Of a stretch of 64,000 bases of DNA, positions 1 through 64,000 are shown piece by piece. Origin of the DNA: Solobacterium sp. (GTDB lineage: Bacteria; Bacillota_I; Bacilli_A; Erysipelotrichales; Erysipelotrichaceae); NCBI GenBank assembly GCA_017469885.1, contig JAFUFO010000004.1, positions 1 to 64,000 of the forward strand. The letters run 5' to 3'. Numbering within the stretch: position 1 is the first letter of the stretch; each line of letters begins with the position of its first letter. The position numbers and the translations under genes are program-made. The notes beneath the pieces were generated by a model. That model did not search any database and was not told where the DNA came from. It was given only the letters and a program-made list of their open reading frames with translations.

Positions 1-20
1 TTAAACCTTTAAAGGTTTAA
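1..20. repeat. Perfect 20-bp palindrome at invertible cassette edge
   Basis: These 20 bases equal their own reverse complement. The right half carries the core AAAGGTTTAA, which is repeated in opposite orientation inside the active tail gene at 670-679. The left half is the same core pointing left, out of the window. Two recombination cores back to back is what would be expected where two invertible segments abut. The palindrome is read directly; the recombination role is inferred. Confidence 0.6.
7..20 (+). repeat. Left inverted repeat of putative tail-fibre cassette
   Basis: This 14-base site matches the reverse complement of 670-683 at 13 of 14 positions. Both copies contain codons AAA GGT TTA (Lys-Gly-Leu) in the reading frame of their own gene, so exchange here would keep the frame. 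It is a candidate crossover site for a DNA invertase encoded outside the window. Confidence 0.65.
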
Positions 21-367
21 TTGCATTTGAAACAACGTTTGAAGTCACGCTTGCGAGCGGTGTCGGTAGAGCGAACAACCAAAACGCACAGTATAGGCAG
101 TATACTATTACTGAAAAAGGTTTCTATTTTCTTAGCGCAGAAACAACCGGAATGAATATAAACGGCAGAACGTATGCGTTTTTTTCAGGCGATAATGTTA
201 TCCCTAACCTGTCATTGTATCCGGCAACGGTAAATACTGAATACTATCACAAACAAATAGTTCAATTTGTTAAGGTTGGCAATACACCGATAACGGTATC
301 ACTGCGTTATTGGGATTCTAACAGCATTCCGGAGCACAAGTATAAAATTTATAAGATACTTGGATAA
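11..367 (+). CDS. Silent alternative C-terminal module of the tail receptor-binding protein
   Basis: This open frame of 118 codons faces the active tail gene, and the two stops lie 9 bases apart. No start codon with a ribosome-binding site is seen, and an in-frame TAA at 2-4 precedes it, so as it stands it is probably not translated alone. It begins with Lys-Gly-Leu inside the inverted repeat, exactly as the active C-terminal module does at 679. It ends with a beta-rich stretch (PITVSLRYWD) that resembles the end of the active module (TVTISLTATYV). Inversion between 11-20 and 670-679 would fuse it to the 278-residue N-terminal part of the tail protein, giving about 396 residues. A simple pseudogene fragment is the alternative, but the intact frame and in-frame repeat argue against that. 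Confidence 0.65.
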   Translation, partial: KGLIAFETTFEVTLASGVGRANNQNAQYRQYTITEKGFYFLSAETTGMNINGRTYAFFSGDNVIPNLSLYPATVNTEYYHKQIVQFVKVGNTPITVSLRYWDSNSIPEHKYKIYKILG

Positions 368-376
368 TTAAAAATG

Positions 377-1513
377 TTACAACTGCGCTGAGTCTTTTAA
401 ATAAACATAAGTAGCCGTTAGCGAAATTGTCACCGTTGCCGAGCCTTCGTTTCGTGTTCTGATTATAACGGTATTATCTTGTCTTATACATCCCGAAAGT
501 AAAACAGATGATGTTGAATCATTAACCGCAACTCCAACAACATACCGTGAGTATCCACTTTTGGGTGGAAAACTGTCTGGCATAGTCCAATAGTTACCAC
601 CTGTTGGGTGCGAAATATTGGAACGTGTTGAAGTCTTCCAAAGAATAACAGGATTGTTTTCTAAGGACGTTAAACCTTTATAGAGGGATGTGATTTCAGT
701 CCCAGCAGAGGTGCTCTCAATGTTAGTTCCAACTTCCAGAGTGTCCCCGACCGCAACGGCAGCTGTCACTTTATAAAGCTGATTATTGTAAACAATAAAA
801 TCACCAACCGAATGCGCTGCGGCTGCAGGTGATTCTTCAATCTGCGCAAAATTGCCGGTTAAAATATCTGCTCTGGACACAAGGGCACTGAGTGAAGAAA
901 TAAGTTCATCAATCTCAAGCTGAAGGTGCCCTGCTGCATCCTGATCCAACTGATCTTTCATGTGCTCGAAGAACTCCATGAATTGTGCTGTCATCTGAGA
1001 AACAATCTGGTCTACCGGTACACCTTCAACAGTTCCTGTGACCCAGCCGCAGAGATCCGAGTCAGATCTTGTGTCTGTAATATTTGCAGCAGTAATTTCT
1101 GTTGCGCCCGCAGCCACATAGATCTGTGCAAGGACGATCTGATACAGTCCAGTATCACGAACAGGATCCTGCGGCTCCGGATTATTACCGGAGTATGCGC
1201 CCTGGACATATACAAGCGAAATGTTTCTGTTTGTATAATCTGCCTGCACAACCACAGTATCGATACGCGGATAGGTGCTGTTTGCTGTAGGAACGGTAAA
1301 CGACGTTTCCGTATCAAAGAACCTGACTTTTCCCTGGATATTCGCATAGCCGGTAGCTACATTGATATTCATTCCACTTACAGGTGTAACCTGCATTTCT
1401 CCGTTAAATACACCTGTTGTGAAGAATTTTCTGAGCCACTCTGAAAGTGAATCAGCGTTATATCTTCTGTCCCCATTGTTAGAGTTCCAAAAAAGTCCAT
1501 TTACATCAGCCAT
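377..1513 (-). CDS. Tail/baseplate receptor-binding protein with switchable C-terminus
   Basis: A 378-residue protein, last in the visible tail module, following the Gp37-like hub gene with an 8-bp overlap (ATG at 1513). The N-terminal 170 residues look like the constant baseplate-attachment region common in Firmicutes siphophages: a Gly-Leu-Phe-Trp start, then a beta-rich domain with repeated aromatic and Asp residues. Residues 175-225 are helical (QIVSQMTAQFMEFFEHMKDQ) and probably form a trimeric stalk. A small beta domain follows (SVGDFIVYNNQLYKVTA), typical of carbohydrate-binding tail appendages. From residue 279 (Lys-Gly-Leu) to the end is a 100-residue module that lies inside the putative invertible segment. 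The role is inferred from position and architecture; the exact family was not identified. Confidence 0.7.
   Translation of the reverse strand: MADVNGLFWNSNNGDRRYNADSLSEWLRKFFTTGVFNGEMQVTPVSGMNINVATGYANIQGKVRFFDTETSFTVPTANSTYPRIDTVVVQADYTNRNISLVYVQGAYSGNNPEPQDPVRDTGLYQIVLAQIYVAAGATEITAANITDTRSDSDLCGWVTGTVEGVPVDQIVSQMTAQFMEFFEHMKDQLDQDAAGHLQLEIDELISSLSALVSRADILTGNFAQIEESPAAAAHSVGDFIVYNNQLYKVTAAVAVGDTLEVGTNIESTSAGTEITSLYKGLTSLENNPVILWKTSTRSNISHPTGGNYWTMPDSFPPKSGYSRYVVGVAVNDSTSSVLLSGCIRQDNTVIIRTRNEGSATVTISLTATYVYLKDSAQL
670..683 (-). repeat. Right inverted repeat of putative tail-fibre cassette
   Basis: This inverted partner of 7-20 matches it at 13 of 14 positions. It lies inside the active tail gene, over the codons for Tyr-Lys-Gly-Leu at residues 278-281. 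It marks the boundary between the constant N-terminal part and the variable C-terminal module. Confidence 0.65.
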
Positions 1514-2567
1514 TGTTCGTATCGCTCCAATCTATTGTTTCCGGTATCGGATTTCCCAGAACCGGTGAAACCTTCATTGCACCGGTCTCATATATTTCTG
1601 TGATTTCTGTCAGTCGGAGATCAGCTTCCAGGTTCCAATTGTTCTTCTGGACCGTAATAATATCTCCAAGATCGTAGTGTTTTTGATAAATAAAGTTGCC
1701 TGCTGCCTCTGTAGTACATTCAAAGGAATTGAATAATGCATTCTCTTCCAGCGAATGATTTCCCCTCTGCCTCAGCGCCTCTTGATATTGTGCGGTTGTC
1801 AGACCGTCAGATCGGACATCCGACGCATTCACATACATCTCTCTCCGTTCAAGACCGACAAGTGTGTCATCACCAGTAACAACAAATGTCCTGGCATCTC
1901 CTTCGCCTTCTCCTCCTACATAAGCGACTGTTTTCTGTAACTGGTCGCTCTCGTTATAGGAAACCATTGAGAGGTTGTTATAGGACTGTGAGAAAACTAC
2001 TCGACTGTTGTCCATCTGATGCACAGATCGATCGACTCCCTTATAGATCTCAAACGTGATTGTTTTTTCGCTGAAATCAGGGAAAAAGCGGAATCCAAAT
2101 CCCGCATACCTCGCAAGTTTCGTTTGATACTCCAGCAAGTTTTTATAAGTTGCCTGGAATGTTACACGTTCGGTAAATCCCTGCTCAGCCCCTAACTGCA
2201 CTAAGGGAATTGCCACAGCATTCTCCAGCAATTCCCTCATTACAGATTCGACCAGTTTATTACTAGCGTTGTATCTCGGACGGATCAAGCGCCGGGACAT
2301 GTATGATTCCAGAAACCGTCCCTTTACAGTGATCTGATTCTTGTAATCATTCTGTTCCAGCGTAAAAGATTCAATTACGCCTGCTTCCTTGGCTCCTTTC
2401 TTCCATACCAAACGTCCGATCTGAAGCAGAGCCAGATTGTTTTGTGTTACCGGACAATACAGTTCAAACGAACCCGCAGCATCATATTTTCGGTTCCACA
2501 GGAAACTGGTCTGGTTTTCAATCAGACCTTTAAAATTCATTTCGGCATCATAAATGCGGATTTCCAT
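1506..2567 (-). CDS. Siphovirus Gp37-like tail-tip (baseplate hub) protein
   Basis: About 353 residues. The sequence resembles the siphovirus Gp37-like family, the tail-tip protein that follows Dit in many Gram-positive phages: it opens with MEIRIYDAEMNFKGLIEN, has a Trp-Asn-Arg-Lys-Tyr-Asp motif near residue 30, and has mixed alpha/beta hub-like segments. It would form the hub at the distal end of the tail tube. The ATG at 2567 is chosen because it follows an AGGTG site; a GTG at 2576 is also possible. It overlaps the Dit gene stop and the next gene, so it is translated within the tail operon. Confidence 0.78.
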   Translation of the reverse strand: MEIRIYDAEMNFKGLIENQTSFLWNRKYDAAGSFELYCPVTQNNLALLQIGRLVWKKGAKEAGVIESFTLEQNDYKNQITVKGRFLESYMSRRLIRPRYNASNKLVESVMRELLENAVAIPLVQLGAEQGFTERVTFQATYKNLLEYQTKLARYAGFGFRFFPDFSEKTITFEIYKGVDRSVHQMDNSRVVFSQSYNNLSMVSYNESDQLQKTVAYVGGEGEGDARTFVVTGDDTLVGLERREMYVNASDVRSDGLTTAQYQEALRQRGNHSLEENALFNSFECTTEAAGNFIYQKHYDLGDIITVQKNNWNLEADLRLTEITEIYETGAMKVSPVLGNPIPETIDWSDTNNG

Positions 2568-2568
2568 A

Positions 2569-3453
2569 TCATGCACCTGCGTATTTCATTCGATAAGTAA
2601 TATGCACTTCCATGGCATCTGTACCACTGGTGGAGTCATAACCAATACTGTTAGTTCCCCGCATCAGCTGAATAAAAACGGAATCTTCCGTGAGATATTC
2701 GTTCACCTCAGTTTCAACTCCGTTTCTGATCAGATATACGTGTTTATCATTATCCGCTGTTGTAATACGGACTCGATCTCCTGCCTCCATCACAAACGGA
2801 TGTGATGTTGTACCCAGCGTTAAGCGCTCATCGCTTTCTACACGTACCACCGAGGGATTCACTACGGCACCGGAAGAATAGATTGTTATCTCCATTCCTA
2901 TGCTATCCGCAGCATTCTCATTTGTGATCGTCTGCATGCGTGTATTGGATCTGTAACCGAATTCTTCTCCTTCCTCAAGAAATTCGTGAGGGAATTCGAA
3001 GTCAGCGATCCAACCGGCCATGTATACCGTCACATCCGACATTGCATAGAAAAATGGATCCGGACACAACAGTGATACTTGGTATGTTCTGGATCCGTAT
3101 TCTCCAGATGAGGTGATGCTTTCTACGTAATAATTGATTTTCCGTTCGTTTGGATATTCCCTGAATACCAGAGTTCCTTCTTCTCCGCTTTTGAACAAGG
3201 CATTGAGAAGATTACGGTTATACACGTTATCCAGATAGTCGCGCAGTGTCAGGACAATATTACGAATCTTTGCGACTGATCCCTGATATGCTCCGCCATC
3301 TGACATCGTATTTTCTGAGATGGTGACATTGTTGTCCACTGCATAGCAGCCCTCTGCTTCCACAAGAAGAAAAGGTGACGGTTCGCGTTCTCCGAACGTC
3401 ACCTGTACACCATCGTTATTGGAGCAGGTGATAGATCTATTTACATAGCCCAT
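2569..3453 (-). CDS. Distal tail protein (Dit), siphovirus tail family
   Basis: 294 residues. The N-terminal half has features of the Sipho_tail/Dit family: an opening with repeated Gly, Arg and Glu turns, a Leu-Arg-Asp-Tyr-Leu-Asp motif near residue 90, and a PDPFFYA motif near 155 that is characteristic of Dit proteins. Dit forms the hexameric ring joining the tail tube to the baseplate. The C-terminal part (about 180-294) is a beta-rich domain that may bind carbohydrate. It starts one base after the tape-measure stop with a good site (AGGAG). Confidence 0.82.
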   Translation of the reverse strand: MGYVNRSITCSNNDGVQVTFGEREPSPFLLVEAEGCYAVDNNVTISENTMSDGGAYQGSVAKIRNIVLTLRDYLDNVYNRNLLNALFKSGEEGTLVFREYPNERKINYYVESITSSGEYGSRTYQVSLLCPDPFFYAMSDVTVYMAGWIADFEFPHEFLEEGEEFGYRSNTRMQTITNENAADSIGMEITIYSSGAVVNPSVVRVESDERLTLGTTSHPFVMEAGDRVRITTADNDKHVYLIRNGVETEVNEYLTEDSVFIQLMRGTNSIGYDSTSGTDAMEVHITYRMKYAGA

Positions 3454-3454
3454 G

Positions 3455-5665
3455 TCATACTCCTCTCATTGTCAAAACCATATTCCTGGTAGAATTACGT
3501 GTTTGACGTGCGATCTCACTCGGGCTCAGCTCCCGCGGTGAATTTATCGTAATGCTCTGTGAAAAGCCAGTTGCTCCATATGATGGCATCGCCTCTCCAT
3601 ACGTAACGGATCCGGTAGCACCGATAACTGCATTCGAGCTCATTTCGTACCCAGCTACACCTTTAGAAATTTTATCCATAGCATCAAAAACAGATCCCGA
3701 TCCATTTTCAATACCTACAGCCATACCTTCAGGAATGTATCGGCCAATCGTATCCCGCATTAATCTGGACGGCGATCCAATTTTGAAGAAGTTTTTCGCG
3801 GCACTCCATGCATTCTGCGCGAGTCCCATCAATGTACTTCTAATTGCTCCTCCAGCTGATGAAATACCGGAGACAATTCCATTAATGATACTCGAACCCA
3901 TGCTTGACCAGTTTATGCTACTGAAAGCAGATAAGGCTGAAGATCCTATGGATCTAAGAGCGTTTGGTATTACACTGAACAATCCACTGATTCCACTTGA
4001 AATCAAGTTAATTACAGTTCGACCTACACCACCCCAGTTAATTCCCTGGAAGAAATTCAGGGCAGAAGAACCAATAGACTTCAACAGATTCGGCACTGCG
4101 GAAAATAAAGCGCTAATACCACCCTTTATAAGGTTTACTACAGTACTTCCCAACGCACTCCATGGAATATTCTGGAAGAAATTCTTCGCATTGTTTCCTA
4201 TTGTTTTCATGATGTTGGGAAGTGCATTGAACAGCGCCTTAATACCGTTCTGAATCAATTGGATAACCTTAGATCCAAGCTGGATCCAGTTAATAGCAGA
4301 TATTACACTCACAACTGCCTGAAAGATATTTCCCATGTTAGAGAGAATCAGATTCCTGTTATTCCAGATGCCAAGTGCGAGATTTTTTATCATCTTGATT
4401 CCTGCAAGCAGTACTTTTGGCGCATTGTCGTTTATCAAGCCAGCAATATTTGTAACGATCTGCGGAACATAACTGATTATCGCCGGCAGTCCGGCAATAA
4501 GACCATCCACCAAATTCATGATCAGGTCGATGCCAGCATCCACCAGTGTGCTGAAGTTACTACGCAAATTGCTGGTAAAACTCAGCAGCATCGGTAATCC
4601 CTGATTCAGAAAGTCCGGAATCTTGGAGATCACACCGGTCTTGAGGGATTCAATCAGCTGCATACCATTTTCCATCAGCATCGGTAACCCTGTTGTGATT
4701 GCCTGCCCCAATGCCTTCGGAAGACTTGCACCAATTCGGACAACCATCGGAATAAGATTTCCGAAAAGATATGTTTTAACGGACTGAACAAGATTCTGCA
4801 TCGATTGATCAACATCGCCGCCAGTAGCCATATTGCCGAGAAGGTCAGTCCACGCTGCTTTCATGGCATTTGCTGAACCTTGCAGTGTATGTTCCGCTTC
4901 CCTGGCTGTTGTGCCAGTAATGCCAATCTCTCCTTGGATTACATGGATTGCCTCATACACATCAGCAAGATTATCGATGTTATATTCCACCCCACTGACT
5001 GCCTGAGCATCCTTAAGAAGTCTTTCCATTTCGGTTTTGGTACCGCCATATCCAAGCTTCAGGTTATCCAGCATAGTGTAGTTCTGCTTGGCAAAGCCCT
5101 GATAAGCAACTTGGATTGCCTCCATAGAAGTGCCCATCTTGTTGGAGTTATCAGCCATGTCAATCATTGCCATGTTCGCAACTTTTGCGCTCTCAACCGT
5201 ATCTCCGCCAAGACTGGAATTCAGTGCTGCAGCAAATCCAGAAATGTTCTGCATATACTCATTTGCAGAAAGTCCGGTTGTCTTCCACGCATCGCTGGCG
5301 TTGTTTAAGGCAATCTTCTGACCGCGCATCATGTCATAGTACTCACCCTTCACCTCACCTACCGACTTTCCGACAATCTGAGCGTATTCATTAACACTCT
5401 GTGCACCTTTCGCACCAAACAGTGTTTCAATGCCGCCGATTGACTGTTCTAGTTCTCCGCCCTGTGCAATGGAATCTTTAAGGATCTTGCCAATTCCAAG
5501 TGCCGCAATTGCGGTCTTTACTGTGGAGGCAAACTTACCGCTGAAGAGTTTGCCCTGATTGGCGCCTTCCTGCTCCGCACCATTACCCATGGCATTCTTG
5601 ATCATTCCGGAAATATTCTTTGCTGACGGTATTATCTGTACATACGCATCACCTAATGTCGGCAT
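3455..5665 (-). CDS. Tail tape measure protein
   Basis: 736 residues, the longest gene of the tail module, directly after the tail assembly chaperones. The N-terminal 300 residues have the standard TMP opening (SLGDAYVQI-like start, Gly-rich helices, and the GTTAREAEHTLQGS segment). The middle (about 300-460) is hydrophobic and predicted membrane-active, as in many Gram-positive tape measures. Between about 3900 and 4300 there are four tandem 41-residue repeats, each centred on Ile-Asn-Trp or Ile-Pro-Trp and followed by a Gly-Ser-x-Val/Ile segment. It sets tail length and is released during DNA injection. The start has a strong GGAGG site. Confidence 0.9.
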   Translation of the reverse strand: MPTLGDAYVQIIPSAKNISGMIKNAMGNGAEQEGANQGKLFSGKFASTVKTAIAALGIGKILKDSIAQGGELEQSIGGIETLFGAKGAQSVNEYAQIVGKSVGEVKGEYYDMMRGQKIALNNASDAWKTTGLSANEYMQNISGFAAALNSSLGGDTVESAKVANMAMIDMADNSNKMGTSMEAIQVAYQGFAKQNYTMLDNLKLGYGGTKTEMERLLKDAQAVSGVEYNIDNLADVYEAIHVIQGEIGITGTTAREAEHTLQGSANAMKAAWTDLLGNMATGGDVDQSMQNLVQSVKTYLFGNLIPMVVRIGASLPKALGQAITTGLPMLMENGMQLIESLKTGVISKIPDFLNQGLPMLLSFTSNLRSNFSTLVDAGIDLIMNLVDGLIAGLPAIISYVPQIVTNIAGLINDNAPKVLLAGIKMIKNLALGIWNNRNLILSNMGNIFQAVVSVISAINWIQLGSKVIQLIQNGIKALFNALPNIMKTIGNNAKNFFQNIPWSALGSTVVNLIKGGISALFSAVPNLLKSIGSSALNFFQGINWGGVGRTVINLISSGISGLFSVIPNALRSIGSSALSAFSSINWSSMGSSIINGIVSGISSAGGAIRSTLMGLAQNAWSAAKNFFKIGSPSRLMRDTIGRYIPEGMAVGIENGSGSVFDAMDKISKGVAGYEMSSNAVIGATGSVTYGEAMPSYGATGFSQSITINSPRELSPSEIARQTRNSTRNMVLTMRGV

Positions 5666-6050
5666 TTCTGTTTCCTCCTATGATCTCCGCTTTTCTACGT
5701 TCAAAATCAGCAGCGGAATCAAATGCTGTGATGGTTTCTTTTTTGTCCCCAATCCGCATCAGTTCCTGCAGTAATGATTTCGGCATGTTTCTGCCTTTCT
5801 CTGCGTCTCTGGTCTTAGACCACTTGAGCCAGTTCAGGGCGTCAACACATGCCATTCTCAGGACCGTATCAAACGGCATTTTTTCTTCATTGAGTTTCAT
5901 CTTTATTCGACTGTCTGCCCTTAATCCAACAGAAAGCGTTGCCAGCAGTTTCACCGGCAACGCTCTGTAGTCGAATATATGATAAGTCTCCGCCAGATCG
6001 CAGATCAGCGCATCCTCATCTGTTTTAATGAATTGGATTAAGGTTATGAG
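5649..6050 (-). CDS. Tail assembly chaperone GT extension (-1 frameshift product)
   Basis: This frame lacks a plausible independent start (only TTG at 5960), but it is open from inside the end of the preceding chaperone gene. A -1 slip at the heptamer A AAA AAC (6050-6056) joins the first 87 residues of the upstream protein to 133 residues encoded here, for a total of about 220. The segment TDEDALICDLAETYHIFDYR near its start resembles the T domain of Firmicutes tail chaperones (DUF5361-like). In lambda the equivalent gpGT recruits tail-tube subunits to the tape measure. Its place between the tail tube and tape-measure genes is the expected one. Confidence 0.82.
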   Translation of the reverse strand, partial: LITLIQFIKTDEDALICDLAETYHIFDYRALPVKLLATLSVGLRADSRIKMKLNEEKMPFDTVLRMACVDALNWLKWSKTRDAEKGRNMPKSLLQELMRIGDKKETITAFDSAADFERRKAEIIGGNRNADIR

Positions 6051-6310
6051 TTTTTTGCTTCTTTCACCTGTCCGAAGATGTCCAGGAGTTCATCCATGAT
6101 TGCCTCGGTAGGAACTCTCCCGGATTCTTCCCGATGCAGATCCATGAGTTTACGAACATCTTCTTTGCTCAGAAGCTTTTTGAGGAGACGCGGTGCCTGA
6201 AGCAAGTCGCCATCTTCCATTCCGGAGATCTGGTCAAGAACTTCCCAGTCGTCAAGCCGGTCTTCATCAATTTCACATTCAAACCCTGTTTTGGTTTTTA
6301 CGCTTACCAT
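6044..6310 (-). CDS. Tail assembly chaperone G
   Basis: 88 residues, mostly helical and acidic, between the major tail protein and tape-measure genes. This is the position of lambda gpG-type chaperones, which coat the tape measure before tube assembly. The last sense codons are GCA AAA AAC TCA, containing a canonical -1 slippery heptamer, and the overlapping -1 frame continues for 133 codons. The normal product ends at the TAA at 6044. Confidence 0.82.
   Translation of the reverse strand: MVSVKTKTGFECEIDEDRLDDWEVLDQISGMEDGDLLQAPRLLKKLLSKEDVRKLMDLHREESGRVPTEAIMDELLDIFGQVKEAKNS
6050..6056 (-). promoter_or_regulatory. Programmed -1 ribosomal frameshift site A AAA AAC
   Basis: On the minus strand the heptamer A AAA AAC lies in the zero frame two codons before the chaperone stop. 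After slippage the next codon is CTC and translation runs on to 5649. The motif fits X XXY YYZ exactly. No clear downstream pseudoknot was modelled by eye. Confidence 0.82.
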
Positions 6311-6328
6311 ACATTCACCTGTGGATTA

Positions 6329-6883
6329 TTAGGCCTTCACCAGGTACTCATAGTGAGTATTGCCAGTAGCATCCGGAACACATGCAAGTGTGGTTTCGTA
6401 GCCAACCGCTTCGCCGTCCGCATAGGTAATTTCACCTACTTCAGATACAGACGCGGCAGGTACAACAACACGCTTCAGCACATTATCGTTGTAAATCATC
6501 TCGATTACATAAGACGCCTGTTCCATAGCGGATGCATTTGCTTTGATGGTAATACCATCCGCAAGAGTTCCGGTGACATTGTCCTCACCATACACCGTCT
6601 TGAGGACATCGATATTCATTGCCTCAAGCAGAGTAAATCCGAATGTATCTTCTTTTGATGTGAGCACATTGAGAACAGTATCTCCGCCCCAGGCTTTGAT
6701 ATTCTCAGTTTCCGGGCTGTTATTGTTGGTAACGCCGTCCTCACTGACATAACCGAGGCACTTAAATGCCGCATCGAGTGCAGTTGTCGCATCAGTCGGA
6801 AGTGTGGTTCCGAGCGGTGCGCGATAAATAGAACCGCCGACCTTAGGCTTGCCAACGGTTACTTTAGTAGCATCATTCGCCAT
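6329..6883 (-). CDS. Major tail (tube) protein
   Basis: 184 residues with a GGAG site before its ATG. It carries the pattern of HK97/lambda-type tail tube proteins of Gram-positive phages: a Gly-rich N-terminal arm (KVTVGKPKVGGSIYRAPLGT), a conserved GYVSEDGVT segment near residue 45, then alternating beta strands. It polymerises as hexameric rings around the tape measure. Position between the tail terminator and chaperone genes supports the call. Confidence 0.85.
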   Translation of the reverse strand: MANDATKVTVGKPKVGGSIYRAPLGTTLPTDATTALDAAFKCLGYVSEDGVTNNNSPETENIKAWGGDTVLNVLTSKEDTFGFTLLEAMNIDVLKTVYGEDNVTGTLADGITIKANASAMEQASYVIEMIYNDNVLKRVVVPAASVSEVGEITYADGEAVGYETTLACVPDATGNTHYEYLVKA

Positions 6884-6885
6884 AT

Positions 6886-7230
6886 TTATTCTCCATTTCT
6901 GTAGTATTTGATGTCATAGACAGCCTGATACCGGTATCTTTTTGTTTCGGTATCCGTGAAGTTATAGTCTGAATTGAGTCTGCAGTTACAGATTTCTGAA
7001 AGATCCGCAAAATGGTCCATCTTGCTCTTTACCGCCTCGTTCATCTCGATCGTATCCAGCAGACTCTGACCATATGACTGAATTGCGAAGGTTGCTTCTG
7101 CAATATGATTGGTCTCCCGTCCGCCGGTGCGTTCTATAACGAGGTACCGATCCGGCTTGGTATCCGGCACTTCCGCATAGGTCGGATATAACTGATCAAG
7201 GTAGCCAAGCAATACAGTTTCGATTGTCAT
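6886..7230 (-). CDS. Tail terminator / completion protein
   Basis: 114 residues, immediately upstream of the tail tube gene. Small size, an alpha/beta pattern with a DRYLVIERTGG strand-turn near residue 27, and gene position fit the lambda gpU / DUF3168-like terminators that cap the tail tube at the head-proximal end. It overlaps the preceding gene by 4 bp. The family assignment is by resemblance. Confidence 0.65.
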   Translation of the reverse strand: MTIETVLLGYLDQLYPTYAEVPDTKPDRYLVIERTGGRETNHIAEATFAIQSYGQSLLDTIEMNEAVKSKMDHFADLSEICNCRLNSDYNFTDTETKRYRYQAVYDIKYYRNGE

Positions 7231-7472
7231 CCGCCACCTCCGATAGCCTTGAGAATAGTATTATTCTCTGCATTTTCCTTCTTTGCCGCATAAGTTCTTG
7301 CAGCGATCTGGGCGTTGACTCGGTTCTTACCGGTATGCGTTGATATTTCATACCCATCACCAAGAGCCTGCATTGCAGACTGTGCATAGCCATTACATAC
7401 AGCCATCATTTCCGGACTTCGCAGCAGTTCCCGAACACCTGCCCGGTTAAGCTTGAACTTAAACTTACTCAT
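7227..7472 (-). CDS. HK97 gp10-like head-tail connector protein
   Basis: 81 residues from the ATG at 7472; a TTG at 7481 is a less likely start. It has FKFKLNRAGVRELLRS at the start and THTGKNRVNAQIAARTYAAKK in the second half, the pattern of short HK97 gp10-family neck proteins. It lies between the head closure and tail terminator genes, as in related phages. The start overlaps the upstream stop by 8 bp, suggesting coupled translation. Confidence 0.72.
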   Translation of the reverse strand: MSKFKFKLNRAGVRELLRSPEMMAVCNGYAQSAMQALGDGYEISTHTGKNRVNAQIAARTYAAKKENAENNTILKAIGGGG

Positions 7473-7800
7473 AGGCTTCAACTTTCCATTTCGTATTCCA
7501 GGACAATGGAATGTTTTCTTCTATACCGGTCTCCGGTGCTCCAAAAACATGCCATGTCTGCCCAAAGAAACGAACAAGGCGATCGTCCCAGATGTGCTCA
7601 TCTCCTTTCGGGATCGCAATCTGATATATCGCCTTTTTGCCATGAAGCTGAACAGAGGTTATCTGATCTTCAGCAGATACCGGAGAAACAAGAACATTCT
7701 CGACGTCTTCCCAATCCGTAGAATAGTATTCGTGGTTTAATGCATCCTTTCCAGCTACTGTTCTGACCTGGAGGCTTACAGTAATTCCTTTAATTCTCAT
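7465..7800 (-). CDS. Head closure / head-tail joining protein
   Basis: 111 residues from the ATG at 7800, which overlaps the upstream gene stop. Strong beta content, a conserved Trp near the end (FFGQTWHVFGAPETG) and gene order mark it as the phage head closure (SPP1 gp16-like) protein that forms the connector ring between head and tail. Confidence 0.72.
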   Translation of the reverse strand: MRIKGITVSLQVRTVAGKDALNHEYYSTDWEDVENVLVSPVSAEDQITSVQLHGKKAIYQIAIPKGDEHIWDDRLVRFFGQTWHVFGAPETGIEENIPLSWNTKWKVEAYE

Positions 7801-8206
7801 CAAGGACACCACCGTAGAGTTCAATCACTCCGACACGCTGCCTTCTTAACCCCAATCGCTTCAGATCGTTGCGCATTATCGCGTTTGCAATGCCACCTCC
7901 TGGAATCGCATAAGTGCCTGACCATGAATACCCCAGTCCGGACTGGCTTTCTTGCGATAATGATTCCCCTTCCGTGCTCTGTCGAAGAATTCTTGCAACT
8001 ACATCGACAGTAACGGACTTAACAACTGATGCGTAGTCTTCATCAGAGGCAACCATACTGTTTAAGTCTTTACCGACCTTGTCTGCTTCTTTGCGAAGAA
8101 TAGAAGATACCTGTGCTAGCAGCGCTTCAGCCCGATGTTCTTCATCGTCATCTTTCATCTTTCTCCACAGGAGTTCCAGATCATCAATAGTTGCAAAAGA
8201 AACCAT
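7790..8206 (-). CDS. Head completion adaptor, Gp19/Gp15/Gp42 family
   Basis: About 138 residues. The N-terminus FATIDDLELLWRKM is the signature opening of the phage Gp19/Gp15/Gp42 family of head-tail adaptors, followed by a helical region containing RAEALLAQVSSILRKEA. The protein binds the portal to extend the DNA channel. Two adjacent ATGs (8209 and 8206) follow an AGGAGGT site; the second is better spaced. The 3' end overlaps the head closure gene. Confidence 0.82.
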   Translation of the reverse strand: MVSFATIDDLELLWRKMKDDDEEHRAEALLAQVSSILRKEADKVGKDLNSMVASDEDYASVVKSVTVDVVARILRQSTEGESLSQESQSGLGYSWSGTYAIPGGGIANAIMRNDLKRLGLRRQRVGVIELYGGVLDEN

Positions 8207-8208
8207 CA

Positions 8209-8469
8209 TCAGACCTCCTGTGTTTTCAGAATTGCTACAACAAATTCCTTCTTTCTCTTCGGACCGTCAATACCCTTAGATTTCGCGATTTCGCGAAGCT
8301 TTTCCATAGACATGTTATAGAGATCATTCTCAGAATAGCCTTTCTTTTCGGCTGGTTCTTTCTTAGTTGCAGAAACAGCGGGAGCCGTATAAGGCTCCCA
8401 TCCGTTTCCATCAACTTTTCCTGCAATCTCTACAACAAGATCTTTACCTTTCTTTTTGTAGAGAGCCAT
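8209..8469 (-). CDS. Small head protein with HeH/Rho-N-like C-terminal domain
   Basis: 86 residues following the capsid gene. The C-terminal half (SENDLYNMSMEKLREIAKSK and onward to GPKRKKEFVVAIL) is the helix-extended-loop-helix pattern seen in Rho-N, SAP and HeH domains, which often bind nucleic acid and are frequent in small proteins encoded after phage capsid genes. The N-terminal half is low complexity and Lys/Ala-rich. The role is unknown. Confidence 0.55.
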   Translation of the reverse strand: MALYKKKGKDLVVEIAGKVDGNGWEPYTAPAVSATKKEPAEKKGYSENDLYNMSMEKLREIAKSKGIDGPKRKKEFVVAILKTQEV

Positions 8470-8471
8470 TG

Positions 8472-9380
8472 TTATTCTCCTGTTCCTTCAGAACCGTTTG
8501 CTGCGGTAGGCACAACCTTTGCAATGCTATCGATATCGATAACAACTGCAGCGATATATGCTTCTGTGCGGAGATAGATCTCGTTATGACCTTTCAGGTC
8601 ACGGCCGGTATTGTCAGGATCACCATACTTGATCAGCTCAAGCGGCATATTCTTTGCATAGCCCCACTTTACGGCCTCCATATTGCCGACATACGCCTTT
8701 GCTTTGTCAGCATAAGATACTGTGGAGTTTACGTCACACCCAGAACCATTCAGGTTACCAGGATTGCCACCCAGCGCAAATTCCGGATACTGCTTGACAC
8801 CGTTAACTTTCAGTTTTCCCAGTGCAGATCCGAAATCCTTAGAGAACATAAAGCAAGTTACTGCTTCATCTCCAAGCATTGCGATGGCATCTTCGAGGTT
8901 TGCTTCCGGATCCGCCGAACTGAATACAACAGAGTTTGTGGTTGCATCAAAGCACTTACCCGTCATAGAGGGGAGTACAGCCTTAGTGCGCGGATTAATG
9001 CCATGGAATCCGATAATATCTACGGCACGGCCTACCTTCTTAGCGCAGCCTTCCGCAAACTTGTTCATAAGATCCAGGCGCGCTTCTTCGGAACCGTACC
9101 ACATCTGGTCGGAGAAACGTGCTCCATATTCAATGCAGAGCGGACGTACAGTCACTGGTGCAACTGCAGCATGACCACGCTCTTTTGCTTCTCCCTCACC
9201 TACTACGGTGGCTTCATCATCCATCGAGAATGTGAAAAATGTGTTTCCGTTAAAGCCTACCGGTTCAGATCCGACAAGCTTTGCGATGGAACTGTGTCCC
9301 TTTACTTTGGAAAACAGGTCCTGAACAACCTCCGGAGGTAACATTTCTCCTCTCTGTACAACTTCTCTATCGTTTGCCAT
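8472..9380 (-). CDS. Major capsid protein, HK97 fold
   Basis: 302 residues from the ATG at 9380, which has a GGAG site overlapping the scaffold gene stop; the longer frame to 9425 lacks one. It has HK97 capsid features: an N-terminal helix with LPPEVVQDLFSKVKGHS, the E-loop/P-domain region around VTVRPLCIEYGARFSDQM, and the A-domain segment with AIAMLGDEAVTCFMFS. No prohead protease gene was recognised nearby; a separate scaffold lies just upstream. Confidence 0.88.
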   Translation of the reverse strand: MANDREVVQRGEMLPPEVVQDLFSKVKGHSSIAKLVGSEPVGFNGNTFFTFSMDDEATVVGEGEAKERGHAAVAPVTVRPLCIEYGARFSDQMWYGSEEARLDLMNKFAEGCAKKVGRAVDIIGFHGINPRTKAVLPSMTGKCFDATTNSVVFSSADPEANLEDAIAMLGDEAVTCFMFSKDFGSALGKLKVNGVKQYPEFALGGNPGNLNGSGCDVNSTVSYADKAKAYVGNMEAVKWGYAKNMPLELIKYGDPDNTGRDLKGHNEIYLRTEAYIAAVVIDIDSIAKVVPTAANGSEGTGE

Positions 9381-9382
9381 TT

Positions 9383-9868
9383 TTATTCTCCTTCGCTTTC
9401 TAGTTTGGCTACTGTTTTCTTCCATGCTTCCTTGACTGGATCAGAGTTGTCCTGATCATTATCAGTTCGTAACGGAAGAACCTGTGTTGACGTACCAATC
9501 AACTTGCGAATTGATTCTGCGTCTTTCCGGATGTCTTCTTCAGTTTCGCCTTTAAGACGGTCAATCATTTGATACGGAATACCAAGTTCATGGGCAATTC
9601 GCGTTTTTACCGAGCCGGTCTCGTAACCCTTGATTGTGGTTTTCTGTTTTTCGATCTGAGAGTTTGCAGTGTTCAGGCTCTCCTGCAATGCATTCTTTTC
9701 GCCTGTGAGCGTTTCTACGGATTTCTTCAGTTCCTCGTAGTCCTTATACTGTTCCACTTTGCTCTTGAGATCTTCATAATCGGAATACTTCGCACGTTCC
9801 CGCTGAAGACGTTCACTGATTCTGCTGTCAAACTCTTCCTGTGATGTGATTGGTGTAAATTCTGCCAT
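9383..9868 (-). CDS. Capsid scaffolding protein (Gp20 / DUF4355-like)
   Basis: 161 residues, chosen from the ATG at 9868 with a GGAGGAG site; the frame continues to 9928 without one. It is almost wholly helical with a coiled-coil centre (about residues 20-100) and is rich in Glu, Lys and Gln, as expected of phage minor structural Gp20-like scaffolds. It directs assembly of the adjacent HK97 capsid protein. The C-terminal part is polar and disordered. Confidence 0.82.
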   Translation of the reverse strand: MAEFTPITSQEEFDSRISERLQRERAKYSDYEDLKSKVEQYKDYEELKKSVETLTGEKNALQESLNTANSQIEKQKTTIKGYETGSVKTRIAHELGIPYQMIDRLKGETEEDIRKDAESIRKLIGTSTQVLPLRTDNDQDNSDPVKEAWKKTVAKLESEGE

Positions 9869-9938
9869 GTTTTTCTCCTCCCACTTTTCCGTGTGGTATA
9901 CGTAAATAACTAAAAAAGCGGCCATCATGGTCGCTTAC

Positions 9939-11324
9939 TTAGTAACTAACCCTCTGCTTTCTTCTTTCCTTACTCGTTGCGCATATCCAATGCGCCAGGG
10001 ATAGACTTTCCAGCAGAGTAACATCTACCCCTTCTTTTATCGACTTGTATCCGAACCCACCACTTAATGTTCGATGTTCACAGTTTGTAACTGACTGTGT
10101 AAGCGACGGCTGGTTGTTATGGCAGATCGTTTCAGCTGTGATCGCATTCTCGAACATAGCATTTGCCACTATTACTTCTGCCACTTTCGGCAGGATCGGT
10201 TGCTTCAGATGAGCTTTTTTCATATCTTCTGCAAGAAGATCCTGTCCCGATTTTCCGTCGACAACCACTTTGTTGACTGCTGCATCTTTAAGAAACCGGA
10301 TTATCCATCCAGTTCCCATCCGTGCTGACTGACAGTCAATTGCCTCTACAAATATTTTCCCATCTTTGGTCTTTACAGCAATACTTACTGAAACAGTCGC
10401 TCCCGAACTGGAATACTTTATTCCTACATACAGCTTGCCTTTGAACTCCGGAATGCTCTGTACCTTCAGGCCATCCCATTCCTTCTGAGAAATGGCTGAC
10501 TTCAGGTTATATTCTGTCCAGAATCCGAGTCGCTGTATATTATGATCCAATTCGTCGGAAGACAATTCATCTAGTATTTTCCGCTCTGTAAGGATGTATC
10601 CAAGTGACGGATTTGTTTCATACCATGCATCCTTGTCATATGGGTTGTGCAGTTCATATACTGACCATTCTGCCCATCCTGAGTTAGGTCTGCCGTTTTG
10701 CAGCACACTTTTTCTGAATTCCGCAAAAACTGTTCCGGCAGACGTTACCGTTGGCGGTGTCCCACAGTATAAAGTTTGCGGATTTTCAGACGAAGACACG
10801 ACATACTTTAATGCCGAGTCCTGACTAGTCTGATACTCTTGTGCTTCATCAATAATCAGCAGATCGTATCCAGAGCCAAGTCCTCCGGAGGATGTTCGTG
10901 TACGAAACTCAATTCTGCCGCCCGCTTCAAGATAAATGTGTTCCTTTCCGTATGCACGGTAAGAACTTTCAATTATCATTCCGCACTTCTCTATGATTCT
11001 TTTCAAGCGTTCCCATAAAATGTGACTGGTATCAGTGCGGTGAGCGGTATACAAAATGCTCTTTCCGTCAGCAAGCCATTTAAGGCAAATAACTACGAAC
11101 ACTTCACTTTTACCATTACGGCGAGATACTTCAATTCCATACTTGGAGTGGACCCATAATCCATCCTCGTTATACGCCATAATGTTTCGGATCTGTTCTA
11201 CTTGCCAGGGGATCGGCTTGTTCCCGGATTTATAGTAGAGTTGCAGCGCTTCATCACCATGTGTTTTTGAGTAAGGCAACACACGGGATTGAGTAGGCGT
11301 CTGGCGACCTTTTCTAGTGGCCAT
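9939..11324 (-). CDS. Terminase large subunit
   Basis: 461 residues. The ATPase domain shows a Walker A-type segment SRRNGKSE near residue 68, Walker B LLIIDEAQE near 155, and a coupling motif CGTPPTV near 187. The nuclease domain follows (FKGKLYVGIKYSS as first acidic strand, VVVDGKSGQDLLAEDM as the second). It cuts and packages the phage genome through the portal. A strong GGGAGGAGG site lies just before the ATG. Its location between the MuF/immunity pair and the scaffold is unusual, because it normally precedes the portal gene. No small subunit gene was recognised. Confidence 0.9.
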   Translation of the reverse strand: MATRKGRQTPTQSRVLPYSKTHGDEALQLYYKSGNKPIPWQVEQIRNIMAYNEDGLWVHSKYGIEVSRRNGKSEVFVVICLKWLADGKSILYTAHRTDTSHILWERLKRIIEKCGMIIESSYRAYGKEHIYLEAGGRIEFRTRTSSGGLGSGYDLLIIDEAQEYQTSQDSALKYVVSSSENPQTLYCGTPPTVTSAGTVFAEFRKSVLQNGRPNSGWAEWSVYELHNPYDKDAWYETNPSLGYILTERKILDELSSDELDHNIQRLGFWTEYNLKSAISQKEWDGLKVQSIPEFKGKLYVGIKYSSSGATVSVSIAVKTKDGKIFVEAIDCQSARMGTGWIIRFLKDAAVNKVVVDGKSGQDLLAEDMKKAHLKQPILPKVAEVIVANAMFENAITAETICHNNQPSLTQSVTNCEHRTLSGGFGYKSIKEGVDVTLLESLSLAHWICATSKERRKQRVSY

Positions 11325-11440
11325 TTGCCCCTCCTCCCGTTGTTATTCAGTATTTACCGGTGCTCTGATCATAGAGTCCCTCCCATAGAAAAATAGTCCC
11401 CAAAAATAGAGGGATTTGTTTCTTCATTTTCAAGTTCTCT

Positions 11441-11465
11441 AAAAAGAAAACGCTCCGGAGAGCGT
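11441..11465 (-). terminator. Rho-independent terminator after the putative immunity gene
   Basis: On the minus strand a 6-bp stem (ACGCTC / GAGCGT) with a 4-base loop is followed by TTTTCTTTTT. It overlaps the stop codon of the small gene at 11465. It splits the late region between the MuF/immunity pair and the terminase. Confidence 0.75.
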
Positions 11466-11758
11466 CAAGAATAAATCACTGGATGAGGCGGATTTTTCAT
11501 TCGCCTTCCGGATGGCAATTTATAATCCAGAAATCTGACATTGCCATTGTTTTTATTAACTGCAACGTAAGCAAATTCAGTCCAAATGTTATTACTTTGA
11601 TTTCCTTCAAAGCCCACAAAATAATGCGCTTCATCATCCGAAAAATCATAGCTCAGTGCATTGCAACCAGAAAAGCGGTGATTTCTAACGTATTCATCAC
11701 CAAAAAGTTCCGCGATTTTTAATATTCCAAGTATTTGAATATCGCTCTGGTTATACAT
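11465..11758 (-). CDS. Putative immunity protein to the MuF C-terminal domain
   Basis: 97 residues from the ATG at 11758, two bases after the MuF stop, with its GGAG site inside the end of the MuF gene. Translation is therefore likely coupled to that gene. It is acidic and aromatic-rich (GYDFSDDEAHYFVGFEG-like strands, a Trp and several Tyr), a composition common in small immunity proteins, with no match to any virion protein I recognise. A terminator follows at once, making MuF plus this gene a unit. The immunity role is inferred from position only; an unknown head protein is the alternative. Confidence 0.5.
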   Translation of the reverse strand: MYNQSDIQILGILKIAELFGDEYVRNHRFSGCNALSYDFSDDEAHYFVGFEGNQSNNIWTEFAYVAVNKNNGNVRFLDYKLPSGRRMKNPPHPVIYS

Positions 11759-11759
11759 A

Positions 11760-13223
11760 CTATTCTCCGCCAAACAGTCTTAGGAAATCCATTTTTCGTT
11801 CCTCTGATAATGTCGAGTTATCAGTTACTGTTTCCACTGAAATAATACCATATTTTGAATATATAGACCTCATCCCATCAACCGAAATAATTTCGGAAGT
11901 GCTCTGCCCTGTTTCTTTTTCAAGCAACGTTAGGGCTTCTAAGTCAGCTTCAGATGGAATGACATCTCCAATGAACGGATGACAATGTGCATCTAATCTG
12001 CCATTTTGTGCCTTCATCTCATCAACAAAGCTATTTGGGATAACTATTCCTTTTTCCTTTCCGCGAATTACATAAACATCTTCTGAGATGGTAATTTTCG
12101 CATATTCCACACCGGTTTCCTGTGTTAGAGTTCTAAGCTCATTGTTTGTGAGTTCACTTACAACACAATAGGAACCTGTATCAGGTGTCTTATCAAGAAT
12201 ATTGGTTAATTTCTCCGGAAGTGAAATGCCTCTTGAGCTTAAGGGTGGCAGCTTTGTCCCGGCAATTCCAGAACTATTTAAAGCCAAATCACTTTTGCCG
12301 TGCAATGTGGCCAACATATAATCAAGCCCGTTTTGCTCAATAGCTTCTTTATTTTTGTTGTACCAGATAGCCGCGCCCTTTGATGAGTAGCCTAGTTCCC
12401 GCTGAACACGTTCAATATCCTTGGATCGGGCAATGCGTCTTTCCTGTTGTTCTTGTTGTAACGCTTCACGATAATCTTCAATAGCTCGGTGCGAGCGAAC
12501 ACGATCCGCAGAATCTTTATACCGATAAGATGCTTTGGACCACACATCCTGTGCATGCTTTCCATCCGCAACAAATTCAACTGTACAATTACAGTTTTCA
12601 TGCCGTCTGAATACGTCATTTCCAGTGTCGCTGACCTCAGAGTATTCATATGTTCCAGCAAGCTCCCTGCACCACTTACATGACCTCGCCTCCGCAGTAC
12701 GAACTATCTTCGGACTCATTCCAGATTTCCATTGGAAATTGGCATTCTGTCGGATGCTTTCATCAACAACATGCTGTGAATAGTTGTCAGCCATGGTGTT
12801 CATCCGGTCAACTGCAGCATCTTTATCTTCCTGGTCAGCTATATTTCTCGCTATGCCCTCAGCACGGTCAACATCCATATTGGGAACGACCGCATTCAAA
12901 CCTAATCCCGCTCGGGTGTTGATTGTCTTTTGAACAACAGCAGTAGCCTCTGAAACTATCTCATGATCCACTCGCAACAACCCAAGCACTGATTCAATCA
13001 ACGCCTGCTGATTGTCCAATGCCGGAAACATGTCCGGGCTGGTACTGTCACGAAATGCATTCGCAGCCAGCTCGCCTACTCTTCGCGCAAACAACTGTGC
13101 ATCTTTGTAGGTTGCCTTGTTCTGTTTTATCTTTCCGTACAGTTTTCTCGCTGTGTTATCTCGATTGAATAAATCCCGGAAAGAATCCTCTAGGATCTTT
13201 TTCAGGTTATCCGAATCACTCAT
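11760..13223 (-). CDS. Phage minor head protein (MuF) with variable C-terminal domain
   Basis: 487 residues, overlapping the portal gene by 8 bp. Residues 1-270 form the MuF/SPP1 gp7-like minor head domain, which includes Cys residues (SCKWCRELAG, HENCNCTVEF) typical of this family. A helical linker spans 240-310. Residues about 320-487 are a separate domain with KITISEDVYVIRGKEKGIVI and a His-Cys-His-Pro ... Ser-Glu-Ala-Asp segment (DAHCHPFIGDVIPSEAD) that resembles the metal-binding HxH...SxxD core of JAB/JAMM proteins. MuF proteins with C-terminal toxin domains are a known group of prophage polymorphic toxins. The toxin role here is inferred from architecture and the neighbouring small gene. 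Confidence 0.75.
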   Translation of the reverse strand: MSDSDNLKKILEDSFRDLFNRDNTARKLYGKIKQNKATYKDAQLFARRVGELAANAFRDSTSPDMFPALDNQQALIESVLGLLRVDHEIVSEATAVVQKTINTRAGLGLNAVVPNMDVDRAEGIARNIADQEDKDAAVDRMNTMADNYSQHVVDESIRQNANFQWKSGMSPKIVRTAEARSCKWCRELAGTYEYSEVSDTGNDVFRRHENCNCTVEFVADGKHAQDVWSKASYRYKDSADRVRSHRAIEDYREALQQEQQERRIARSKDIERVQRELGYSSKGAAIWYNKNKEAIEQNGLDYMLATLHGKSDLALNSSGIAGTKLPPLSSRGISLPEKLTNILDKTPDTGSYCVVSELTNNELRTLTQETGVEYAKITISEDVYVIRGKEKGIVIPNSFVDEMKAQNGRLDAHCHPFIGDVIPSEADLEALTLLEKETGQSTSEIISVDGMRSIYSKYGIISVETVTDNSTLSEERKMDFLRLFGGE

Positions 13224-14445
13224 TGTCAGAATCCATTCCAGTCAGGCTGCGCATGTTAGAGCTGCCAAAGAATCCAGGTACCGCCTGATTCATTTTCAGA
13301 ATTGCGTCACCGATACCGGACAACATAGCCGCATCCGGTTCGAAAATAGGATCCCATTCGGGCTTTGTCATATACACCTGACTTCTCTGGTATGCATATT
13401 GATCTCGAATACAAGCGGCGAGATAACCAACATTAAGAAATCCTGTACCGAATGTTCGCTGCGCTTTTCTGCCTGCAAGCCTTAGGTTTTCATGGGTTGC
13501 CCTGATCGCATCTGCACTGGATGGATTTTCAGTGGCGAATCCAAGGTCATCCAAAGTCAAACCTGTCTCTCCAGCAAATAACGACGCGAACATGCGCAGC
13601 TGATCAGTGTGTGGCTGCATCGACTGCTGTGAAAACTGTCCGACTGTTGGATGCTCCCCATCCTCATCTTTATCAAATTCAAGAAGTGACGACATCGTCG
13701 CCCTCCACTTGTCCATCATCTCAGCATCCGGAGAGAGACCTAAAACATATCTCTGCGGGAAAGAATAAAATTCCCCGGATAGTTCAGCACGTTTCACTGT
13801 TCTGATTGCTGATCCCTGGATAGACATACACGCCCTGCTGATCCTTGAATGACCAAACTGCCTGATTGCATCCGGACGATAAATAATAGGAACCAGCAGT
13901 GGATATGGCGCCAAGTTATTCTGAATAATCTGTTGTCTCTGTTCTTTGTCGTAAATGATAGTTTGTCCAGCCGTGAAGTATGCTTCAATGACCGGGTGTC
14001 CATCATTTCTTTTCAGAACTGCATAACCTTCTTGTAACATTCCGGTTATCGGATCCATTTCACCTGTGGCGTTGGCGCCATCAATTACCTGCAGCCGAGG
14101 ATATCCGGACTCATCTTCAGAGATATAGATAAAGCAACACGAACTGATCAGCGCTCCCAGAATAGCTGAATCGAACAACGTATCCGCGTTGTTCATATTG
14201 AATATCTCCATCATTCCGAAGTTATCGTTTTTGAAGTCACGAAAGACAAGCCTATCAGCAAGGCTATCCACTGCCTTGGCGCACCACCCAAGTGAAGTCA
14301 TCCACCCTCTCAGGCTCGGAGGCGTGCTGATCATAAAGTCTTTTGTTTTGCTCTTCATTTCATAGAAGGTATAGCGGGTAATCACTCGCACCTGTTTTGT
14401 CGCGAGCTTTCTCCGCAAATATTCAATTCCTTTAAGCTGAGGCAT
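13216..14445 (-). CDS. Portal protein, SPP1-like
   Basis: 409 residues from the ATG at 14445 (AAAGGA site); a TTG at 14469 is less likely. It has features of siphophage portals: an N-terminal clip/wing with SLRGWMTSLGWCAKAVDSLADRLVF, the crown-side helix FASLFAGETGLTLDDLGFAT, and a C-terminal helical tail. The dodecameric portal is the DNA entry pore of the capsid. It directly precedes the MuF gene as in SPP1-type clusters, but the terminase genes expected upstream are absent. Confidence 0.85.
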   Translation of the reverse strand: MPQLKGIEYLRRKLATKQVRVITRYTFYEMKSKTKDFMISTPPSLRGWMTSLGWCAKAVDSLADRLVFRDFKNDNFGMMEIFNMNNADTLFDSAILGALISSCCFIYISEDESGYPRLQVIDGANATGEMDPITGMLQEGYAVLKRNDGHPVIEAYFTAGQTIIYDKEQRQQIIQNNLAPYPLLVPIIYRPDAIRQFGHSRISRACMSIQGSAIRTVKRAELSGEFYSFPQRYVLGLSPDAEMMDKWRATMSSLLEFDKDEDGEHPTVGQFSQQSMQPHTDQLRMFASLFAGETGLTLDDLGFATENPSSADAIRATHENLRLAGRKAQRTFGTGFLNVGYLAACIRDQYAYQRSQVYMTKPEWDPIFEPDAAMLSGIGDAILKMNQAVPGFFGSSNMRSLTGMDSDNE

Positions 14446-14476
14446 AATGTCATTCCTTTCTCGTCGCAAACAAAAA

Positions 14477-14502
14477 ACCGATTCTCAGCGCGCGAATCGG
14501 TT
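14477..14502 (-). terminator. Terminator between HNH and portal genes
   Basis: A 9-bp perfect stem (AACCGATTC / GAATCGGTT) is followed on the minus strand by a run of T residues. It would stop leftward transcripts after the HNH gene, just before the portal. Confidence 0.7.
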
Positions 14503-14572
14503 AGCGTGTGTTTTTTTTCGCAGTGACGGCCCGAATATCGGAGACAGGGCCCTACGGGGTCTCTACCCCGTA
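14503..14572. other. GC-rich inter-gene segment, candidate cos region
   Basis: This segment next to the HNH gene contains GAGAC and GTCTC arms around a GGGCCC core and a 7-bp hairpin (TACGGGG / CCCCGTA). In cos-type phages the packaging site lies beside an HNH gene, and HNH proteins act with terminase at cos. The symmetry is seen directly; the cos function is a guess from context. Confidence 0.3.
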
Positions 14573-14952
14573 TATGTATGCCAGTTTATGGTCTGTGGAA
14601 GAACCCTGTTAGATACTTCATCAGATGTTTTCTTTATTTCAACAATTTCGGCAACTTTGTCAGACTTCTGTCTGTTACAAGACAGGTGAGCAAGCTGAAG
14701 GTTCGCCATGTCTGAAGGATGGCCACCCTTATCAATCGGAATAATATGATCGATGCATGGACTCAACGGATGTGGAAATTTATACTTCCATTTTCCGTTC
14801 TCCTTTTCAACTGGCTGTCCGCAAATCCCACATATCTCTTGTGTTGCATAGATCATCTTCTTGTTTCGATCGAATGCAGCGCGATGTGTCCCGTCCTTAT
14901 CAGGGCGGTACCTTTTCTTCGGTAGCGCCTTCTTCTTTTGAACTGTTGCCAT
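14563..14952 (-). CDS. HNH endonuclease (packaging-associated)
   Basis: 129 residues. It has CGICGQP and a later Cys (SCNRQKSDK) forming a zinc site, and the core CIDHIIPIDKGGHPSDMANL with the paired His and Asn of the HNH nuclease fold. Phage HNH proteins of this type act with terminase during cos cleavage and head morphogenesis. It is the first gene of the late block, after a hairpin that ends the early operon. No strong ribosome-binding site is visible before the ATG. Confidence 0.85.
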   Translation of the reverse strand: MATVQKKKALPKKRYRPDKDGTHRAAFDRNKKMIYATQEICGICGQPVEKENGKWKYKFPHPLSPCIDHIIPIDKGGHPSDMANLQLAHLSCNRQKSDKVAEIVEIKKTSDEVSNRVLPQTINWHTYTG

Positions 14953-14964
14953 AGGTCTTATTCA

Positions 14965-15004
14965 CCAAATAGAAAGAGTTCCAGCGCCACCCTTGCTGAA
15001 ACTC
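14965..15004 (-). terminator. Terminator-like hairpin after the ArpU-like gene
   Basis: On the minus strand an imperfect stem (GAGTTtCAGC / GCTGgAACTC, with one bulged or mismatched base) is followed by TTTCTATTT. It lies between the early operon end and the HNH gene. Confidence 0.55.
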
Positions 15005-15048
15005 CTCAGATAACATATAGCACAGAACAAAGCGAACAAAACGAACAC

Positions 15049-15447
15049 TTAACTATTTCGGAAGAATCTTTTGATCCGCATACGGCACAGATCTCCGGCA
15101 TCGGTATCTCCGTACAGCCTCAGCCCTGCCTGCTTCCACGACAGTCCGTCGATGTAATGCAGACGGATAATTGCGCCGGCCTCCGGATCATCAATGCGGA
15201 GAGAGAACTGGATGACGTCGTTTGTTTTCTTCCGTAGCCTGGCAAGCACTGCCTCAAGCTCTGCCTGGATCTCGATGGCATTGTTCGCTTTGGCTGCGGT
15301 CGGATCGGACGATGTGCGGACCGAAGATCTTCCGCCAGGATTCTCGTTCGGCTTCGGACTTGCTTCATATACCATCTGAAGTCTTTCTTCCAGTTCTCTG
15401 ACCGTCCGTTTCATGTCTTGGTAAGCCTTAAGATCTTCAATCGTCAT
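15049..15447 (-). CDS. ArpU / sigma-region-4-like late transcription regulator
   Basis: 132 residues. The C-terminal 50 residues (DPEAGAIIRLHYIDGLSWKQAG and following RMRIKRFFRN) form a helix-turn-helix of the sigma-70 region 4 type, as in ArpU/RinA-like phage activators. Residues 1-90 are helical and coiled. In Gram-positive phages this protein sits at the end of the early operon and switches on late (packaging and virion) genes, which start at the HNH gene. It overlaps the upstream gene by 4 bp. Confidence 0.75.
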   Translation of the reverse strand: MTIEDLKAYQDMKRTVRELEERLQMVYEASPKPNENPGGRSSVRTSSDPTAAKANNAIEIQAELEAVLARLRKKTNDVIQFSLRIDDPEAGAIIRLHYIDGLSWKQAGLRLYGDTDAGDLCRMRIKRFFRNS

Positions 15448-15683
15448 CCATCAGCCTCCTTCGGCTCTGCATCACCGCAGTACCAGTCTTCAGGTCTTTC
15501 AACAGCATACTTTCCGTTTGTACAGACGGATGGTTTGCACCGCTTGTCCGGTGTGCCGTCATAATTAAGTTCAGCGACTTCGTAATACTTGCAGTCCTTA
15601 CACCGGATCAGCTCGCCCTTATATTCCCGGCCGACGATATTACCCTGTCGGTCAAGCAGATCTCTGCAGATATACTCCTTCAT
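15444..15683 (-). CDS. Small Cys-rich phage protein
   Basis: 79 residues with one CKDCKYY pair and further Cys residues (CKPSVCTNGKYA, DWYCGDAEP) that could hold zinc. The core ELIRCKDC and the C-terminal AEPKEAD are shared with the next gene upstream, so the two are diverged duplicates. It overlaps both neighbours by 4 bp. The function is unknown. Confidence 0.6.
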   Translation of the reverse strand: MKEYICRDLLDRQGNIVGREYKGELIRCKDCKYYEVAELNYDGTPDKRCKPSVCTNGKYAVERPEDWYCGDAEPKEADG

Positions 15684-15904
15684 TCTTCATCAGCCTCCTT
15701 TGGTTCTGCCTTCGAGCAGTATCCTTCCGGTCCCATATAGCGATCCATAGGACAAGGGCATATTGTTCTTGCCTTTCCGTTTTTCGGGTTCCTTGCACAG
15801 TCCTTGCACCGTATCAATTCATCCCTTTTATCGAACGAAAGATTAATATTGAACTCTTCTTCAAGGGCTTGCACATCATCGGCTGAAATAATGTATTCCT
15901 TCAT
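15680..15904 (-). CDS. Small Cys-rich phage protein, paralogue of the next gene
   Basis: 74 residues beginning MKEYI like its downstream neighbour and sharing ELIRCKDC and CxxAEPKEAD. A CPCP segment and a late Cys add to a possible zinc site. The function is unknown. It belongs to a run of short Cys-containing early proteins typical of Firmicutes prophages. Confidence 0.6.
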   Translation of the reverse strand: MKEYIISADDVQALEEEFNINLSFDKRDELIRCKDCARNPKNGKARTICPCPMDRYMGPEGYCSKAEPKEADEE

Positions 15905-15912
15905 CCGTCCTC

Positions 15913-16266
15913 CTAGAACCTGTAATTCGGTGGAACAACTCTAAGTCTTCCGACACAACGGAATGACCGTGTCGGCGGTTCTATTTCGCAGACTATATCC
16001 ATGCATTCCGTCAAGTTGGGCTTCATTGCGTTCAGCAGTTCGTTTCTGATAATTGACTCAGATTCCTTATCACCAAGTTGGTCAACCACCTCAAAGGGAA
16101 TTTTAAACTCTGCTATAAGCGGAACAGCATGAGGACTCTCGATGGTTATCAGATTTTGATATCTGTCTTCTCTGAACACTGTTCCGCAATATTCGCACTT
16201 CATAGTCACCCGATTGATTGGTGCTCCACAATTTGGGCAAGAGAGAGGTGATAATTCTTTATTCAT
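15913..16266 (-). CDS. Zinc-ribbon phage protein
   Basis: 117 residues from the ATG at 16266, which overlaps the upstream stop; the longer frame runs into the neighbouring gene. CPNCG and CEYCG near the N-terminus form a four-Cys zinc ribbon, followed by an alpha/beta region of unknown fold. Function unknown; it is placed in the early operon after replication genes. Confidence 0.6.
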   Translation of the reverse strand: MNKELSPLSCPNCGAPINRVTMKCEYCGTVFREDRYQNLITIESPHAVPLIAEFKIPFEVVDQLGDKESESIIRNELLNAMKPNLTECMDIVCEIEPPTRSFRCVGRLRVVPPNYRF

Positions 16267-16729
16267 CAGCATCCATCCTCGCTCCGCAATGCGGGCAATA
16301 ATCACAGTCATAATAGAAAGAAGTGCTTTCGCCGCAAGCCGTGCAGACTGTCCCCATCCACTTCCCATGCCGCATAGGTTCTGCGTCTATATCGCCGTCA
16401 TCAAATTCCCGCACGGCTTCAAGGCATTCCTCTATCGCCGTTTGTGTGGTGATCCATTCGCATGTTTTACGGTCATACCACAAGCCACAATGCACCCCTA
16501 TTTCTTCATGGAAGAACCTCTCTTTGCCGTATGTGATTGCTCCGATTCCCCGTATGAAGTCATAAAGCGTTTCAGAAGGCACTGCGTCTGTAGTAGGTAG
16601 TTTCATAACTCCGTTGTAAATAGCTTGTAATACTTCGCTTATCGCTTCAGCTCTTGTTCTTCCTGCAACAGTAATCTCAATGCCTTCAAAGAATTCTTTT
16701 AATTCCTCTTTGCTTACATATTCACTCAT
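16259..16729 (-). CDS. Phage protein with C-terminal zinc ribbon
   Basis: 156 residues from the ATG at 16729, overlapping the previous stop (ATGAGTGA). The N-terminal half is helical. The last 40 residues carry CTACG and CPHCG pairs, a treble-clef-like zinc ribbon widespread in small proteins of Firmicutes prophages. The function is unknown. Confidence 0.6.
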   Translation of the reverse strand: MSEYVSKEELKEFFEGIEITVAGRTRAEAISEVLQAIYNGVMKLPTTDAVPSETLYDFIRGIGAITYGKERFFHEEIGVHCGLWYDRKTCEWITTQTAIEECLEAVREFDDGDIDAEPMRHGKWMGTVCTACGESTSFYYDCDYCPHCGARMDADE

Positions 16730-17174
16730 CTTCCACCTCATACGGTTTGGGTAACGGCATCCAAGCGACAATGTCAACGCCATCAGCAACCTCGTCGATC
16801 TCATTCTGTCCGTACTCGCATAAAATGTCATCGCACGTTGAAGACCACCAATACCACTTACCCTTGAAATAAATGCCCGTTGCTGTGAACGGCTTGTCTT
16901 TTATGTGCATGTAATACGATACGGGGTCACGGTTTACCCATGTGATATTCACTGGTTCCATGTTTTCCGGTAGTCTTTCATTGCACGGAATCCAATGCGG
17001 TTCAATGTCTACGGTCGGCAATTTATTGATAACTTCGGTAACGTCCTTCGAAAAACTTGCCAGCAATTGCGTTGTAATAAGTCTTTCCCATGTACCGGCA
17101 GTTTTGCTCTGTTCTGCATATGCTTTAGTAAGTTCTGAAGTAAACTCATCAGCATCAATCAGTTTTCTTCTCAT
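16722..17174 (-). CDS. DUF551-like phage protein
   Basis: 150 residues with a strong GGAGGGTG site. The region from about residue 60 (HWIPCNERLPENMEPVNITW) to the end (VDIVAWMPLPKPYE) matches the W-I-P ... L-P ... W-x-P-L-P layout of DUF551 proteins, a family found in many prophages with no known role. The N-terminal 55 residues (RRKLIDADEFTSEL) are also common in prophage proteins of gut Firmicutes. Confidence 0.65.
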   Translation of the reverse strand: MRRKLIDADEFTSELTKAYAEQSKTAGTWERLITTQLLASFSKDVTEVINKLPTVDIEPHWIPCNERLPENMEPVNITWVNRDPVSYYMHIKDKPFTATGIYFKGKWYWWSSTCDDILCEYGQNEIDEVADGVDIVAWMPLPKPYEVEDE

Positions 17175-17355
17175 TGGACACCCTCCTGTTCCATTCCTTG
17201 ATCAGGACATCCTCTATGTTCAGCCTCGGAGCCCTGGATCCAACAAGATAACAGTTCGACTTGTGATAGCAGTGAACTGTATACTGGTCCTTCACTTTCT
17301 GTACAAACGCATAACCACCACAGAACGGACATGGTTTCAATTCATTCGTTTCCAT
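17155..17355 (-). CDS. Lar-like restriction alleviation zinc-ribbon protein
   Basis: 66 residues opening ELKPCPFCGG, the signature of the Lar family, with a second Cys pair (HCYHKSNC) and EWNRR near the end, both also typical. Lar of the Rac prophage softens type I restriction of phage DNA. Here the function is inferred from the family. It overlaps the replication gene by 14 bp. Confidence 0.68.
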   Translation of the reverse strand: METNELKPCPFCGGYAFVQKVKDQYTVHCYHKSNCYLVGSRAPRLNIEDVLIKEWNRRVSNEKKTD

Positions 17356-18118
17356 GGTTCTTCCCCTTGTTGATCAGCGCTTTAACCTGCTCAATTTCTT
17401 CTTTGGATGCAGGCTTAGGATCTTTTACCCTGATCGGATCCGTGTTCCAGTACTCTGGCGTATCTCCGGTCTTACGCTTCTTCTCTCTCCGTTCCCAGTT
17501 CCGGACTGTTGCTCTCCAATCTTTCATCGTAGTCTTGCCTACACTCCATCCATTGGAGGTGTAGTAGTCGATGAAACTCTGAGCATCCACACCAAAACCA
17601 TTTGCAGAGATGTATTCCTGTACTTCCGAACGCGTGGGAGGCGTGAAATGCGCAGCATTCACGGCTTTTCCCTTTGGATTCGTATTCGTATTCGGATTGG
17701 ATTCGGATTGGATTGGATTGGATTGGATTACGGGAACAATTGCATGCAATTGATTGCAATTGATTTCAATTGAATTCAATTGCTGTTTTCCCTCTTCAAT
17801 AGATGGATATTTACTCTTTTTATTTCGGATAGTCTGATGTTTACTCCAAGTAGTCAATTGAAGGAACGGCATCTCATTCACTGTGTAGAGCTGTACCAAA
17901 CCTTCCGCCGATAACCTTTCGAGCCCTTTCTCGATATCCTTAACTGTCACATCTTTAAGAGGGAAGCATTGTCCCTTGATAACTTTCGGGCGTCCGTCAT
18001 ACCTTCCGAAGTCGTCACACTTTACGATCAGCCGGTAGAACATCACCTCTTCAAACCATGAGAGATTATCAATCTCATCACTTACACAAATACTTTCTTT
18101 TAATATTCTGTTCGGCAT
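17342..18118 (-). CDS. Phage replication initiator (replisome organiser-like)
   Basis: 258 residues with GGAGG before the ATG. The N-terminal 110 residues (MPNRILKESICVSDEIDNLS, then a winged-helix region with LTTWSKHQTIRNKKSKYPS) match the DNA-binding domain of Firmicutes phage replication proteins. Residues 115-155 are low complexity and encoded by iterated DNA. The C-terminal 100 residues include a DnaD-like segment (FIDYYTSNGWSVGKTTMKDW), which usually contacts the helicase loader. It lies between SSB and small early genes. No helicase or loader gene is present, so the host's are presumably used. Confidence 0.8.
   Translation of the reverse strand: MPNRILKESICVSDEIDNLSWFEEVMFYRLIVKCDDFGRYDGRPKVIKGQCFPLKDVTVKDIEKGLERLSAEGLVQLYTVNEMPFLQLTTWSKHQTIRNKKSKYPSIEEGKQQLNSIEINCNQLHAIVPVIQSNPIQSESNPNTNTNPKGKAVNAAHFTPPTRSEVQEYISANGFGVDAQSFIDYYTSNGWSVGKTTMKDWRATVRNWERREKKRKTGDTPEYWNTDPIRVKDPKPASKEEIEQVKALINKGKNHGNE
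17676..17783. repeat. Iterons inside the initiator gene, putative phage replication origin
   Basis: CAATTG occurs five times at exactly 10-base spacing (17736, 17746, 17756, 17766, 17776). Just to the left is a run of ATTGG/ATTCG units with a 5-base period (about 17680-17728). Helically phased iterons inside the initiator gene are the usual form of a phage origin, as in lambda O and many lactococcal phages. The repeats are seen directly; the origin role is inferred. Confidence 0.6.
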
Positions 18119-18129
18119 TTGGCACCTCC

Positions 18130-18582
18130 TCAGAACGGCAAATCATCGCCTGAGATATCGGCATCGGCATCGCCGACATCGAATCCTTCATTCGCATGTG
18201 CTGCTGCCTCTGCCATCGTATAGGAGGTCCCGTTGTTGGGATAATCTGATTTTGCTTGCTTAGTGTCTGCCAGCTGCACACGGTTCACAAGTACTTCTGT
18301 GGTGTATACCTTCCTGCCGTCCCTGTCTGTGTAGGATCCTGTTTCTATGGAACCTTCCACGGTTACCTGATTGCCCTTCTGTCCATAATCGGATATGAAG
18401 TCGGCATTCTGCCTCCAGGCAACGCAGCTGATAAAGTTGGCTCCGGACTCCTGATCGTCCTTGGTCTTACGCTTATCGCATGCAACAGTGAATCTGCAGA
18501 AGCTTGTTCCGCTGGATGTCTTCCTGAGTTCTGGATCCTTTGTGAGTCTTCCCAAGAGGACCACTGAATTAACTGTTGCCAT
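18130..18582 (-). CDS. ssb: Single-stranded DNA-binding protein
   Basis: 150 residues from the ATG at 18582 (GAGGAGG site). It has an OB fold with the family's start (VNSVVLLGRLTKDPELR), the FISCVAWRQNADFISDYGQKG core, the EGSIETGSYTDRDGRKVYTTEV strand pair, and the acidic C-terminal tip DDLPF that recruits partner proteins. It coats phage single-stranded DNA and works with the Bet annealase and initiator encoded beside it. Confidence 0.95.
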   Translation of the reverse strand: MATVNSVVLLGRLTKDPELRKTSSGTSFCRFTVACDKRKTKDDQESGANFISCVAWRQNADFISDYGQKGNQVTVEGSIETGSYTDRDGRKVYTTEVLVNRVQLADTKQAKSDYPNNGTSYTMAEAAAHANEGFDVGDADADISGDDLPF

Positions 18583-18997
18583 CAGCATCCTCCTCGAGGA
18601 ATATCAGGATTTCCATTCTTGGCCGTTCGCTGTATCCCTTCCATGCTTCGATGCTGTAGATCTGTGCATCATCGACCCACGCGATCTTGTTCAGACCATC
18701 AAGGACCTTCACCAGATTGTCGAGATCGGGTTTTGTGGTTTTCGGGAGGTTGTCGCTTAACGCGGCAGTCTTCTTTTTGTTGCTCCAGCTCTTCAGCGGA
18801 GGAAAATATGCTCTGAGCGTTACCGCGATCGGTCCTTCTGCAGGTTTCCGATCGGGATATGCCTCTACATATGCCAGTCGTACAAGGTTCTCATACTTGT
18901 CTGTTTTTTTGTCGGGATAAGCGAAGCCGGTCCGCGTGAACCGCGGCCGGCCTTTCGCTACTGGCTCTCCCGGAACGGTGAATGCCAGGACTGTCAT
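18569..18997 (-). CDS. RusA-family Holliday junction endonuclease
   Basis: 142 residues. It shows PVAKGRPRFTR at the N-terminus and the catalytic acidic cluster KPDLDNLVKVLDGLN ... AWVDDAQI, all hallmarks of RusA. It resolves branched recombination and replication intermediates before packaging. It overlaps ssb by 14 bp and its upstream neighbour by 4 bp. Confidence 0.92.
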   Translation of the reverse strand: MTVLAFTVPGEPVAKGRPRFTRTGFAYPDKKTDKYENLVRLAYVEAYPDRKPAEGPIAVTLRAYFPPLKSWSNKKKTAALSDNLPKTTKPDLDNLVKVLDGLNKIAWVDDAQIYSIEAWKGYSERPRMEILIFLEEDADGNS

Positions 18998-19308
18998 TCG
19001 CGTAATTCTCCGTTCTCATCAAACTGAAGTGACTGCTGACCGTCCGGCACTTTATCTTCTGCACGACGCTCATACGGTGCCGGGACCGGTGTAACGCACC
19101 AATCAACGTGCACATCATCACTGCTTCCGACTCGTGTAAGTTTCAGATCCAGTTTTACCTTGCGGGGCTTCTCAGGATCCTTTTGTCTGCTGAATGTATC
19201 GGTGACCATATCACGGAGTGCCCGATCAAGGAGCTCTGCGAGTTCTCCATCATTCGCTCCGAGGATCCGCATACAGTCTGCTTCATGCACCTTTACCCAG
19301 ACTGCCAT
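18994..19308 (-). CDS. Early phage protein, replication-terminator-protein-like
   Basis: 104 residues between bet and rusA. Layout and length resemble the family annotated as phage replication terminator proteins: helical start, RALRDMVTDTFSRQKDPEKP, then strands RKVKLDLKLTRVG and DVHVDWCVTPVPAP. The resemblance is weak and the family's function is itself poorly supported. It overlaps both neighbours. Confidence 0.5.
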   Translation of the reverse strand: MAVWVKVHEADCMRILGANDGELAELLDRALRDMVTDTFSRQKDPEKPRKVKLDLKLTRVGSSDDVHVDWCVTPVPAPYERRAEDKVPDGQQSLQFDENGELRE

Positions 19309-20066
19309 CAGATCAGATCCTCAACGCTGCTTTCAGGAGCAGGTTCCGCTTTCTTCACGGCTTCCTTTTTCTCAACGATCTCAGCATCCATGACCTCTCC
19401 GGTTTCAGGATTCATCGGTGCCGCAGGCATGCCGGCTTCCTCAGGTTCTTCCCTGCCGACTTCCTCTGCGGAGTACATTCCTCCAAGATTGGTCGGGAAT
19501 GCTTCACGAAGTGCCTGGACAACCGCAACCTTCCGGATCATGGTTGCCGGCTTCTTGCTCCACTGGGAGTTCAGGCTGCCGTCCTTCCTCCGTGCAGCAT
19601 ATTCTTCGAAAGAAACCTCCACGCGGGTGCTGTGCTGACGATCCTTGCGGTATACTTCCGCCCAGCCTCCGATGATTTCTTCTCCCGGAAGCTTCACGGA
19701 TCCTTCGCGATAGTTGATGGATCCTTCCTGATCAGTCACGACGATTCCCGCCTGCATGCCGTCATAATCAGGCATCGCCTCTGCACGTTTCATGAACGCG
19801 TCTTTACCGGTCACCATGGTTGCCGGCTCCGATCCGTATTTGATGCAGTATGCTTCTCGCAGCCAGGGATTCAGACCGGAATACTTGCAGAGATTGATGA
19901 ACATCGCGACTTCCTGATCGGTCACTCTGTCCTTGTCTCCGGATACCAGATAGTTCTTTACGATCGTCGGGGTCAGCTTGACCTCCATGCCATTTGCTTC
20001 GAAAATCGCAACTGCATCCTTCTTCGGCTGTGGTGCTGTTTTATTAAGTCTGTTTGCGACTGCCAT
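19308..20066 (-). CDS. bet: Bet/RecT-type single-strand annealing protein
   Basis: 252 residues. The Red-beta fold is marked by FINLCKYSGLNPWLREAYCI, then the MVTGKDAFMKRAEAMPDYDG and AGIVVTDQEG segments, GGWAEVYRKD, and KPATMIRKVAVVQALREAFP. The C-terminal 50 residues are disordered. It anneals strands exposed by the YqaJ exonuclease encoded two genes upstream, giving phage recombination and concatemer formation. It begins at the stop of the DUF1351 gene with a 1-bp overlap. Confidence 0.92.
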   Translation of the reverse strand: MAVANRLNKTAPQPKKDAVAIFEANGMEVKLTPTIVKNYLVSGDKDRVTDQEVAMFINLCKYSGLNPWLREAYCIKYGSEPATMVTGKDAFMKRAEAMPDYDGMQAGIVVTDQEGSINYREGSVKLPGEEIIGGWAEVYRKDRQHSTRVEVSFEEYAARRKDGSLNSQWSKKPATMIRKVAVVQALREAFPTNLGGMYSAEEVGREEPEEAGMPAAPMNPETGEVMDAEIVEKKEAVKKAEPAPESSVEDLI

Positions 20067-20950
20067 TATTTCTTCCTCCGTTCCTTCGCAATTGAAATGA
20101 ATTTGATTCCGTTGTTTTTCATATAATTCGTAAGATCCATTGCCTGCTGAAAGGTAAGATCCACAACCTTGAAGGTCGGGCTGTACAGATAATCATCCGG
20201 TCCGAGTTCATGTGCTTCATTCGCCTCTGGGACTGGCTGAGGCTCAGGCTTTGCGGCCATCTCCGCTTGTTCCGCTTCCTTGCGGAGTCTTTCCTGTTCC
20301 AGCCGTTCCTTCTCCTGTTCGGCCCGTTTGATGGCTTCCTCGTGATCCTTCCAGGCTTTCACTGCATCATCGAGGCTGAGCCGTTTCATGTACTCGGTCA
20401 GCATCAGATCCAGCTTCTCCTGCCCGACATCTTCAGACATCATCGAAATTGTGAAGATCTGATTCGTGATTCGGACCTTGATCGTTTCCAGCTCATCCTG
20501 CCACTTCGAGTCACTGCAGGTAGCATTCAGCCAGCGCTCATCGAAGATCTTCTCGATTGGGACTGTTCGCTTTCCGTTTTCAGCCCACCACGCGGCGATC
20601 TTTTTACGCTTTTCTTCCTTTTTGCTCTCTTCGTAACTCTTTACCTGCTGGTCGATCGCTCCGCTCACATCCTTGATCTTGTTGATCAGAACCTTCGCCT
20701 GTGCCTCGAACTGTTCATACGGCGCGCAGAATTCTTTTTTAACTGAGATCTTCCGATTATTAATCTCTGTAGCCACCTTATTGAGTGCGGCTCTTGTCTT
20801 CTTTGCCTCCGGCATCTGATCGTCTGTGAACGTGAGTCCGCGGTATTTTTCCAGCTGCTCATCGAGCTGGGCATTGAGTTCATCAAAGTTCCAATTCAGA
20901 AGGCCGAGCTGTTGCTCCACTCGGACTTCAAGTGCTTTTTCTTCTGCCAT
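20066..20950 (-). CDS. DUF1351 protein in phage recombination module
   Basis: 294 residues, mainly long charged helices (coiled coil at about 10-120 and 190-235, the latter Glu/Arg/Gln-rich). The order exonuclease-DUF1351-annealase is common in Firmicutes phages, and DUF1351 proteins are thought to assist the exonuclease/annealase pair. The C-terminal 50 residues (YSPTFKVVDLTFQQAMDLTN) form a small globular domain. The exact role is unknown. Confidence 0.82.
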   Translation of the reverse strand: MAEEKALEVRVEQQLGLLNWNFDELNAQLDEQLEKYRGLTFTDDQMPEAKKTRAALNKVATEINNRKISVKKEFCAPYEQFEAQAKVLINKIKDVSGAIDQQVKSYEESKKEEKRKKIAAWWAENGKRTVPIEKIFDERWLNATCSDSKWQDELETIKVRITNQIFTISMMSEDVGQEKLDLMLTEYMKRLSLDDAVKAWKDHEEAIKRAEQEKERLEQERLRKEAEQAEMAAKPEPQPVPEANEAHELGPDDYLYSPTFKVVDLTFQQAMDLTNYMKNNGIKFISIAKERRKK

Positions 20951-20960
20951 TGTTCTCCTC

Positions 20961-21671
20961 TCATAATGCCGGCAGTAAGAGTGCCGGTTCTCTGTTGTCC
21001 TTCACGTATCTCCAGAAGTCCTGAAGGCCTACTTCGATATATTTCAAATCGCCTTCCACCTCGTCGCGCTCGATATGGCACGTGATGAGTTCACTTGTGC
21101 CGCTCGGGTAAGTCAGCTCCGCAAACAGATCTACGAAGCTGAACCCCGTAACATTGAGTCCGTGAAGGACCTGTATGTAATAGTTCTCGGGGAGTTTCTT
21201 CTCCCGTGTTCTCTTGTCAAACCACTTTTCTCTGTCGTATGACTTCATGATCGTTGTCGTCTTGATCTCGAGGATCCCGTTCTTTCCATCGACCGTGTGG
21301 ATCAGACCATCCGGACTGTAAAGAAATTCCGGATGCTCATTGTTCTGCAGGATCACGTCAGGCATGTACTGAATCTCATATTCCGCTGCATGCTTGAGCT
21401 GAAAGAGTCTCCGAAGGTACTGCTCAGCTTCTGTGCCGTACCAAACACGATCGTTATCTGAAATGTCCGGAGCATTATGCTTTCCGGTCTTAATCTCCCA
21501 AAGCTCGAGATTTGTCCGCCATGGATTCATACCCAGCGCTGCCGATGCATCTGATCCGCCAATGCCGTTAAGATCCTGACGGCCTTTCAGCCAGTCTTCC
21601 CTGTTCTCGAAAGCATGTACCGTGTAGGTATCATTCGTTCTGTACAGGCTTTTGCCGTACCGCATCACCAT
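20961..21671 (-). CDS. YqaJ-type phage exonuclease
   Basis: 236 residues. It carries the lambda-exonuclease/YqaJ motifs: WLKGRQDLNGIGGSDASAALG (motif I), YSPDGLI with the catalytic Asp, LEIKTTT (Glu-x-Lys) and YYIQVLHGL. It digests one strand of double-stranded DNA ends, feeding the Bet annealase. Its position at the head of the recombination module supports the call. Two in-frame ATGs near the start (21671, 21665) are both possible. Confidence 0.9.
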   Translation of the reverse strand: MVMRYGKSLYRTNDTYTVHAFENREDWLKGRQDLNGIGGSDASAALGMNPWRTNLELWEIKTGKHNAPDISDNDRVWYGTEAEQYLRRLFQLKHAAEYEIQYMPDVILQNNEHPEFLYSPDGLIHTVDGKNGILEIKTTTIMKSYDREKWFDKRTREKKLPENYYIQVLHGLNVTGFSFVDLFAELTYPSGTSELITCHIERDEVEGDLKYIEVGLQDFWRYVKDNREPALLLPAL

Positions 21672-21916
21672 CAGCGTTCCTCCTCAAGCCTGCTGGAGGC
21701 TTCTGTCAGGAGGCGTGCGATCTTCTCCGCGCCTTTGAACTCATGCAGCTCATTCGCCTGTTGCAGAGTAAGGAGCGCATCGTTGATGTGATCGGCTGCC
21801 TTTTCCATCACGTCCAGCCATTCGTCTTTGTCGTAAGCATCAGGATCCTGATTTTGAGGATTCTGATCGGAATAGTATCCATCCAGCAATTCGTCAATGT
21901 AGACGACATCGATCAT
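21671..21916 (-). CDS. Small acidic phage protein of unknown function
   Basis: 81 residues, strongly acidic in the first half (YYSDQNPQNQDPDAYDKDE) with two helices after it. It is embedded in the early operon with 1- to 4-bp overlaps to its neighbours. I do not recognise a family. Confidence 0.55.
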   Translation of the reverse strand: MIDVVYIDELLDGYYSDQNPQNQDPDAYDKDEWLDVMEKAADHINDALLTLQQANELHEFKGAEKIARLLTEASSRLEEER

Positions 21917-22239
21917 GAGCGCATGGCTCCTTCCTTTTCGGCTTCTGAGAGTTCATCAAGGATCCGACCGTAGAGATCCTGGTCCAGATCTTCGATTTCT
22001 TTTCCACTCATCCGGAAGCCCTCGAGAAACGCTGTTTCGTACATCGTCTGAAGTGCTACCTCGTCTTCTTTGCTCTTCGCTTCCTCTTTAATCCTCTTCC
22101 GGAGCCCGTGTGCGATTGTTCGCAGATCCATGCAGATCTCTTCTCTGCTTCCTACGGTCTTTACGATACGGTCGAGGGTGATCGTGATGCTGTCCTCTCC
22201 CTCATTGCTATCTCCGAAACGCATTAATGTGCTGATCAT
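21913..22239 (-). CDS. Helical phage protein of unknown function
   Basis: 108 residues, mostly helical and charged, with 4-bp overlaps to both neighbours. No recognised motif. Its conserved operon position near the recombination genes suggests an early role only. Confidence 0.55.
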   Translation of the reverse strand: MISTLMRFGDSNEGEDSITITLDRIVKTVGSREEICMDLRTIAHGLRKRIKEEAKSKEDEVALQTMYETAFLEGFRMSGKEIEDLDQDLYGRILDELSEAEKEGAMRS

Positions 22240-22538
22240 GCCTCTGCCTCTCGCTCCGCTTCCATCCGATGGATAAGATCCAGCAGATCGTCACGGCTCA
22301 TGTCGTCATATTTTGCGGCTTCGAGCTCTGAGATCTTTTCCGCCACGATGTCACAGATCAATTTGGTACAGTTGAGATTCTTCAGCTTGCAGTAGTTCCG
22401 GACACGTCTTGCGACATCCGGAACGATGGTTACGGAGAGTGACCCATCTTTGGACTTGGACTTCACGAAAGTATCAACCTTCCGCTTCCGCTTCTGCTCA
22501 TCCATAACGAAGAGGTTTTCCTGTTTACTGGTCATCAT
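22236..22538 (-). CDS. Possible ribbon-helix-helix protein
   Basis: 100 residues. The middle (DGSLSVTIVPDVARRVRNYC and following KLICDIVAEKI) fits a strand-helix-helix DNA-binding pattern, preceded by a basic arm (KRKRKVDTFVKSKSK). It may be a small regulator or accessory protein. The call is by pattern alone. Confidence 0.45.
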   Translation of the reverse strand: MMTSKQENLFVMDEQKRKRKVDTFVKSKSKDGSLSVTIVPDVARRVRNYCKLKNLNCTKLICDIVAEKISELEAAKYDDMSRDDLLDLIHRMEAEREAEA

Positions 22539-22944
22539 TACTGTCCTCTTCGATCTTTTCCTTTAGCTGCTGAATGAATGCATCGCCATCGATATGTAAC
22601 TGTGGCATTCCCGCAATTTCTGAAGCTTGTCTGTAGATCCTGCGGGCCTCCTGAATCGTCTTCATGGCGAACTTTGAGGCTTTGTTGTTCTGCTTCAATT
22701 CTTCGTCAATGGCTGCCTTGTATGCGTCCGCTTCGTTCTCAACTGCCTCGATCGTCTTCAGCACAGCGCTTACCGTGTGCAGAATGTCGCTGCCGTTCGC
22801 GAAGAGTGCTGTGAAAGCTTCGTTGTCGGCAATGCAGATCTTTCGGATAGCCCGGACCAGGTGGTAATAAAGAACGGTGATGCCTACAGCCCATGCGAGA
22901 AGAACAAGCTGCAGGATGAAGATGATCACGATCAGTGCTGTCAT
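22525..22944 (-). CDS. Membrane-anchored coiled-coil phage protein
   Basis: 139 residues. Residues 3-30 are a single hydrophobic transmembrane helix, followed by a long charged helical region on the cytoplasmic or outer side. The function is unknown. Membrane proteins of this kind in early phage operons sometimes act in superinfection exclusion, but there is no direct evidence here. Confidence 0.5.
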   Translation of the reverse strand: MTALIVIIFILQLVLLAWAVGITVLYYHLVRAIRKICIADNEAFTALFANGSDILHTVSAVLKTIEAVENEADAYKAAIDEELKQNNKASKFAMKTIQEARRIYRQASEIAGMPQLHIDGDAFIQQLKEKIEEDSNDDQ

Positions 22945-23255
22945 TTTGCCTTTTCCTCCTTATCCATTCGCTTGATTTCGTCAACGATCTGCTTCACGCT
23001 CCATCCGTAAGTGAATGCGCGCACAGATCTGCTGAGTTTCCAGATCCCGACTCGCGTCCATTCGGCTCTGTATTCGAGTGCGTGGCTATGCACGTTATAG
23101 TGCTGCACGTTCTGCCGGACTTCGACCGCATACCATTCGACCCCTTTGTAGGTCAGCATCTTTTCCCGGACGAGCCCGTTTAACTCACCGACGAGTTCCC
23201 AGTTCTCATCGTTCTGGACGAACTCCCGACGCTTCTTGTCATTGCTGAGATTCAT
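22941..23255 (-). CDS. Phage protein of unknown function
   Basis: 104 residues, basic and aromatic-rich (several Trp and Tyr, WKLSRSVRAFTYGWSVKQI). No family recognised. It overlaps both neighbours by 4 bp in the early operon. Confidence 0.5.
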   Translation of the reverse strand: MNLSNDKKRREFVQNDENWELVGELNGLVREKMLTYKGVEWYAVEVRQNVQHYNVHSHALEYRAEWTRVGIWKLSRSVRAFTYGWSVKQIVDEIKRMDKEEKAK

Positions 23256-23425
23256 CCTCTGTCAACCTCCGCAGCCATCATGCTGAGTCTCTCGCTGGTC
23301 TGAATCACGCTTCCGATCCAAAGTCCGACCAGGAGTGCGGCTCCGATCATCCCGATCAGCACGATTGTGATTGCCTCTCGGATCGGCTTCCTGAGCCGTC
23401 TTCTGTGAATTGTGTTATTATTCAT
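23252..23425 (-). CDS. Small single-pass membrane protein
   Basis: 57 residues from the ATG at 23425. A basic N-terminus (HRRRLRKPIRE) precedes one hydrophobic helix (AITIVLIGMIGAALLVGLWI), giving a cytoplasmic N-terminus by the positive-inside rule. The function is unknown. Confidence 0.5.
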   Translation of the reverse strand: MNNNTIHRRRLRKPIREAITIVLIGMIGAALLVGLWIGSVIQTSERLSMMAAEVDRG

Positions 23426-23444
23426 AGTGTTAAAGGGATCCTTT

Positions 23445-23705
23445 CTAATTCCCTGAGGTGCTCGATCCGCCAAGATAGCGAGCACTTTTTATTTGCCTCT
23501 CCAATTCGTTGAAACTAATGTGTAAAACCTTCAGGACACTCTTCTGCCTCACCCTGTTTGGCCAGGGGCGGAACTTCAATTCTTCATCATCGATTGCCAT
23601 AGCGGCATTGAAGATCCTTGTTCCGGCTCCTCGGCTGACAATGAACAGTTTCTGAATGTCTGTCCGTGTCAGGTAAACCTTCTGAAGCAGATCTTCTCTT
23701 GCCAT
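23445..23705 (-). CDS. Small helix-turn-helix-like phage protein
   Basis: 86 residues from the ATG at 23705 (GGAGG site). LTRTDIQKLFIVSRGAGTRIF resembles a DNA-binding helix-turn-helix of excisionase or DUF3173 type. It lies just after the XRE gene in the early operon and could be a regulator or excisionase. This is uncertain. Confidence 0.5.
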   Translation of the reverse strand: MAREDLLQKVYLTRTDIQKLFIVSRGAGTRIFNAAMAIDDEELKFRPWPNRVRQKSVLKVLHISFNELERQIKSARYLGGSSTSGN

Positions 23706-23722
23706 TGATTCACATCCTCCTT

Positions 23723-23941
23723 TCAGCAATTAAGTTGCTCAAATACTGTCTCGATCGATACATGCAGCGCCTCGCTCAGAGCCTTGATCTCATGTGGTTT
23801 GATTTGTCCTCTGCCATTCATGAGATTTGACAGCCTCTGCGGAGTGATTCCCGCTTTGACTGCGAGTTGGTTCTGACTCAGGCCGCTCTGTGCTGTGTGT
23901 TCTTTAATGCTTTTGATTACCGGATCAACTCTTTTTGTCAT
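23723..23941 (-). CDS. XRE-family Cro-like regulator
   Basis: 72 residues with a strong AAGGAGAAGG site. A complete helix-turn-helix of the Cro/C1 type spans residues 12-66 (GLSQNQLAVKAGITPQRLSNLMNG). An 18-bp perfect palindrome lies about 70 bp upstream and may be its operator. It is the second of two XRE genes on the early side of the switch. Confidence 0.82.
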   Translation of the reverse strand: MTKRVDPVIKSIKEHTAQSGLSQNQLAVKAGITPQRLSNLMNGRGQIKPHEIKALSEALHVSIETVFEQLNC

Positions 23942-24008
23942 CCCTTCTCCTTCCTTCCAGTGGTAGTTTTCTTCTGGTGTATGCTTGTCAATACAGCAGA
24001 AGATGTAC

Positions 24009-24026
24009 TATTCCTGTACAGGAATA
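24009..24026. promoter_or_regulatory. 18-bp perfect palindrome, candidate operator
   Basis: TATTCCTGTACAGGAATA equals its reverse complement. It sits between the two early XRE genes and differs from the three repressor operators, so it may be read by a different regulator. On the minus strand a TTGACA lies about 20 bp downstream, but I see no strong -10. Confidence 0.55.
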
Positions 24027-24031
24027 CGCCC

Positions 24032-24046
24032 GTGAATTTAATTCAC
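24032..24046. promoter_or_regulatory. Repressor operator copy (left)
   Basis: GTGAATTTAATTCAC is a near-perfect 15-bp palindrome and matches the sites at 24259 and 24337. It overlaps the stop of the first early XRE gene. Confidence 0.6.
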
Positions 24047-24244
24047 TTCTTTGACAAAAAATAAAGAGTTATCCGGCAGATGCAAGATCTCACAAAGCTT
24101 GTTGATCTCACTGGCTTTGAACTCATTTTTGTTATTTAACTTGAGTAAAAAGCTCTGCTCAGATAACCCCAGTTCTGATGCGCACTGTTTCTTAGTAAAT
24201 CCGTTCTGACGAATTACCTTTTCCAGTTCGTAAGTATCTGTCAT
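24038..24244 (-). CDS. Cro-like early repressor
   Basis: 68 residues from the ATG at 24244 (GAAGGAGA site). The helix-turn-helix is QNGFTKKQCASELGLSEQSF. It is the first gene leftward from the switch, transcribed away from the CI-type repressor gene, which is the place of Cro. The promoter is at 24281-24308 and an operator lies between it and the gene. Confidence 0.78.
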   Translation of the reverse strand: MTDTYELEKVIRQNGFTKKQCASELGLSEQSFLLKLNNKNEFKASEINKLCEILHLPDNSLFFVKEVN

Positions 24245-24258
24245 TGGTTTCTCCTTCC

Positions 24259-24273
24259 GTGAATGATATTCAC
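24259..24273. promoter_or_regulatory. Repressor operator copy (early promoter)
   Basis: GTGAATGATATTCAC is the middle copy of the 15-bp operator. It lies just downstream of the leftward early promoter -10, ideally placed to block that promoter in the lysogen. Confidence 0.65.
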
Positions 24274-24280
24274 ACTTTTG

Positions 24281-24308
24281 AGTATATCGCTGTGTGAACA
24301 AAAGTCAA
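24281..24308 (-). promoter_or_regulatory. Early leftward promoter
   Basis: On the minus strand TTGACT (24303-24308) is followed after 16 bases by TATACT (24281-24286). It drives the cro-like gene and the early operon. Confidence 0.7.
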
Positions 24309-24336
24309 CAAATATTTAGAACTTCTGCAAATTAAT

Positions 24337-24351
24337 TTGAATTTAATTCAC
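24337..24351. promoter_or_regulatory. Repressor operator copy (repressor promoter)
   Basis: TTGAATTTAATTCAC, the third copy of the operator, overlaps the -35 of the repressor's own promoter and so could allow autoregulation. Confidence 0.6.
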
Positions 24352-24365
24352 ATGAGTGTTACTAT
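24338..24365 (+). promoter_or_regulatory. Repressor maintenance promoter
   Basis: TTGAAT (24338-24343) and TACTAT (24360-24365) are separated by 16 bases, followed by the repressor start at 24385. Confidence 0.55.
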
Positions 24366-24384
24366 GCAAACACGAGGACTATAT

Positions 24385-25017
24385 ATGAATAATCTTTATA
24401 AAAATATCAAAGCACTGCGAAAGCAGCACAACATGTCGCAAGAGGAACTTGCGTATAAGACTGGATATACTGACAGAAGCAGTATTGCCAAAATTGAAGC
24501 AGGCGATGTAGATCTCCCTCAGTCAAAAATACAGTTATTTGCTGATGTTTTTCATGTAACACCGCAATACTTAATGGGTTATACCGATGATAAAACCTCA
24601 GTCAAACTCCCCCACCCGGAGTCCGTGCGCACGATTCCTGTATATAGTTCTCTGTCCTGCGGCACCGGCCTTTTCGTGGAAGACCAGGTCGTCGATACCG
24701 TTACAGTCCCCGTAAGTATGCTGCCGAATAAAAATGCCGAGTATTTCGCCCAGTACGCCGCCGGCGATTCCATGACCGATGCCGGGATCAATCATGGCGA
24801 CCTCGTTATCTTCAAAAAGACCAGCACGATTGATAACGGCCAGATCGGCTGCTTCTGCATTGATGAGAATGTAGCCACCTGTAAGAAGTTCTCCCAGATC
24901 GGAGGCTCAGTATATCTGATGCCGGCAAATGACAAATACCAGCCAATTCCGATTGAGCCGGAGAATCAGTGTTTCCGGGTTATTGGCTTGCTGGTTGCTC
25001 AGGTGTCAAAAAGGTAA
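24385..25017 (+). CDS. CI/LexA-type phage repressor with S24 peptidase domain
   Basis: 210 residues from the ATG at 24385 (ACGAGGA site). Residues 4-60 are an XRE helix-turn-helix (NMSQEELAYKTGYTDRSSIAKIE). The C-terminal half is a LexA/S24 domain: the catalytic Ser is in AAGDSMTDAGI, the Lys in ENVATCKKF, and the likely self-cleavage point is Cys-Gly in SLSCGTG instead of the common Ala-Gly. It keeps the prophage silent and is expected to self-cleave on RecA activation. It is divergent from cro, with operators between them. Confidence 0.92.
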   Translation: MNNLYKNIKALRKQHNMSQEELAYKTGYTDRSSIAKIEAGDVDLPQSKIQLFADVFHVTPQYLMGYTDDKTSVKLPHPESVRTIPVYSSLSCGTGLFVEDQVVDTVTVPVSMLPNKNAEYFAQYAAGDSMTDAGINHGDLVIFKKTSTIDNGQIGCFCIDENVATCKKFSQIGGSVYLMPANDKYQPIPIEPENQCFRVIGLLVAQVSKR

Positions 25018-25022
25018 CAGAT

Positions 25023-25766
25023 ATGGATTATCAGCATATTTATTTGTATATGGATGACTCCGGAAAAATATCCCAACATGAAGATTATGCTGTCTTTGCA
25101 GGGATTGTTTTTACCAGTTCGCCCGAAGTTTCTGAGTTCAAAAATAAGTACAAATCCATAGTAAGGAACATTAAGTGTAAATATTGTTCACAGGTGCAAT
25201 CAATGTGTGATGGTCAATGTCCCGAAATTAAAGCGTCTATTATCAATAGTAGTGACAGGAGAAGATTCATTAACTTAAGTAAGTCACACATCACCTTCTG
25301 TACCGTTATTCTTAATCAAAACTTAAACTCTACGATTGTTAATAACGTTCCTTCCAAAGGGCGATTCACCGAGTATTCTCAGAGAAGAATCATTAAAAAG
25401 ACCATGGAGTATCTCATCAACACGAGAGCAGTTGATCCCCATAAACCAATCTATCTTCATATAAACATTGATGAAATGCCCACAAAGACCAACGGCTACT
25501 ATTCCTTGCGGGAAGGAATAATAGAGGAATTGAGGTATGGAATTATTAATTTCAATTATGGACACACTTTCAAACCTATTGTGCATAACTTACTTGAAGC
25601 CCAGGTTATTTACCGGGATTCAAAATGTGATGTCGGCATTCAAATGGCTGATATTATTGCAAATACAGTTCGACATTCATTTGTGATAAATTCAAACTAT
25701 TTCGAAACAAGGAAATATTTAAAGGAAACCTGTAAAATTAACGTTATTCTTCGTCTACCAAATTAG
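25023..25766 (+). CDS. DUF3800 protein in the lysogeny module
   Basis: 247 residues from the ATG at 25023, six bases after the repressor stop and so probably co-transcribed with it and expressed in the lysogen. The start HIYLYMDDSGKI is the DUF3800 signature (Asp-Asp/Glu-Ser-Gly). Further acidic residues at HINIDEMP and at the end, GIQMADIIANT, fit an RNase H-like nuclease fold. DUF3800 genes recur in prophages and defence islands but have no settled function. A role in superinfection immunity is plausible here from location alone. Confidence 0.78.
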   Translation: MDYQHIYLYMDDSGKISQHEDYAVFAGIVFTSSPEVSEFKNKYKSIVRNIKCKYCSQVQSMCDGQCPEIKASIINSSDRRRFINLSKSHITFCTVILNQNLNSTIVNNVPSKGRFTEYSQRRIIKKTMEYLINTRAVDPHKPIYLHINIDEMPTKTNGYYSLREGIIEELRYGIINFNYGHTFKPIVHNLLEAQVIYRDSKCDVGIQMADIIANTVRHSFVINSNYFETRKYLKETCKINVILRLPN

Positions 25767-25774
25767 GCAAAAGA

Positions 25775-25890
25775 AAAGCCTGCACGAGGCAGACATTTTC
25801 CTAGCCGGAAAGACGTACTTAGCATACGCTTAATCTTTCGATCATTTACCGGCTATTGACCTGTCATAGGCTTCCCTATCGGTAAATGTA
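25775..25890 (+). ncRNA. Structured non-coding element with alternative helices
   Basis: The 299-bp gap after the DUF3800 gene holds a compound hairpin: TAGCCGG (25802-25808) pairs with CCGGCTA (25849-25855), enclosing AAAGA/TCTTT and CGTA/TACG with a 7-base loop. A 9-bp arm CATTTACCG (25843-25851) can instead pair with CGGTAAATG (25880-25888). The two pairings share bases and exclude each other. This may be a regulated terminator, a small RNA, or protein-binding inverted repeats. Structure is read by eye only. Confidence 0.4.
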
Positions 25891-25960
25891 ATATAGACTA
25901 TATGAAGTTATAAAGTCAATATTGTAATCGGTTTTACAAATCAATCAAGTGTTGACATTA

Positions 25961-25996
25961 TAAAAAAAGATCTCAGCAGTTGCAGCTGCTGAGATC
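25961..25996 (-). terminator. Strong hairpin, leftward terminator
   Basis: An 11-bp perfect stem (GATCTCAGCAG / CTGCTGAGATC) with a 6-base loop spans 25969-25996. On the minus strand it is followed by seven T residues, so it could stop leftward transcripts before the repressor region. On the plus strand it would be in the integrase leader. Confidence 0.65.
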
Positions 25997-26065
25997 CAGG
26001 TGAACTATAAACGTTTCGAGGCGTCTTTTAGTTCGCCTTCATTTTATCAGAATGGAGGTATTTTT

Positions 26066-27106
26066 ATGATCAAATGTACTGACGAAAAGAAACAACTTTA
26101 CTTTGTTCAGATCAAGGTAAAGGATCCTATCACCGGAAATTGGAAAACAAAAAAGAAACGCGGCATTCAGGGAAAGCGGAATGCTCAGGCGGAAGAGAGG
26201 CAAATGATGATTGACGCATCATCCGCAACCACCGCCGATTCCTTCAGGGCTATTTGGCACTTTTGGGAGAATGCCGAACAAGCATCCGCGGAAATGAAAC
26301 GTCATTACAAAGAACACTTTGAGATCCGGTTTAAAGATTATCTTGATGAGCCGATTGAGAAGATTACCCGAACGCAACTAACCGGATGGCGCGTAGAGCT
26401 TGCACAAATGGATTTCGCTACCAAGACCAAGAATATGACCATCACATATGTGAAATCCGTATTTCGGTTTGCGGCGGAAACTTATGGAATCAAGAATCCA
26501 GCAACTGTGCTGAGATCATTCAAACGCTCAAACGATGAGGTTATGACTGAGATGAAAGTATGGTCCCCGGAAGAGTATTCCGCCTTCAGGTCAGCCGTAG
26601 ACAACCCTCTGTATGCGATGTTCTTTGACACCCTGTTTTGGACCGGTATGAGACGCGGGGAGGCCATTGCCCTTCAGAAAGAGGATTTCACTGATGGGTG
26701 GTTGAATGTCCGGGCAAGTCAAAGGACCATGAAGGAAGGGCGGAAACCTACAAAGACCAAACAGCGGAGAAACGTGCAAATTGATTCCGTGCTCAACGAT
26801 GAGTTAAAGCCCCTGTTAAAGGAGCCCGGCAATTATCTGTTTGGCGGGGAGACAGCCCTCGGCCCAACCGCCATTGACAGTCATTTCCGGAAGGCAATTA
26901 AGAAATCCGGTGTATCTCCTATCCGCATCCATGATCTGAGGCACAGTCACGCAACATGGCTTATTAATCAAGGTGTGAACATTGTTGCGGTATCCCGGAG
27001 GCTGGGGCATTCTTCTATCGAGCAAACCCTCCAAACGTATACTCATCTCCTGAAAGGAACAGAGGAGAAACTGATGGAAGAAATCGAAAACGCAAAAAAG
27101 AAGTGA
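26066..27106 (+). CDS. int: Prophage tyrosine integrase
   Basis: 346 residues from the ATG at 26066 (TGGAGGT site). The N-terminal 60 residues form an arm-binding domain, 70-160 the SAM-like core-binding domain, and 180-340 the catalytic domain with Arg in TGMRRGEA, the HDLRHSHA box, His in RRLGHSS and the nucleophile Tyr in TLQTYTHL. It inserts and excises the prophage at the adjacent tRNA 3' end. It lies next to attR and points outward, the common layout. Confidence 0.95.
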   Translation: MIKCTDEKKQLYFVQIKVKDPITGNWKTKKKRGIQGKRNAQAEERQMMIDASSATTADSFRAIWHFWENAEQASAEMKRHYKEHFEIRFKDYLDEPIEKITRTQLTGWRVELAQMDFATKTKNMTITYVKSVFRFAAETYGIKNPATVLRSFKRSNDEVMTEMKVWSPEEYSAFRSAVDNPLYAMFFDTLFWTGMRRGEAIALQKEDFTDGWLNVRASQRTMKEGRKPTKTKQRRNVQIDSVLNDELKPLLKEPGNYLFGGETALGPTAIDSHFRKAIKKSGVSPIRIHDLRHSHATWLINQGVNIVAVSRRLGHSSIEQTLQTYTHLLKGTEEKLMEEIENAKKK

Positions 27107-27110
27107 AAAA

Positions 27111-27131
27111 TGGTGCCAATTTGGTGCCAAT
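27111..27131 (+). repeat. Direct repeats beside attR, likely integrase/excisionase sites
   Basis: TGGTGCCAAT occurs twice 11 bases apart (27111-27120 and 27122-27131), followed by a degenerate third copy (GATGCCA). Phased short repeats between int and the att core commonly bind integrase arms or Xis. Confidence 0.5.
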
Positions 27132-27150
27132 ACGATGCCAGATGGCTTAA

Positions 27151-27194
27151 CCATGCGGGTTTAAGCATCACAGGTTCAAGTCCTGTTATCCGCA
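27151..27194 (+). tRNA. tRNA 3' fragment (probably tRNA-Leu), prophage attR
   Basis: The T arm is intact (ACAGG TTCAAGT CCTGT, 27170-27186), followed by the acceptor strand TATCCGC (27187-27193) and discriminator A. No matching 5' acceptor strand (GCGGATA) is present upstream, so this is only the 3' part. The long variable region and the acceptor sequence fit a class II tRNA such as Leu. Integration into a tRNA 3' end leaves the whole gene at the other prophage end, left of this window. CCA is not encoded. Confidence 0.65.
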
Positions 27195-27199
27195 CGATG

Positions 27200-27226
27200 A
27201 AAAATGGCCCTTCGGCCATTTTTTAA
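27200..27226 (+). terminator. tRNA terminator at prophage border
   Basis: A 9-bp stem (AAAATGGCC / GGCCATTTT) with a CTTC loop and T run directly follows the tRNA end. It is the original terminator of the host tRNA gene. Confidence 0.8.
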
Positions 27227-27245
27227 TTAAAGATATGCATACAGA

Positions 27246-28247
27246 TCAGACACTTGTGATCTCGGTTTCCTGTCCCTGTTCAAAGGATGTTTCGAGCCAG
27301 GAAGCACAGAGCTCTGTCCAGCGGGCCGCATCCGGATTCGGTTTCCGGGACGCATCGCGCCAGTTCGGATCTTTCCGGTAACTGAACTTTTCATCCAGTG
27401 CCTTCTCCGTATTCGGATCCTCCGGCACAAATGAACCGTTCCGGATTGCATCCATCAGAGCGAATACCTGATCAAGGGTATACGGATTTGCATACTTCCG
27501 GTCGCAGAGGTCCTGATTGGCAACACTGAGGCCGTGCGCACCATGCGTGAATACATGATGGGCAAACGGGATATTCTTTTTCTTCAAAGCCATTGCCATG
27601 AGGTAACTGTTCTCAACCGGAACGGATTTATCTTCCATGGTCTGCCAGAGGAATACCGGGCACATATCATCCCGCACATTCTTTTCCAGCGACATCTTCT
27701 CAATATCTTCCGCAGAGGCATCGCTTCCAAGCAATGTTGCGACAGAGCCTTTATGCGCATACTCACCCATCGTGATGACCGGATAACAGAGCACCGTACG
27801 GTCCGGTGCGGCGGATACCTCCGGATACAGGGAATCGGCAACAGTGTCATGGTATTCCGCAAGGGTGCCGCAGACATGCGCACCTGCCGAGAAGCCGCAG
27901 ATGATGATGCGGTCCGCAAAGGTACGGAATTCATCCTTCTTTGCGCGGATCATGCGTACGGCACGGGCAATGTCCTTTAACGGCTGTTCATGAAGCGGAA
28001 CCATCGACAGCGGATTTGTCGTGTAGGTAAGAACCGCAGCCTGATATCCCTTTTCATAGAAGGTTCGGGCTACGATCTCTCCTTCATTCTCTGAACAGTA
28101 GGCATAGCCGCCGCCGGGGACGACCAGAAAGAACGGGCGGATCTCTGTATCTTCATGAAGGTAGGTATGTAAATTCGGGACAAAACCAAATGCATGGGGA
28201 TATGCATATTCCCCGCTGTTCCAGATCTCGATACGTTTCTGTTCCAT
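27246..28247 (-). CDS. Alpha/beta-hydrolase, acetylesterase-like
   Basis: 333 residues from the ATG at 28247 (AAGGAG site). It has the oxyanion segment VVPGGGYAYCSENEGE, the nucleophile elbow GFSAGAHVCG, an Asp in MEDKSVPVENS and a His in THGAHGLSV, a full serine-hydrolase triad. This arrangement is that of the BD-FAE/acetyl-xylan esterase-like group, which deacetylates plant polysaccharides. There is no signal peptide, so it probably acts on imported oligosaccharides. A TATAAT lies 35-40 bp upstream on the minus strand. It is the first host gene after the prophage; its link to the pectin locus is inferred. Confidence 0.75.
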   Translation of the reverse strand: MEQKRIEIWNSGEYAYPHAFGFVPNLHTYLHEDTEIRPFFLVVPGGGYAYCSENEGEIVARTFYEKGYQAAVLTYTTNPLSMVPLHEQPLKDIARAVRMIRAKKDEFRTFADRIIICGFSAGAHVCGTLAEYHDTVADSLYPEVSAAPDRTVLCYPVITMGEYAHKGSVATLLGSDASAEDIEKMSLEKNVRDDMCPVFLWQTMEDKSVPVENSYLMAMALKKKNIPFAHHVFTHGAHGLSVANQDLCDRKYANPYTLDQVFALMDAIRNGSFVPEDPNTEKALDEKFSYRKDPNWRDASRKPNPDAARWTELCASWLETSFEQGQETEITSV

Positions 28248-28406
28248 AGGACTCCTTATTTTTCTGTATTCTGCCGGTTCCATTATACCTGTATGACACT
28301 TCCAGCATATTTTCATTTATTTTGAAGTGATGTTTTTGTACAATAAAGACTATATTTGACGGAATCCTGGCTGATCTCAGGAACCGTACAAGACGGAGGT
28401 ACAGAA

Positions 28407-29699
28407 ATGAAACCTTATAGCGAGATGACCGCAGACGAGCTGAAGGAAGAGCTCGCCGGTCTGAAAAAGCAGTACCACAAAATCCAGGCACTCGGTATCC
28501 ATCTGGATATGAGCCGCGGCAAACCGAGTCAGGATCAGCTCGATCTTTCCATGGGTATGATGGATGTCCTGAGTTCCACGGACGACCTCACCTGTGAAGA
28601 CGGAACAGACTGCCGGAACTACGGTGCACTCAGCGGCATCAGCGAAGCACGGCAGCTGCTCGGCGATATGATGGAAAATAATCCGAAGGATATCATCATC
28701 TACGGAAACTCCTCTCTGAATGTCATGTTTGACACGATCAGCCGTGCATGGACACACGGCATCATGGGCAACACCCCCTGGTGCAGGCTCCCGGAGGTAA
28801 AATTCCTCTGCCCGGTTCCCGGCTATGACCGTCACTTCAAGATTACGGAATACTTCGGAATCGAGATGATTCCGGTTCCGATGACCCCGACCGGTCCGGA
28901 TATGGACATGGTGGAAACCCTTGTCAGTTCCGATGCGGCCATCAAGGGTATCTGGTGCGTACCGAAGTACTCCAACCCGCAGGGCATCTCCTATTCGGAT
29001 GAGACCGTACGCCGGTTCGCCCGTCTGAAGCCTGCCGCAAATGACTTCCGCATCTTCTGGGACAATGCCTACGGCGTGCACCATCTCTATGATGACCGTC
29101 AGGATTATCTGATTGAGATTCTGGCAGAATGCAAGCGGGCAGGAAACCCGGACCTGGTATATAAGTTCTCCTCGACTTCCAAGATCACCTTCCCGGGCAG
29201 CGGTATCGCGGCGGTTGCGACCAGTCCGAACAATATGGATGACTTCCTGACCCACCTGAGACATCAGACCATCGGTCATGACAAGGTCAACCAGCTGCGT
29301 CATGTCCGCTTCTTCGGTGATATTCACGGTCTGATCGAACACATGCGCAAGCATGCGGATATCATCCGTCCAAAGTTTGAGGCAGTGGAAGAAATCCTTG
29401 AGCGTGACCTTGGTGAACTTCAGGTCGGTACCTGGACGAAGCCGCTTGGCGGATACTTCATCATGTTCGACTCTCTGCCGGGATGCGCAAAGGACATTGT
29501 CGCCCGCGCCAAGAAGGCAGGACTTGTCCTGACCAATGCCGGTGCCACATGGCCGTACGGAAAGGATCCCAACGATTCCAATATCCGTATTGCGCCGACC
29601 TACCCGAGCCTTGAAGAGCTGATCCGGGCAATGGAAATCTTCACCGTCTGCGTACGGATCTCCAGCGCAGAAAAACTCCTTCAGGAAAAGAGTGCATAA
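28407..29699 (+). CDS. PLP-dependent aminotransferase (aspartate aminotransferase-like)
   Basis: 430 residues from the ATG at 28407 (GGAGG site). Features of the fold type I aspartate aminotransferase group of the PF12897 kind: LDMSRGKPSQDQLDLS near the N-terminus, NSSLNVMFD, the WDNAYGVHHL Asp that holds the pyridine ring, and the PLP Lys in FSSTSKITFPGSGI. It probably moves amino groups between aspartate and 2-oxoglutarate. It appears unrelated to pectin use. A terminator follows at once. Confidence 0.88.
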   Translation: MKPYSEMTADELKEELAGLKKQYHKIQALGIHLDMSRGKPSQDQLDLSMGMMDVLSSTDDLTCEDGTDCRNYGALSGISEARQLLGDMMENNPKDIIIYGNSSLNVMFDTISRAWTHGIMGNTPWCRLPEVKFLCPVPGYDRHFKITEYFGIEMIPVPMTPTGPDMDMVETLVSSDAAIKGIWCVPKYSNPQGISYSDETVRRFARLKPAANDFRIFWDNAYGVHHLYDDRQDYLIEILAECKRAGNPDLVYKFSSTSKITFPGSGIAAVATSPNNMDDFLTHLRHQTIGHDKVNQLRHVRFFGDIHGLIEHMRKHADIIRPKFEAVEEILERDLGELQVGTWTKPLGGYFIMFDSLPGCAKDIVARAKKAGLVLTNAGATWPYGKDPNDSNIRIAPTYPSLEELIRAMEIFTVCVRISSAEKLLQEKSA

Positions 29700-29705
29700 A
29701 TCATG

Positions 29706-29737
29706 AAAGCAGGAGCTCATCCAAACTCCTGCTTTTT
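29706..29737 (+). terminator. Terminator after the aminotransferase
   Basis: A 10-bp stem (AAAGCAGGAG / CTCCTGCTTT) with a 10-base loop and T run. Confidence 0.8.
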
Positions 29738-29797
29738 ATGTGCAATGAATGGTCTGTATTATTTCTGGGGAAATGAAATCCGGAAGTTCGTTTCCGG

Positions 29798-30490
29798 TCA
29801 CTCCGCCTTAGCAGGTGTATCCAGCAGATACTGTACAAACTCCCCTGCCAGCCTGCGCTGTGTGCTTCCGGCCGGGAAGCCTGCGTATACTTCAACGTCC
29901 TGTCGGCCGTTGTAATAAAAGTATTCCTTCAGAATCGCCGAGTCCTCCACCTTCACCGCAATCGGCACACCTTTGTACTCCAGAATGCGGTTTTCCGATT
30001 CATACCGGTTCAGGTCTTCTTCCGGAAGAAAGGTCCGCATGTCGTCGAACCATTCCGATTCCGCATACCGTTCAATGACATCTTCACCGGTGATAAACAG
30101 ATCGATTTCTCCTGTCATGACCATTGCGAACAGACGCTGTTCGTCTTCATAGCCGTATTTGATGAAGTTCACTTCATTCATATCGGAAGAAATATAGGAG
30201 GAATTCTCCAGAATGATTTCTTCCTTTTTTGTGTTGATATGGTCTTTTGCGAACGATGCGGTGAGGCCTTCCGAAGACTCCTGCAGTTCTGTAAAATTTA
30301 CCAGTGTGATATAGAGCGCCGGTTCCTTTGCGGTAATCACCGAAATCAGCCACGCCCCCAGCATTCCCACGACAAACAGAATGAGCAGTGTCTTTCCGAG
30401 GTAATAGTCCCTGAAATACTCAAGCCGTTTTTCCAGCGGGGCATGCTTTATCGCTTCCCGTTCTTCCCTGAATTCATCCATGACCGGCAT
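29798..30490 (-). CDS. Membrane-anchored protein of unknown function
   Basis: 230 residues from the ATG at 30490 (GGAGG site). Residues about 1-35 are a charged cytoplasmic segment, about 36-60 one transmembrane helix (TLLILFVVGMLGAWLISVIT), and the rest is an extracellular domain of about 165 residues. That domain has the look of a small periplasmic-binding-like fold (AMVMTGEIDLFITGEDVIE, then VPIAVKVEDSAILKEYFYYN), but I do not recognise a family. It stands alone, between an aminotransferase and the GH43 gene. Confidence 0.6.
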   Translation of the reverse strand: MPVMDEFREEREAIKHAPLEKRLEYFRDYYLGKTLLILFVVGMLGAWLISVITAKEPALYITLVNFTELQESSEGLTASFAKDHINTKKEEIILENSSYISSDMNEVNFIKYGYEDEQRLFAMVMTGEIDLFITGEDVIERYAESEWFDDMRTFLPEEDLNRYESENRILEYKGVPIAVKVEDSAILKEYFYYNGRQDVEVYAGFPAGSTQRRLAGEFVQYLLDTPAKAE

Positions 30491-30590
30491 GGCGTATCCT
30501 CCGTTCATTCCCCGGTTCAATCATACAGGACCGGATCATCTCTATGTTAGAATGAAGACAGAACTGTCTTTTCCAATGGAAGGAGCGCAT

Positions 30591-32498
30591 ATGACCCCTC
30601 TTCAGAATGCAATCACGCAGAACGATCTCCGTCAGGTGACAGAGATTCTGACTGCGTTTCCCTCTTCCGCGACCGAGACGCAGTCACCCGATCCGCTTCC
30701 GTCGCTCATGGCGGCACAGTACGGTTCGTTTGAGATCCTGCGTTACATGGTCGAATACTCGCGGGCAAGTCTTGACGAATATGACGCTCTGCATCGAAAC
30801 ATTCTTCATTATGCCACAGCTTCCGGGGATGTTCAAAAATGCCGCTATCTGATTGAGCGCTGCGGCATGTCTCCGCTTGCCGGAGATGTGAATCTTGTCA
30901 CGCCGTATGAGGAGGCATACCGGAAGTATCCGGATACGCTGTATCCCTATTTTGAGACGGTTGTCGGCACACCGTATCCCGATATGTATCATAATCCGAT
31001 CCGCCGCGGGTTCTTTCCCGACCCTTCGATTGTCCGTGTCGGGGAAGATTATTATATGGTCAACTCCACCTTCATCTTCTTTCCATGCATTCCGATTTCG
31101 CATTCCCGGGATCTGATTCACTGGGAGATCATCGGACATGCGATTACCGATCCTGCATGGTCAGAACTCGGACATCTCGAAGGCGGACGCGGCTACTGGG
31201 CACCGGATATCAGTTATGACAACGGACGGTTCTATATCACCGCAACCTACCGATACAACGACACGGATGAAATCTACCGCCGGCAGATGGTCGTTTCCTC
31301 CGACCGGCCGGAAGGACCTTATTCCAAACCGGTATTCATCTATGAAGACGGCATCGATCCGTCCATCTTCCACGAAAACGGACGGCATTACATGCTTTTA
31401 AACCGCGGTGCACGGATCTTTGAACTCTCATCGGACTGCACGGAAAAGATTTCGGATGCCTCCCTGCTGTATTACGGCTCGCAGAAACATGCGCCGGAAG
31501 GCCCGCATCTTCTGAAGAAAGACGGCTGGTATTATCTCTTCCATGCGGAAGGCGGCACCGGACCCGGACATAGGATCACCGTTTCCCGCTCGCGGGAACT
31601 TATGGGCGTCTATGAACCCTGCCCGTATAATCCGATCATGCGGCAGATGGATCCCGAGGCAGGCATTCAGCGCTGCGGACACGGCAAGCCGGTCATGACG
31701 CCGGACGGCCGCTGGTATATGGTCTATCTCTGCGGAAGAAACATTGACGGAAAATACAGCATGCTGGGAAGAGAGACCGCACTCGATCCCATCACCTGGA
31801 CCCCGGATGGCTGGCCGATCGTCAATATGCTCAAAGGCCCTTCGGTTCTTTCGCCGAAGCCGTTTGCGGATCAGATTCGTTCACAGGCAGATGATACTGC
31901 ATTCACACCCGGTGTCTGGCCAAACGGCTGGATGACGCCGCGGGAACCGGAAGAAGGTGCCGTGATCGTACAGGAAGACGGCATCTGCCTGAAGTCTTCC
32001 CCTGCCCCGCTGTATTCGGTTGACAGCCGGAATCTCCTGCTTCACCGGCAGGAAAGCTTCCGTTTCGATGCAGAACTCACGCTGGAGCTTCCGAAGCTGG
32101 AAGATGGACAGGAAGCCGGACTGGTCTGTTATTATGACGAGAATACCTGGGTATCGTTCATGGTCACAGGCGGCGAAACCGGATATGCATGCACACTGAC
32201 CGAACGGATCGGAACCGAGAGCTCTGTCCGCGCCGTGCATCCGCTGGAAACACAGGACAGTGTCTATTCCTTTACAGTGGAAACCGACGGTCTGAAGCGG
32301 TCATTTACCCTTCGCTCCCCGGACGGGAAGGAATACTTCACCGCTGCGCTGGATAACGTCTATTATCTCTGTGATGAGGGCATCAAAATGGGAAAGCGAT
32401 TCACCGGCGCTGCCTTCGGCGCTGCCGCATACGGTCCGCATCCCTTTACTTATAAACTGCGTTCCGTAACGATAGAAAACACGGATAGAACGGAGTAA
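30591..32498 (+). CDS. Ankyrin-repeat / GH43 fusion glycosidase
   Basis: 635 residues from the ATG at 30591 (GGAAGGAG site). Residues about 1-115 are ankyrin-type helices (NDLRQVTEILTAFPS, YGSFEILRYMVEYS, NILHYATASGDVQKCRYLIE). Residues about 135-430 are a GH43 five-bladed propeller: the catalytic base Asp in FFPDPSIVRVGEDYYMVNS, the pKa-modulating Asp in DGIDPSIF, and the acid Glu in HAPEGPHLLKKDGWYYL. The C-terminal 200 residues form a beta sandwich (GH43_C2-like). Activity is probably alpha-arabinofuranosidase or beta-xylosidase/galactosidase on pectin side chains. No signal peptide, so it is cytosolic. Ankyrin repeats on a glycosidase are unusual. It forms a unit with the AraC gene after it. 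Confidence 0.82.
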   Translation: MTPLQNAITQNDLRQVTEILTAFPSSATETQSPDPLPSLMAAQYGSFEILRYMVEYSRASLDEYDALHRNILHYATASGDVQKCRYLIERCGMSPLAGDVNLVTPYEEAYRKYPDTLYPYFETVVGTPYPDMYHNPIRRGFFPDPSIVRVGEDYYMVNSTFIFFPCIPISHSRDLIHWEIIGHAITDPAWSELGHLEGGRGYWAPDISYDNGRFYITATYRYNDTDEIYRRQMVVSSDRPEGPYSKPVFIYEDGIDPSIFHENGRHYMLLNRGARIFELSSDCTEKISDASLLYYGSQKHAPEGPHLLKKDGWYYLFHAEGGTGPGHRITVSRSRELMGVYEPCPYNPIMRQMDPEAGIQRCGHGKPVMTPDGRWYMVYLCGRNIDGKYSMLGRETALDPITWTPDGWPIVNMLKGPSVLSPKPFADQIRSQADDTAFTPGVWPNGWMTPREPEEGAVIVQEDGICLKSSPAPLYSVDSRNLLLHRQESFRFDAELTLELPKLEDGQEAGLVCYYDENTWVSFMVTGGETGYACTLTERIGTESSVRAVHPLETQDSVYSFTVETDGLKRSFTLRSPDGKEYFTAALDNVYYLCDEGIKMGKRFTGAAFGAAAYGPHPFTYKLRSVTIENTDRTE

Positions 32499-32504
32499 GC
32501 CTTT

Positions 32505-33389
32505 ATGCGTATTTCAAATGACACCATTGACCGTATTTACTGTAACCGCACGGTTCGTCCGAGTGACTACCGGATGTCGGAAAACCATTCGCACAACTAT
32601 TTTGAAATCTATTACGTAGAGAAAGGAAATGCCCGTTTCTTCGTGGATGACCGGCTGTTTGACCTTCATACCGGCGACTATATGATCGTTCCGCCGAATC
32701 TGGTGCATTACAACCGCTACATCACCCAGACGACCCGCGTCAACATCTACTTCCGTGATGAAGATCTCCGCCGTGGGGATGCCTATGTGCTTACGGACCT
32801 GAAATCGCACTTCCTGGAAAAAGCCGCCATGTTTCATACACCGAGTTCCCACAAGGATCTTCTCGATAATGTGATTGATCGAATGCTGCATGAAGACAAG
32901 GTCAGCGATGAAAATACGGAAGTCATGATGCAGCTGCTGTTCCAGGAGTTCTTCATTCTTTCCAACCGTCACTGCATTACCAATACCGGTTATTCCAATG
33001 AGGTTGCGGAAGAAGGAGACATCTCCATTCAGGAAGCCGCGCATTATATCTCCGAACATTACAATCTGCCGATCACACTGAACATGCTTGCGGAAAAATC
33101 CGGTCTCTCCCCCGCCTACTTCTCCAAACGGTTTCATCTGATCACTGGTATGGGCATGAAGGAATATCTGACGTATGTCCGTCTGAAACATGCGGAGGCG
33201 GAACTGGTATCCACCTCGCATTCGATCCGGGAGATTGCGGAAAACTCAGGTTTCTCCGACAGCAACTACTTCAAGGACGTCTTCAAAAAAGAATTCGGTG
33301 TTTCCCCGCGCACTTACCGCAACAGCCGGAAAACAGATTATGTAGAAGGACGCAACCGCGTTCTGAAAAATATTCCAAACGATTTCTGA
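32505..33389 (+). CDS. AraC-family regulator
   Basis: 294 residues starting 7 bp after the GH43 gene. The N-terminal half is a cupin sensor domain (HSHNYFEIYYVEKGNARFFVDD). The C-terminal 100 residues carry two helix-turn-helices (NMLAEKSGLSPAYFSKRFH and IREIAENSGFSDSNYFKDVFK) with the family end FKKEFGVSPRTYR. It probably senses a plant-derived sugar and activates this cluster. Confidence 0.9.
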   Translation: MRISNDTIDRIYCNRTVRPSDYRMSENHSHNYFEIYYVEKGNARFFVDDRLFDLHTGDYMIVPPNLVHYNRYITQTTRVNIYFRDEDLRRGDAYVLTDLKSHFLEKAAMFHTPSSHKDLLDNVIDRMLHEDKVSDENTEVMMQLLFQEFFILSNRHCITNTGYSNEVAEEGDISIQEAAHYISEHYNLPITLNMLAEKSGLSPAYFSKRFHLITGMGMKEYLTYVRLKHAEAELVSTSHSIREIAENSGFSDSNYFKDVFKKEFGVSPRTYRNSRKTDYVEGRNRVLKNIPNDF

Positions 33390-33397
33390 TCCATCAC

Positions 33398-33440
33398 AAA
33401 AGGACCGCCGGCTGCGCATGCATGCCTGACGGTCCTTTTT
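33398..33440. terminator. Bidirectional terminator between convergent units
   Basis: A 10-bp stem (AAAAGGACCG / CGGTCCTTTT) with a 22-base loop and T runs on both strands. It ends both the AraC gene and the 12-kb leftward pectin operon. Confidence 0.78.
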
Positions 33441-33447
33441 CCTGTGT

Positions 33448-35112
33448 TTAAAGTTCTGTGACGTTTACCGAGCGGAATTCCGCAGCGCCTTCCTCCGCAT
33501 GGAGATGTGCCACCGCAAACAGACCTGCCTTGGCGCCGACCCAGGTATGGTCGGACGGGGTAAAGCGGCATGTGCTGTCCGTAAATGCGCCGTCTTTTGT
33601 TTTGAAGAACATGCGCAGTTCCGGCTTGGCGGAATCATAGCTGTTGAAGTACAGATCCTCTTCATTGACGGAGATGATCGATACTTCACCCTGGGCACTG
33701 ACCGAAGCCTTTGTATTCCGGACAAAGATCATCCGGAACGTCAGATCATTCAGGTCATCTTCCGGCACTTCAAATTCGGCTTTGACGGTCTCATACTTAC
33801 CCGCATCATCGCCTTCCGATTCCGCAAGGACGATATACGCCTTTTCTCCTCTGCGCTCTGCGTACAGGGACGTATACTGTCCGCCCATCATGAGAATACC
33901 GGCCTTATTGCCTTCCGCAAGACGCGAGGCATCGAGATGAATATCCATCATGAATTCCGGCAGAACGATCTTCTGCGTCAGGACATTGGAACTGTGCCAG
34001 AGGATCGGATCTTCTTCACCCGAGAAATTCTGTGCTTTCAGGCAGATGCCGTCATGATATACGGAGTCCCCGAACGGACTTTTCTTCAGATTGCCGAGCC
34101 ACTGCCACTGCAGTCCGATCTGATGCGATTCAAATGCATCGCTCGTCGGATGCGGCGTGACGGGCTGTCCTTCTTCCGGAAGCGCCCAGGTATGAACCGG
34201 ATTTCCGTTTCCGTCATGATCCTCATCCGTACCGATCACCGGCCAGTCATCCTTCCAGGTGACCGGCTGAAGATGACAGATGCGGCCATAGAGTCCGCGG
34301 TCCTGGAAGTGCAGGAACCACTCTCGTCCGTCTTTGGAATCCACAAGTCCGCCCTGATGGGGACCGTTGATGATGGTATCACCCTGTTCCATTACGGTCT
34401 TGATTTCATACGGGCCATGGATATCCTTACTGCGCAGCGCAACCTGCCAGCCGCGGGTAACCCCGCCTGCCGGGGAAAGAATGTAATAGTATCCGTTGCG
34501 CCGGTACACTTTCGGTCCTTCGATGGTGATCGCCGGATGCGCCGGATCATTGCCGTCAAAGATGAACTGATCTTCCGAGATCGCCTTCATGCCGTCCGGA
34601 GACATCTCAAAGATTCCAAGGATGGACTTGAAGCCGATCCGGCTTCTTGCATAGGCGTGGATGATATAGGCACGGCCGTCCTCATCCCAATACGGGCACG
34701 GATCGATGAATCCCTTTGCGGGACGTATACAGACCGGTTTGGACCAGGGGCCAAGCGGGTTCTCTGCGGTGATCACATAGATGCCTTCATCCGGCATGCC
34801 GTAGTAGATATAGTACAGCCCGTCATGATAACGGATAGCCGGCGCCCAGACACCTTCGGAATGGCGCGGGATTTCAAACCGCTTCCCGACAGCTTCACTG
34901 TCCTCATGCGGGCAGCCTTTTGTGCCGTCTTCCTCGACCTGATCGATCGCATAGGCTTTCAGTTCCCAGTTGACGAGGTCCCTGGAAATCAGAATCGGCA
35001 GACCCGGCACATAGTTGAAACTCGAAGCCGTCAGAATATACGTATCTCCCACACGGATCACATCCGGATCGGAATAGTCCGCAAACAGAATCGGATTTTT
35101 AAACTCAGTCAT
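33448..35112 (-). CDS. GH43 glycosidase (beta-xylosidase / arabinofuranosidase-like)
   Basis: 554 residues. The propeller spans about 1-320: the base Asp in FADYSDPDVIRVGDTYILTAS, a second Asp in GFIDPCPYWDEDGRAYI, the acid Glu in TIEGPKVYRRNGYYYILSPAGG, and HQGGLVDSKDGREWFLHFQD. Residues 340-554 are a beta-sandwich typical of GH43 subfamilies such as 12. There is no signal peptide. As the last gene of the operon, it would trim arabinose or xylose side chains from imported pectic fragments. Confidence 0.88.
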   Translation of the reverse strand: MTEFKNPILFADYSDPDVIRVGDTYILTASSFNYVPGLPILISRDLVNWELKAYAIDQVEEDGTKGCPHEDSEAVGKRFEIPRHSEGVWAPAIRYHDGLYYIYYGMPDEGIYVITAENPLGPWSKPVCIRPAKGFIDPCPYWDEDGRAYIIHAYARSRIGFKSILGIFEMSPDGMKAISEDQFIFDGNDPAHPAITIEGPKVYRRNGYYYILSPAGGVTRGWQVALRSKDIHGPYEIKTVMEQGDTIINGPHQGGLVDSKDGREWFLHFQDRGLYGRICHLQPVTWKDDWPVIGTDEDHDGNGNPVHTWALPEEGQPVTPHPTSDAFESHQIGLQWQWLGNLKKSPFGDSVYHDGICLKAQNFSGEEDPILWHSSNVLTQKIVLPEFMMDIHLDASRLAEGNKAGILMMGGQYTSLYAERRGEKAYIVLAESEGDDAGKYETVKAEFEVPEDDLNDLTFRMIFVRNTKASVSAQGEVSIISVNEEDLYFNSYDSAKPELRMFFKTKDGAFTDSTCRFTPSDHTWVGAKAGLFAVAHLHAEEGAAEFRSVNVTEL

Positions 35113-35117
35113 AAATC

Positions 35118-35957
35118 TTAAAGACTCTCCTCAATCTGTCGCAGATATTCCAGTGCCTGACGTGCATTGTCCGGCTTTGTATTCTCCAGCGTCGCATGAA
35201 TGAACGGCTTCTTTTCCTTCGCAAACTTCAGGATCGGCGCATAGTCCATATCGCCGAGTCCGGCTGCCATGCATGTGGTGACACCGGTTTCCTTCTTGAA
35301 GTCCTTGATATGGATCACCATGATTTCTTTCTCAAGAAGCGTCATCGCTTCATTGAATACTTCTTCCCGGCTGTCCACATTGGATTCATCCAGCAGGTTC
35401 ACCGGATCGAAGATGATTCCAAGATTCGGCGAATCAATCGCATCGAGCACCTGTCTTGCGCGGGCCGGCGAATAAACGATATGTCTCCATACCGGCTCGA
35501 TCGCCATCATGACGCCGAACCGCTCCGCATCCTTTACGACCGGACGCAGATTGGTGATGAAGGTTTCAAGCGCTTCATCACTGTGCGATTTCTCGGGATC
35601 ATATTTGTAATCCACATTCGGGTTTCCGGTCTCGGTTCCGACCACGCCTGCCCCAAGCAGAGACGCAAAGCGCAGATGTGCCGTATATTTCTCCTGATTT
35701 TTCTTTAACGCTTCCGGATCGGGAGTCGCAAGATTCAGATAGTTTCCAAGCACCGCGACATCGAGCCCGGCATTGTCAAATGCATGTTTCAGATATCTGG
35801 CATACCCCGGTGTGAGCGCGGAAGGATCCGCGGTCATTCCCTGAATTTTGGAAAGTGCCAGATGCACACAGGAAAATCCCTGTCCCTTTACTGTTTTCAG
35901 CTGTTCTTCCAGCGGAAGTTTTTCCGCATCATGAAGACGCAGACCAAACTGGATCAT
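35118..35957 (-). CDS. Xylose-isomerase-like TIM-barrel sugar isomerase/epimerase
   Basis: 279 residues. The AP2-endonuclease/xylose isomerase-like fold is shown by VVGTETGNPN, the metal ligands Glu in AIEPVWRHIVYSP, Asp in GIIFDPVNLLD, His in VIHIKDFKKE and Glu in HATLENTKPD. Likely substrate is a sugar or sugar acid from the same operon, but the exact reaction cannot be told. It lies 5 bp before the GH43 gene. Confidence 0.8.
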   Translation of the reverse strand: MIQFGLRLHDAEKLPLEEQLKTVKGQGFSCVHLALSKIQGMTADPSALTPGYARYLKHAFDNAGLDVAVLGNYLNLATPDPEALKKNQEKYTAHLRFASLLGAGVVGTETGNPNVDYKYDPEKSHSDEALETFITNLRPVVKDAERFGVMMAIEPVWRHIVYSPARARQVLDAIDSPNLGIIFDPVNLLDESNVDSREEVFNEAMTLLEKEIMVIHIKDFKKETGVTTCMAAGLGDMDYAPILKFAKEKKPFIHATLENTKPDNARQALEYLRQIEESL

Positions 35958-35992
35958 AGTTGCTGTTCTCCTTCCATCATCCTGCAGGTGAA

Positions 35993-37585
35993 TTACAGTG
36001 TTTTGTCATTGAGTGTGCAGTCCTGATACTCCGGCTTCAGATCGCCGTAGATTTCCGGCGCACTCACATTCTCACCGCTGATATGAACGTTCTTTGCGCT
36101 CAGCGCCTTCACGTTCTTCAGCCAGAGGCTTGCGCCGCTGACCGGTTCAAAGCCATCCATCATGATCGGCACGGCCGGTTCACGCTGTGCTTCCGGAATG
36201 TAGGAAGCCGTCACGTTTTCCAGTGTGATCTTTTCGATCGGGGATTCCGGAAGACCGCATGCGCAGACAAGACTGGTCTTTACATCAACGCATTCGACAT
36301 CCCGCAGGGTAATCGTACCGACCGTCGGTGTACGGTAATCGCGCGGAGCCATCTCCTGGCTCTGTACATAACTGCTGTGTCCGTCCGGATCACAGAAGTA
36401 ATGCATGTTTACGGTAATCGGCATCTGCACTTCTTCCATGCGGATGTTTTCGAAGGTAAGATCGGTCAGTACGGACTGTTCGCCTCTGCCTCTTCTGGTC
36501 TTGATGCGGACACCGCGGTCGGTTCCGAGGAACCGGCACTGGGTGACATGAACATCCTTAACACCGCCGGCAATTTCCGAACCGATCGTCACGGAGCCAT
36601 GCCCCTTTTCCAGTGAGCAGTTGCGGATCCGGATATTTCTGGATGACTTCTGATGGGCAGTTGCCATATAGAGTTTTCCGGCTTTGATCGCGATGCAGTC
36701 ATCGCCGACGGAAATCTTTGTACCGAGCAGAAGCACATTCGTGCAGCTCTCCGGGTCGAAGCCATCGGTATTGGGAGAATCATACGGATTCTGAATCGTA
36801 AGTGTCAGGAACTTCATATCATCGCTGTAGTACGGATGTACGGTCCAGCTCGGAGAATTCTTAATCGTCAGCCCCTGGACAGTGACGTTTTTGCAGTGAT
36901 TCAGGAAGAGCAGACGCGGACGCCATGCGCCGCGCTTGACTGTACGGTTTACCCACCAGTCGGATGCGGCCGCATTGCCGTTGATGGTTCCTTCGCCGAT
37001 CAGCGTGAGATTCTCTGCGCCGATCGCAGTGAACAGTGCCGCAAAGCAATCCAGCGGATTGCCTTCCCAGGAGCCGAAGCTCATTTCGACATCGTTGTCA
37101 TACTGACTGCGGACCATGCCCGGAAGCACCGGATAGCGATACCGGTCGGTCTGACCAAGCAGAACCGCATCCTTGTCGATCCAGATGGTCATATCGCTCT
37201 TGGCGAAAATGGAAGCGGACAGATACGTTCCTTTCGGAAGATATACGGTTCCGTCTTTCGGACAGCAGGCAATGGCCGCCTGAATTGCGGCAGTGTCATC
37301 ATTGACACCGTCACCCTTTGCGCCGAAGGCATGCACGTTCAGAAGGATGGATTCCTTCGCCGTGCGGAAATACAGGATTTCCGGTGCTGCATCGGTTTTT
37401 TCCTGCAGACCGAGTTTGTATTCCGTATCCGGATCCAGTCCGAACAGCGTGATGACATTTTTCGCGGTGGTCTCCTTCAGTTCTCCGTTGAGGAATACCC
37501 GGCAGAGTCCGCTTTCGTATTTATCATTGTTGATGCGCTCTACGGTTACGCTTCGAACCGTTGCGGCAATAAGCTGAAATTTCAT
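35993..37585 (-). CDS. GH28 polygalacturonase-like enzyme
   Basis: 530 residues. After an N-terminal beta domain (about 1-80) the right-handed beta-helix starts at VHAFGAKGDGVNDDTAAIQAAI. The GH28 catalytic set is present: NTDGFDPESC, GDDCIAIKAGK with paired Asp, GHGSVTIGSE with the active His, and RIKTRRGRG. It hydrolyses galacturonate linkages; the N-terminal domain and lack of signal peptide fit exo-acting cytosolic enzymes on oligogalacturonides or rhamnogalacturonan. Confidence 0.93.
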   Translation of the reverse strand: MKFQLIAATVRSVTVERINNDKYESGLCRVFLNGELKETTAKNVITLFGLDPDTEYKLGLQEKTDAAPEILYFRTAKESILLNVHAFGAKGDGVNDDTAAIQAAIACCPKDGTVYLPKGTYLSASIFAKSDMTIWIDKDAVLLGQTDRYRYPVLPGMVRSQYDNDVEMSFGSWEGNPLDCFAALFTAIGAENLTLIGEGTINGNAAASDWWVNRTVKRGAWRPRLLFLNHCKNVTVQGLTIKNSPSWTVHPYYSDDMKFLTLTIQNPYDSPNTDGFDPESCTNVLLLGTKISVGDDCIAIKAGKLYMATAHQKSSRNIRIRNCSLEKGHGSVTIGSEIAGGVKDVHVTQCRFLGTDRGVRIKTRRGRGEQSVLTDLTFENIRMEEVQMPITVNMHYFCDPDGHSSYVQSQEMAPRDYRTPTVGTITLRDVECVDVKTSLVCACGLPESPIEKITLENVTASYIPEAQREPAVPIMMDGFEPVSGASLWLKNVKALSAKNVHISGENVSAPEIYGDLKPEYQDCTLNDKTL

Positions 37586-37619
37586 ATGTTTTCCCTTTCC
37601 GGCAGATTACCGCCGATTC

Positions 37620-38765
37620 TTATGCGTTTTCTCTCCGCAGCATCTCGGTGTATGCCAACAGGAACGGTGCGACACCCTTTGCCTCATTTTCGACAACCGG
37701 CTCGCTGAAGTAGTACTCAAGTGATCCGTCACGGTGCTGCGCGCCGCCAAGACCCGCAACCAGGCAGATTCCGCCGAGTTTCAGGGTTCCGTCTTCATTC
37801 TTGGACAGATACGAATCACAGATACCGTCAAAGGCCTTCTCCGCCATCTTCGCATAACGCGGTGCGATGAATCCAAGACGTACAGCCTTGAGAATTGCAT
37901 AGGCAATCAGTGCTGTACCGGAGGTTTCCAGATAGTTGCCCTCTGCATCCTTCTTATCCGGCACCTGATAGAACATACCGCTTTCATCCTGGAATGGCTG
38001 AAGTGCATCTGCCAGCTTCTCCAGCAGACCGATCAGATAACGCTTTTCGTAGTACAGTGCTTCATCGCATGCCTGTGCGGTTTCCGTCAGCGCCAGTGAG
38101 AACCAGCCGAGGGAACGGAGCCAGAAGTTCGGGCTGCATCCGGTAACCGGATCTGCCCAGTACATTTCTCTCGACTCATCATAGCCGTGGTAATACAGGC
38201 CGGTCTTCGGGTCCTTCATGTGCTTTTCGACATTCTTGAACTGATGGATGACATCACTGCATTTTTCCATCTTGCGGAACTTCGTTTCGTATCGCATGTA
38301 GAACGGCTCCGCCATGTACAGACCGTCCAGCCATACCTGGTTGGGATAGATATCCTTGTGCCAGAAGCTGCCCTCTTTGGTTCTGGGCATGGTATCCAGC
38401 TGGGTGCGTACATGATCGAGCGCCAGTTTATATTTCTCATCACCTGTCTTGTCATACAGGAAGAAGAGGTTGCTGGCGGTATTGATGTTGTCCAGATTGT
38501 ACTCCGTGACATCATAGGTACGGATGGTTCCGTCCGGCTGAACGAAGTAATCAATGAAATCCTTTGCGAATGTGAAGTAACGTTCATTGCCGGTCATCTC
38601 ATACAGCGACAGGAGTGCTGTGATCATGCAGCCGTCAATGTAGTTCCATTTGTTCTGCTTTCCGCTGAGAACAAGTTCCTTGTTCCACATCGGTTTTTCT
38701 GCGCTGGAGTTATCCAGAAGATACTCGATGTACTCGTTGATCTGGTTCTTGACTTCGTTTTTCAT
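37620..38765 (-). CDS. GH105 unsaturated rhamnogalacturonyl hydrolase
   Basis: 381 residues, an alpha6/alpha6 barrel as in YteR/YesR. It has the catalytic Asp in VWLDGLYMAEPFYMRY, plus WNYIDGCMITALL, GCSPNFWLRSLGWFSLALTE and ETSGTALIAYAILKAVRLG. It removes the unsaturated galacturonate left by pectate or rhamnogalacturonan lyases. The product would be isomerised by KduI. No signal peptide. The start overlaps the DUF624 gene by 4 bp. Confidence 0.93.
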   Translation of the reverse strand: MKNEVKNQINEYIEYLLDNSSAEKPMWNKELVLSGKQNKWNYIDGCMITALLSLYEMTGNERYFTFAKDFIDYFVQPDGTIRTYDVTEYNLDNINTASNLFFLYDKTGDEKYKLALDHVRTQLDTMPRTKEGSFWHKDIYPNQVWLDGLYMAEPFYMRYETKFRKMEKCSDVIHQFKNVEKHMKDPKTGLYYHGYDESREMYWADPVTGCSPNFWLRSLGWFSLALTETAQACDEALYYEKRYLIGLLEKLADALQPFQDESGMFYQVPDKKDAEGNYLETSGTALIAYAILKAVRLGFIAPRYAKMAEKAFDGICDSYLSKNEDGTLKLGGICLVAGLGGAQHRDGSLEYYFSEPVVENEAKGVAPFLLAYTEMLRRENA

Positions 38766-39418
38766 TCTTCATTTTCCTCCTCGGTGTCCTGTGTCTGTCC
38801 GCCTGTTTCATAGGTGCTGAAGAGCGTCCGGTAAATCTTTGCTCTGAAGTAGCCCGGTCCGCTGAAACAGAAGCACAGGAATACCGGCACTACTGCATAA
38901 CCGAGCAGAAACAGCAGAAATAGCGGGACAAGATTGATGAGACCGCAGATGAATGTCCGCAGTCCTGTGATTCCATAAACTGCCATTGCGAATGCTGTCT
39001 TTATGGTTCCGCCGATGGAATTCTTAAAGCGTGCAAGAACCGGAAAGATATACAGCGAGATGAGATAGATGACCGCAATTGCGGCATACAGCAGAATGAT
39101 TACGATGCCGGGAAACTGATCTCCCTGCATGCGGATGATGCGCCAGTCCACAAACAGAACCGCGAACACAATCAGCATCATGATCCAGAGGATCGTTGCC
39201 TGTTTGAAGTTGAGTTTGAATGCCCGGAAGAACTGCTGGATGATATCGCCTTCCTCATCCCGCGCCACCTTGAGCAGAACATAATGCATTGCCGTCAGTG
39301 ACGCGCCGGCTGTGACGACCGGAATGCACAATGCCAGTGTCAGTATGTTCAGCAGCATCAGATTTGCCATTACATTCAGCACTGACATGAATTTTGAATC
39401 CGGCTGAAAAATATCCAT
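38762..39418 (-). CDS. DUF624 (YesL-like) membrane protein
   Basis: 218 residues with about five transmembrane helices. It opens like YesL (a Phe-rich start with KFMSVLNVMANLMLLNILTLALCIPVVTAGAS), with the conserved KVARDEEGDIIQQFFRAFKLNFKQAT loop. DUF624 proteins are found beside sugar ABC permeases in pectin and plant-polysaccharide operons (yes operon of Bacillus subtilis). They may assist the transporter, but the role is unknown. Confidence 0.85.
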   Translation of the reverse strand: MDIFQPDSKFMSVLNVMANLMLLNILTLALCIPVVTAGASLTAMHYVLLKVARDEEGDIIQQFFRAFKLNFKQATILWIMMLIVFAVLFVDWRIIRMQGDQFPGIVIILLYAAIAVIYLISLYIFPVLARFKNSIGGTIKTAFAMAVYGITGLRTFICGLINLVPLFLLFLLGYAVVPVFLCFCFSGPGYFRAKIYRTLFSTYETGGQTQDTEEENEE

Positions 39419-39441
39419 TGGTACTTCCTCCTGTTCTGTGT

Positions 39442-41247
39442 TTACTGACTGAGGGTTATCTGCAGGCTCTCCATATGATAGAAGACGCCCTGCTGTTCCA
39501 TCAGCTGCGCGTAAGTTCCCTGTTCCGCGATGACACCGTGATCCATAACGACAATCCAGTCCGCATTGCGGATGGTGGACAGACGATGGGCAACCACGAA
39601 TGTCGTGCGGTTTTTGATCAGACGGTTCAGTGCCGTCTGAATTTCACGTTCCGAGATCACATCCAGCGCGGATGTTGCCTCATCCAGCAGGATGACTTTC
39701 GGATTACGGATGATCGCCCGCGCAATGGCGATGCGCTGACGCTGACCTCCGGAAAGGTTCGCGCCGTGTTCTTCAAGATTTGTGTCGAGACCATTCGGGA
39801 GACTGTCGATCAGTTTCCTCAGATCCGCCGCATCAATCGCCCGGGCAATCTGTTCTTCCGTCGCGTTCTCAAGACCGTAGGTAATGTTGTCCCGAAGCGT
39901 ACCGGTAAACAGCAGCGGTGTCTGCGGCACCACCGAGATAAACTGACGATACGACTTCAGATCGATTTCTGTTATATCTTTTCCATCGATCAGGATCTTT
40001 CCCTTTGTCGGCGGCATGAATCCGATGATCAGAGAGATCAGCGTGGTCTTTCCGGAGCCGGATTCACCGACGATCGCAATCGTCTTACCTGGATGCACAT
40101 CCAGCGTGACATCCTTCAGGACCGGTTCTTCCGTATGCGGGTACTGATAGCCGACATTGCGGAAGGTAAACTCTCCCTTCAGCTCCGTCAGCTTTTCCTT
40201 GCCTTCATTCTGTTCCACATCTTCACTGGTGAGCACTTCTCCGACGGAGGAAATAGACTCAAGACCCTTGGTGATGATCGGCAGAAGGTTCAGAATGGCG
40301 GTCACCTGATTGACAACAGACGTGAAGCTCGACTGATAGAATGTGATATCACCGACCTTGATATTTCCCTTCATGGCCATCCATGCGGTGAATCCAAGAC
40401 AGAGTGCCTGGAATACCTGGAATACCATCCAGCCGACAGCGCCGAAGTTGGACTGGATCATATCCAGCTGATATCCTTTTTCGGCGGTTTCCTCCAGCTG
40501 GCGGACCATCCGTCTGCGCTCGACTTCTTCCAGTGCATGCGCACGGGTAGCCGGCACCATCTCGACCATCTCCATCACTCTGGCGGAGGTTTCCTCCATC
40601 TCCAGACGATAGCTCTGATTTGCTTTTCTTATCTTCTTGCGGAACGTAATGATCGTGATCGATGCGATCGGCGCCACAAGCACAAAGAAGAGCAGGATGA
40701 TACGGTTTTTGGCAGCGGTAATGCCGAGCACAATCGCCGCATTCATCGTGATGTTCACAACATTGATGAACAGCTGTGAAGAAAGCGTCTCAATTGCCTC
40801 GACATCACGGATGATCTTGGACTGCAGTTTTCCCGACTGCATCCGCACATGATAGAGAATGGAAAGTTCGGAAAGCTTGTGAACCAGCGCAGCGCGCAGG
40901 CCGGCTTCCGTCCCTCTTGTAAGCATGCTTTTGTATTTTGCATGCATATAATTGGCAGGCACATGGATGGCCAGAAGCGCAAGCCAGATGCCGACATTGA
41001 TGATAATTGCCCGTACCGCCGCATCACCGCCCTCGAGAACGCCGTTGATGACGTTTGCGAGCAGAAGCGGAGAAAACAGCGCCGGAGAATGTTTAATCAG
41101 GTAGAAAAAGGAGCTGATTAAAAACTTGTAATACTGACCCTTGTATAACCCAAGCAGAACCATCAGAGGCTTGTCCGGGTACTTCTTATAGTAGGTTACA
41201 AAGCGGTCATCCTGTTCATTCAGAAGCGGTGCGGTTTTAAACGCCAT
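39442..41247 (-). CDS. ABC transporter, fused membrane and ATPase domains
   Basis: 601 residues. Residues about 30-320 hold six transmembrane helices of the exporter type. The ATPase domain has Walker A GESGSGKTT, the LSGGQRQRIAIARA signature, Walker B VILLDEATSALD and the His switch VAHRLSTI. It is a half-transporter acting as a homodimer. Since the LplBC-type permeases next to it need a separate ATPase, this is not their partner. It may export a signal or waste product, or alter the envelope. Confidence 0.85.
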   Translation of the reverse strand: MAFKTAPLLNEQDDRFVTYYKKYPDKPLMVLLGLYKGQYYKFLISSFFYLIKHSPALFSPLLLANVINGVLEGGDAAVRAIIINVGIWLALLAIHVPANYMHAKYKSMLTRGTEAGLRAALVHKLSELSILYHVRMQSGKLQSKIIRDVEAIETLSSQLFINVVNITMNAAIVLGITAAKNRIILLFFVLVAPIASITIITFRKKIRKANQSYRLEMEETSARVMEMVEMVPATRAHALEEVERRRMVRQLEETAEKGYQLDMIQSNFGAVGWMVFQVFQALCLGFTAWMAMKGNIKVGDITFYQSSFTSVVNQVTAILNLLPIITKGLESISSVGEVLTSEDVEQNEGKEKLTELKGEFTFRNVGYQYPHTEEPVLKDVTLDVHPGKTIAIVGESGSGKTTLISLIIGFMPPTKGKILIDGKDITEIDLKSYRQFISVVPQTPLLFTGTLRDNITYGLENATEEQIARAIDAADLRKLIDSLPNGLDTNLEEHGANLSGGQRQRIAIARAIIRNPKVILLDEATSALDVISEREIQTALNRLIKNRTTFVVAHRLSTIRNADWIVVMDHGVIAEQGTYAQLMEQQGVFYHMESLQITLSQ

Positions 41248-41258
41248 GAACGATCCGA

Positions 41259-42029
41259 TCAGTCCTGCTTTTCGAACTGGAACACATCCATGTTCATCGA
41301 AGGATCACAGAATGCCTCTCCCATGTGTTCTACAACATACGGATCCCTGGCAGGTTCATCATCTTCATCAATAATCTTCGCATCACGCGGCACAAGCAGA
41401 TCGGAGTAAGGTTTTCCGAGCGCAAGCAGTCCATCGGCGATAAATCCGGCCATGACAACTGCCCCGTGAACCTGAAGATGAGAATTGTCCTTCGGATATA
41501 CATACAGAGGTCTTGACGCAAAGTCACCAAGCTTTGTCAGATATTCCTCTGATTTTTTCGTAAGTTCGATAAACGGAATGTTTTCGCGTTTTGCGAGTTC
41601 TTCCGCCGCCTTCGGGTATTCCCCGTGGCTTCCCGGTAGGAAGTTTCCTTTATTGTCAAACAGTCTTCTTGCGACGGAAGAGATGATGACCGGATAGGCA
41701 CCCTTTTCCTTTGCGATGTCAGCCATCAGCTTCAGGTTATCCTGATAAGCGCCGTACGGCTCTGCATACCGCAGCGGATCGGACTGTTTCTGATCATTAT
41801 GACCAAACTGGATGAAGACAAAATCACCAGCCTGAATATATTCTTTTGCGGCGTCCAGTCGGCCCTGGTCAATGAACGATTTTGTGCTTCTGCCGTTGAT
41901 CGCAAAACTGCGCACAAATACATCGTCTTTCACATACCAGAGCAGTCCCTGGGACAGACCGGTCTGCGGGTAGGTGGAAATATGATTCCACGTTACCGTG
42001 CTGTCACCGAGATAAACAATTCTCTGCAT
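41259..42029 (-). CDS. Rhamnogalacturonan acetylesterase-like SGNH hydrolase
   Basis: 256 residues from the ATG at 42029 (AAGAGGT site). SGNH blocks: GDSTV with the Ser near residue 7, the Gly in NGRSTKSF, the Asn in GHNDQKQ, and DNSHLQVHGA with the catalytic Asp/His. This layout is that of family CE12 (RGAE, YesT/YesY). It would remove acetyl groups from imported rhamnogalacturonan oligosaccharides. It is cytosolic by lack of a signal peptide. Confidence 0.88.
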   Translation of the reverse strand: MQRIVYLGDSTVTWNHISTYPQTGLSQGLLWYVKDDVFVRSFAINGRSTKSFIDQGRLDAAKEYIQAGDFVFIQFGHNDQKQSDPLRYAEPYGAYQDNLKLMADIAKEKGAYPVIISSVARRLFDNKGNFLPGSHGEYPKAAEELAKRENIPFIELTKKSEEYLTKLGDFASRPLYVYPKDNSHLQVHGAVVMAGFIADGLLALGKPYSDLLVPRDAKIIDEDDEPARDPYVVEHMGEAFCDPSMNMDVFQFEKQD

Positions 42030-42053
42030 ATAATACCTCTTATCAAAAATGAA

Positions 42054-42083
42054 GGGGCAGGAGGGCATATGCCCGCCTGCCCC
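42054..42083 (-). terminator. Intra-operon hairpin between permease and esterase genes
   Basis: A stem of GGGGCAGG / CCTGCCCC extended by GGGCAT/ATGCCC with one mismatch, followed on the minus strand by TTCATTTTT. It is probably a leaky terminator that lowers expression of the enzyme genes relative to the transporter. Confidence 0.6.
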
Positions 42084-42129
42084 GCTTTCTTCACAAATAA
42101 GTTACAGAATAGTGCTGAGACAGAATCTG

Positions 42130-42966
42130 TTATTCCTTGACCGCACCTGCGTTAATACCGGTAACGAAGTATTTCTGCAGGAACGGATACGCAACCATGA
42201 ACGGCAGGATTGCACAGACGATGGATGCATAGTACAGCGTATTCTGGGATACCTTATATGCGGTAGTAGGTGTATCACCATCCATGATCATGACTCGCAG
42301 CTGATACTGGAAGTTGACCTGGCTCGGTGATGTGATGTAAATCTGTACGGTTGAATAGTCGTTCCAGATGGTGACCGCAAACATCAGACCGATGGATGCG
42401 AGCGCAGCCTTGGAAAGCGGCAGGACAACCTTGTAGAAAATCTGCATCGGTGTGCATCCGTCAAGCTCTGCAGCTTCGTACAGAGAAGCAGGAATGCCTT
42501 CGAAGAAGTTCTTCATGAGAACCAGGTTGTAAACATTGATACCGTGCTTGACAACGAGGATCCACATGGAGTCAACCAGGTGCAGCTGTTTCATGACCAG
42601 GTACTCAGGAATCATACCACCCGAGAAGATCATGGTGATGAGCAGGAAGTAGGACAGCAGGGAACGGCCCGGCATGTCATACTGGTTCAGAACGTAACCA
42701 CCGAGGGTTGCGAGTGCAAGACCGAGGAATGTACCGACGACAGTTGTGATGACGGAGTTCAGGAACGGACGGAACAGTTTCGCCGTTGTGAAGATCGTCT
42801 GGTAACCGCCGAGGGTCGGATCATTCGGCCAGAGCTGGAAACGGTAGACACCTACAGCGTTGAAGGAGTCGGATACGACTTTCCAGATCGGAACGATGAT
42901 AATCAGGGAAAGAAGTGCGAAGACGATATAGAGAATTACATCAAATGTAGTAGCCTTTTTCTGCAT
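42130..42966 (-). CDS. Sugar ABC permease, LplC/YtcP type
   Basis: 278 residues, six transmembrane helices (first at about 13-33). The cytoplasmic EAA loop is EAAELDGCTPMQIFYKVVLPLS. The C-terminal end VTGINAGAVKE is diagnostic of this permease family. With LplB and the lipoprotein it imports di- and oligosaccharides such as rhamnogalacturonides. The ATPase subunit must be shared (MsmX-like) and is not in the window. Confidence 0.93.
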   Translation of the reverse strand: MQKKATTFDVILYIVFALLSLIIIVPIWKVVSDSFNAVGVYRFQLWPNDPTLGGYQTIFTTAKLFRPFLNSVITTVVGTFLGLALATLGGYVLNQYDMPGRSLLSYFLLITMIFSGGMIPEYLVMKQLHLVDSMWILVVKHGINVYNLVLMKNFFEGIPASLYEAAELDGCTPMQIFYKVVLPLSKAALASIGLMFAVTIWNDYSTVQIYITSPSQVNFQYQLRVMIMDGDTPTTAYKVSQNTLYYASIVCAILPFMVAYPFLQKYFVTGINAGAVKE

Positions 42967-42982
42967 CTTTTACACCTCCCCC

Positions 42983-43945
42983 TTACATAATTCCGCGTCC
43001 GCGGATACGCTTACTAGCATAGTCACTGGCAAGCATGAGAACCATACCAACGAGGGACTTGAACAGACCGACGGCAGTTGTATAACCGTAGTCCGGAATC
43101 GCTGTAAGGAAGGTCTTACGATAGATGTAAGTGGAAATTACATCCGAAACCTCAAGGACACGCGTATTGTAGAGAACGAATACCGGTTCGAAGATGTTCA
43201 GAACCTTCGCGAGGTTCAGAATCAGAACGATGATAATCGTATTGGACAGTGCCGGCATTGTGACATAACGGATCTTCTGCAGACGGGTAGCACCATCGAG
43301 TTCAGCCGCTTCATAGAGTCCCGGATCGATACCGGACAGTGTAGCGAAGAATACGACGGTTCCCCAACCTGTTTCTTTCCAGAGGTCGATCATATAGAAT
43401 ATCGGCCGCCACAGCGCCTTGGAGTGTAAGAAGTCTATGCTTTGTTTGATCCATCCCCAGCTCTTCAGGGTCTCATTGACGAAACCGGTGGACGAGGTCG
43501 ACAGGAAGAGTGTGAAGATCGCTGCGACGACAGCCCAGGACATGAAGTGCGGCAGATAGATAATGGTCTGGACAAATTTCTTGCAGAAGAGGTTCAGCAT
43601 TTCGTTCAGGAAGACCGAAATGATAACTGCAACAAATGTGTTCAGAAGCAGTTTGCCGACGGACAGGATCAGCGTGTTGACAAACGCCGACCAGAATTCC
43701 TTTTCCGCAAACAGCTTTGCGAAGTTTCCAAGACCGATAAAGTGAATGTCTCTGAGTTTATACGTATAGAACGCATAGCGGACACCAAGCATCGGCCAGT
43801 AGTAAACAATTAATACAAAAATGAAGACAGGAAGGAACATCAGATAGAAACCCATATAAGGTTTCATGCGCTGCGCCAGAGTTTTCTTCGGCGCAACCCA
43901 GGTTGTTTCATTCTGAGGTACCTTTGAGTTTTCATTAGTACTCAT
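42983..43945 (-). CDS. Sugar ABC permease, LplB type
   Basis: 320 residues with six transmembrane helices and the EAA loop EAAELDGATRLQKIRYVTMPAL. FYLMFLPVFIFVLIVYYWPM is the first helix after a 30-residue cytoplasmic lead. It pairs with LplC, 16 bp downstream, in the import of pectic oligosaccharides. Confidence 0.93.
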   Translation of the reverse strand: MSTNENSKVPQNETTWVAPKKTLAQRMKPYMGFYLMFLPVFIFVLIVYYWPMLGVRYAFYTYKLRDIHFIGLGNFAKLFAEKEFWSAFVNTLILSVGKLLLNTFVAVIISVFLNEMLNLFCKKFVQTIIYLPHFMSWAVVAAIFTLFLSTSSTGFVNETLKSWGWIKQSIDFLHSKALWRPIFYMIDLWKETGWGTVVFFATLSGIDPGLYEAAELDGATRLQKIRYVTMPALSNTIIIVLILNLAKVLNIFEPVFVLYNTRVLEVSDVISTYIYRKTFLTAIPDYGYTTAVGLFKSLVGMVLMLASDYASKRIRGRGIM

Positions 43946-44020
43946 AGTTTTTCTCCCCTGCGGGCTGAAGCCCGTGAATGTGATTGCTTAGTAAATGATT
44001 TGAATAGTTCAGATGAGAAA

Positions 44021-44063
44021 CACGCCCTGCCTCCTCACGAATTACTCCGGAAAGCAGGGCATG
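44021..44063 (-). terminator. Attenuating hairpin after the binding-protein gene
   Basis: A 10-bp arm CACGCCCTGC (44021-44030) pairs with GCAGGGCATG (44054-44063), nearly perfect, with TTTCTC after it on the minus strand. Such leaky terminators keep binding protein in excess over permeases. Confidence 0.65.
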
Positions 44064-44121
44064 TCTCAATTTTATTTAGTTATGTACAGAGCAGAAGCCC
44101 TGTGCGGTTGTGTGCAGCCGA

Positions 44122-45771
44122 TTACTGAGCTGCGGAGTTGAGTTCCTCAACGATTGTGTCGGAGACGGAACCGAACTCATCTTTGTACTGCTGTACTGCT
44201 TCTTCCGGTGTGATTTCACCAACAACTGCCTTGTTTACGAGAGCCTTCTTAGCTTCTGCAAGATCTGCTTCGTAGTCTGTCAGTGTTGCAGAGGAAGCTG
44301 CCGGATATGCATCAACACAGTTTGCTGTGAAGAATGCGTTGCCTTCCTGGATCAGCGGATCGTTATCTACGAAGCCGTTTGTCAGCGGAGCGATAACGAG
44401 GACTGCATCGAGGTGGTTCTTCTTCCAGAGGGAGTTCGGATCATTCGGATTCGGTCTCAGATGGAACTGACCTGCTTCATATGTGTAGGTCTTTTCCTTT
44501 TCTGCATCGCCCTTGTTGAGCGTGAACTCTTCTGCTTCTGTGGACCAGTGAACGCCTTCAGCACCGTATGTCCAGAGAGTCTGAACCTTGTCGCCGTCGA
44601 GCATTGTCTCGAAGAGAGCATCGAAGATAGCCTGTTCACGAGCATCGTTTCCGTCGCCGTCATCAGTGATGACCCATGTCGGAGCTTCACGGTTGATGTA
44701 ACCACCGACTGTGTCCTTGATTTCCTTGATCGGAGGGAGCTGTACGAGCTCTTCGAGTTCGCCGTTCTGGTTCTTGACTTCGTTCTTGTTCATGTTGTCG
44801 GTCAGAGTTCTCAGCCATGTACCAGCCCAGTATGTGAATACGCCTTCGGAAGTTGTCTGGTCGTTGGAGAAGAACTTCTCACGAGCCTGCTTTGTTCCTG
44901 CTTCTTCTGTATCCGGGTCGATGATGCCATCTTTGTAAGCCTGGTTGAGTCTCTTGAGAGCATCGATTGTTGCATCTTCTGCGAAACCGTCAACCCAAAC
45001 GCCATCCTTGTTCGGATAGAAGGAAGGATATGCACCCTGCCAGAATTCCGGCATGTAGTTGATGTAAGGAGCTTCATCCAGCTTAGCGAAACCAGCTGCG
45101 ATTACACCGTATGTCTTGTTGGTGCCGTCGCCATCCGGATCTTCAGTTGTGAATGCCTTGAGGAGTGCATAGTAGTCATCGAATGTCTTGATGTCATCAA
45201 CAGTCTTGCCAACTGCATCGAGCCAGCCCTTCTTGATGTAAGTAACGCATCCGTTTCCGTATGTCGGAGCGAAGCCATACTGTGCTCCATCCGCTGTACG
45301 GAGGTTCATGTTGATGGACGGGAGTGTTACACGGCTCTGGAATTCAGCATTGTCATATGCGTTTGCGAGGTTCCAGAGAAGACCTGTTGTCTGATACTGT
45401 CTCAGCATGGAAGCGGACATAATCAGCGCATCCGGATAACCAGCATCGCCCGGCTGACCGGTTGTCAGTGTTCTGGAGACTGTTCCGGAATAGTCAGAAT
45501 GGTCGAGCTGTGTGATGTTGAGCTTGATCGGGTGGCCGATTTTCTCGGAAACTGCCTCTTCCCACTGCTGAACGAATTCTGCCTGTCCAGCATCAACGGT
45601 AGCGGTGATTGTTCCGTCAACAGTAATGTTGAGTGTCTCAAGAACGTATTCGCCGTTCTCGTTGGTTGTTCCGCCGCTTGCGGGTGTGTCAGCGCTTCCG
45701 CCGGAGTTGCTGCTGCCGCAGCCTGCGAGCAGAGCTGCACAAGCGACTAAAGAAAGTAACTTCTTCTTCAT
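44122..45771 (-). CDS. Extracellular solute-binding lipoprotein for pectic oligosaccharides
   Basis: 549 residues. The lipoprotein signal MKKKLLSLVACAALLAGCGS has the lipobox LLAGC, giving a lipid-anchored Cys at residue 18; a Ser/Gly linker follows. The mature part is a two-lobed family 1 binding protein of the LplA/YtcQ/YesO kind, about 530 residues as usual for this group. It captures oligosaccharides outside the cell for LplB/LplC. It is the first gene of the operon. Confidence 0.93.
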   Translation of the reverse strand: MKKKLLSLVACAALLAGCGSSNSGGSADTPASGGTTNENGEYVLETLNITVDGTITATVDAGQAEFVQQWEEAVSEKIGHPIKLNITQLDHSDYSGTVSRTLTTGQPGDAGYPDALIMSASMLRQYQTTGLLWNLANAYDNAEFQSRVTLPSINMNLRTADGAQYGFAPTYGNGCVTYIKKGWLDAVGKTVDDIKTFDDYYALLKAFTTEDPDGDGTNKTYGVIAAGFAKLDEAPYINYMPEFWQGAYPSFYPNKDGVWVDGFAEDATIDALKRLNQAYKDGIIDPDTEEAGTKQAREKFFSNDQTTSEGVFTYWAGTWLRTLTDNMNKNEVKNQNGELEELVQLPPIKEIKDTVGGYINREAPTWVITDDGDGNDAREQAIFDALFETMLDGDKVQTLWTYGAEGVHWSTEAEEFTLNKGDAEKEKTYTYEAGQFHLRPNPNDPNSLWKKNHLDAVLVIAPLTNGFVDNDPLIQEGNAFFTANCVDAYPAASSATLTDYEADLAEAKKALVNKAVVGEITPEEAVQQYKDEFGSVSDTIVEELNSAAQ

Positions 45772-45820
45772 TTTCCCTCCTCCTTAAATTGGGTAATTGT
45801 GATTGTCTTTGTAAGCTTTT

Positions 45821-45832
45821 GTAAGCGTTTAC
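45821..45832. promoter_or_regulatory. cre-like operator (CcpA/LacI family)
   Basis: GTAAGCGTTTAC with flanking T lies just downstream of the expected transcription start and fits the catabolite-responsive element pattern (TGTAAGCGTTTACA-like). It would mediate glucose repression of the pectin operon. A local LacI-family regulator is the alternative. Confidence 0.72.
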
Positions 45833-45846
45833 GTTATCACGCTAAT

Positions 45847-45875
45847 AACATACTACGTGATTCCCAATAATTCAA
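45847..45875 (-). promoter_or_regulatory. Promoter of the pectin transport/degradation operon
   Basis: On the minus strand TTGAAT (45870-45875) and TATGTT (45847-45852) are 17 bases apart. The cre box follows about 8 bases past the expected start. The rest of the 354-bp gap (45876-46125) is AT-rich leader for the next gene with nothing else clear. Confidence 0.65.
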
Positions 45876-46125
45876 GGTAAAATATTCGTATTGTTAACGT
45901 TTTTTATTAAGGTTATTTTGCTATTTACCCTGTTTTTACTGATTTTTTGTCCTGTTATTCCGGATTTCGGGCAATTTGATCATCTATTACATATTTATTA
46001 TTCTGCCTGTCTGAGGTCCGGTTTTCCGTACTTTTTGCCTTTTGAAGGCATTTCAGTGCTGTTTTACTGTCAATCTATTAAAATTGAAAAAGAATTATAC
46101 ACGTATCATGCAGAAGGGAGCCTCA

Positions 46126-47520
46126 ATGACAAATTCTCTTTATTTCCATCACGAACAGATTCCCTACCCCGTTTATTCCATTCTGGTCAGCCATCACGGG
46201 AAACGGATTCAGGAGGAATACTTCGCACCCTGTTCACAGCGCACGCTTCACCGCATGTTTTCTGTCACCAAAAGTTTCACAGCCCTTGCGGTATGCGCAC
46301 TCGCCGCAGAAGGCCGTATTTCCCTGTCAGATCCGATCATCCGCTATTTCCCGGACTATACCCCGGAAAACCCGCATCCCTGGCTTGCCCGGATGACCAT
46401 TCAGGACCTGCTGGATATGCGCACATGCCATAAAGTTACTACCTACAAACTGAACCCTTCCGAAAACTGGGTCCGTTCCTTTTTCACCACTTTGCCGGAT
46501 CACCGCAGCGGACAGATCTTCAAATACGACACAAGTGCCGCCCATACCCTGGCTGCTCTTGTAAAACGCGTCAGCGGCAGCGGGATTCTCGATTGTCTTC
46601 GTCCGATTTATCTGAATCAGATTGGTTTTTCCGAGGAAGCATACGTCCTGTGTGATCCGTTCGGTGATGAAATCGGCGGCTCCGGCATGCTTGCACTTCC
46701 GGAAGATCTGATGGTCACTGCGGAATTCCTGATGGCGCTTTATCAGGACACGTGGAAGGAACGATACGCTTCTGTAATCCAGGCACCCTATGATGAAGCA
46801 TTTTTCACACGCTATCGTGATCTTATCAGGCAATGTGTCTCCTTCCGGAGCGCTACCATACACGAAGGAAAAACTCTCGATGAGTGTCAGGGATACGGTT
46901 CGCAGTTCTGGCGTCTGCGGAATGGATTCATGATGTACGGAATGGGCGGACAGTACGCCGCATTCTTCCCGGAAGAGGACCTTATCATTGTCACCACTGC
47001 AGATTCGCAGTCCCTGCAGGGCGGAACGCAGTACCTCCTGGATGAAATGAACCGCATCGATATGATTCTCCGCACAGAGGCCGGCCGTTCTTCTCATCCG
47101 GTCTCACTGCCGGACTGCCCGGAAGGAAACGGAGATGCCGAAGCCATGCTGGAAGTATTGTCCCGTCTGTCCGGAACCTATCGCTTCCTGGATAACCCGA
47201 AGGGATTTCATACCTGCACAATTGACAGTGACGCAGTCACGCTGGAATCTGCCGATGCCGCATTCCGCTTTCCAATCACGGTCACCGGCACAGAGGAAAT
47301 CCGCGATCCGAAATATCATCAGCGGCTCCATGTCCGCACCAGCGCACTGAAAGACGGAAGTCTCTATCAGTATGTACAGATACAGGATGAATACCTTGGC
47401 AGTATCCGCATTCTGATTCAGGGCGGAAACGGAAAAATCACGATTTATCTTCGAAAGATTGAAGAATCCCTGTTCTCTGAAATGGACGGCTTCTTCGAGG
47501 CAGAACGGACTGCCGGCTGA
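46126..47520 (+). CDS. Serine beta-lactamase-fold hydrolase (esterase-like)
   Basis: 464 residues from the ATG at 46126 (AAGGGAG site). It has the class C beta-lactamase/DD-peptidase fold: Ser-x-x-Lys in FSVTKSFTAL near residue 48, the Tyr motif in YDTSAAHTLAALVKRVSG, and a C-terminal beta domain from about 340. There is no signal peptide, so it is not a periplasmic or secreted penicillin-binding protein. Related cytosolic enzymes act as esterases. A role in removing acyl groups from plant oligosaccharides is inferred from its neighbours. Confidence 0.8.
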   Translation: MTNSLYFHHEQIPYPVYSILVSHHGKRIQEEYFAPCSQRTLHRMFSVTKSFTALAVCALAAEGRISLSDPIIRYFPDYTPENPHPWLARMTIQDLLDMRTCHKVTTYKLNPSENWVRSFFTTLPDHRSGQIFKYDTSAAHTLAALVKRVSGSGILDCLRPIYLNQIGFSEEAYVLCDPFGDEIGGSGMLALPEDLMVTAEFLMALYQDTWKERYASVIQAPYDEAFFTRYRDLIRQCVSFRSATIHEGKTLDECQGYGSQFWRLRNGFMMYGMGGQYAAFFPEEDLIIVTTADSQSLQGGTQYLLDEMNRIDMILRTEAGRSSHPVSLPDCPEGNGDAEAMLEVLSRLSGTYRFLDNPKGFHTCTIDSDAVTLESADAAFRFPITVTGTEEIRDPKYHQRLHVRTSALKDGSLYQYVQIQDEYLGSIRILIQGGNGKITIYLRKIEESLFSEMDGFFEAERTAG

Positions 47521-47540
47521 AACAGTCATGCGTAAAAACG

Positions 47541-47562
47541 AAAAAGGCCCAACGGCCTTTTT
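47541..47562 (+). terminator. Terminator after the serine hydrolase
   Basis: A 9-bp stem AAAAAGGCC / GGCCTTTTT with a CAAC loop; it works on both strands. Confidence 0.8.
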
Positions 47563-47593
47563 CTTTATTTTTTAGTTCTTTCCTTATTGTTGT

Positions 47594-48346
47594 TCAGCCG
47601 ACGGTCACGAAATCCGGACGCTGTCCTTCTGCGCCGGGACCGTAGCTGTCATACTCGCTGAAGCGGATCATGGAATGCGCGTAGGCTTTATCCCAGTCAT
47701 GCCAGCCTTCCGGGCGGATATGCCGTCCGAGTTCGCAGTGTTCCAGCCGGACCATTCCGTAATCCCGCCACGGTCTTGCGATATAGCAGGATTTATCCGG
47801 CACATTATCCGTGCAGGTAAAACGGCAGTTGCGGACAATGAATCCTTCTTCGACGTTCTTCGGAGTGCACGGCGCAAAGACATAGCCTTCACCGTTGCTG
47901 CGGAACTCACAGTTGTCAAAGTAGGCGGTTGCCCCGCCGAAGACAAAATCCACGTCGCCTTCAATCAGGCAGTTGCGGATATGCACGGTCCGCGGGATAC
48001 GCGGCTTCGGCTGTTTCGCGCCGAGGAATCCGTCCTTCTGAACTTCCCGTTCCGGAAGCGGCGCAAGAAACAGAGAATCCTGGTGGGCCCGGATCACACA
48101 GTGATCAAGAACAATGTTGTCTCCGTCCAGCGTCAGCGCAATTGCCTGTCCGACTTCCTTGCCCGGACCGGCGGTGTTTTCAAATGTGCATCCCGTGCAG
48201 GTCACATTCGCGCCTTCAATCACAACCGATGGTGTTCTGAATGTATGGTAAGGCCGCCCGTCCTCATGAATCATGAGGGCGTACAGGCTGCCGCTGAAGG
48301 TCTGATCCTTGATCTCGATATCACTCTGTGAAATGGTTACTGTCAT
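47594..48346 (-). CDS. Pectin methylesterase (CE8), short form
   Basis: 250 residues. The catalytic core is intact: GQAIAL with Gln, AHQDSLFL with Gln-Asp, GDVDFVFGGATAYF with the second Asp, and ARPWRDYG with Arg/Trp. The N-terminal 60-70 residues of a usual enzyme, with the first helix turns, are absent, yet a proper GGAG site precedes this ATG. No signal peptide is seen. It would take methyl groups off imported galacturonides, releasing methanol. It lies downstream of kduI on the same strand, with a weak hairpin between. Confidence 0.88.
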   Translation of the reverse strand: MTVTISQSDIEIKDQTFSGSLYALMIHEDGRPYHTFRTPSVVIEGANVTCTGCTFENTAGPGKEVGQAIALTLDGDNIVLDHCVIRAHQDSLFLAPLPEREVQKDGFLGAKQPKPRIPRTVHIRNCLIEGDVDFVFGGATAYFDNCEFRSNGEGYVFAPCTPKNVEEGFIVRNCRFTCTDNVPDKSCYIARPWRDYGMVRLEHCELGRHIRPEGWHDWDKAYAHSMIRFSEYDSYGPGAEGQRPDFVTVG

Positions 48347-48377
48347 ACGTTTTAACTCCTGATGCCTTACAAACGAA

Positions 48378-48402
48378 AGCAGGATTCAGGCAGAATCCCG
48401 CT
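48378..48402 (-). terminator. Weak hairpin between kduI and methylesterase genes
   Basis: A 10-bp stem with one G-T pair (AGCAGGATTC / GAATCCCGCT on the plus strand), followed on the minus strand by TTCGTTTG. Probably partial termination. Confidence 0.45.
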
Positions 48403-48435
48403 CGCTTAATTATATTCCATTATTTAACGGATTCC

Positions 48436-49302
48436 TTACAGAATATCCTGGTTGCGGACATCGTCCATGTCATCAAAGTCCTGGTTTTCACCAACCATGC
48501 CCCAGATGAAGGTATAGTTTCTGGATCCGCTTCCGGAGTGGATGGACCAGCTCGGGGAGATGACCGCCTGCTCATTGCGCATGACGATGTGACGTGTCTC
48601 CTGCGGTTCGCCCATGTAATGCATGACGAATGCATCTTCCGGCAGATCGAAGTACAGATAGACTTCCATGCGGCGGTCATGAGTGTGGCACGGCATGGTG
48701 TTCCAGACACTTCCCGGTTCGAGATGTGTCATACCCATTTCCAGCTGGCAGGATTCTACCTGACCCGGCAGGATGTACTTGTTAATGGTACGGTGGTTGG
48801 AGTCTTCGAGTGTGCCGAGTTCCTTCTTGTTTTCCGGAAGGATCTCAACATCATAATCAAACTCTGCCTTCGCATCTTTCAGAATGCGCTTGGTCGGATA
48901 GGTCATATGCGCCGGTCCGGAGCACATGTAGAACTTTGCCGGGTTGGACGCATCATCGGACCGGAAGCTCAGTTCCTTTGAACCTCTTCCGACATACATG
49001 CCGTCTCTTGCGCCGATTCTGTATTCTGTGCCGTCAACGATAATTGTTCCGGCACCGCCGATATTGATGAAGCCTGCTTCCCGGCGTTCCAGGAAGTACT
49101 GCGCGCGAAGTTCATCGCCTGCCTCGAGCTTGAGTTCCTTTGTGACAGGTGTGATGCCGCCGAAAATGATACGGTCAATGTGGCTGTATACGAGTCTTAC
49201 TTCATCGGGAATAAATACATTTTCTACGAGAAATTCTTCTCTGAGGCGTTCTGTGGTGTAATGCTTTACATCCTTCGGGGATGCGGCTGTTCTCAGTTCC
49301 AT
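48436..49302 (-). CDS. kduI: 5-keto-4-deoxyuronate isomerase
   Basis: 288 residues from the ATG at 49302 (AAGGAG site). A double cupin with the family's motifs: [26 protein letters not shown], the GxGTIIVDG turn, and zinc ligands in [20 protein letters not shown]. It converts 5-keto-4-deoxyuronate, the spontaneous product of unsaturated galacturonate released by GH105, to 2,5-diketo-3-deoxygluconate. KduD then reduces this. It is divergent from uxaC with shared operators. Confidence 0.95.
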
Positions 49303-49369
49303 CTGCTGGTCTCCTTTTTCATTCTTGATTAACAGTCTCCGTAATGCGCTGCATTGCCGGTACATGTCT

Positions 49370-49399
49370 ATACTAGCTCAAGAATTTCAATTAGTAAAC
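49370..49399 (-). promoter_or_regulatory. kduI promoter
   Basis: On the minus strand TTTACT (49394-49399) and TAGTAT (49370-49375) are 18 bases apart. The -35 overlaps the operator at 49395-49408. Confidence 0.55.
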
Positions 49400-49408
49400 C
49401 GTTTCACC
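49395..49408. promoter_or_regulatory. Uronate operator, kduI copy
   Basis: GTAAACCGTTTCAC matches the palindromic consensus GTAAACCGGTTTAC at 12 of 14 positions. It covers the kduI -35. Confidence 0.62.
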
Positions 49409-49438
49409 TATTTTTCATCCATCCCGCCTTTCCGCGCG

Positions 49439-49467
49439 TTGACACGCATTTTTCGCAATGATAAGAT
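49439..49467 (+). promoter_or_regulatory. uxaC promoter
   Basis: TTGACA (49439-49444), a 17-base spacer and TAAGAT (49462-49467). This is a near-consensus promoter, with an operator about 25 bp past the start. Confidence 0.75.
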
Positions 49468-49497
49468 GTGTAAAGACAGGAACGGAGTTTTCATTTA

Positions 49498-49511
49498 GTT
49501 AACCTGTTTAC
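49498..49511. promoter_or_regulatory. Uronate operator, uxaC copy
   Basis: GTTAACCTGTTTAC, matching the consensus at 12 of 14 positions, extended by TTA and TAA arms on each side. It lies between the uxaC promoter and its ribosome-binding site. Confidence 0.65.
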
Positions 49512-49531
49512 TAATTGAAGGTAGGTAAAAT

Positions 49532-50977
49532 ATGAAAGAGTACATGGGCAGCGATTTCCTGCTGCAGAACGAAACAGCGAAACACCTTTATCACGATTAC
49601 GCAGAGAACCTCCCGATCATTGACTATCATTGTCACATTCCTCCTCAGGAAATCTATGAGAACCGCAAGTTCGAGAACATCACACAGGTATGGCTCGGTG
49701 GTCATCAGAAGCGCGCAGACGGAAGTGACTACTACTTCGGTGACCACTACAAGTGGCGCCTGATGCGCTGCAACGGCGTCAGTGAAGAATACATTACCGG
49801 CGACAAGTCCGACCGCGAGCGTTTCCAGAAGTTTGCGGAGACCATGGAAAAGACCATCGGCAACCCGATGAACCACTGGTGCCAGCTCGAACTCAAGAAA
49901 TACTTCGGTTATGAGAAGCCGATCAACGGCGCAAATGCCCAGGAGATCTGGGACATCTGCAATGAGAAGCTCCAGAACGATCCGAAGTGCACCGTCCGCG
50001 GTCTCATCGAGGCAAGCAACGTCAACTTCGTCGGCACAACCGACGATCCTGTCGATTCCCTCGAATGGCACATCAAGATCAAGGAAGATCCTTCCATTAA
50101 AGTAACCGTAGCGCCGAGCTTCCGTCCGGACAAGGCGCTCAATGTTCACCTCGCAGGATTCGACAGCTACATGAAGCAGCTCGCCGAAGTATCCGGCGTT
50201 GCGATCGACGGCGCAGACAGCTGCCTCAAGGCTCTTGAAAAGCGCCTGCTGTTCTTCGTCAGCCTCGGCTGCAAGGCAAGTGACCACGGTATTGAAGAAA
50301 TTCCGTTCACCGGTGCGGATGCCGCAAAAGCGGACATCGCATTCAAGAAGGCAATGGCCGGCGAAGCGGTCAGCGAAGAAGAGCGCCGCGACTGGCAGTC
50401 CTACCTCATGGTCGGTCTTGGCAGAATGTACTATGACAACGGCGTCGCAATGCAGCTGCATTACAACGCAATCCGCAACACGAACCAGAAGTACTTTGAA
50501 AAGTACGGCGCAGATACCGGCTTCGATGCCATGGATGCACACAACTGCGTACACGGCATTCAGGGTCTCCTGAGCTGCCTCACCTACACCGATCAGTGCC
50601 CGCATACCATTCTGTATTCCCTGAATCCGAGTGACATGGATCTTGTCGCAACGATCTGCGGATGCTTCCAGTGCGACAGCGATGTTCCGAGCCGCGTTCA
50701 GCTCGGTGCCGCATGGTGGTTCAATGACACCAAGGACGGCATGGTGCGTCACCTGCAGATCCTCGGCCGTCTCGGCGTTCTCGGCAACTTCATCGGCATG
50801 CTGACAGACAGCCGCAGCTTCCTGAGCTACACACGTCATGAATACTTCCGCCGCATTCTCTGCAACCAGGTCGGCAAGTGGGTTGAAGACGGTGAGTTCC
50901 CGAACGACGATGCTGCTCTCAAGGCAATCGTGGAAGGCATCTGCTTCTACAACGCACAGCGCTATTTCGGTCTCTGA
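49532..50977 (+). CDS. uxaC: Glucuronate/galacturonate isomerase
   Basis: 481 residues. It has an amidohydrolase-like barrel with the metal motif IIDYHCHIPP near residue 30, followed by the family's NITQVWLGGHQ, HYKWRLMRCNG and a C-terminal SYTRHEYFRRILC. It isomerises D-galacturonate to tagaturonate and glucuronate to fructuronate, the first step of the uronate pathway. Length is close to the family norm of about 470. Confidence 0.96.
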   Translation: MKEYMGSDFLLQNETAKHLYHDYAENLPIIDYHCHIPPQEIYENRKFENITQVWLGGHQKRADGSDYYFGDHYKWRLMRCNGVSEEYITGDKSDRERFQKFAETMEKTIGNPMNHWCQLELKKYFGYEKPINGANAQEIWDICNEKLQNDPKCTVRGLIEASNVNFVGTTDDPVDSLEWHIKIKEDPSIKVTVAPSFRPDKALNVHLAGFDSYMKQLAEVSGVAIDGADSCLKALEKRLLFFVSLGCKASDHGIEEIPFTGADAAKADIAFKKAMAGEAVSEEERRDWQSYLMVGLGRMYYDNGVAMQLHYNAIRNTNQKYFEKYGADTGFDAMDAHNCVHGIQGLLSCLTYTDQCPHTILYSLNPSDMDLVATICGCFQCDSDVPSRVQLGAAWWFNDTKDGMVRHLQILGRLGVLGNFIGMLTDSRSFLSYTRHEYFRRILCNQVGKWVEDGEFPNDDAALKAIVEGICFYNAQRYFGL

Positions 50978-51000
50978 TCAACGGAACCAATACCCTTTCA

Positions 51001-51031
51001 GACGGCAGTCCTTCACGGGGCTGTCGTTTTT
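51001..51031 (+). terminator. uxaC terminator
   Basis: GACGGCAG pairs with CTGTCG and is followed by a T run. This is the first of two hairpins between the convergent uxaC and kduD genes. Confidence 0.65.
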
Positions 51032-51053
51032 ATTTCCTCTCACACGGCAAAAC

Positions 51054-51094
51054 GCAGAAAACGGCAGACTGGGTGAGTGTCTGCCGTTTTCTGC
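51054..51094. terminator. Long bidirectional hairpin between uxaC and kduD
   Basis: A 16-bp perfect stem (GCAGAAAACGGCAGAC / GTCTGCCGTTTTCTGC) with a 9-base loop. It can stop transcripts from both directions. Confidence 0.7.
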
Positions 51095-51126
51095 ATATTA
51101 GGAGGTCTGTATACCGGGTAATCTTT

Positions 51127-51930
51127 TTAATCCGGCTGCTTGCCGATATAGGCAAGGATTCCGCCATCCACATAGAGGATGTGGCCGTTCACAAAATTGG
51201 ACGCATCACTTGCCAGGAACACTGCCGGGCCGGTCATGTCATCCGGTGTTCCCCAGCGCTCTGCCGGTGTCTTTGCGACGATGAAGCTGTCAAACGGATG
51301 ACGGCTGCCGTCTGCCTGGCGCTCACGGAGCGGTGCGGTCTGCGGGGTTGCGATATAACCCGGGCCAAGTCCGTTGCACTGAATGTTGTATTTGCCGTAT
51401 TCCGAACAGATGTTCTTTGTGAGCATCTTGAGTCCGCCCTTTGCGGCAGCGTATGCCGAAACGGTCTCACGTCCAAGTTCACTGGTCATCGAACAGATGT
51501 TGATGATCTTGCCGTGTCCCTTTTCAATCATGCCGGGAATGACCGCTTTCGATACGATAAACGGCGCGCTGAGGTCTACGTCCACTACCTGGCGGAAATC
51601 CGCGGCGCTCATCTCCACCATCGGAATGCGCTTGATGATGCCTGCGTTATTCACAAGAATGTCGATGACGCCGACTTCTTCATTGATCTTCCGGACCATT
51701 TCCGCAACCGCGTTTTCATCCGAAACATCACACACATAACCGTGTGCTTCAATGCCTTCTTCGCGGTAACGGGCGATTGCCCGCTCATTCTTTTCCTGAC
51801 TGCGGCCGTTGAAGCAGATGGTTGCACCGCATTTTGCAAACGCGGACGCAATCGCAAAGCCGATTCCGTCAGACGCGCCCGTCACAAGCGCGACTTTTCC
51901 TTCCAAATTGAATGCATTCAGATCAAACAT
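51127..51930 (-). CDS. kduD: 2-dehydro-3-deoxy-D-gluconate 5-dehydrogenase
   Basis: 267 residues of the short-chain dehydrogenase family: cofactor loop TGASDGIGFAIA, NNAG, Ser in NICSMTSELGRE, and Tyr/Lys in YAAAKGGL. MFDLNAFNLEGKVALVTGAS is the typical start of KduD and gluconate 5-dehydrogenases. With kduI and a shared operator it most likely reduces 2,5-diketo-3-deoxygluconate to KDG. Gluconate 5-dehydrogenase is the alternative. Confidence 0.85.
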   Translation of the reverse strand: MFDLNAFNLEGKVALVTGASDGIGFAIASAFAKCGATICFNGRSQEKNERAIARYREEGIEAHGYVCDVSDENAVAEMVRKINEEVGVIDILVNNAGIIKRIPMVEMSAADFRQVVDVDLSAPFIVSKAVIPGMIEKGHGKIINICSMTSELGRETVSAYAAAKGGLKMLTKNICSEYGKYNIQCNGLGPGYIATPQTAPLRERQADGSRHPFDSFIVAKTPAERWGTPDDMTGPAVFLASDASNFVNGHILYVDGGILAYIGKQPD

Positions 51931-52019
51931 CGTATTTCCTTTCTGACAGTTACATCTGTCAAAACTGATTTCCTGTCAGCGCCTGATCCGCTGCGGCGGA
52001 CAGTGTGCTGTTTTGTTAA

Positions 52020-52033
52020 GTAAACCGGTATAC
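52020..52033. promoter_or_regulatory. Uronate operator, kduD copy
   Basis: GTAAACCGGTATAC matches the consensus at 13 of 14 positions. It covers the expected kduD transcription start. Confidence 0.72.
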
Positions 52034-52037
52034 CCAG

Positions 52038-52066
52038 AATATAAGTGGCTTTTCACACTTTGTCAA
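52038..52066 (-). promoter_or_regulatory. kduD promoter
   Basis: On the minus strand TTGACA (52061-52066), 17 bases, TATATT (52038-52043). The operator sits immediately downstream. Confidence 0.78.
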
Positions 52067-52182
52067 TGAGTTTACCTGTTTTTACATGAAAATAAGATGA
52101 AATGTATGTATTTTACGGAAAACAATGTGTTTCCGCGGTTTAACAGATTGACAAATCCGCCAAGAAGTTCTACCGTAATTTT

Positions 52183-52196
52183 ATAAACCGGTTAAC
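52183..52196. promoter_or_regulatory. Uronate operator, lacI copy
   Basis: ATAAACCGGTTAAC matches the consensus at 12 of 14 positions. It lies just before the regulator's ribosome-binding site, suggesting autoregulation of the lacI-uxaB-uxaA unit. A TTGACA stands upstream at 52148-52153, without a clear -10. Confidence 0.68.
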
Positions 52197-52213
52197 AAAC
52201 AGGAGGACCCAGG

Positions 52214-53218
52214 ATGAGTGACCGAATCACAATCAATGATATTGCAAAACTCGCCGGAGTCTCCAAGACAACTGTTTCGTTCTTTCTCAACGGCAAGTTC
52301 GACAAAATGTCCGACGAGACGCGCAGGAAACTGGAAGATGTAATCACAAGAACCAATTATCATCCCAATACGATCGCGCGTTCTCTGAACTACAAACAGA
52401 CATATCTGATCGGCGTGGTCATTGGCGATATCACCAATTCCTTTGCCAACCAGATTGTCAAAGGAATCGACGACTACTCCCGAGAGCACGGCTATCAGAT
52501 GATTGTCGGGTCCAGCAATTACCTGCTGGAAAATGAGCGAAAGTGCATCACCGGAATGGCGGCCATGGGAGTTGATGGATTCATCGTTCAGCCGACTGTG
52601 CATTTCGAAACAATGTGGAAGGAGCTCGGCATCCATAAGCCGATTGCCTACTTTGATTCTCCGAATCAGGCAAGCGAAGAGCTGTGGGTAAAGACCAACA
52701 ACTACGAAGCTGTTTACGATGCGACGGAAATGCTCGTAAAACAGGGATATAATCAGTTTGTAATCATTACCGCTGATCCGTATGTACTGCAGACCCGTAT
52801 GGAACGCAGCCGTGGATTCACCGATTGTCTGGAGTTTGCGAAGAAGCCGTATGACATGATTCTCGCAGACAGCACGACAACGGCGGAAGCTTTGGAAAAT
52901 AAATTAAAACCCTACCTTGAGTCCGACCAGTCAACAGGAATCTTTGTCTGCAACAACTGGCTGCTGGACAAGACATACCTGGTGCTCCGGAATTACCGGG
53001 AACTGATTCCCCAGAAGATCGGTCTGATCGGATTTGACTCGCTGGACTGGACCGAACTGGTATCCCCGTCCATCACCACCATTGTTCAGCCTGCCTATGA
53101 GGAAGGACAGGCTGCCGCAAAAATCCTGATTGACCGGATCGAAAACCGGAATCAGGAAGCGCCGAACCGGATTCTCAAGTGCCGCATCAACGAGCTTGAC
53201 AGCACACGGCGCAGATAA
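52214..53218 (+). CDS. LacI-family regulator of uronate genes (KdgR-like)
   Basis: 334 residues. An N-terminal helix-turn-helix (TINDIAKLAGVSKTTVSFFLNG) with hinge helix is followed by a periplasmic-binding-like sensor (LIGVVIGDITNSFANQIVKGI). Many KdgR-type regulators of Bacillota keep this NSF(A/S) sensor start. It is flanked by kduD and uxaBA, and its likely operators occur at each promoter here, so it is the probable local repressor, with KDG or a uronate as inducer. Confidence 0.88.
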   Translation: MSDRITINDIAKLAGVSKTTVSFFLNGKFDKMSDETRRKLEDVITRTNYHPNTIARSLNYKQTYLIGVVIGDITNSFANQIVKGIDDYSREHGYQMIVGSSNYLLENERKCITGMAAMGVDGFIVQPTVHFETMWKELGIHKPIAYFDSPNQASEELWVKTNNYEAVYDATEMLVKQGYNQFVIITADPYVLQTRMERSRGFTDCLEFAKKPYDMILADSTTTAEALENKLKPYLESDQSTGIFVCNNWLLDKTYLVLRNYRELIPQKIGLIGFDSLDWTELVSPSITTIVQPAYEEGQAAAKILIDRIENRNQEAPNRILKCRINELDSTRRR

Positions 53219-53268
53219 CGAAATCAATAAAAATAATCTGAATAAAAAAGAAGGAGAGAAAAAAGATT

Positions 53269-54750
53269 ATGGAATTGCTTAATAAGGAGATGACTCACGC
53301 AGTTGACCGTCCGGTCAGAGTCGCACAGTTCGGAGAAGGAAACTTTCTCCGCGCATTCGTTGACTACATGGTTGACATTGCCAATGAAAAGGGTCTGTTT
53401 GATGGAAGCGTTGTTCTGATTCGTCCGATCCCGTTCGGTGACATGGACAAGTTCTTCCTGGATCAGGACTGCCAGTACACCCTGCAGCTTCGCGGCCGCG
53501 TCGAAGGTGAACCGTATGTTGAAACACGTCAGATCACTTCCATCGCTAATATCGTTTCCCCGTTCCGTGATTATGAGGAATACATCAACGTCGCAAAGAT
53601 CGATACGCTGCGCTTCGTCGTTTCCAACACCACTGAAGCAGGTATCGTCTTCAACGCAGAGGACAAGTTCGAAGAGAAGCTGAACATCACCTTCCCGGCA
53701 AAACTCACACAGTTCCTGCTTACACGTTATGAGACATTCAACGGCGATCCGGACAAGGGTCTGGTAATGCTGCCGGTTGAGCTGATTGACGACAACGGTA
53801 TTGAGCTCCGCAAGTGCGTCATGAAGTACATCGACCTCTGGAACCTCGATGCAGGATTCAAGTCCTGGGTTGAAAATGCATGCATCTTCACCAGCACACT
53901 CGTTGACCGTATCGTTACCGGTTATCCGCGTGCCGATGCAGAGAAGATCTGGAACGAACTCGGCTACCGTGACAACATCCTCGATACCGCTGAGCCGTTC
54001 GCTCTCTGGGTTATCGAATCCGAAAAGGATATCTCCAAGGAATGGCCGATGGATCAGGCACTCGCCGACAAGACCGGCATGAATGTCATCTTCACCGACA
54101 ACCAGAAGCCGTACAAGCAGAGAAAGGTCCGTATCCTCAACGGTGCGCATACTTCCTTCGTTCTGGCTTCCTACCTCAAGGGCAATGACTTCGTCAACCA
54201 GTCCATGCAGGATCCGATCATGCAGGACTTCATGATGAAGACCATCCATGAGGAAGTTATTCCGACCCTCACCCTTCCGAAGGCTGACCTCGAAGAGTTC
54301 GCAAATGCCGTTGTTGACCGTTTCAACAACCCGTTCATTCAGCACAGCCTGCTGGCAATCGCGCTGAACTCCGTATCCAAGTGGAAGGCACGCTGCCTCC
54401 CGAGCTTCCTCGGTTATGTTGAGAAGTTTGGCAAGCTGCCGGAGCACCTCACCTTCTCCATCGCTTCCCTGATGGCGTTCTACTCCGCTACCGAGCTGAC
54501 AGACGGCGTGCTCAAGGGCCACCGCGGTGATGATGTCTATGACATCAAGGATGATCAGGCCGTTCTCGAGTTCTTCCGTGACAACTCCGCAAAGGAGACC
54601 GGCGAATTCGTACATGCTTATCTCTCCAACGAAGCATTCCACGGTCAGGATCTGACAAAGATTGAAGGCCTTGAGGCAAAAGTTACGGAATACCTCGGCG
54701 CAATCCGCAGCGAAGGGATGGAAAAGGCCCTCGTTAAATACTTTGGCTAA
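53269..54750 (+). CDS. uxaB: Tagaturonate reductase (altronate oxidoreductase)
   Basis: 493 residues of the polyol dehydrogenase family. VAQFGEGNFLRAFVDYMVD is the NAD-binding start, VSNTTEAGI the next conserved block, and KVRILNGAHTSFVLASYL carries the catalytic Lys/Asn/His set. It reduces tagaturonate to altronate with NADH. It follows the regulator by 50 bp with an AAGGAG site and precedes uxaA by 2 bp. Confidence 0.95.
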   Translation: MELLNKEMTHAVDRPVRVAQFGEGNFLRAFVDYMVDIANEKGLFDGSVVLIRPIPFGDMDKFFLDQDCQYTLQLRGRVEGEPYVETRQITSIANIVSPFRDYEEYINVAKIDTLRFVVSNTTEAGIVFNAEDKFEEKLNITFPAKLTQFLLTRYETFNGDPDKGLVMLPVELIDDNGIELRKCVMKYIDLWNLDAGFKSWVENACIFTSTLVDRIVTGYPRADAEKIWNELGYRDNILDTAEPFALWVIESEKDISKEWPMDQALADKTGMNVIFTDNQKPYKQRKVRILNGAHTSFVLASYLKGNDFVNQSMQDPIMQDFMMKTIHEEVIPTLTLPKADLEEFANAVVDRFNNPFIQHSLLAIALNSVSKWKARCLPSFLGYVEKFGKLPEHLTFSIASLMAFYSATELTDGVLKGHRGDDVYDIKDDQAVLEFFRDNSAKETGEFVHAYLSNEAFHGQDLTKIEGLEAKVTEYLGAIRSEGMEKALVKYFG

Positions 54751-54752
54751 TT

Positions 54753-56234
54753 ATGCAGAAAGCAATTAAAATCCATTCAAAGGATAATGTCGCTGTCGCG
54801 CTTCAGCCGCTGAAACAGGGAGAAGTCATCTCCCTGGGCGGCCAGGACGTGACACTGGTTGAAGACATCGAACAGGGACACAAGTTCGCACTTGCAGATC
54901 TTCCGGAAAATACGAACATCATCAAGTACGGAACCGTCATCGGCCACACTACAAAGGAAGTCAGGACCGGTGCCCATGTTCATGTTGAAAACATCAAGAC
55001 CAACCTCGGCGATGTTCTGGAGTATACCTATACACCGGAGACCTTCGAACAGCCTGCAGCACAGGGCCGTACGTTCAAAGGCTTCGTCCGTAAGAACGGC
55101 GATGTCGGTATCCGGAATGAAATCTGGATCATCCCGACCGTCGGCTGTGTAAACAACATCGTTCAGACCGTTGAGCGTCAGGCACAGTCCCTGATCAAGG
55201 GCTCGATCGACGGCATCCATGCATTCACACATCCGTACGGATGCTCGCAGATGGGCGGCGACCAGGAAAACACAAGACGCATTCTTGCTGACCTGATCGT
55301 TCATCCGAATGCCGGCGGCGTTCTGGTACTCGGTCTTGGATGTGAAAACTCCAATATCGCAGTCCTGAAGCCGTATATCGGCGAATACGATCCGGAGCGT
55401 GTCCGCTTCGTCGTCGCACAGGGCGAAGAAGATGAAGTCGCTGCCTGCATGAAACAGATCGAGGAACTCGTTGAGATCGTCTCCAAAGATGAGCGCACCG
55501 AATGCCCTGCCTCCAAGCTGAAGATCGGTCTCAAGTGCGGCGGATCCGACGGACTCTCCGGCATCACCGCCAACCCGGTTGTCGGCCGCTTCTCCGACCT
55601 TCTCGTTGCGGATGGCGGAACAACCATCCTCGCGGAAGTTCCTGAAATGTTCGGCGCAGAAACACAGCTGATGAACCGTGCGGTTAATGAAGAAGTCTTC
55701 CACAAGACCGTTGATCTTATCAACAACTTCAAGGAATACTTCACTGCCAACCATCAGACGATCTACGAGAATCCGTCTCCGGGAAACAAGGCCGGCGGTA
55801 TCTCCACACTGGAAGACAAGTCCAACGGCTGCGTACAGAAGAGCGGAAGCGCTGTGATCAGCGACGTTCTCGAGTATGGCGACCGTCTCAAGACAAACGG
55901 TCTCAACCTGCTCTCCACACCGGGCAACGACCTCGTTGCGGCAACCGGTGAAGCAGCGGCAGGCTGCCAGATGGTTCTCTTCACCACCGGACGCGGAACA
56001 CCGTTTGCGACTGCGGTTCCGACCATCAAGATTGCGACCAACAGCCGTCTTGCCAATGCCAAGAAGAACTGGATCGATCTCAATGCCGGACGGGCAATTG
56101 AGGACAGCTCCATCGAAGCAGTCGGCGAAGAACTGTATGATCTCGTGATTGAAACTGCCAACGGAAAGAAGTGCCGTTCCGAAGAAGCAGGCTATCACGA
56201 TATCGCAATCTTCAAACAGGGTGTTACCCTCTGA
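54753..56234 (+). CDS. uxaA: Altronate dehydratase
   Basis: 493 residues. Residues about 1-95 are the SAF domain (HSKDNVAVALQPLKQGEVIS). From about 105 the catalytic domain has RKNGDVGIRNEIWIIPTVGC, the HPYGCSQMGGD metal site, GLGCENSNI and GLKCGGSDGLSGITANP. It dehydrates altronate to 2-keto-3-deoxygluconate. The KDG kinase and aldolase that would follow are not in the window. Confidence 0.96.
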   Translation: MQKAIKIHSKDNVAVALQPLKQGEVISLGGQDVTLVEDIEQGHKFALADLPENTNIIKYGTVIGHTTKEVRTGAHVHVENIKTNLGDVLEYTYTPETFEQPAAQGRTFKGFVRKNGDVGIRNEIWIIPTVGCVNNIVQTVERQAQSLIKGSIDGIHAFTHPYGCSQMGGDQENTRRILADLIVHPNAGGVLVLGLGCENSNIAVLKPYIGEYDPERVRFVVAQGEEDEVAACMKQIEELVEIVSKDERTECPASKLKIGLKCGGSDGLSGITANPVVGRFSDLLVADGGTTILAEVPEMFGAETQLMNRAVNEEVFHKTVDLINNFKEYFTANHQTIYENPSPGNKAGGISTLEDKSNGCVQKSGSAVISDVLEYGDRLKTNGLNLLSTPGNDLVAATGEAAAGCQMVLFTTGRGTPFATAVPTIKIATNSRLANAKKNWIDLNAGRAIEDSSIEAVGEELYDLVIETANGKKCRSEEAGYHDIAIFKQGVTL

Positions 56235-56243
56235 TTCACACAC

Positions 56244-56268
56244 AACCCCGGTGTCTGCCGGGGTTTTT
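56244..56268 (+). terminator. Terminator after uxaA
   Basis: An 8-bp stem AACCCCGG / CCGGGGTT with a 6-base loop and T run ends the lacI-uxaB-uxaA unit. Confidence 0.85.
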
Positions 56269-56422
56269 CTTTTATGCGCTGCAGCGCGTGCACAGAAAGT
56301 ACTGCATTCCAAGCGTTTAACGAGTATTCTGAATATGTAACGCGGAAACGTATTCGATTCATCATCCGGCCGGTACAGGTTACTTCCTGCGTATCAGTCA
56401 CAGATTTTAGGAGGCAATTATC

Positions 56423-57511
56423 ATGGCAACACTGGACGAACTGGTTCATTACTGCAAAACAGAAAACCCTGTCGGTGCATTTATGCTTACAGGCGAATGG
56501 GGGTCCGGAAAGACTCATCTGATTGAGAAGGATTTAACAGCCCGGCTGGAGGATACCCATGTGATTGCCCGGGTTTCCCTGTTTGGCCTGGGTTCGATTG
56601 ATGCACTTCATCAGGCAGTGAAGGAAGCGTGGATCACCGCCTGTTCCCCTGTACTTGGAAGACTGGTAAAGGATAAGGAGCGCGCACAGAATAACAGCAA
56701 ACTCCTGAATACGATCAATTCGATTCTGAATGGTCTGAACCCCGCCGCCGGCAAGGCAGCGGATCTTGCCGTGTCACTGAACATTCTTGATGTCATTACC
56801 GTGGAACCGGAAATTAAAGATATCCATGACCTCAAGAAGAAACGGGTTGTCCTGGTATTTGACGATCTGGAACGGTCCAAACTGGATCTGATTGCGGTGA
56901 TGGGCGCCATCAACAACTACTGTGAGAATCAGAAGTTCAACACGATCATTGTGACCAATGAATCATTTCTGATTCGATCCCTGGGCCATGATCTGTTAAA
57001 GTACCAGATGTTAAAAGGAAAAACCGTATCCAGGACGCTGTTCCATATTCCGGACTGCAAATCGGCCGTTTCCAGTATTATCAAAGAACGGCACTGGAGT
57101 TCGGAAGCATACAAAACCTATCTTCAGGAACGGAAAGAAGACATTATCAAACTCTTTTCTTCCGATACATTCCGTCCGGAAAGCAGCCGCAGTGAGACCG
57201 TCAAATCGCACAACCTTCTCGCTCTGATTACTTCCCTTGATGATTTTTACCGCATCTTCTCTCATCTCACCAAAGCCGGCGTGGATAATCCGGACAGCTG
57301 GCTGTTCTCATTCCTTGCCTATTCCCTTACCCGGAAGGGCGGTGTCTTCGATAACGGAGAACTGCGGTTTGACTGCACGGATGAAGAGATTCAGAAACTG
57401 TATCCGATGTTTTCTCCGGAGTTCCTGTTCACCAGCATCCGCAGCTGGGTCTCCTACGGAATCTGGGATAAGGAACTGTTTGACCGTGAACTTGCGGAAA
57501 CACTCCGATAA
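56423..57511 (+). CDS. KAP-like P-loop NTPase, stand-alone
   Basis: 362 residues with an AGGAGG site. The Walker A is GEWGSGKTHLIE near residue 24, the Walker B VVLVFDDLERSK near 142, followed by a sensor-like VTNESF. This is the KAP/STAND-like layout seen in bacterial defence ATPases and membrane-associated NTPases, but no transmembrane segment is obvious here. The C-terminal 150 residues are helical, of unknown fold. It is flanked by its own terminator, with no partner gene. Function unknown; phage defence is one option. Confidence 0.72.
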   Translation: MATLDELVHYCKTENPVGAFMLTGEWGSGKTHLIEKDLTARLEDTHVIARVSLFGLGSIDALHQAVKEAWITACSPVLGRLVKDKERAQNNSKLLNTINSILNGLNPAAGKAADLAVSLNILDVITVEPEIKDIHDLKKKRVVLVFDDLERSKLDLIAVMGAINNYCENQKFNTIIVTNESFLIRSLGHDLLKYQMLKGKTVSRTLFHIPDCKSAVSSIIKERHWSSEAYKTYLQERKEDIIKLFSSDTFRPESSRSETVKSHNLLALITSLDDFYRIFSHLTKAGVDNPDSWLFSFLAYSLTRKGGVFDNGELRFDCTDEEIQKLYPMFSPEFLFTSIRSWVSYGIWDKELFDRELAETLR

Positions 57512-57562
57512 CTTCTTGTTGCGGTGCCATGCAGTGAAGATCGCTCTATAACGTAATAAAGT

Positions 57563-57585
57563 AAAAACTCCCAACGGGAGTTTTT
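57563..57585. terminator. Bidirectional terminator between the NTPase and folD
   Basis: A 10-bp stem AAAAACTCCC / GGGAGTTTTT with an AAC loop; T runs on both strands. Confidence 0.85.
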
Positions 57586-57601
57586 GTTTGTATATTCTGT
57601 C

Positions 57602-58462
57602 TTACTCTTTGATGAAAGCACGTTCGGCTGCCTCTGCGAGATGACGCATCAGCACCGCGGTTGTGACGGCACCGACTCCGCCGGGCACCGGTGTAATCTT
57701 TTCTACAATCGGCTCCACTTCTTCAAAAGCGCAGTCACCGCACAGTTTTCCTTTTTTATCATTCCAGCAGATACTGATGTCTACGACCGTCTGCCCTTCT
57801 CTTACATAGGAGGCATCCAGCTTTTCCGGCTGGCCCATGCAGGTAAAGATGATGTCCGCTTCCCTTGCGATGGAGGGAATATCTTTCGTGCGGGTATGAC
57901 AGATGGTCACCGTGGCATTCCGGCTCATCAGCAGCATCGCAAGCGGCCGTCCGACGACCAGGGAGCGTCCCAGCACAACTGCTCGCTTCCCTGTCAGTTC
58001 AATTCCGTAATGATCCAGGATCGCGACCGCCGCCTCTGCAGTGCATGGCGCAAATCCCTTTCCGTTTCCGGTAAAGACTCCTGCCAGCGAACCGTCCGAG
58101 CAGCCGTCAATATCCTTTTCCGGAAGAATCGCATTGCGCGCGCGTTCATTGTCCAGTTCTCTGGGCAGGGGCCGGAACATCAGGATTCCGTGCACGGCCG
58201 GATCCTGATTGAGACCGTCCAGCGTCCGGTAGAATGTCTCCGTATCCGTGTCCGACGGAAGGATCACTTTCTTAACGGATGCACCTAACGATTCGCAGCG
58301 CTTTACGGCTCCGTTTTCATAGGAGATGTCATCCGGTCTCTCCCCGACCCGCAGAATCGCAAGACAGGGATTGATTCCTTTTTCCTTCAGTACAGTGATG
58401 TGTGCTGCGGTTTCCTCATTCATCGCCGCCGCAGCTTCTTTTCCTTTCAACAGTTCAGCCAT
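57602..58462 (-). CDS. folD: Methylenetetrahydrofolate dehydrogenase/cyclohydrolase
   Basis: 286 residues. It has the folate site SYENGAVKRCESLG with the conserved Tyr and Lys, the DIDG motif (PEKDIDGCSDG), the GRSLVVGRPLAMLL nucleotide loop and the C-terminal PVPGGVGAVTTAVLMRH. It oxidises 5,10-methylene-THF and hydrolyses methenyl-THF to 10-formyl-THF. It overlaps fchA by 8 bp. Confidence 0.96.
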   Translation of the reverse strand: MAELLKGKEAAAAMNEETAAHITVLKEKGINPCLAILRVGERPDDISYENGAVKRCESLGASVKKVILPSDTDTETFYRTLDGLNQDPAVHGILMFRPLPRELDNERARNAILPEKDIDGCSDGSLAGVFTGNGKGFAPCTAEAAVAILDHYGIELTGKRAVVLGRSLVVGRPLAMLLMSRNATVTICHTRTKDIPSIAREADIIFTCMGQPEKLDASYVREGQTVVDISICWNDKKGKLCGDCAFEEVEPIVEKITPVPGGVGAVTTAVLMRHLAEAAERAFIKE

Positions 58463-59069
58463 CCATTCTCTCCATTACCGCATTGAAACAGTTCAGTGCG
58501 CGTTCGGTATATTCTCCCAGCAGCACATCTGCCTTTTCATCCAATGCCTCCGCATATTCCCGGTCTTTCATCAGACGCGTATTGACTCTTACATTGAGGT
58601 ACGCGCCGCACAGTGCACCGTGTGCCAGCATGACCGAAGTTCCCGCATCGGATACTGCAAGTTTTGATCCGATCACCGCAAGACGCTCATCCAGCCGAAT
58701 CACCTCCGCGCAGTACTGCATGATCCTGTACGGCGGCTTTGCGGCGTTGCGCAGACAGGTCTCCATCCGTTCCGCATAGCCCTCACTGTTTTTGTCCAGG
58801 GCATAGGCAGCCGCGAGCGGCGCAAACGCCTCTGCATCCTCTTTGATGCATTCAGACAGTGTATTGCGCAGTGTCTCCGCGCGCTTCATAATCCCGCGGA
58901 TCTCTTTTTCATACTCCGCATATTTCTTTTTTCCGGTTGTAAGGTTGGTGACCATTTCCGAAAGCGATGCCGCAAGCGCTCCGCACAGGGAGCTGACGCC
59001 TCCGCCGCCGGGAACCGGTGCTTTCGAAGCACTTTCTTCCATAAACTCTGTGATCGTTTTGTTCAGCAT
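58455..59069 (-). CDS. fchA: Methenyl-THF cyclohydrolase / cyclodeaminase family protein
   Basis: 204 residues of the FTCD cyclodeaminase fold: the start TITEFMEESASKAPVPGGGGVSS, then ASLSEMVTNLTTGKKKYAEY, DAEAFAPLAAAY and the Asp-Ala-Gly-Thr-Ser helix. Stand-alone members act as methenyl-THF cyclohydrolase (FchA) or formimino-THF cyclodeaminase. No formiminotransferase or histidine/purine genes are nearby, so the cyclohydrolase role is more likely. The pair with folD interconverts C1-folates. Confidence 0.88.
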   Translation of the reverse strand: MLNKTITEFMEESASKAPVPGGGGVSSLCGALAASLSEMVTNLTTGKKKYAEYEKEIRGIMKRAETLRNTLSECIKEDAEAFAPLAAAYALDKNSEGYAERMETCLRNAAKPPYRIMQYCAEVIRLDERLAVIGSKLAVSDAGTSVMLAHGALCGAYLNVRVNTRLMKDREYAEALDEKADVLLGEYTERALNCFNAVMERMDG

Positions 59070-59252
59070 AATAAAATCTCCGTCTGCAGATATATCTTAA
59101 CAATACTTCTCCATGCCCCGTACTGTAAAAATAATGGTTTTCGGTCCTTTTTTTCATTTGTTTCACGGATATATGAATGTTCTGTTTTTTTCTATGATCA
59201 AAGTGGATTCCCGGGAAGGAATCAGAAAACAATAATTCAGGGAGGAAATATC

Positions 59253-59468
59253 ATGGCATTATCACTCGATTCCAAAATCAGAGACATCATGCGTTCACCG
59301 GAGGGCAAAGCTGTTATGGAGAAGTATGCACCCGGCTCCACAAAGGATCCGCGCATGAAACTCGTCGGCGGTCTTACCTACCGCAAGCTGCTCAGCTATC
59401 CGGAATCTGCCGAAGTGGCTGTGCACGCGGAAGAAATCGACGCTGATCTCAAGGCCTGCTCCAAATAA
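59253..59468 (+). CDS. Small conserved-looking protein of unknown function
   Basis: 71 residues with a strong AGGGAGGAAAT site and its own terminator, so it is probably real. IRDIMRSPEGKAVMEKYAPG and MKLVGGLTYRKLLSYPES suggest a compact helical domain. No metal or catalytic motif stands out. It is divergent from fchA and convergent with the PucR-type gene. I do not recognise a function. Confidence 0.6.
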   Translation: MALSLDSKIRDIMRSPEGKAVMEKYAPGSTKDPRMKLVGGLTYRKLLSYPESAEVAVHAEEIDADLKACSK

Positions 59469-59476
59469 GCGTTCAT

Positions 59477-59506
59477 AAAAAACAGATGCCGAGGCATCTG
59501 TTTTTT
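59477..59506. terminator. Bidirectional terminator
   Basis: A 14-bp perfect stem (AAAAAACAGATGCC / GGCATCTGTTTTTT) with a 2-base loop between the small gene and the convergent regulator. Confidence 0.88.
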
Positions 59507-61031
59507 ACTGCATTCTGAGAATGCTTTCGATATCGATTGCCTTCAGCAGGATTTCCAGCTGAAGCCGCTGATCCGAATCCTGTAGGTCGACGTTCAGTTC
59601 ACGCTCGATCCGGGCGATACGGTCAATCAGCGTGGAGCGGTGAATAAACAGTTTCTGCGCTGCAGATGTATAGGACATGTTCTCTTCAAGAAATACCTTC
59701 AGCGTTTCAAGGTAAGAGACACCCGAGGTCCTGTCATGTTCAAGCACATTCTTGAGACCGCTAGGATAATAGGCTTCAGACGGCAGCCCGCCGAGCGAAT
59801 TGATGATCATCTCCGTCAGCGCGTAACTGGCAAAATAGAAGAAGTTTCCGGTCGGGCTCATCATCTTCCCGTTTTCGAGCGCAGATCTTGCCTGCAGGTA
59901 ATGGATCCGGATATCAAAGAGGTCATTGAATTCATTGGAAATGCCGGCATTCAGCCGCATCCGTGCGATAAAGTCCTTCAGCTTCCGGTTCAGCCCGACC
60001 TGATATTCCCGCTTTTTTTCACGCAGCGGCTCGATATCGGCAAACCCGACCATCATCTGATCCTGCGGAAACGCAAAGGAATCTCCAAACAGTTCTTCAA
60101 AACTGTCGCAGATATAGGAAACAGGCAGCGGTGAATGAGATGTCTGATATTCCATTAATATACACACATAGGTATGTTTCCGGTTCGCAGCGTTCAGCAC
60201 CCATCGCTGCGTATAGGACAGCGGCATCTCCTCAACCAGCGTACGCATGACCTGCCGCATCGAAGACTGTTCGTCATTGATGACCGCCGGATTCTTTGCG
60301 ATCGCAAGTTCCAGTATGGAGCCCAGGTACACCGCAAGCGCCCCTTCCCCTTCAAACGATCCGCTGTCCTGATCGATACAGAGACATCCTTCATAATTCC
60401 CGTTTTTATTAAACAGATTGACGCACAGCACCTTCTTATCCAGAAGGTCAAAACGGATCGCGCCTTTCTTCTCGGTCATCAGCTCATATGACGACAGAAA
60501 TTTATCGACCGCTTCGGTATGAAGCGCGCCGTTTCCGCCCGGCTGCCAGTCTTCATTTGATTTATCATCATTGCTTGCGGCAATATAATGGAATCCCTTG
60601 TCCAGCACAAAGAGCGGATGTGAAAATACCGCAGCAGAATCCGTGATCAGCTGCTGCACCTCATCATTGAACAGATCCTGATAAAGCTTCCGCTCCCACT
60701 CATCATAGAAGTCGAAGATTTCCTGCAGCGTCTGGTACACCCTGAAGAAATCTGCTTTGTTTTTGATGCTGATAAGACAGATCCGGTTTTTGTAATTCTT
60801 GAGATTGATGTGCTCCCCGATGCACACGAGAACCGCATTATTTCCGATACGGGGACGCTTCGGAAGATGATCCGCTGTCGCAAGATACAGATGTTCGGGC
60901 AAAAAGTCTACTTCGTTTTCCATGTAGAATTCCGGCCGCGGCAAAATCAGCCGGTCCGTCCCCGAGCCATACATTTCAACTGTATAGTGCTTTTTCAGTT
61001 CATGATGGATTATATCCGCATTCAGCTTCAT
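59505..61031 (-). CDS. PucR/CdaR-type transcriptional regulator
   Basis: 508 residues. The last 60 residues are the PucR C-terminal helix-turn-helix (LKVFLEENMSYTSAAQKLFIHRSTLIDRIARIE). The N-terminal 450 residues hold sensor regions of the kind found in PucR regulators, including a GAF-like middle. It is divergent from the dehydrogenase operon with 293 bp between, so it probably controls it. The effector is unknown; family members sense purines, amino acids or sugar acids. Confidence 0.85.
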   Translation of the reverse strand: MKLNADIIHHELKKHYTVEMYGSGTDRLILPRPEFYMENEVDFLPEHLYLATADHLPKRPRIGNNAVLVCIGEHINLKNYKNRICLISIKNKADFFRVYQTLQEIFDFYDEWERKLYQDLFNDEVQQLITDSAAVFSHPLFVLDKGFHYIAASNDDKSNEDWQPGGNGALHTEAVDKFLSSYELMTEKKGAIRFDLLDKKVLCVNLFNKNGNYEGCLCIDQDSGSFEGEGALAVYLGSILELAIAKNPAVINDEQSSMRQVMRTLVEEMPLSYTQRWVLNAANRKHTYVCILMEYQTSHSPLPVSYICDSFEELFGDSFAFPQDQMMVGFADIEPLREKKREYQVGLNRKLKDFIARMRLNAGISNEFNDLFDIRIHYLQARSALENGKMMSPTGNFFYFASYALTEMIINSLGGLPSEAYYPSGLKNVLEHDRTSGVSYLETLKVFLEENMSYTSAAQKLFIHRSTLIDRIARIERELNVDLQDSDQRLQLEILLKAIDIESILRMQ

Positions 61032-61272
61032 TTCAGCATCATCTCCAATTCAAATTATACAGGAAAGCGGTTTGGTAATACCCGTCATTTTGTAGGTATT
61101 TGTTATGTTTCAAGCTGAACAAAATAGCGGTCAGTTTTCGGGTTCAAGGCCTGCAGGGACGGCAGCCCGCCCTCTCCTCTCTGCCGCGCCCGCCAAAAAG
61201 CGCATTCCTGCCGCTGAATTTCCCTGTTTTTTCAGCATATTTTAACGCCCGTCTGATTTTTACAATGAAGTT

Positions 61273-61292
61273 GTATTCAATCCCGGGAATAC
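61273..61292. promoter_or_regulatory. Inverted repeat in the divergent control region
   Basis: GTATTC (61273-61278) and GAATAC (61287-61292) flank 8 bases, about 30 bp before the dehydrogenase start. It is a candidate operator for the PucR-type regulator. The remainder of the 293-bp gap (61032-61272) shows no further clear signal to me. Confidence 0.4.
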
Positions 61293-61324
61293 CCTTTTCA
61301 TGATGGAACATCACAGGAGGAATT

Positions 61325-62230
61325 ATGGCTTTCACACCTGCCGACAAGAAAATGCTTGAGGGCTATGTCGCCGCTGCCCGTCCGTTTGCGGACATGTTTT
61401 CCGTAAAAGGCAAAACGGCGCTCGTGACCGGCGGAACATCCGGTCTCGGTTTTGACATCGCGCTTCGCCTGCTGCAGGGCGGCGCAAAGGTCGTTGTCGC
61501 TTCCAATTCCCGCATTGAGGAGGAAGCCGCGATGCCGCTGTTTGCGGAGCAGGGTTTCGGCGACAGCGTATCATTCTGCTTCACCGATGTCAGAAATGAA
61601 GAAGAAGTCGAAAAACTGGTTGCGTTCACTGCGGAAACATACGGCTCGCTGGACATCTTCGTAAACAGCGCAGCAATCTGGAACTACGCGAAGGTTTATG
61701 ACCTTCCGAAAGAAGATCTCGCACTCATTTTTGAAACCAATGTTTACGGCGCCTTCTTCGGTGTCAAACATGTCAGTAAATACATGAAAGAACATGAGAT
61801 TCCGGGCAAGATCGTCCTGATCTCGTCAAACAGCCCGATTATGCCGTATCCGGTATTCGGAGGCTATCCCCACTACGCTTCCAGCAAGGCGGCCGTTATG
61901 GGCCTTGCGACCGAAGCCGCAAAAGAGCTCAAGCGCTACGGCATCATGGTAAACGCAGTGGCTCCGGGCGGAATGGTTACTCCGGGTGCAGCAGGCAATC
62001 TTGCGAGCGATCTTATCACCGAAGAGCAGCAGGATGAATTCTATGATGAGCTGATGGTCTGGTCCGTTGATGGCCAGCTCCCGGTCGATCAGGTCGGTAT
62101 CATTGCCTACGCGCTCTGCACGCCGATGGGCGACGGCATCACCGGCGAAACGATCATGGCGGACGGCGGCGCATCCCATAACATCGTAAAGTACCAGCCG
62201 CAGATCGACGCCTATCCGGAAGAGAATTGA
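61325..62230 (+). CDS. Short-chain dehydrogenase/reductase
   Basis: 301 residues with an AGGAGG site. TGGTSGLGFDIA is the cofactor loop, VNSAAIWN replaces the usual NNAG, SSNSPIMP holds the Ser, and the Tyr-Lys pair is in HYASSKAAVMG. A 25-residue extension precedes the Rossmann fold. The NSAA variant and extension mark a distinct subgroup. The substrate is unknown; it is the first gene of an operon with a V4R-like protein and a GcvT homologue. Confidence 0.85.
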   Translation: MAFTPADKKMLEGYVAAARPFADMFSVKGKTALVTGGTSGLGFDIALRLLQGGAKVVVASNSRIEEEAAMPLFAEQGFGDSVSFCFTDVRNEEEVEKLVAFTAETYGSLDIFVNSAAIWNYAKVYDLPKEDLALIFETNVYGAFFGVKHVSKYMKEHEIPGKIVLISSNSPIMPYPVFGGYPHYASSKAAVMGLATEAAKELKRYGIMVNAVAPGGMVTPGAAGNLASDLITEEQQDEFYDELMVWSVDGQLPVDQVGIIAYALCTPMGDGITGETIMADGGASHNIVKYQPQIDAYPEEN

Positions 62231-62241
62231 GGTAATACACA

Positions 62242-63471
62242 ATGACAAAGAAAATCGACGGCAGAATTCCTGCCGATTCCGGCAATGACGCCGGATTCAC
62301 ACAGTACAATGCGGTGCAGTCACCCTGGAACAAACTGATGTCGTATCAGGACGCCCTGCACTATGCGTCCAGGTTTGAGGCCGTGCTCAGCGCGGCCGTT
62401 GCGCAGGCTTACCGCATCATTATTCCCGACTATGCGACACGCGCCTCCGAAATGTGCAAGGAAGCCTACGGAAGACTGTACTATACCGGAATCAATTACC
62501 CGGGCGATGACGGCTTCGGCATCCATCCGTTCATGTGCGGATCCTATCCCGGCGCACTGATCGGCGACAAGGGCGATGATGCTCTTCTGATGTGCGGACG
62601 CTGTCAGGACTTCGGCACCTACCGCTGCGAAAAGGAACTCGATGTCTGCGACTGGGATATCTGCGGATCAGAACTCTGCCGGGCAACCACCATGTCCCTG
62701 CAGGGACAGGCGGATGCGACGGAAAGCCGTCACAGAAAAGGCAAGAAGCTTGATTATCTGATGGTCGAAGCTAAGGGATGCGGCGACCGCCACTGCCGCA
62801 TTATCGCGGAGAGCCGTGAAAAGTATCCGGCTCCCGAGCATGAATTATGGCAGTCATTCGGCCCCGCTGTCTCCGATGAATACAAGAAGTACACCGAAGA
62901 GGAAGACACGGTCGAAGAATCGATGATGTTCCGCGAGGAATGCGGTTACCGCTTCGTCAACGGCACGAATACCGAGACGGATTCCTCCAACCAGATGGTC
63001 AACCTCTCCACTGCAGCGTCCCTTTATCTCCTGCCGGCAATCGACAATGCCGTAAAACTCGGATACACGACGGCGGAGAATGCGGAATGGATCAAGAAGT
63101 GCGTACTTGAGGCTGCCGGCAAAGCAATGTTCGGTGAGCGCTACGCCATCCGCGCCTGCCGCGAATGGCTCGGTGTTCCGAATTCCATCGGAGAGGACGG
63201 ACGCCTGCTGGGCGGCGTCATCGAGATGCTGCTGCAGTCACTTGTCTGCCACTATGAGATCGAAGCCTTCAACAAGGATGAAGTGATCTATGTGATCAAT
63301 CGGGGCGATCTTGCGATCACCGGAACACAGTCGCTCTGTGAAGCACATCTGTACATGTGGCAGGGTATGGTCAAGACCCTTGTCAATGCGCAGTGGTCTG
63401 TATGGGAGGAAGATTCCCCTAAAGGAAAAATGCGCATCAAGATTGCCAAGAAGATCGACAAATTCATGTAA
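62242..63471 (+). CDS. V4R / L-2-amino-thiazoline-4-carboxylate hydrolase-like protein
   Basis: 409 residues, 11 bp after the dehydrogenase. The middle has many Cys (CGRCQDFGTYRCEKELDVCD, DICGSELC) and a KGCGDRHCRIIAES segment like the Cys-rich metal site of V4R/ATC-hydrolase domains. The C-terminal half (about 245-400) is helical and seems a second domain (LSTAASLYLLPAIDNAVKLG; VCHYEIEAFNKDEVIYVINR). The call to the ATC-hydrolase-like group is by resemblance and the true reaction is unknown. Lying between a dehydrogenase and a GcvT-family protein suggests it acts on, or binds, the same methylated or aminated substrate. Confidence 0.6.
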   Translation: MTKKIDGRIPADSGNDAGFTQYNAVQSPWNKLMSYQDALHYASRFEAVLSAAVAQAYRIIIPDYATRASEMCKEAYGRLYYTGINYPGDDGFGIHPFMCGSYPGALIGDKGDDALLMCGRCQDFGTYRCEKELDVCDWDICGSELCRATTMSLQGQADATESRHRKGKKLDYLMVEAKGCGDRHCRIIAESREKYPAPEHELWQSFGPAVSDEYKKYTEEEDTVEESMMFREECGYRFVNGTNTETDSSNQMVNLSTAASLYLLPAIDNAVKLGYTTAENAEWIKKCVLEAAGKAMFGERYAIRACREWLGVPNSIGEDGRLLGGVIEMLLQSLVCHYEIEAFNKDEVIYVINRGDLAITGTQSLCEAHLYMWQGMVKTLVNAQWSVWEEDSPKGKMRIKIAKKIDKFM

Positions 63472-63483
63472 GGAGAACCGGAC

Positions 63484-64000
63484 ATGTATAAAAATATTTT
63501 TAAAGATGACGAGTGGAAACGCTCGGAACACATGGCTGTCAGAGAGTGCGTCGGATATTATCTGTTCACGCATCAGCTGATGGAAGTCAGCGGACCGGAT
63601 GCAGGCCGCTTCCTGGATTACGTATGTCCGAATGACATTGCCTCGCTTGAAGTCGGACGGGATCGCTATACGACGATTCTGAATGAGGAAGGCGAGATTG
63701 TCGACGATGTCGTTGTAATGCGTCTTGAGGAAGAAAAATACTGGGTATCCACTCTGTACGCGACCAAGATCGATGACTGGTTTTATTTCCATTCCGACGG
63801 GTTTGACATTGATACCTGCGAGGTGACCGAAGACTGGCACATGTTCTCCGTTCAGGGGCCGAAATCCAAAGATGTGCTGAATGCCCTTGCCGCAAACGGT
63901 GTAGAGGATCTGAAATTCTTCCGTCACCGTCCCGATACACTGGCAGGAAAGGACGTTCTGATCAACCGCGGCGGATTTACCGGCGAGAAATTCGGCTACG
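63484..64000 (+). CDS. GcvT-family folate-dependent aminomethyl/methyltransferase (partial)
   Basis: The gene starts at the ATG 63484 with an AGGAG site, 12 bp after the previous stop, and leaves the window after 172 codons. The visible part is the N-terminal folate domain: LFTHQLMEVSGPDAGRFLDYV, the GEIVDDVVVMRL strand with its Asp, MFSVQGPKSKDVL, and INRGGFTGEKFGY in place of the usual SRTGYTGE. GcvT relatives move a one-carbon group from an amine, sulfonium or methoxy compound to tetrahydrofolate (glycine cleavage, DmdA, LigM). No other glycine-cleavage genes are here, so a separate demethylase role is more likely. Confidence 0.82.
   Translation, partial: MYKNIFKDDEWKRSEHMAVRECVGYYLFTHQLMEVSGPDAGRFLDYVCPNDIASLEVGRDRYTTILNEEGEIVDDVVVMRLEEEKYWVSTLYATKIDDWFYFHSDGFDIDTCEVTEDWHMFSVQGPKSKDVLNALAANGVEDLKFFRHRPDTLAGKDVLINRGGFTGEKFGY

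Follow-up and report, generated by a model that had tools for sequence, protein, structure and literature searches.

The replication origin of a prophage very probably lies at positions 17639-17783 of the window, i.e., the whole 64,000-nucleotide stretch of DNA analysed here (contig positions 1-64000), within the gene for the phage's own replication initiator. It would be a lambda-type in-gene origin, bound by the initiator that is encoded around it, with the difference that this initiator belongs to an unrelated family and that its iterons are only one helical turn apart. The first-pass annotation had read the repeats as iterons bound by their own initiator, and this reading is likely, considering the conservation of the DNA independent of the reading frame, its confinement to a single gene, the covariation of the iterons with residue 96 of the protein, and the lambda-like order of the elements. 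From such comparative evidence, we infer that replication starts at the array. The resulting sequence rule may point to the probable origin in a large and little-studied group of phages and prophages, most of them from the gut.

The initiator gene and the element in its linker

The prophage occupies positions 1-27106 of the window, at one contig end. Its portal, terminase, head and tail genes are located on the left, on the minus strand, and ordinary host genes, e.g., one for a GH43 enzyme, are found beyond the integrase gene. Because the prophage reaches the start of the contig, its left end is outside the window. In the minus-strand early module, the neighbors of the initiator gene are those for SSB, RusA, RecT, DUF1351, and YqaJ. 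The relevant features are the following, with the basis of each in brackets where applicable.

17342-18118, minus strand: replication initiator gene, 258 aa (PHROG 5810 'replication initiation protein', E 7e-26)
17801-18118, minus strand: N-terminal winged-helix domain, aa 1-106, proposed to bind the iterons (AlphaFold2; winged-helix matches in the PDB)
17831-17833, minus strand: codon of residue 96, Thr in the HQ[x]IR motif, proposed specificity residue (covariation and prospective test)
17777-17782, no strand: iteron CAATTG, most distant from the tract (sequence)
17767-17772, no strand: iteron CAATTG (sequence)
17757-17762, no strand: iteron CAATTG (sequence)
17747-17752, no strand: iteron CAATTG (sequence)
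17737-17742, no strand: iteron CAATTG, adjoining the spacer (sequence)
17730-17736, minus strand: conserved spacer from the last iteron to the tract, TTCCCGT on the coding strand (class I junction consensus GCAAATGTCCCCGT/AATCC, the slash marking the start of the tract)
17676-17729, minus strand: strand-asymmetric tract of 5-bp (AATCC) and 6-bp (GAATCC, AATACG) units, proposed unwinding or single-strand region
17639-17666, no strand: imperfect inverted repeat AGCCGTGAA-TGCTGCGCAT-TTCACGCCT, just past the tract (excess in the family; p = 0.13 in the window alone)
17468-17641, minus strand: C-terminal helical domain, aa 160-217, exchangeable between relatives (AlphaFold2; C-terminal mosaicism)
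17360-17488, minus strand: C-terminal tail, aa 211-253 (49% identity over 43 aa to the C-terminus of a host chromosomal DnaB_2 (PF07261) protein)
24337-25017: repressor gene of the prophage
26000-27106: integrase gene of the prophage

The match to the PHROG 5810 profile covers residues 1-189 of the initiator, i.e., most of the protein; a Pfam profile search assigned it to no family. In the AlphaFold2 model (mean pLDDT 81, with 39 homologs in the input), the N-domain, aa about 7-106, is modelled as a winged helix, with a block pLDDT of 84-98 over aa 11-110. Its matches in the PDB are generic winged helices, including 4pql and 4pt7, structures of an initiator N-domain which we take to be that of pSK41 Rep. 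The match to 4pql (Z 7.6, 3.1 A over 87 residues) is tied with those to many winged helices. The viral structure models closest to the initiator are named replisome organizers. Between the two folded parts of the protein, a linker of aa 116-152 is predicted to be disordered. Since the iterons encode aa 113-127 and the tract encodes about aa 130-147, the DNA element fills this linker, which agrees with the earlier placement of array and tract inside the linker-coding part of the gene.

The array consists of five CAATTG sites at exact 10-bp steps, starting at 17737, 17747, 17757, 17767, and 17777, just as first described. CAATTG occurs 17 times in the 64 kb, against 26.4 times expected from shuffles, and five of these occurrences fall within 46 bp; three successive CAATTG sites at 10-bp spacing are unique to the array in the 2.66-Mb assembly. 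A sixth site, at 17855, is out of phase. When a 57-nt segment with four of the five sites was compared with synonymous-codon shuffles, it was matched by one of 20,000. The first-pass annotation had placed all sites on the same face of the DNA. As 10 bp is slightly less than the helical repeat of 10.5 bp, their alignment on one face is close rather than perfect.

The 5-bp ATTGG tract that had been noticed beside the iterons is present at 17676-17729, but 6-bp units (e.g., GGATTC, GTATTC) are mixed in. Its AT content is moderate, at 59% vs. 54% and 50% for the domains on either side; its strand asymmetry is clear, with a GC skew of -0.48; the least stable stretch of the initiator gene is located elsewhere than in the tract. 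The span originally given for the element, 17676-17783, does contain array and tract, but the element reaches further, up to the inverted repeat at 17639-17666.

Constraint on the DNA across homologs

About 130 homologous genes were compared, and the 10-bp iteron array, the short spacer, and the AATCC tract were found at the same place across homologs. For 76 non-redundant homologs, the self-similarity of the linker was compared with that of synonymous-codon shuffles (p <= 0.01). The linker was above the shuffles at lag 10 in 44 genes, at lag 5 in 41, and at lag 6 in 31, and a control part of the initiator gene showed no excess of periodicity over synonymous shuffles. Because lag 10 also registers the 5-bp tract, the test was repeated on the iteron part only. 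Here, lag 10 beat the synonymous shuffles in 48/70 genes, and lags 7-9 and 11-14 did so in at most 1/70. In a second set of 52 new loci, <80% identical to the first set, lag 10 was significant in 37 and lags 8, 9, 11, and 12 in at most two. Thus, the period is sharply 10 bp in both sets, and the comparison of iteron spacing in related phages, which had been proposed as a check, came out in favor of the array. Chance or codon bias as the source of the periodicity is ruled out by the synonymous shuffles.

In more distant homologs, found in phages of actinobacteria, proteobacteria, and Paenibacillus, the linker mostly contains a repeat array and a tract of its own sequence, with other periods. 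Primase sites are CTA/CTG repeats; a reading of the tract as a series of such sites suits some distant homologs and was rejected for AATCC. Class- and phylum-wide scans of host genomes yielded no further relatives, and the sample therefore consists mainly of viral contigs.

When aligned on the start of the tract, 58 class I genes share the sequence ...CAAATGATATCAGATGATAGCAAATGTCCCCGT/AATCCAATCCAATCC; L010, L011, L078, L086, and L113, which have other tracts, were left out of this alignment. The junction is in frame 0 in 37 genes, where it reads ..KCPR/NPIQS.., and in frame 2 in 20 genes, the window among them, where it reads ..NVPV/IQSNP... Compared position by position, the junction segments of the two groups are 67% identical in DNA vs. 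4% in peptide. The two frame groups have different counts of 5-bp units modulo 3, as is needed to regain the frame of the C-terminal part, and in 52/70 genes none of the three forward frames of the tract contains a stop. Because the same element is kept in different reading frames, it is the DNA that is conserved and not the encoded peptide. The family thus offers a clear example of a DNA function that overrides peptide sequence, the same DNA being kept in a protein through changes of frame.

A 23-base junction pattern was also used in a DNA-only search of 2.9 million viral contigs. Of the 64 matches, 62 directly follow an initiator N-domain in an open frame, with 44 of them read in frame 0 and 18 in frame 2; in the other two, the contig ends about 100 bp away. 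Thus, in viral contigs, the junction element is unseen outside the initiator gene.

These results bear on the possibility of repeat slippage in an unconstrained, flexible linker, in which case the phasing and the tract would be neutral low-complexity DNA. The predicted disorder of the linker would suit such a process, as would the tract, which is a simple repeat of varying length among homologs. However, a neutral process would not hold one 10-bp period across genes of diverged sequence, nor keep the junction in two frames, nor tie the iterons to residue 96 (see below), and steps of 10 and 5 bp shift the reading frame. Slippage is considered a highly improbable explanation. The same grade is given to a partition-like or packaging site that is bound by another phage or host protein. 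Plasmid centromeres also have iteron arrays, and the fold matches of the N-domain include winged-helix centromere-binding proteins, but the site is located within the initiator gene in every resolvable case, and its sequence tracks the N-domain of that same gene.

Behind the tract, an excess of inverted repeats over synonymous shuffles is seen in both independent sets, at roughly +24 to +60 relative to the junction. In the best interval of positions, the excess reached p <= 0.05 in 24/70 and 13/43 genes, and most other intervals were near expectation, the iterons themselves excepted. The sequence of the inverted repeat varies across the family, and the imperfect copy at 17639-17666 is weak when considered alone (p = 0.13).

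Residue 96, iteron types, and exchange of parts

Three main types of iterons were found, all on 10 bp: CAWWTG (58 genes), GCGGC/GCCGC (8 genes), and CACGGTG (3 genes). A first residue-class test, which pooled all of class II, singled out no column, as iterons of this class span more than one N-domain clade. Among the 106 positions of the N-domain, residue 96 has the highest mutual information with iteron class. Arg at this position accompanies the loss of the CANNTG lattice (p 2.6e-9, a value that carries no correction for shared ancestry), with about five changes on a tree for which column 96 was left out. Furthermore, Thr96 goes with CAATTG, vs. Gln96 with CAAATG or CAGATG (Fisher p 9e-7, equally uncorrected for shared ancestry). 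The prediction for residue 96 was recorded before new loci were fetched, a lattice being defined as at least three CANNTG. In these new loci, the lattice was missing in 39/40 genes with Arg96 and present in 9/12 genes with another residue, leaving as exceptions 1/40 and 3/12, respectively. The prediction is a switch of specificity by a single residue, which is open to immediate testing.

Residue 96 does not account for every case, because L073 and L075 combine Gln96 with AACGTT-type 10-bp iterons, with the tract kept. Both (L073:1501-2583, L075:1501-2640) carry an additional NucS-like or PD-(D/E)XK-like domain, inserted after the initiator N-domain and before the linker, and perhaps this domain took over iteron recognition. 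GCGGC/GCCGC iterons together with Arg96 are found in separate N-domain clades (L023, L024, L020, and L005 vs. L070, L099, L102, and L116), a pattern suggesting that origin specificity has switched repeatedly.

An alternative that predicts the same binding and the same covariation between residue and iterons is that the array is an operator, through which the protein represses or road-blocks transcription in its own gene, the origin being elsewhere. The fold matches of the N-domain do include the repressors MecI, BlaI, and CodY. However, the array is located >330 bp inside the gene with no minus-strand promoter-like match nearby, and the frame-independent tract, the inverted repeat behind the array, and the lambda-like order would all be left unexplained. 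Besides, an origin might repress transcription as a side effect. An operator is therefore regarded as very unlikely, although somewhat less so than slippage or a partition-like site, and an in-gene origin remains the preferred reading.

In the linkers of L224, L234, L239, L258, and L263, CACGGTG-type iterons are followed by another tract (e.g., GAAGTAGAAG or AAACCGAAACCG) and not by AATCC. Thus, the tract sequence is exchangeable independently of the iterons. The C-terminal part is exchanged as well. Only 156 of 1195 homolog pairs with N-domains that are >=60% identical have a detectable C-terminal match, and between the window and L038, 90% of the N-domain is shared vs. no C-terminal match. 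The joint of this swap lies in or near the tract. The C-terminal domain alone gave no fold match in the PDB, and a DnaD-like C-domain is therefore not demonstrable. The host protein that resembles the C-terminal tail of the initiator is of the DnaB_2 helicase-loader type (compared as L007:544-1737), and a similar tail is present in few homologs only, i.e., L008, L038, and L116. The resemblance suggests that the tail may recruit or contact the helicase-loading machinery of the host.

Known origins and a proposed mechanism

In phage lambda, ori is located inside gene O and comprises iterons and an AT-rich region (PMC7466680). The element in the prophage has the same order, i.e., iterons in the middle of the initiator gene, an adjoining strand-asymmetric tract, and then an inverted repeat, which is supported across the family and weak in the window itself. 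In lambda O, the annotated iterons are at codons about 117-144; next comes an asymmetric tract rich in A, and 43 bp past the last iteron lies the inverted repeat GTCAGAGAATTC-TGGC-GAATCCTCTGAC, with a 4-nt loop. The two differ in detail: the four iterons of lambda are 18 bp long and start at intervals of 20-24 bp, whereas the prophage unit is 10 bp, i.e., one turn, with a short core, and the tract consists of A-rich runs in lambda but of 5/6-bp units in the prophage. The initiator has no match to PF04492 (Phage_rep_O) in a profile search, whereas lambda O matches it at 6e-36, and hhalign gave a probability of 0.15 for the initiator vs. lambda O/PF04492. Given the same order in proteins without detectable sequence relation, the element is likened to lambda ori in its working and is not assigned to the lambda O family. 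That this order recurs on an initiator with no recognizable kinship to lambda O suggests a common plan of in-gene origins, reflecting either convergence or a common descent too ancient to be traced.

Other systems share parts of this plan. In RepA_N plasmids such as pSK41, the Rep boxes are located centrally within rep, and pSK41 Rep has been described as DnaD-like (PMC5703833). The likeness consists in an N-terminal DNA-binding domain, an origin in the central linker, and a separate C-terminal domain; the initiator has no match to Pfam RepA_N (PF06970) up to E 1. In phage SPP1, oriL is located within gene 38, which encodes gp38 (PMC6316719). According to the published description, gp38 is likewise the initiator of a Firmicute phage with direct repeats and an unwinding element in its own gene, but SPP1 differs in possessing another origin as well as a helicase and a helicase loader of its own. 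Finally, bacterial oriC has a basal unwinding system with DnaA-trios, and there is the DnaD recognition element (PMC6669920, PMC10201434). This arrangement resembles the prophage element in having double-strand binding sites, a short spacer, and a short-period, strand-specific tract, and this layout suggests, by analogy, a similar division of labor. However, the period of the DnaA-trio tract is 3 and that of the prophage tract 5/6, without DnaA-trios or TnnT pairs, and the initiator is not DnaA. A reading of the tract as DnaA-trios or as DnaD TnnT sites was rejected, as the AATCC repeat contains neither motif (PMC10201434).

The following mechanism is proposed. The origin at 17639-17783 would be encoded within the disordered linker of its own initiator, of which the N-terminal winged-helix domain would bind the 10-bp array, with about one domain per helical turn. 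Judging from the covariation, residue 96 may read the iteron core. By analogy, the complex of initiator and array would open the adjoining strand-asymmetric tract. The replicative helicase could then be loaded at the single-stranded tract and, as the likeness to lambda ori suggests, probably also at the hairpin behind it. The swapped C-terminal part, here with a tail resembling DnaB/DnaD-type loaders, would recruit the host machinery.

A more far-reaching view is put forward as tentative. The linker might be a portable, frame-independent origin cassette whose identity is set via the specificity residue of the N-domain; the stop-free tract might serve as the joint for swapping helicase-recruiting C-domains, and the initiator might bind the tract in single-stranded form, as a phage counterpart of the DnaA-trio. 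No earlier description of the in-gene element was found in the open-licence literature.

A minor observation concerns the prophage segment between repressor and integrase, where a DUF3800 protein gene (24969-25766, plus strand) is located together with a match to the Rfam DUF3800-I RNA (25764-25890, minus strand), which is found directly at the 3' end of that gene.
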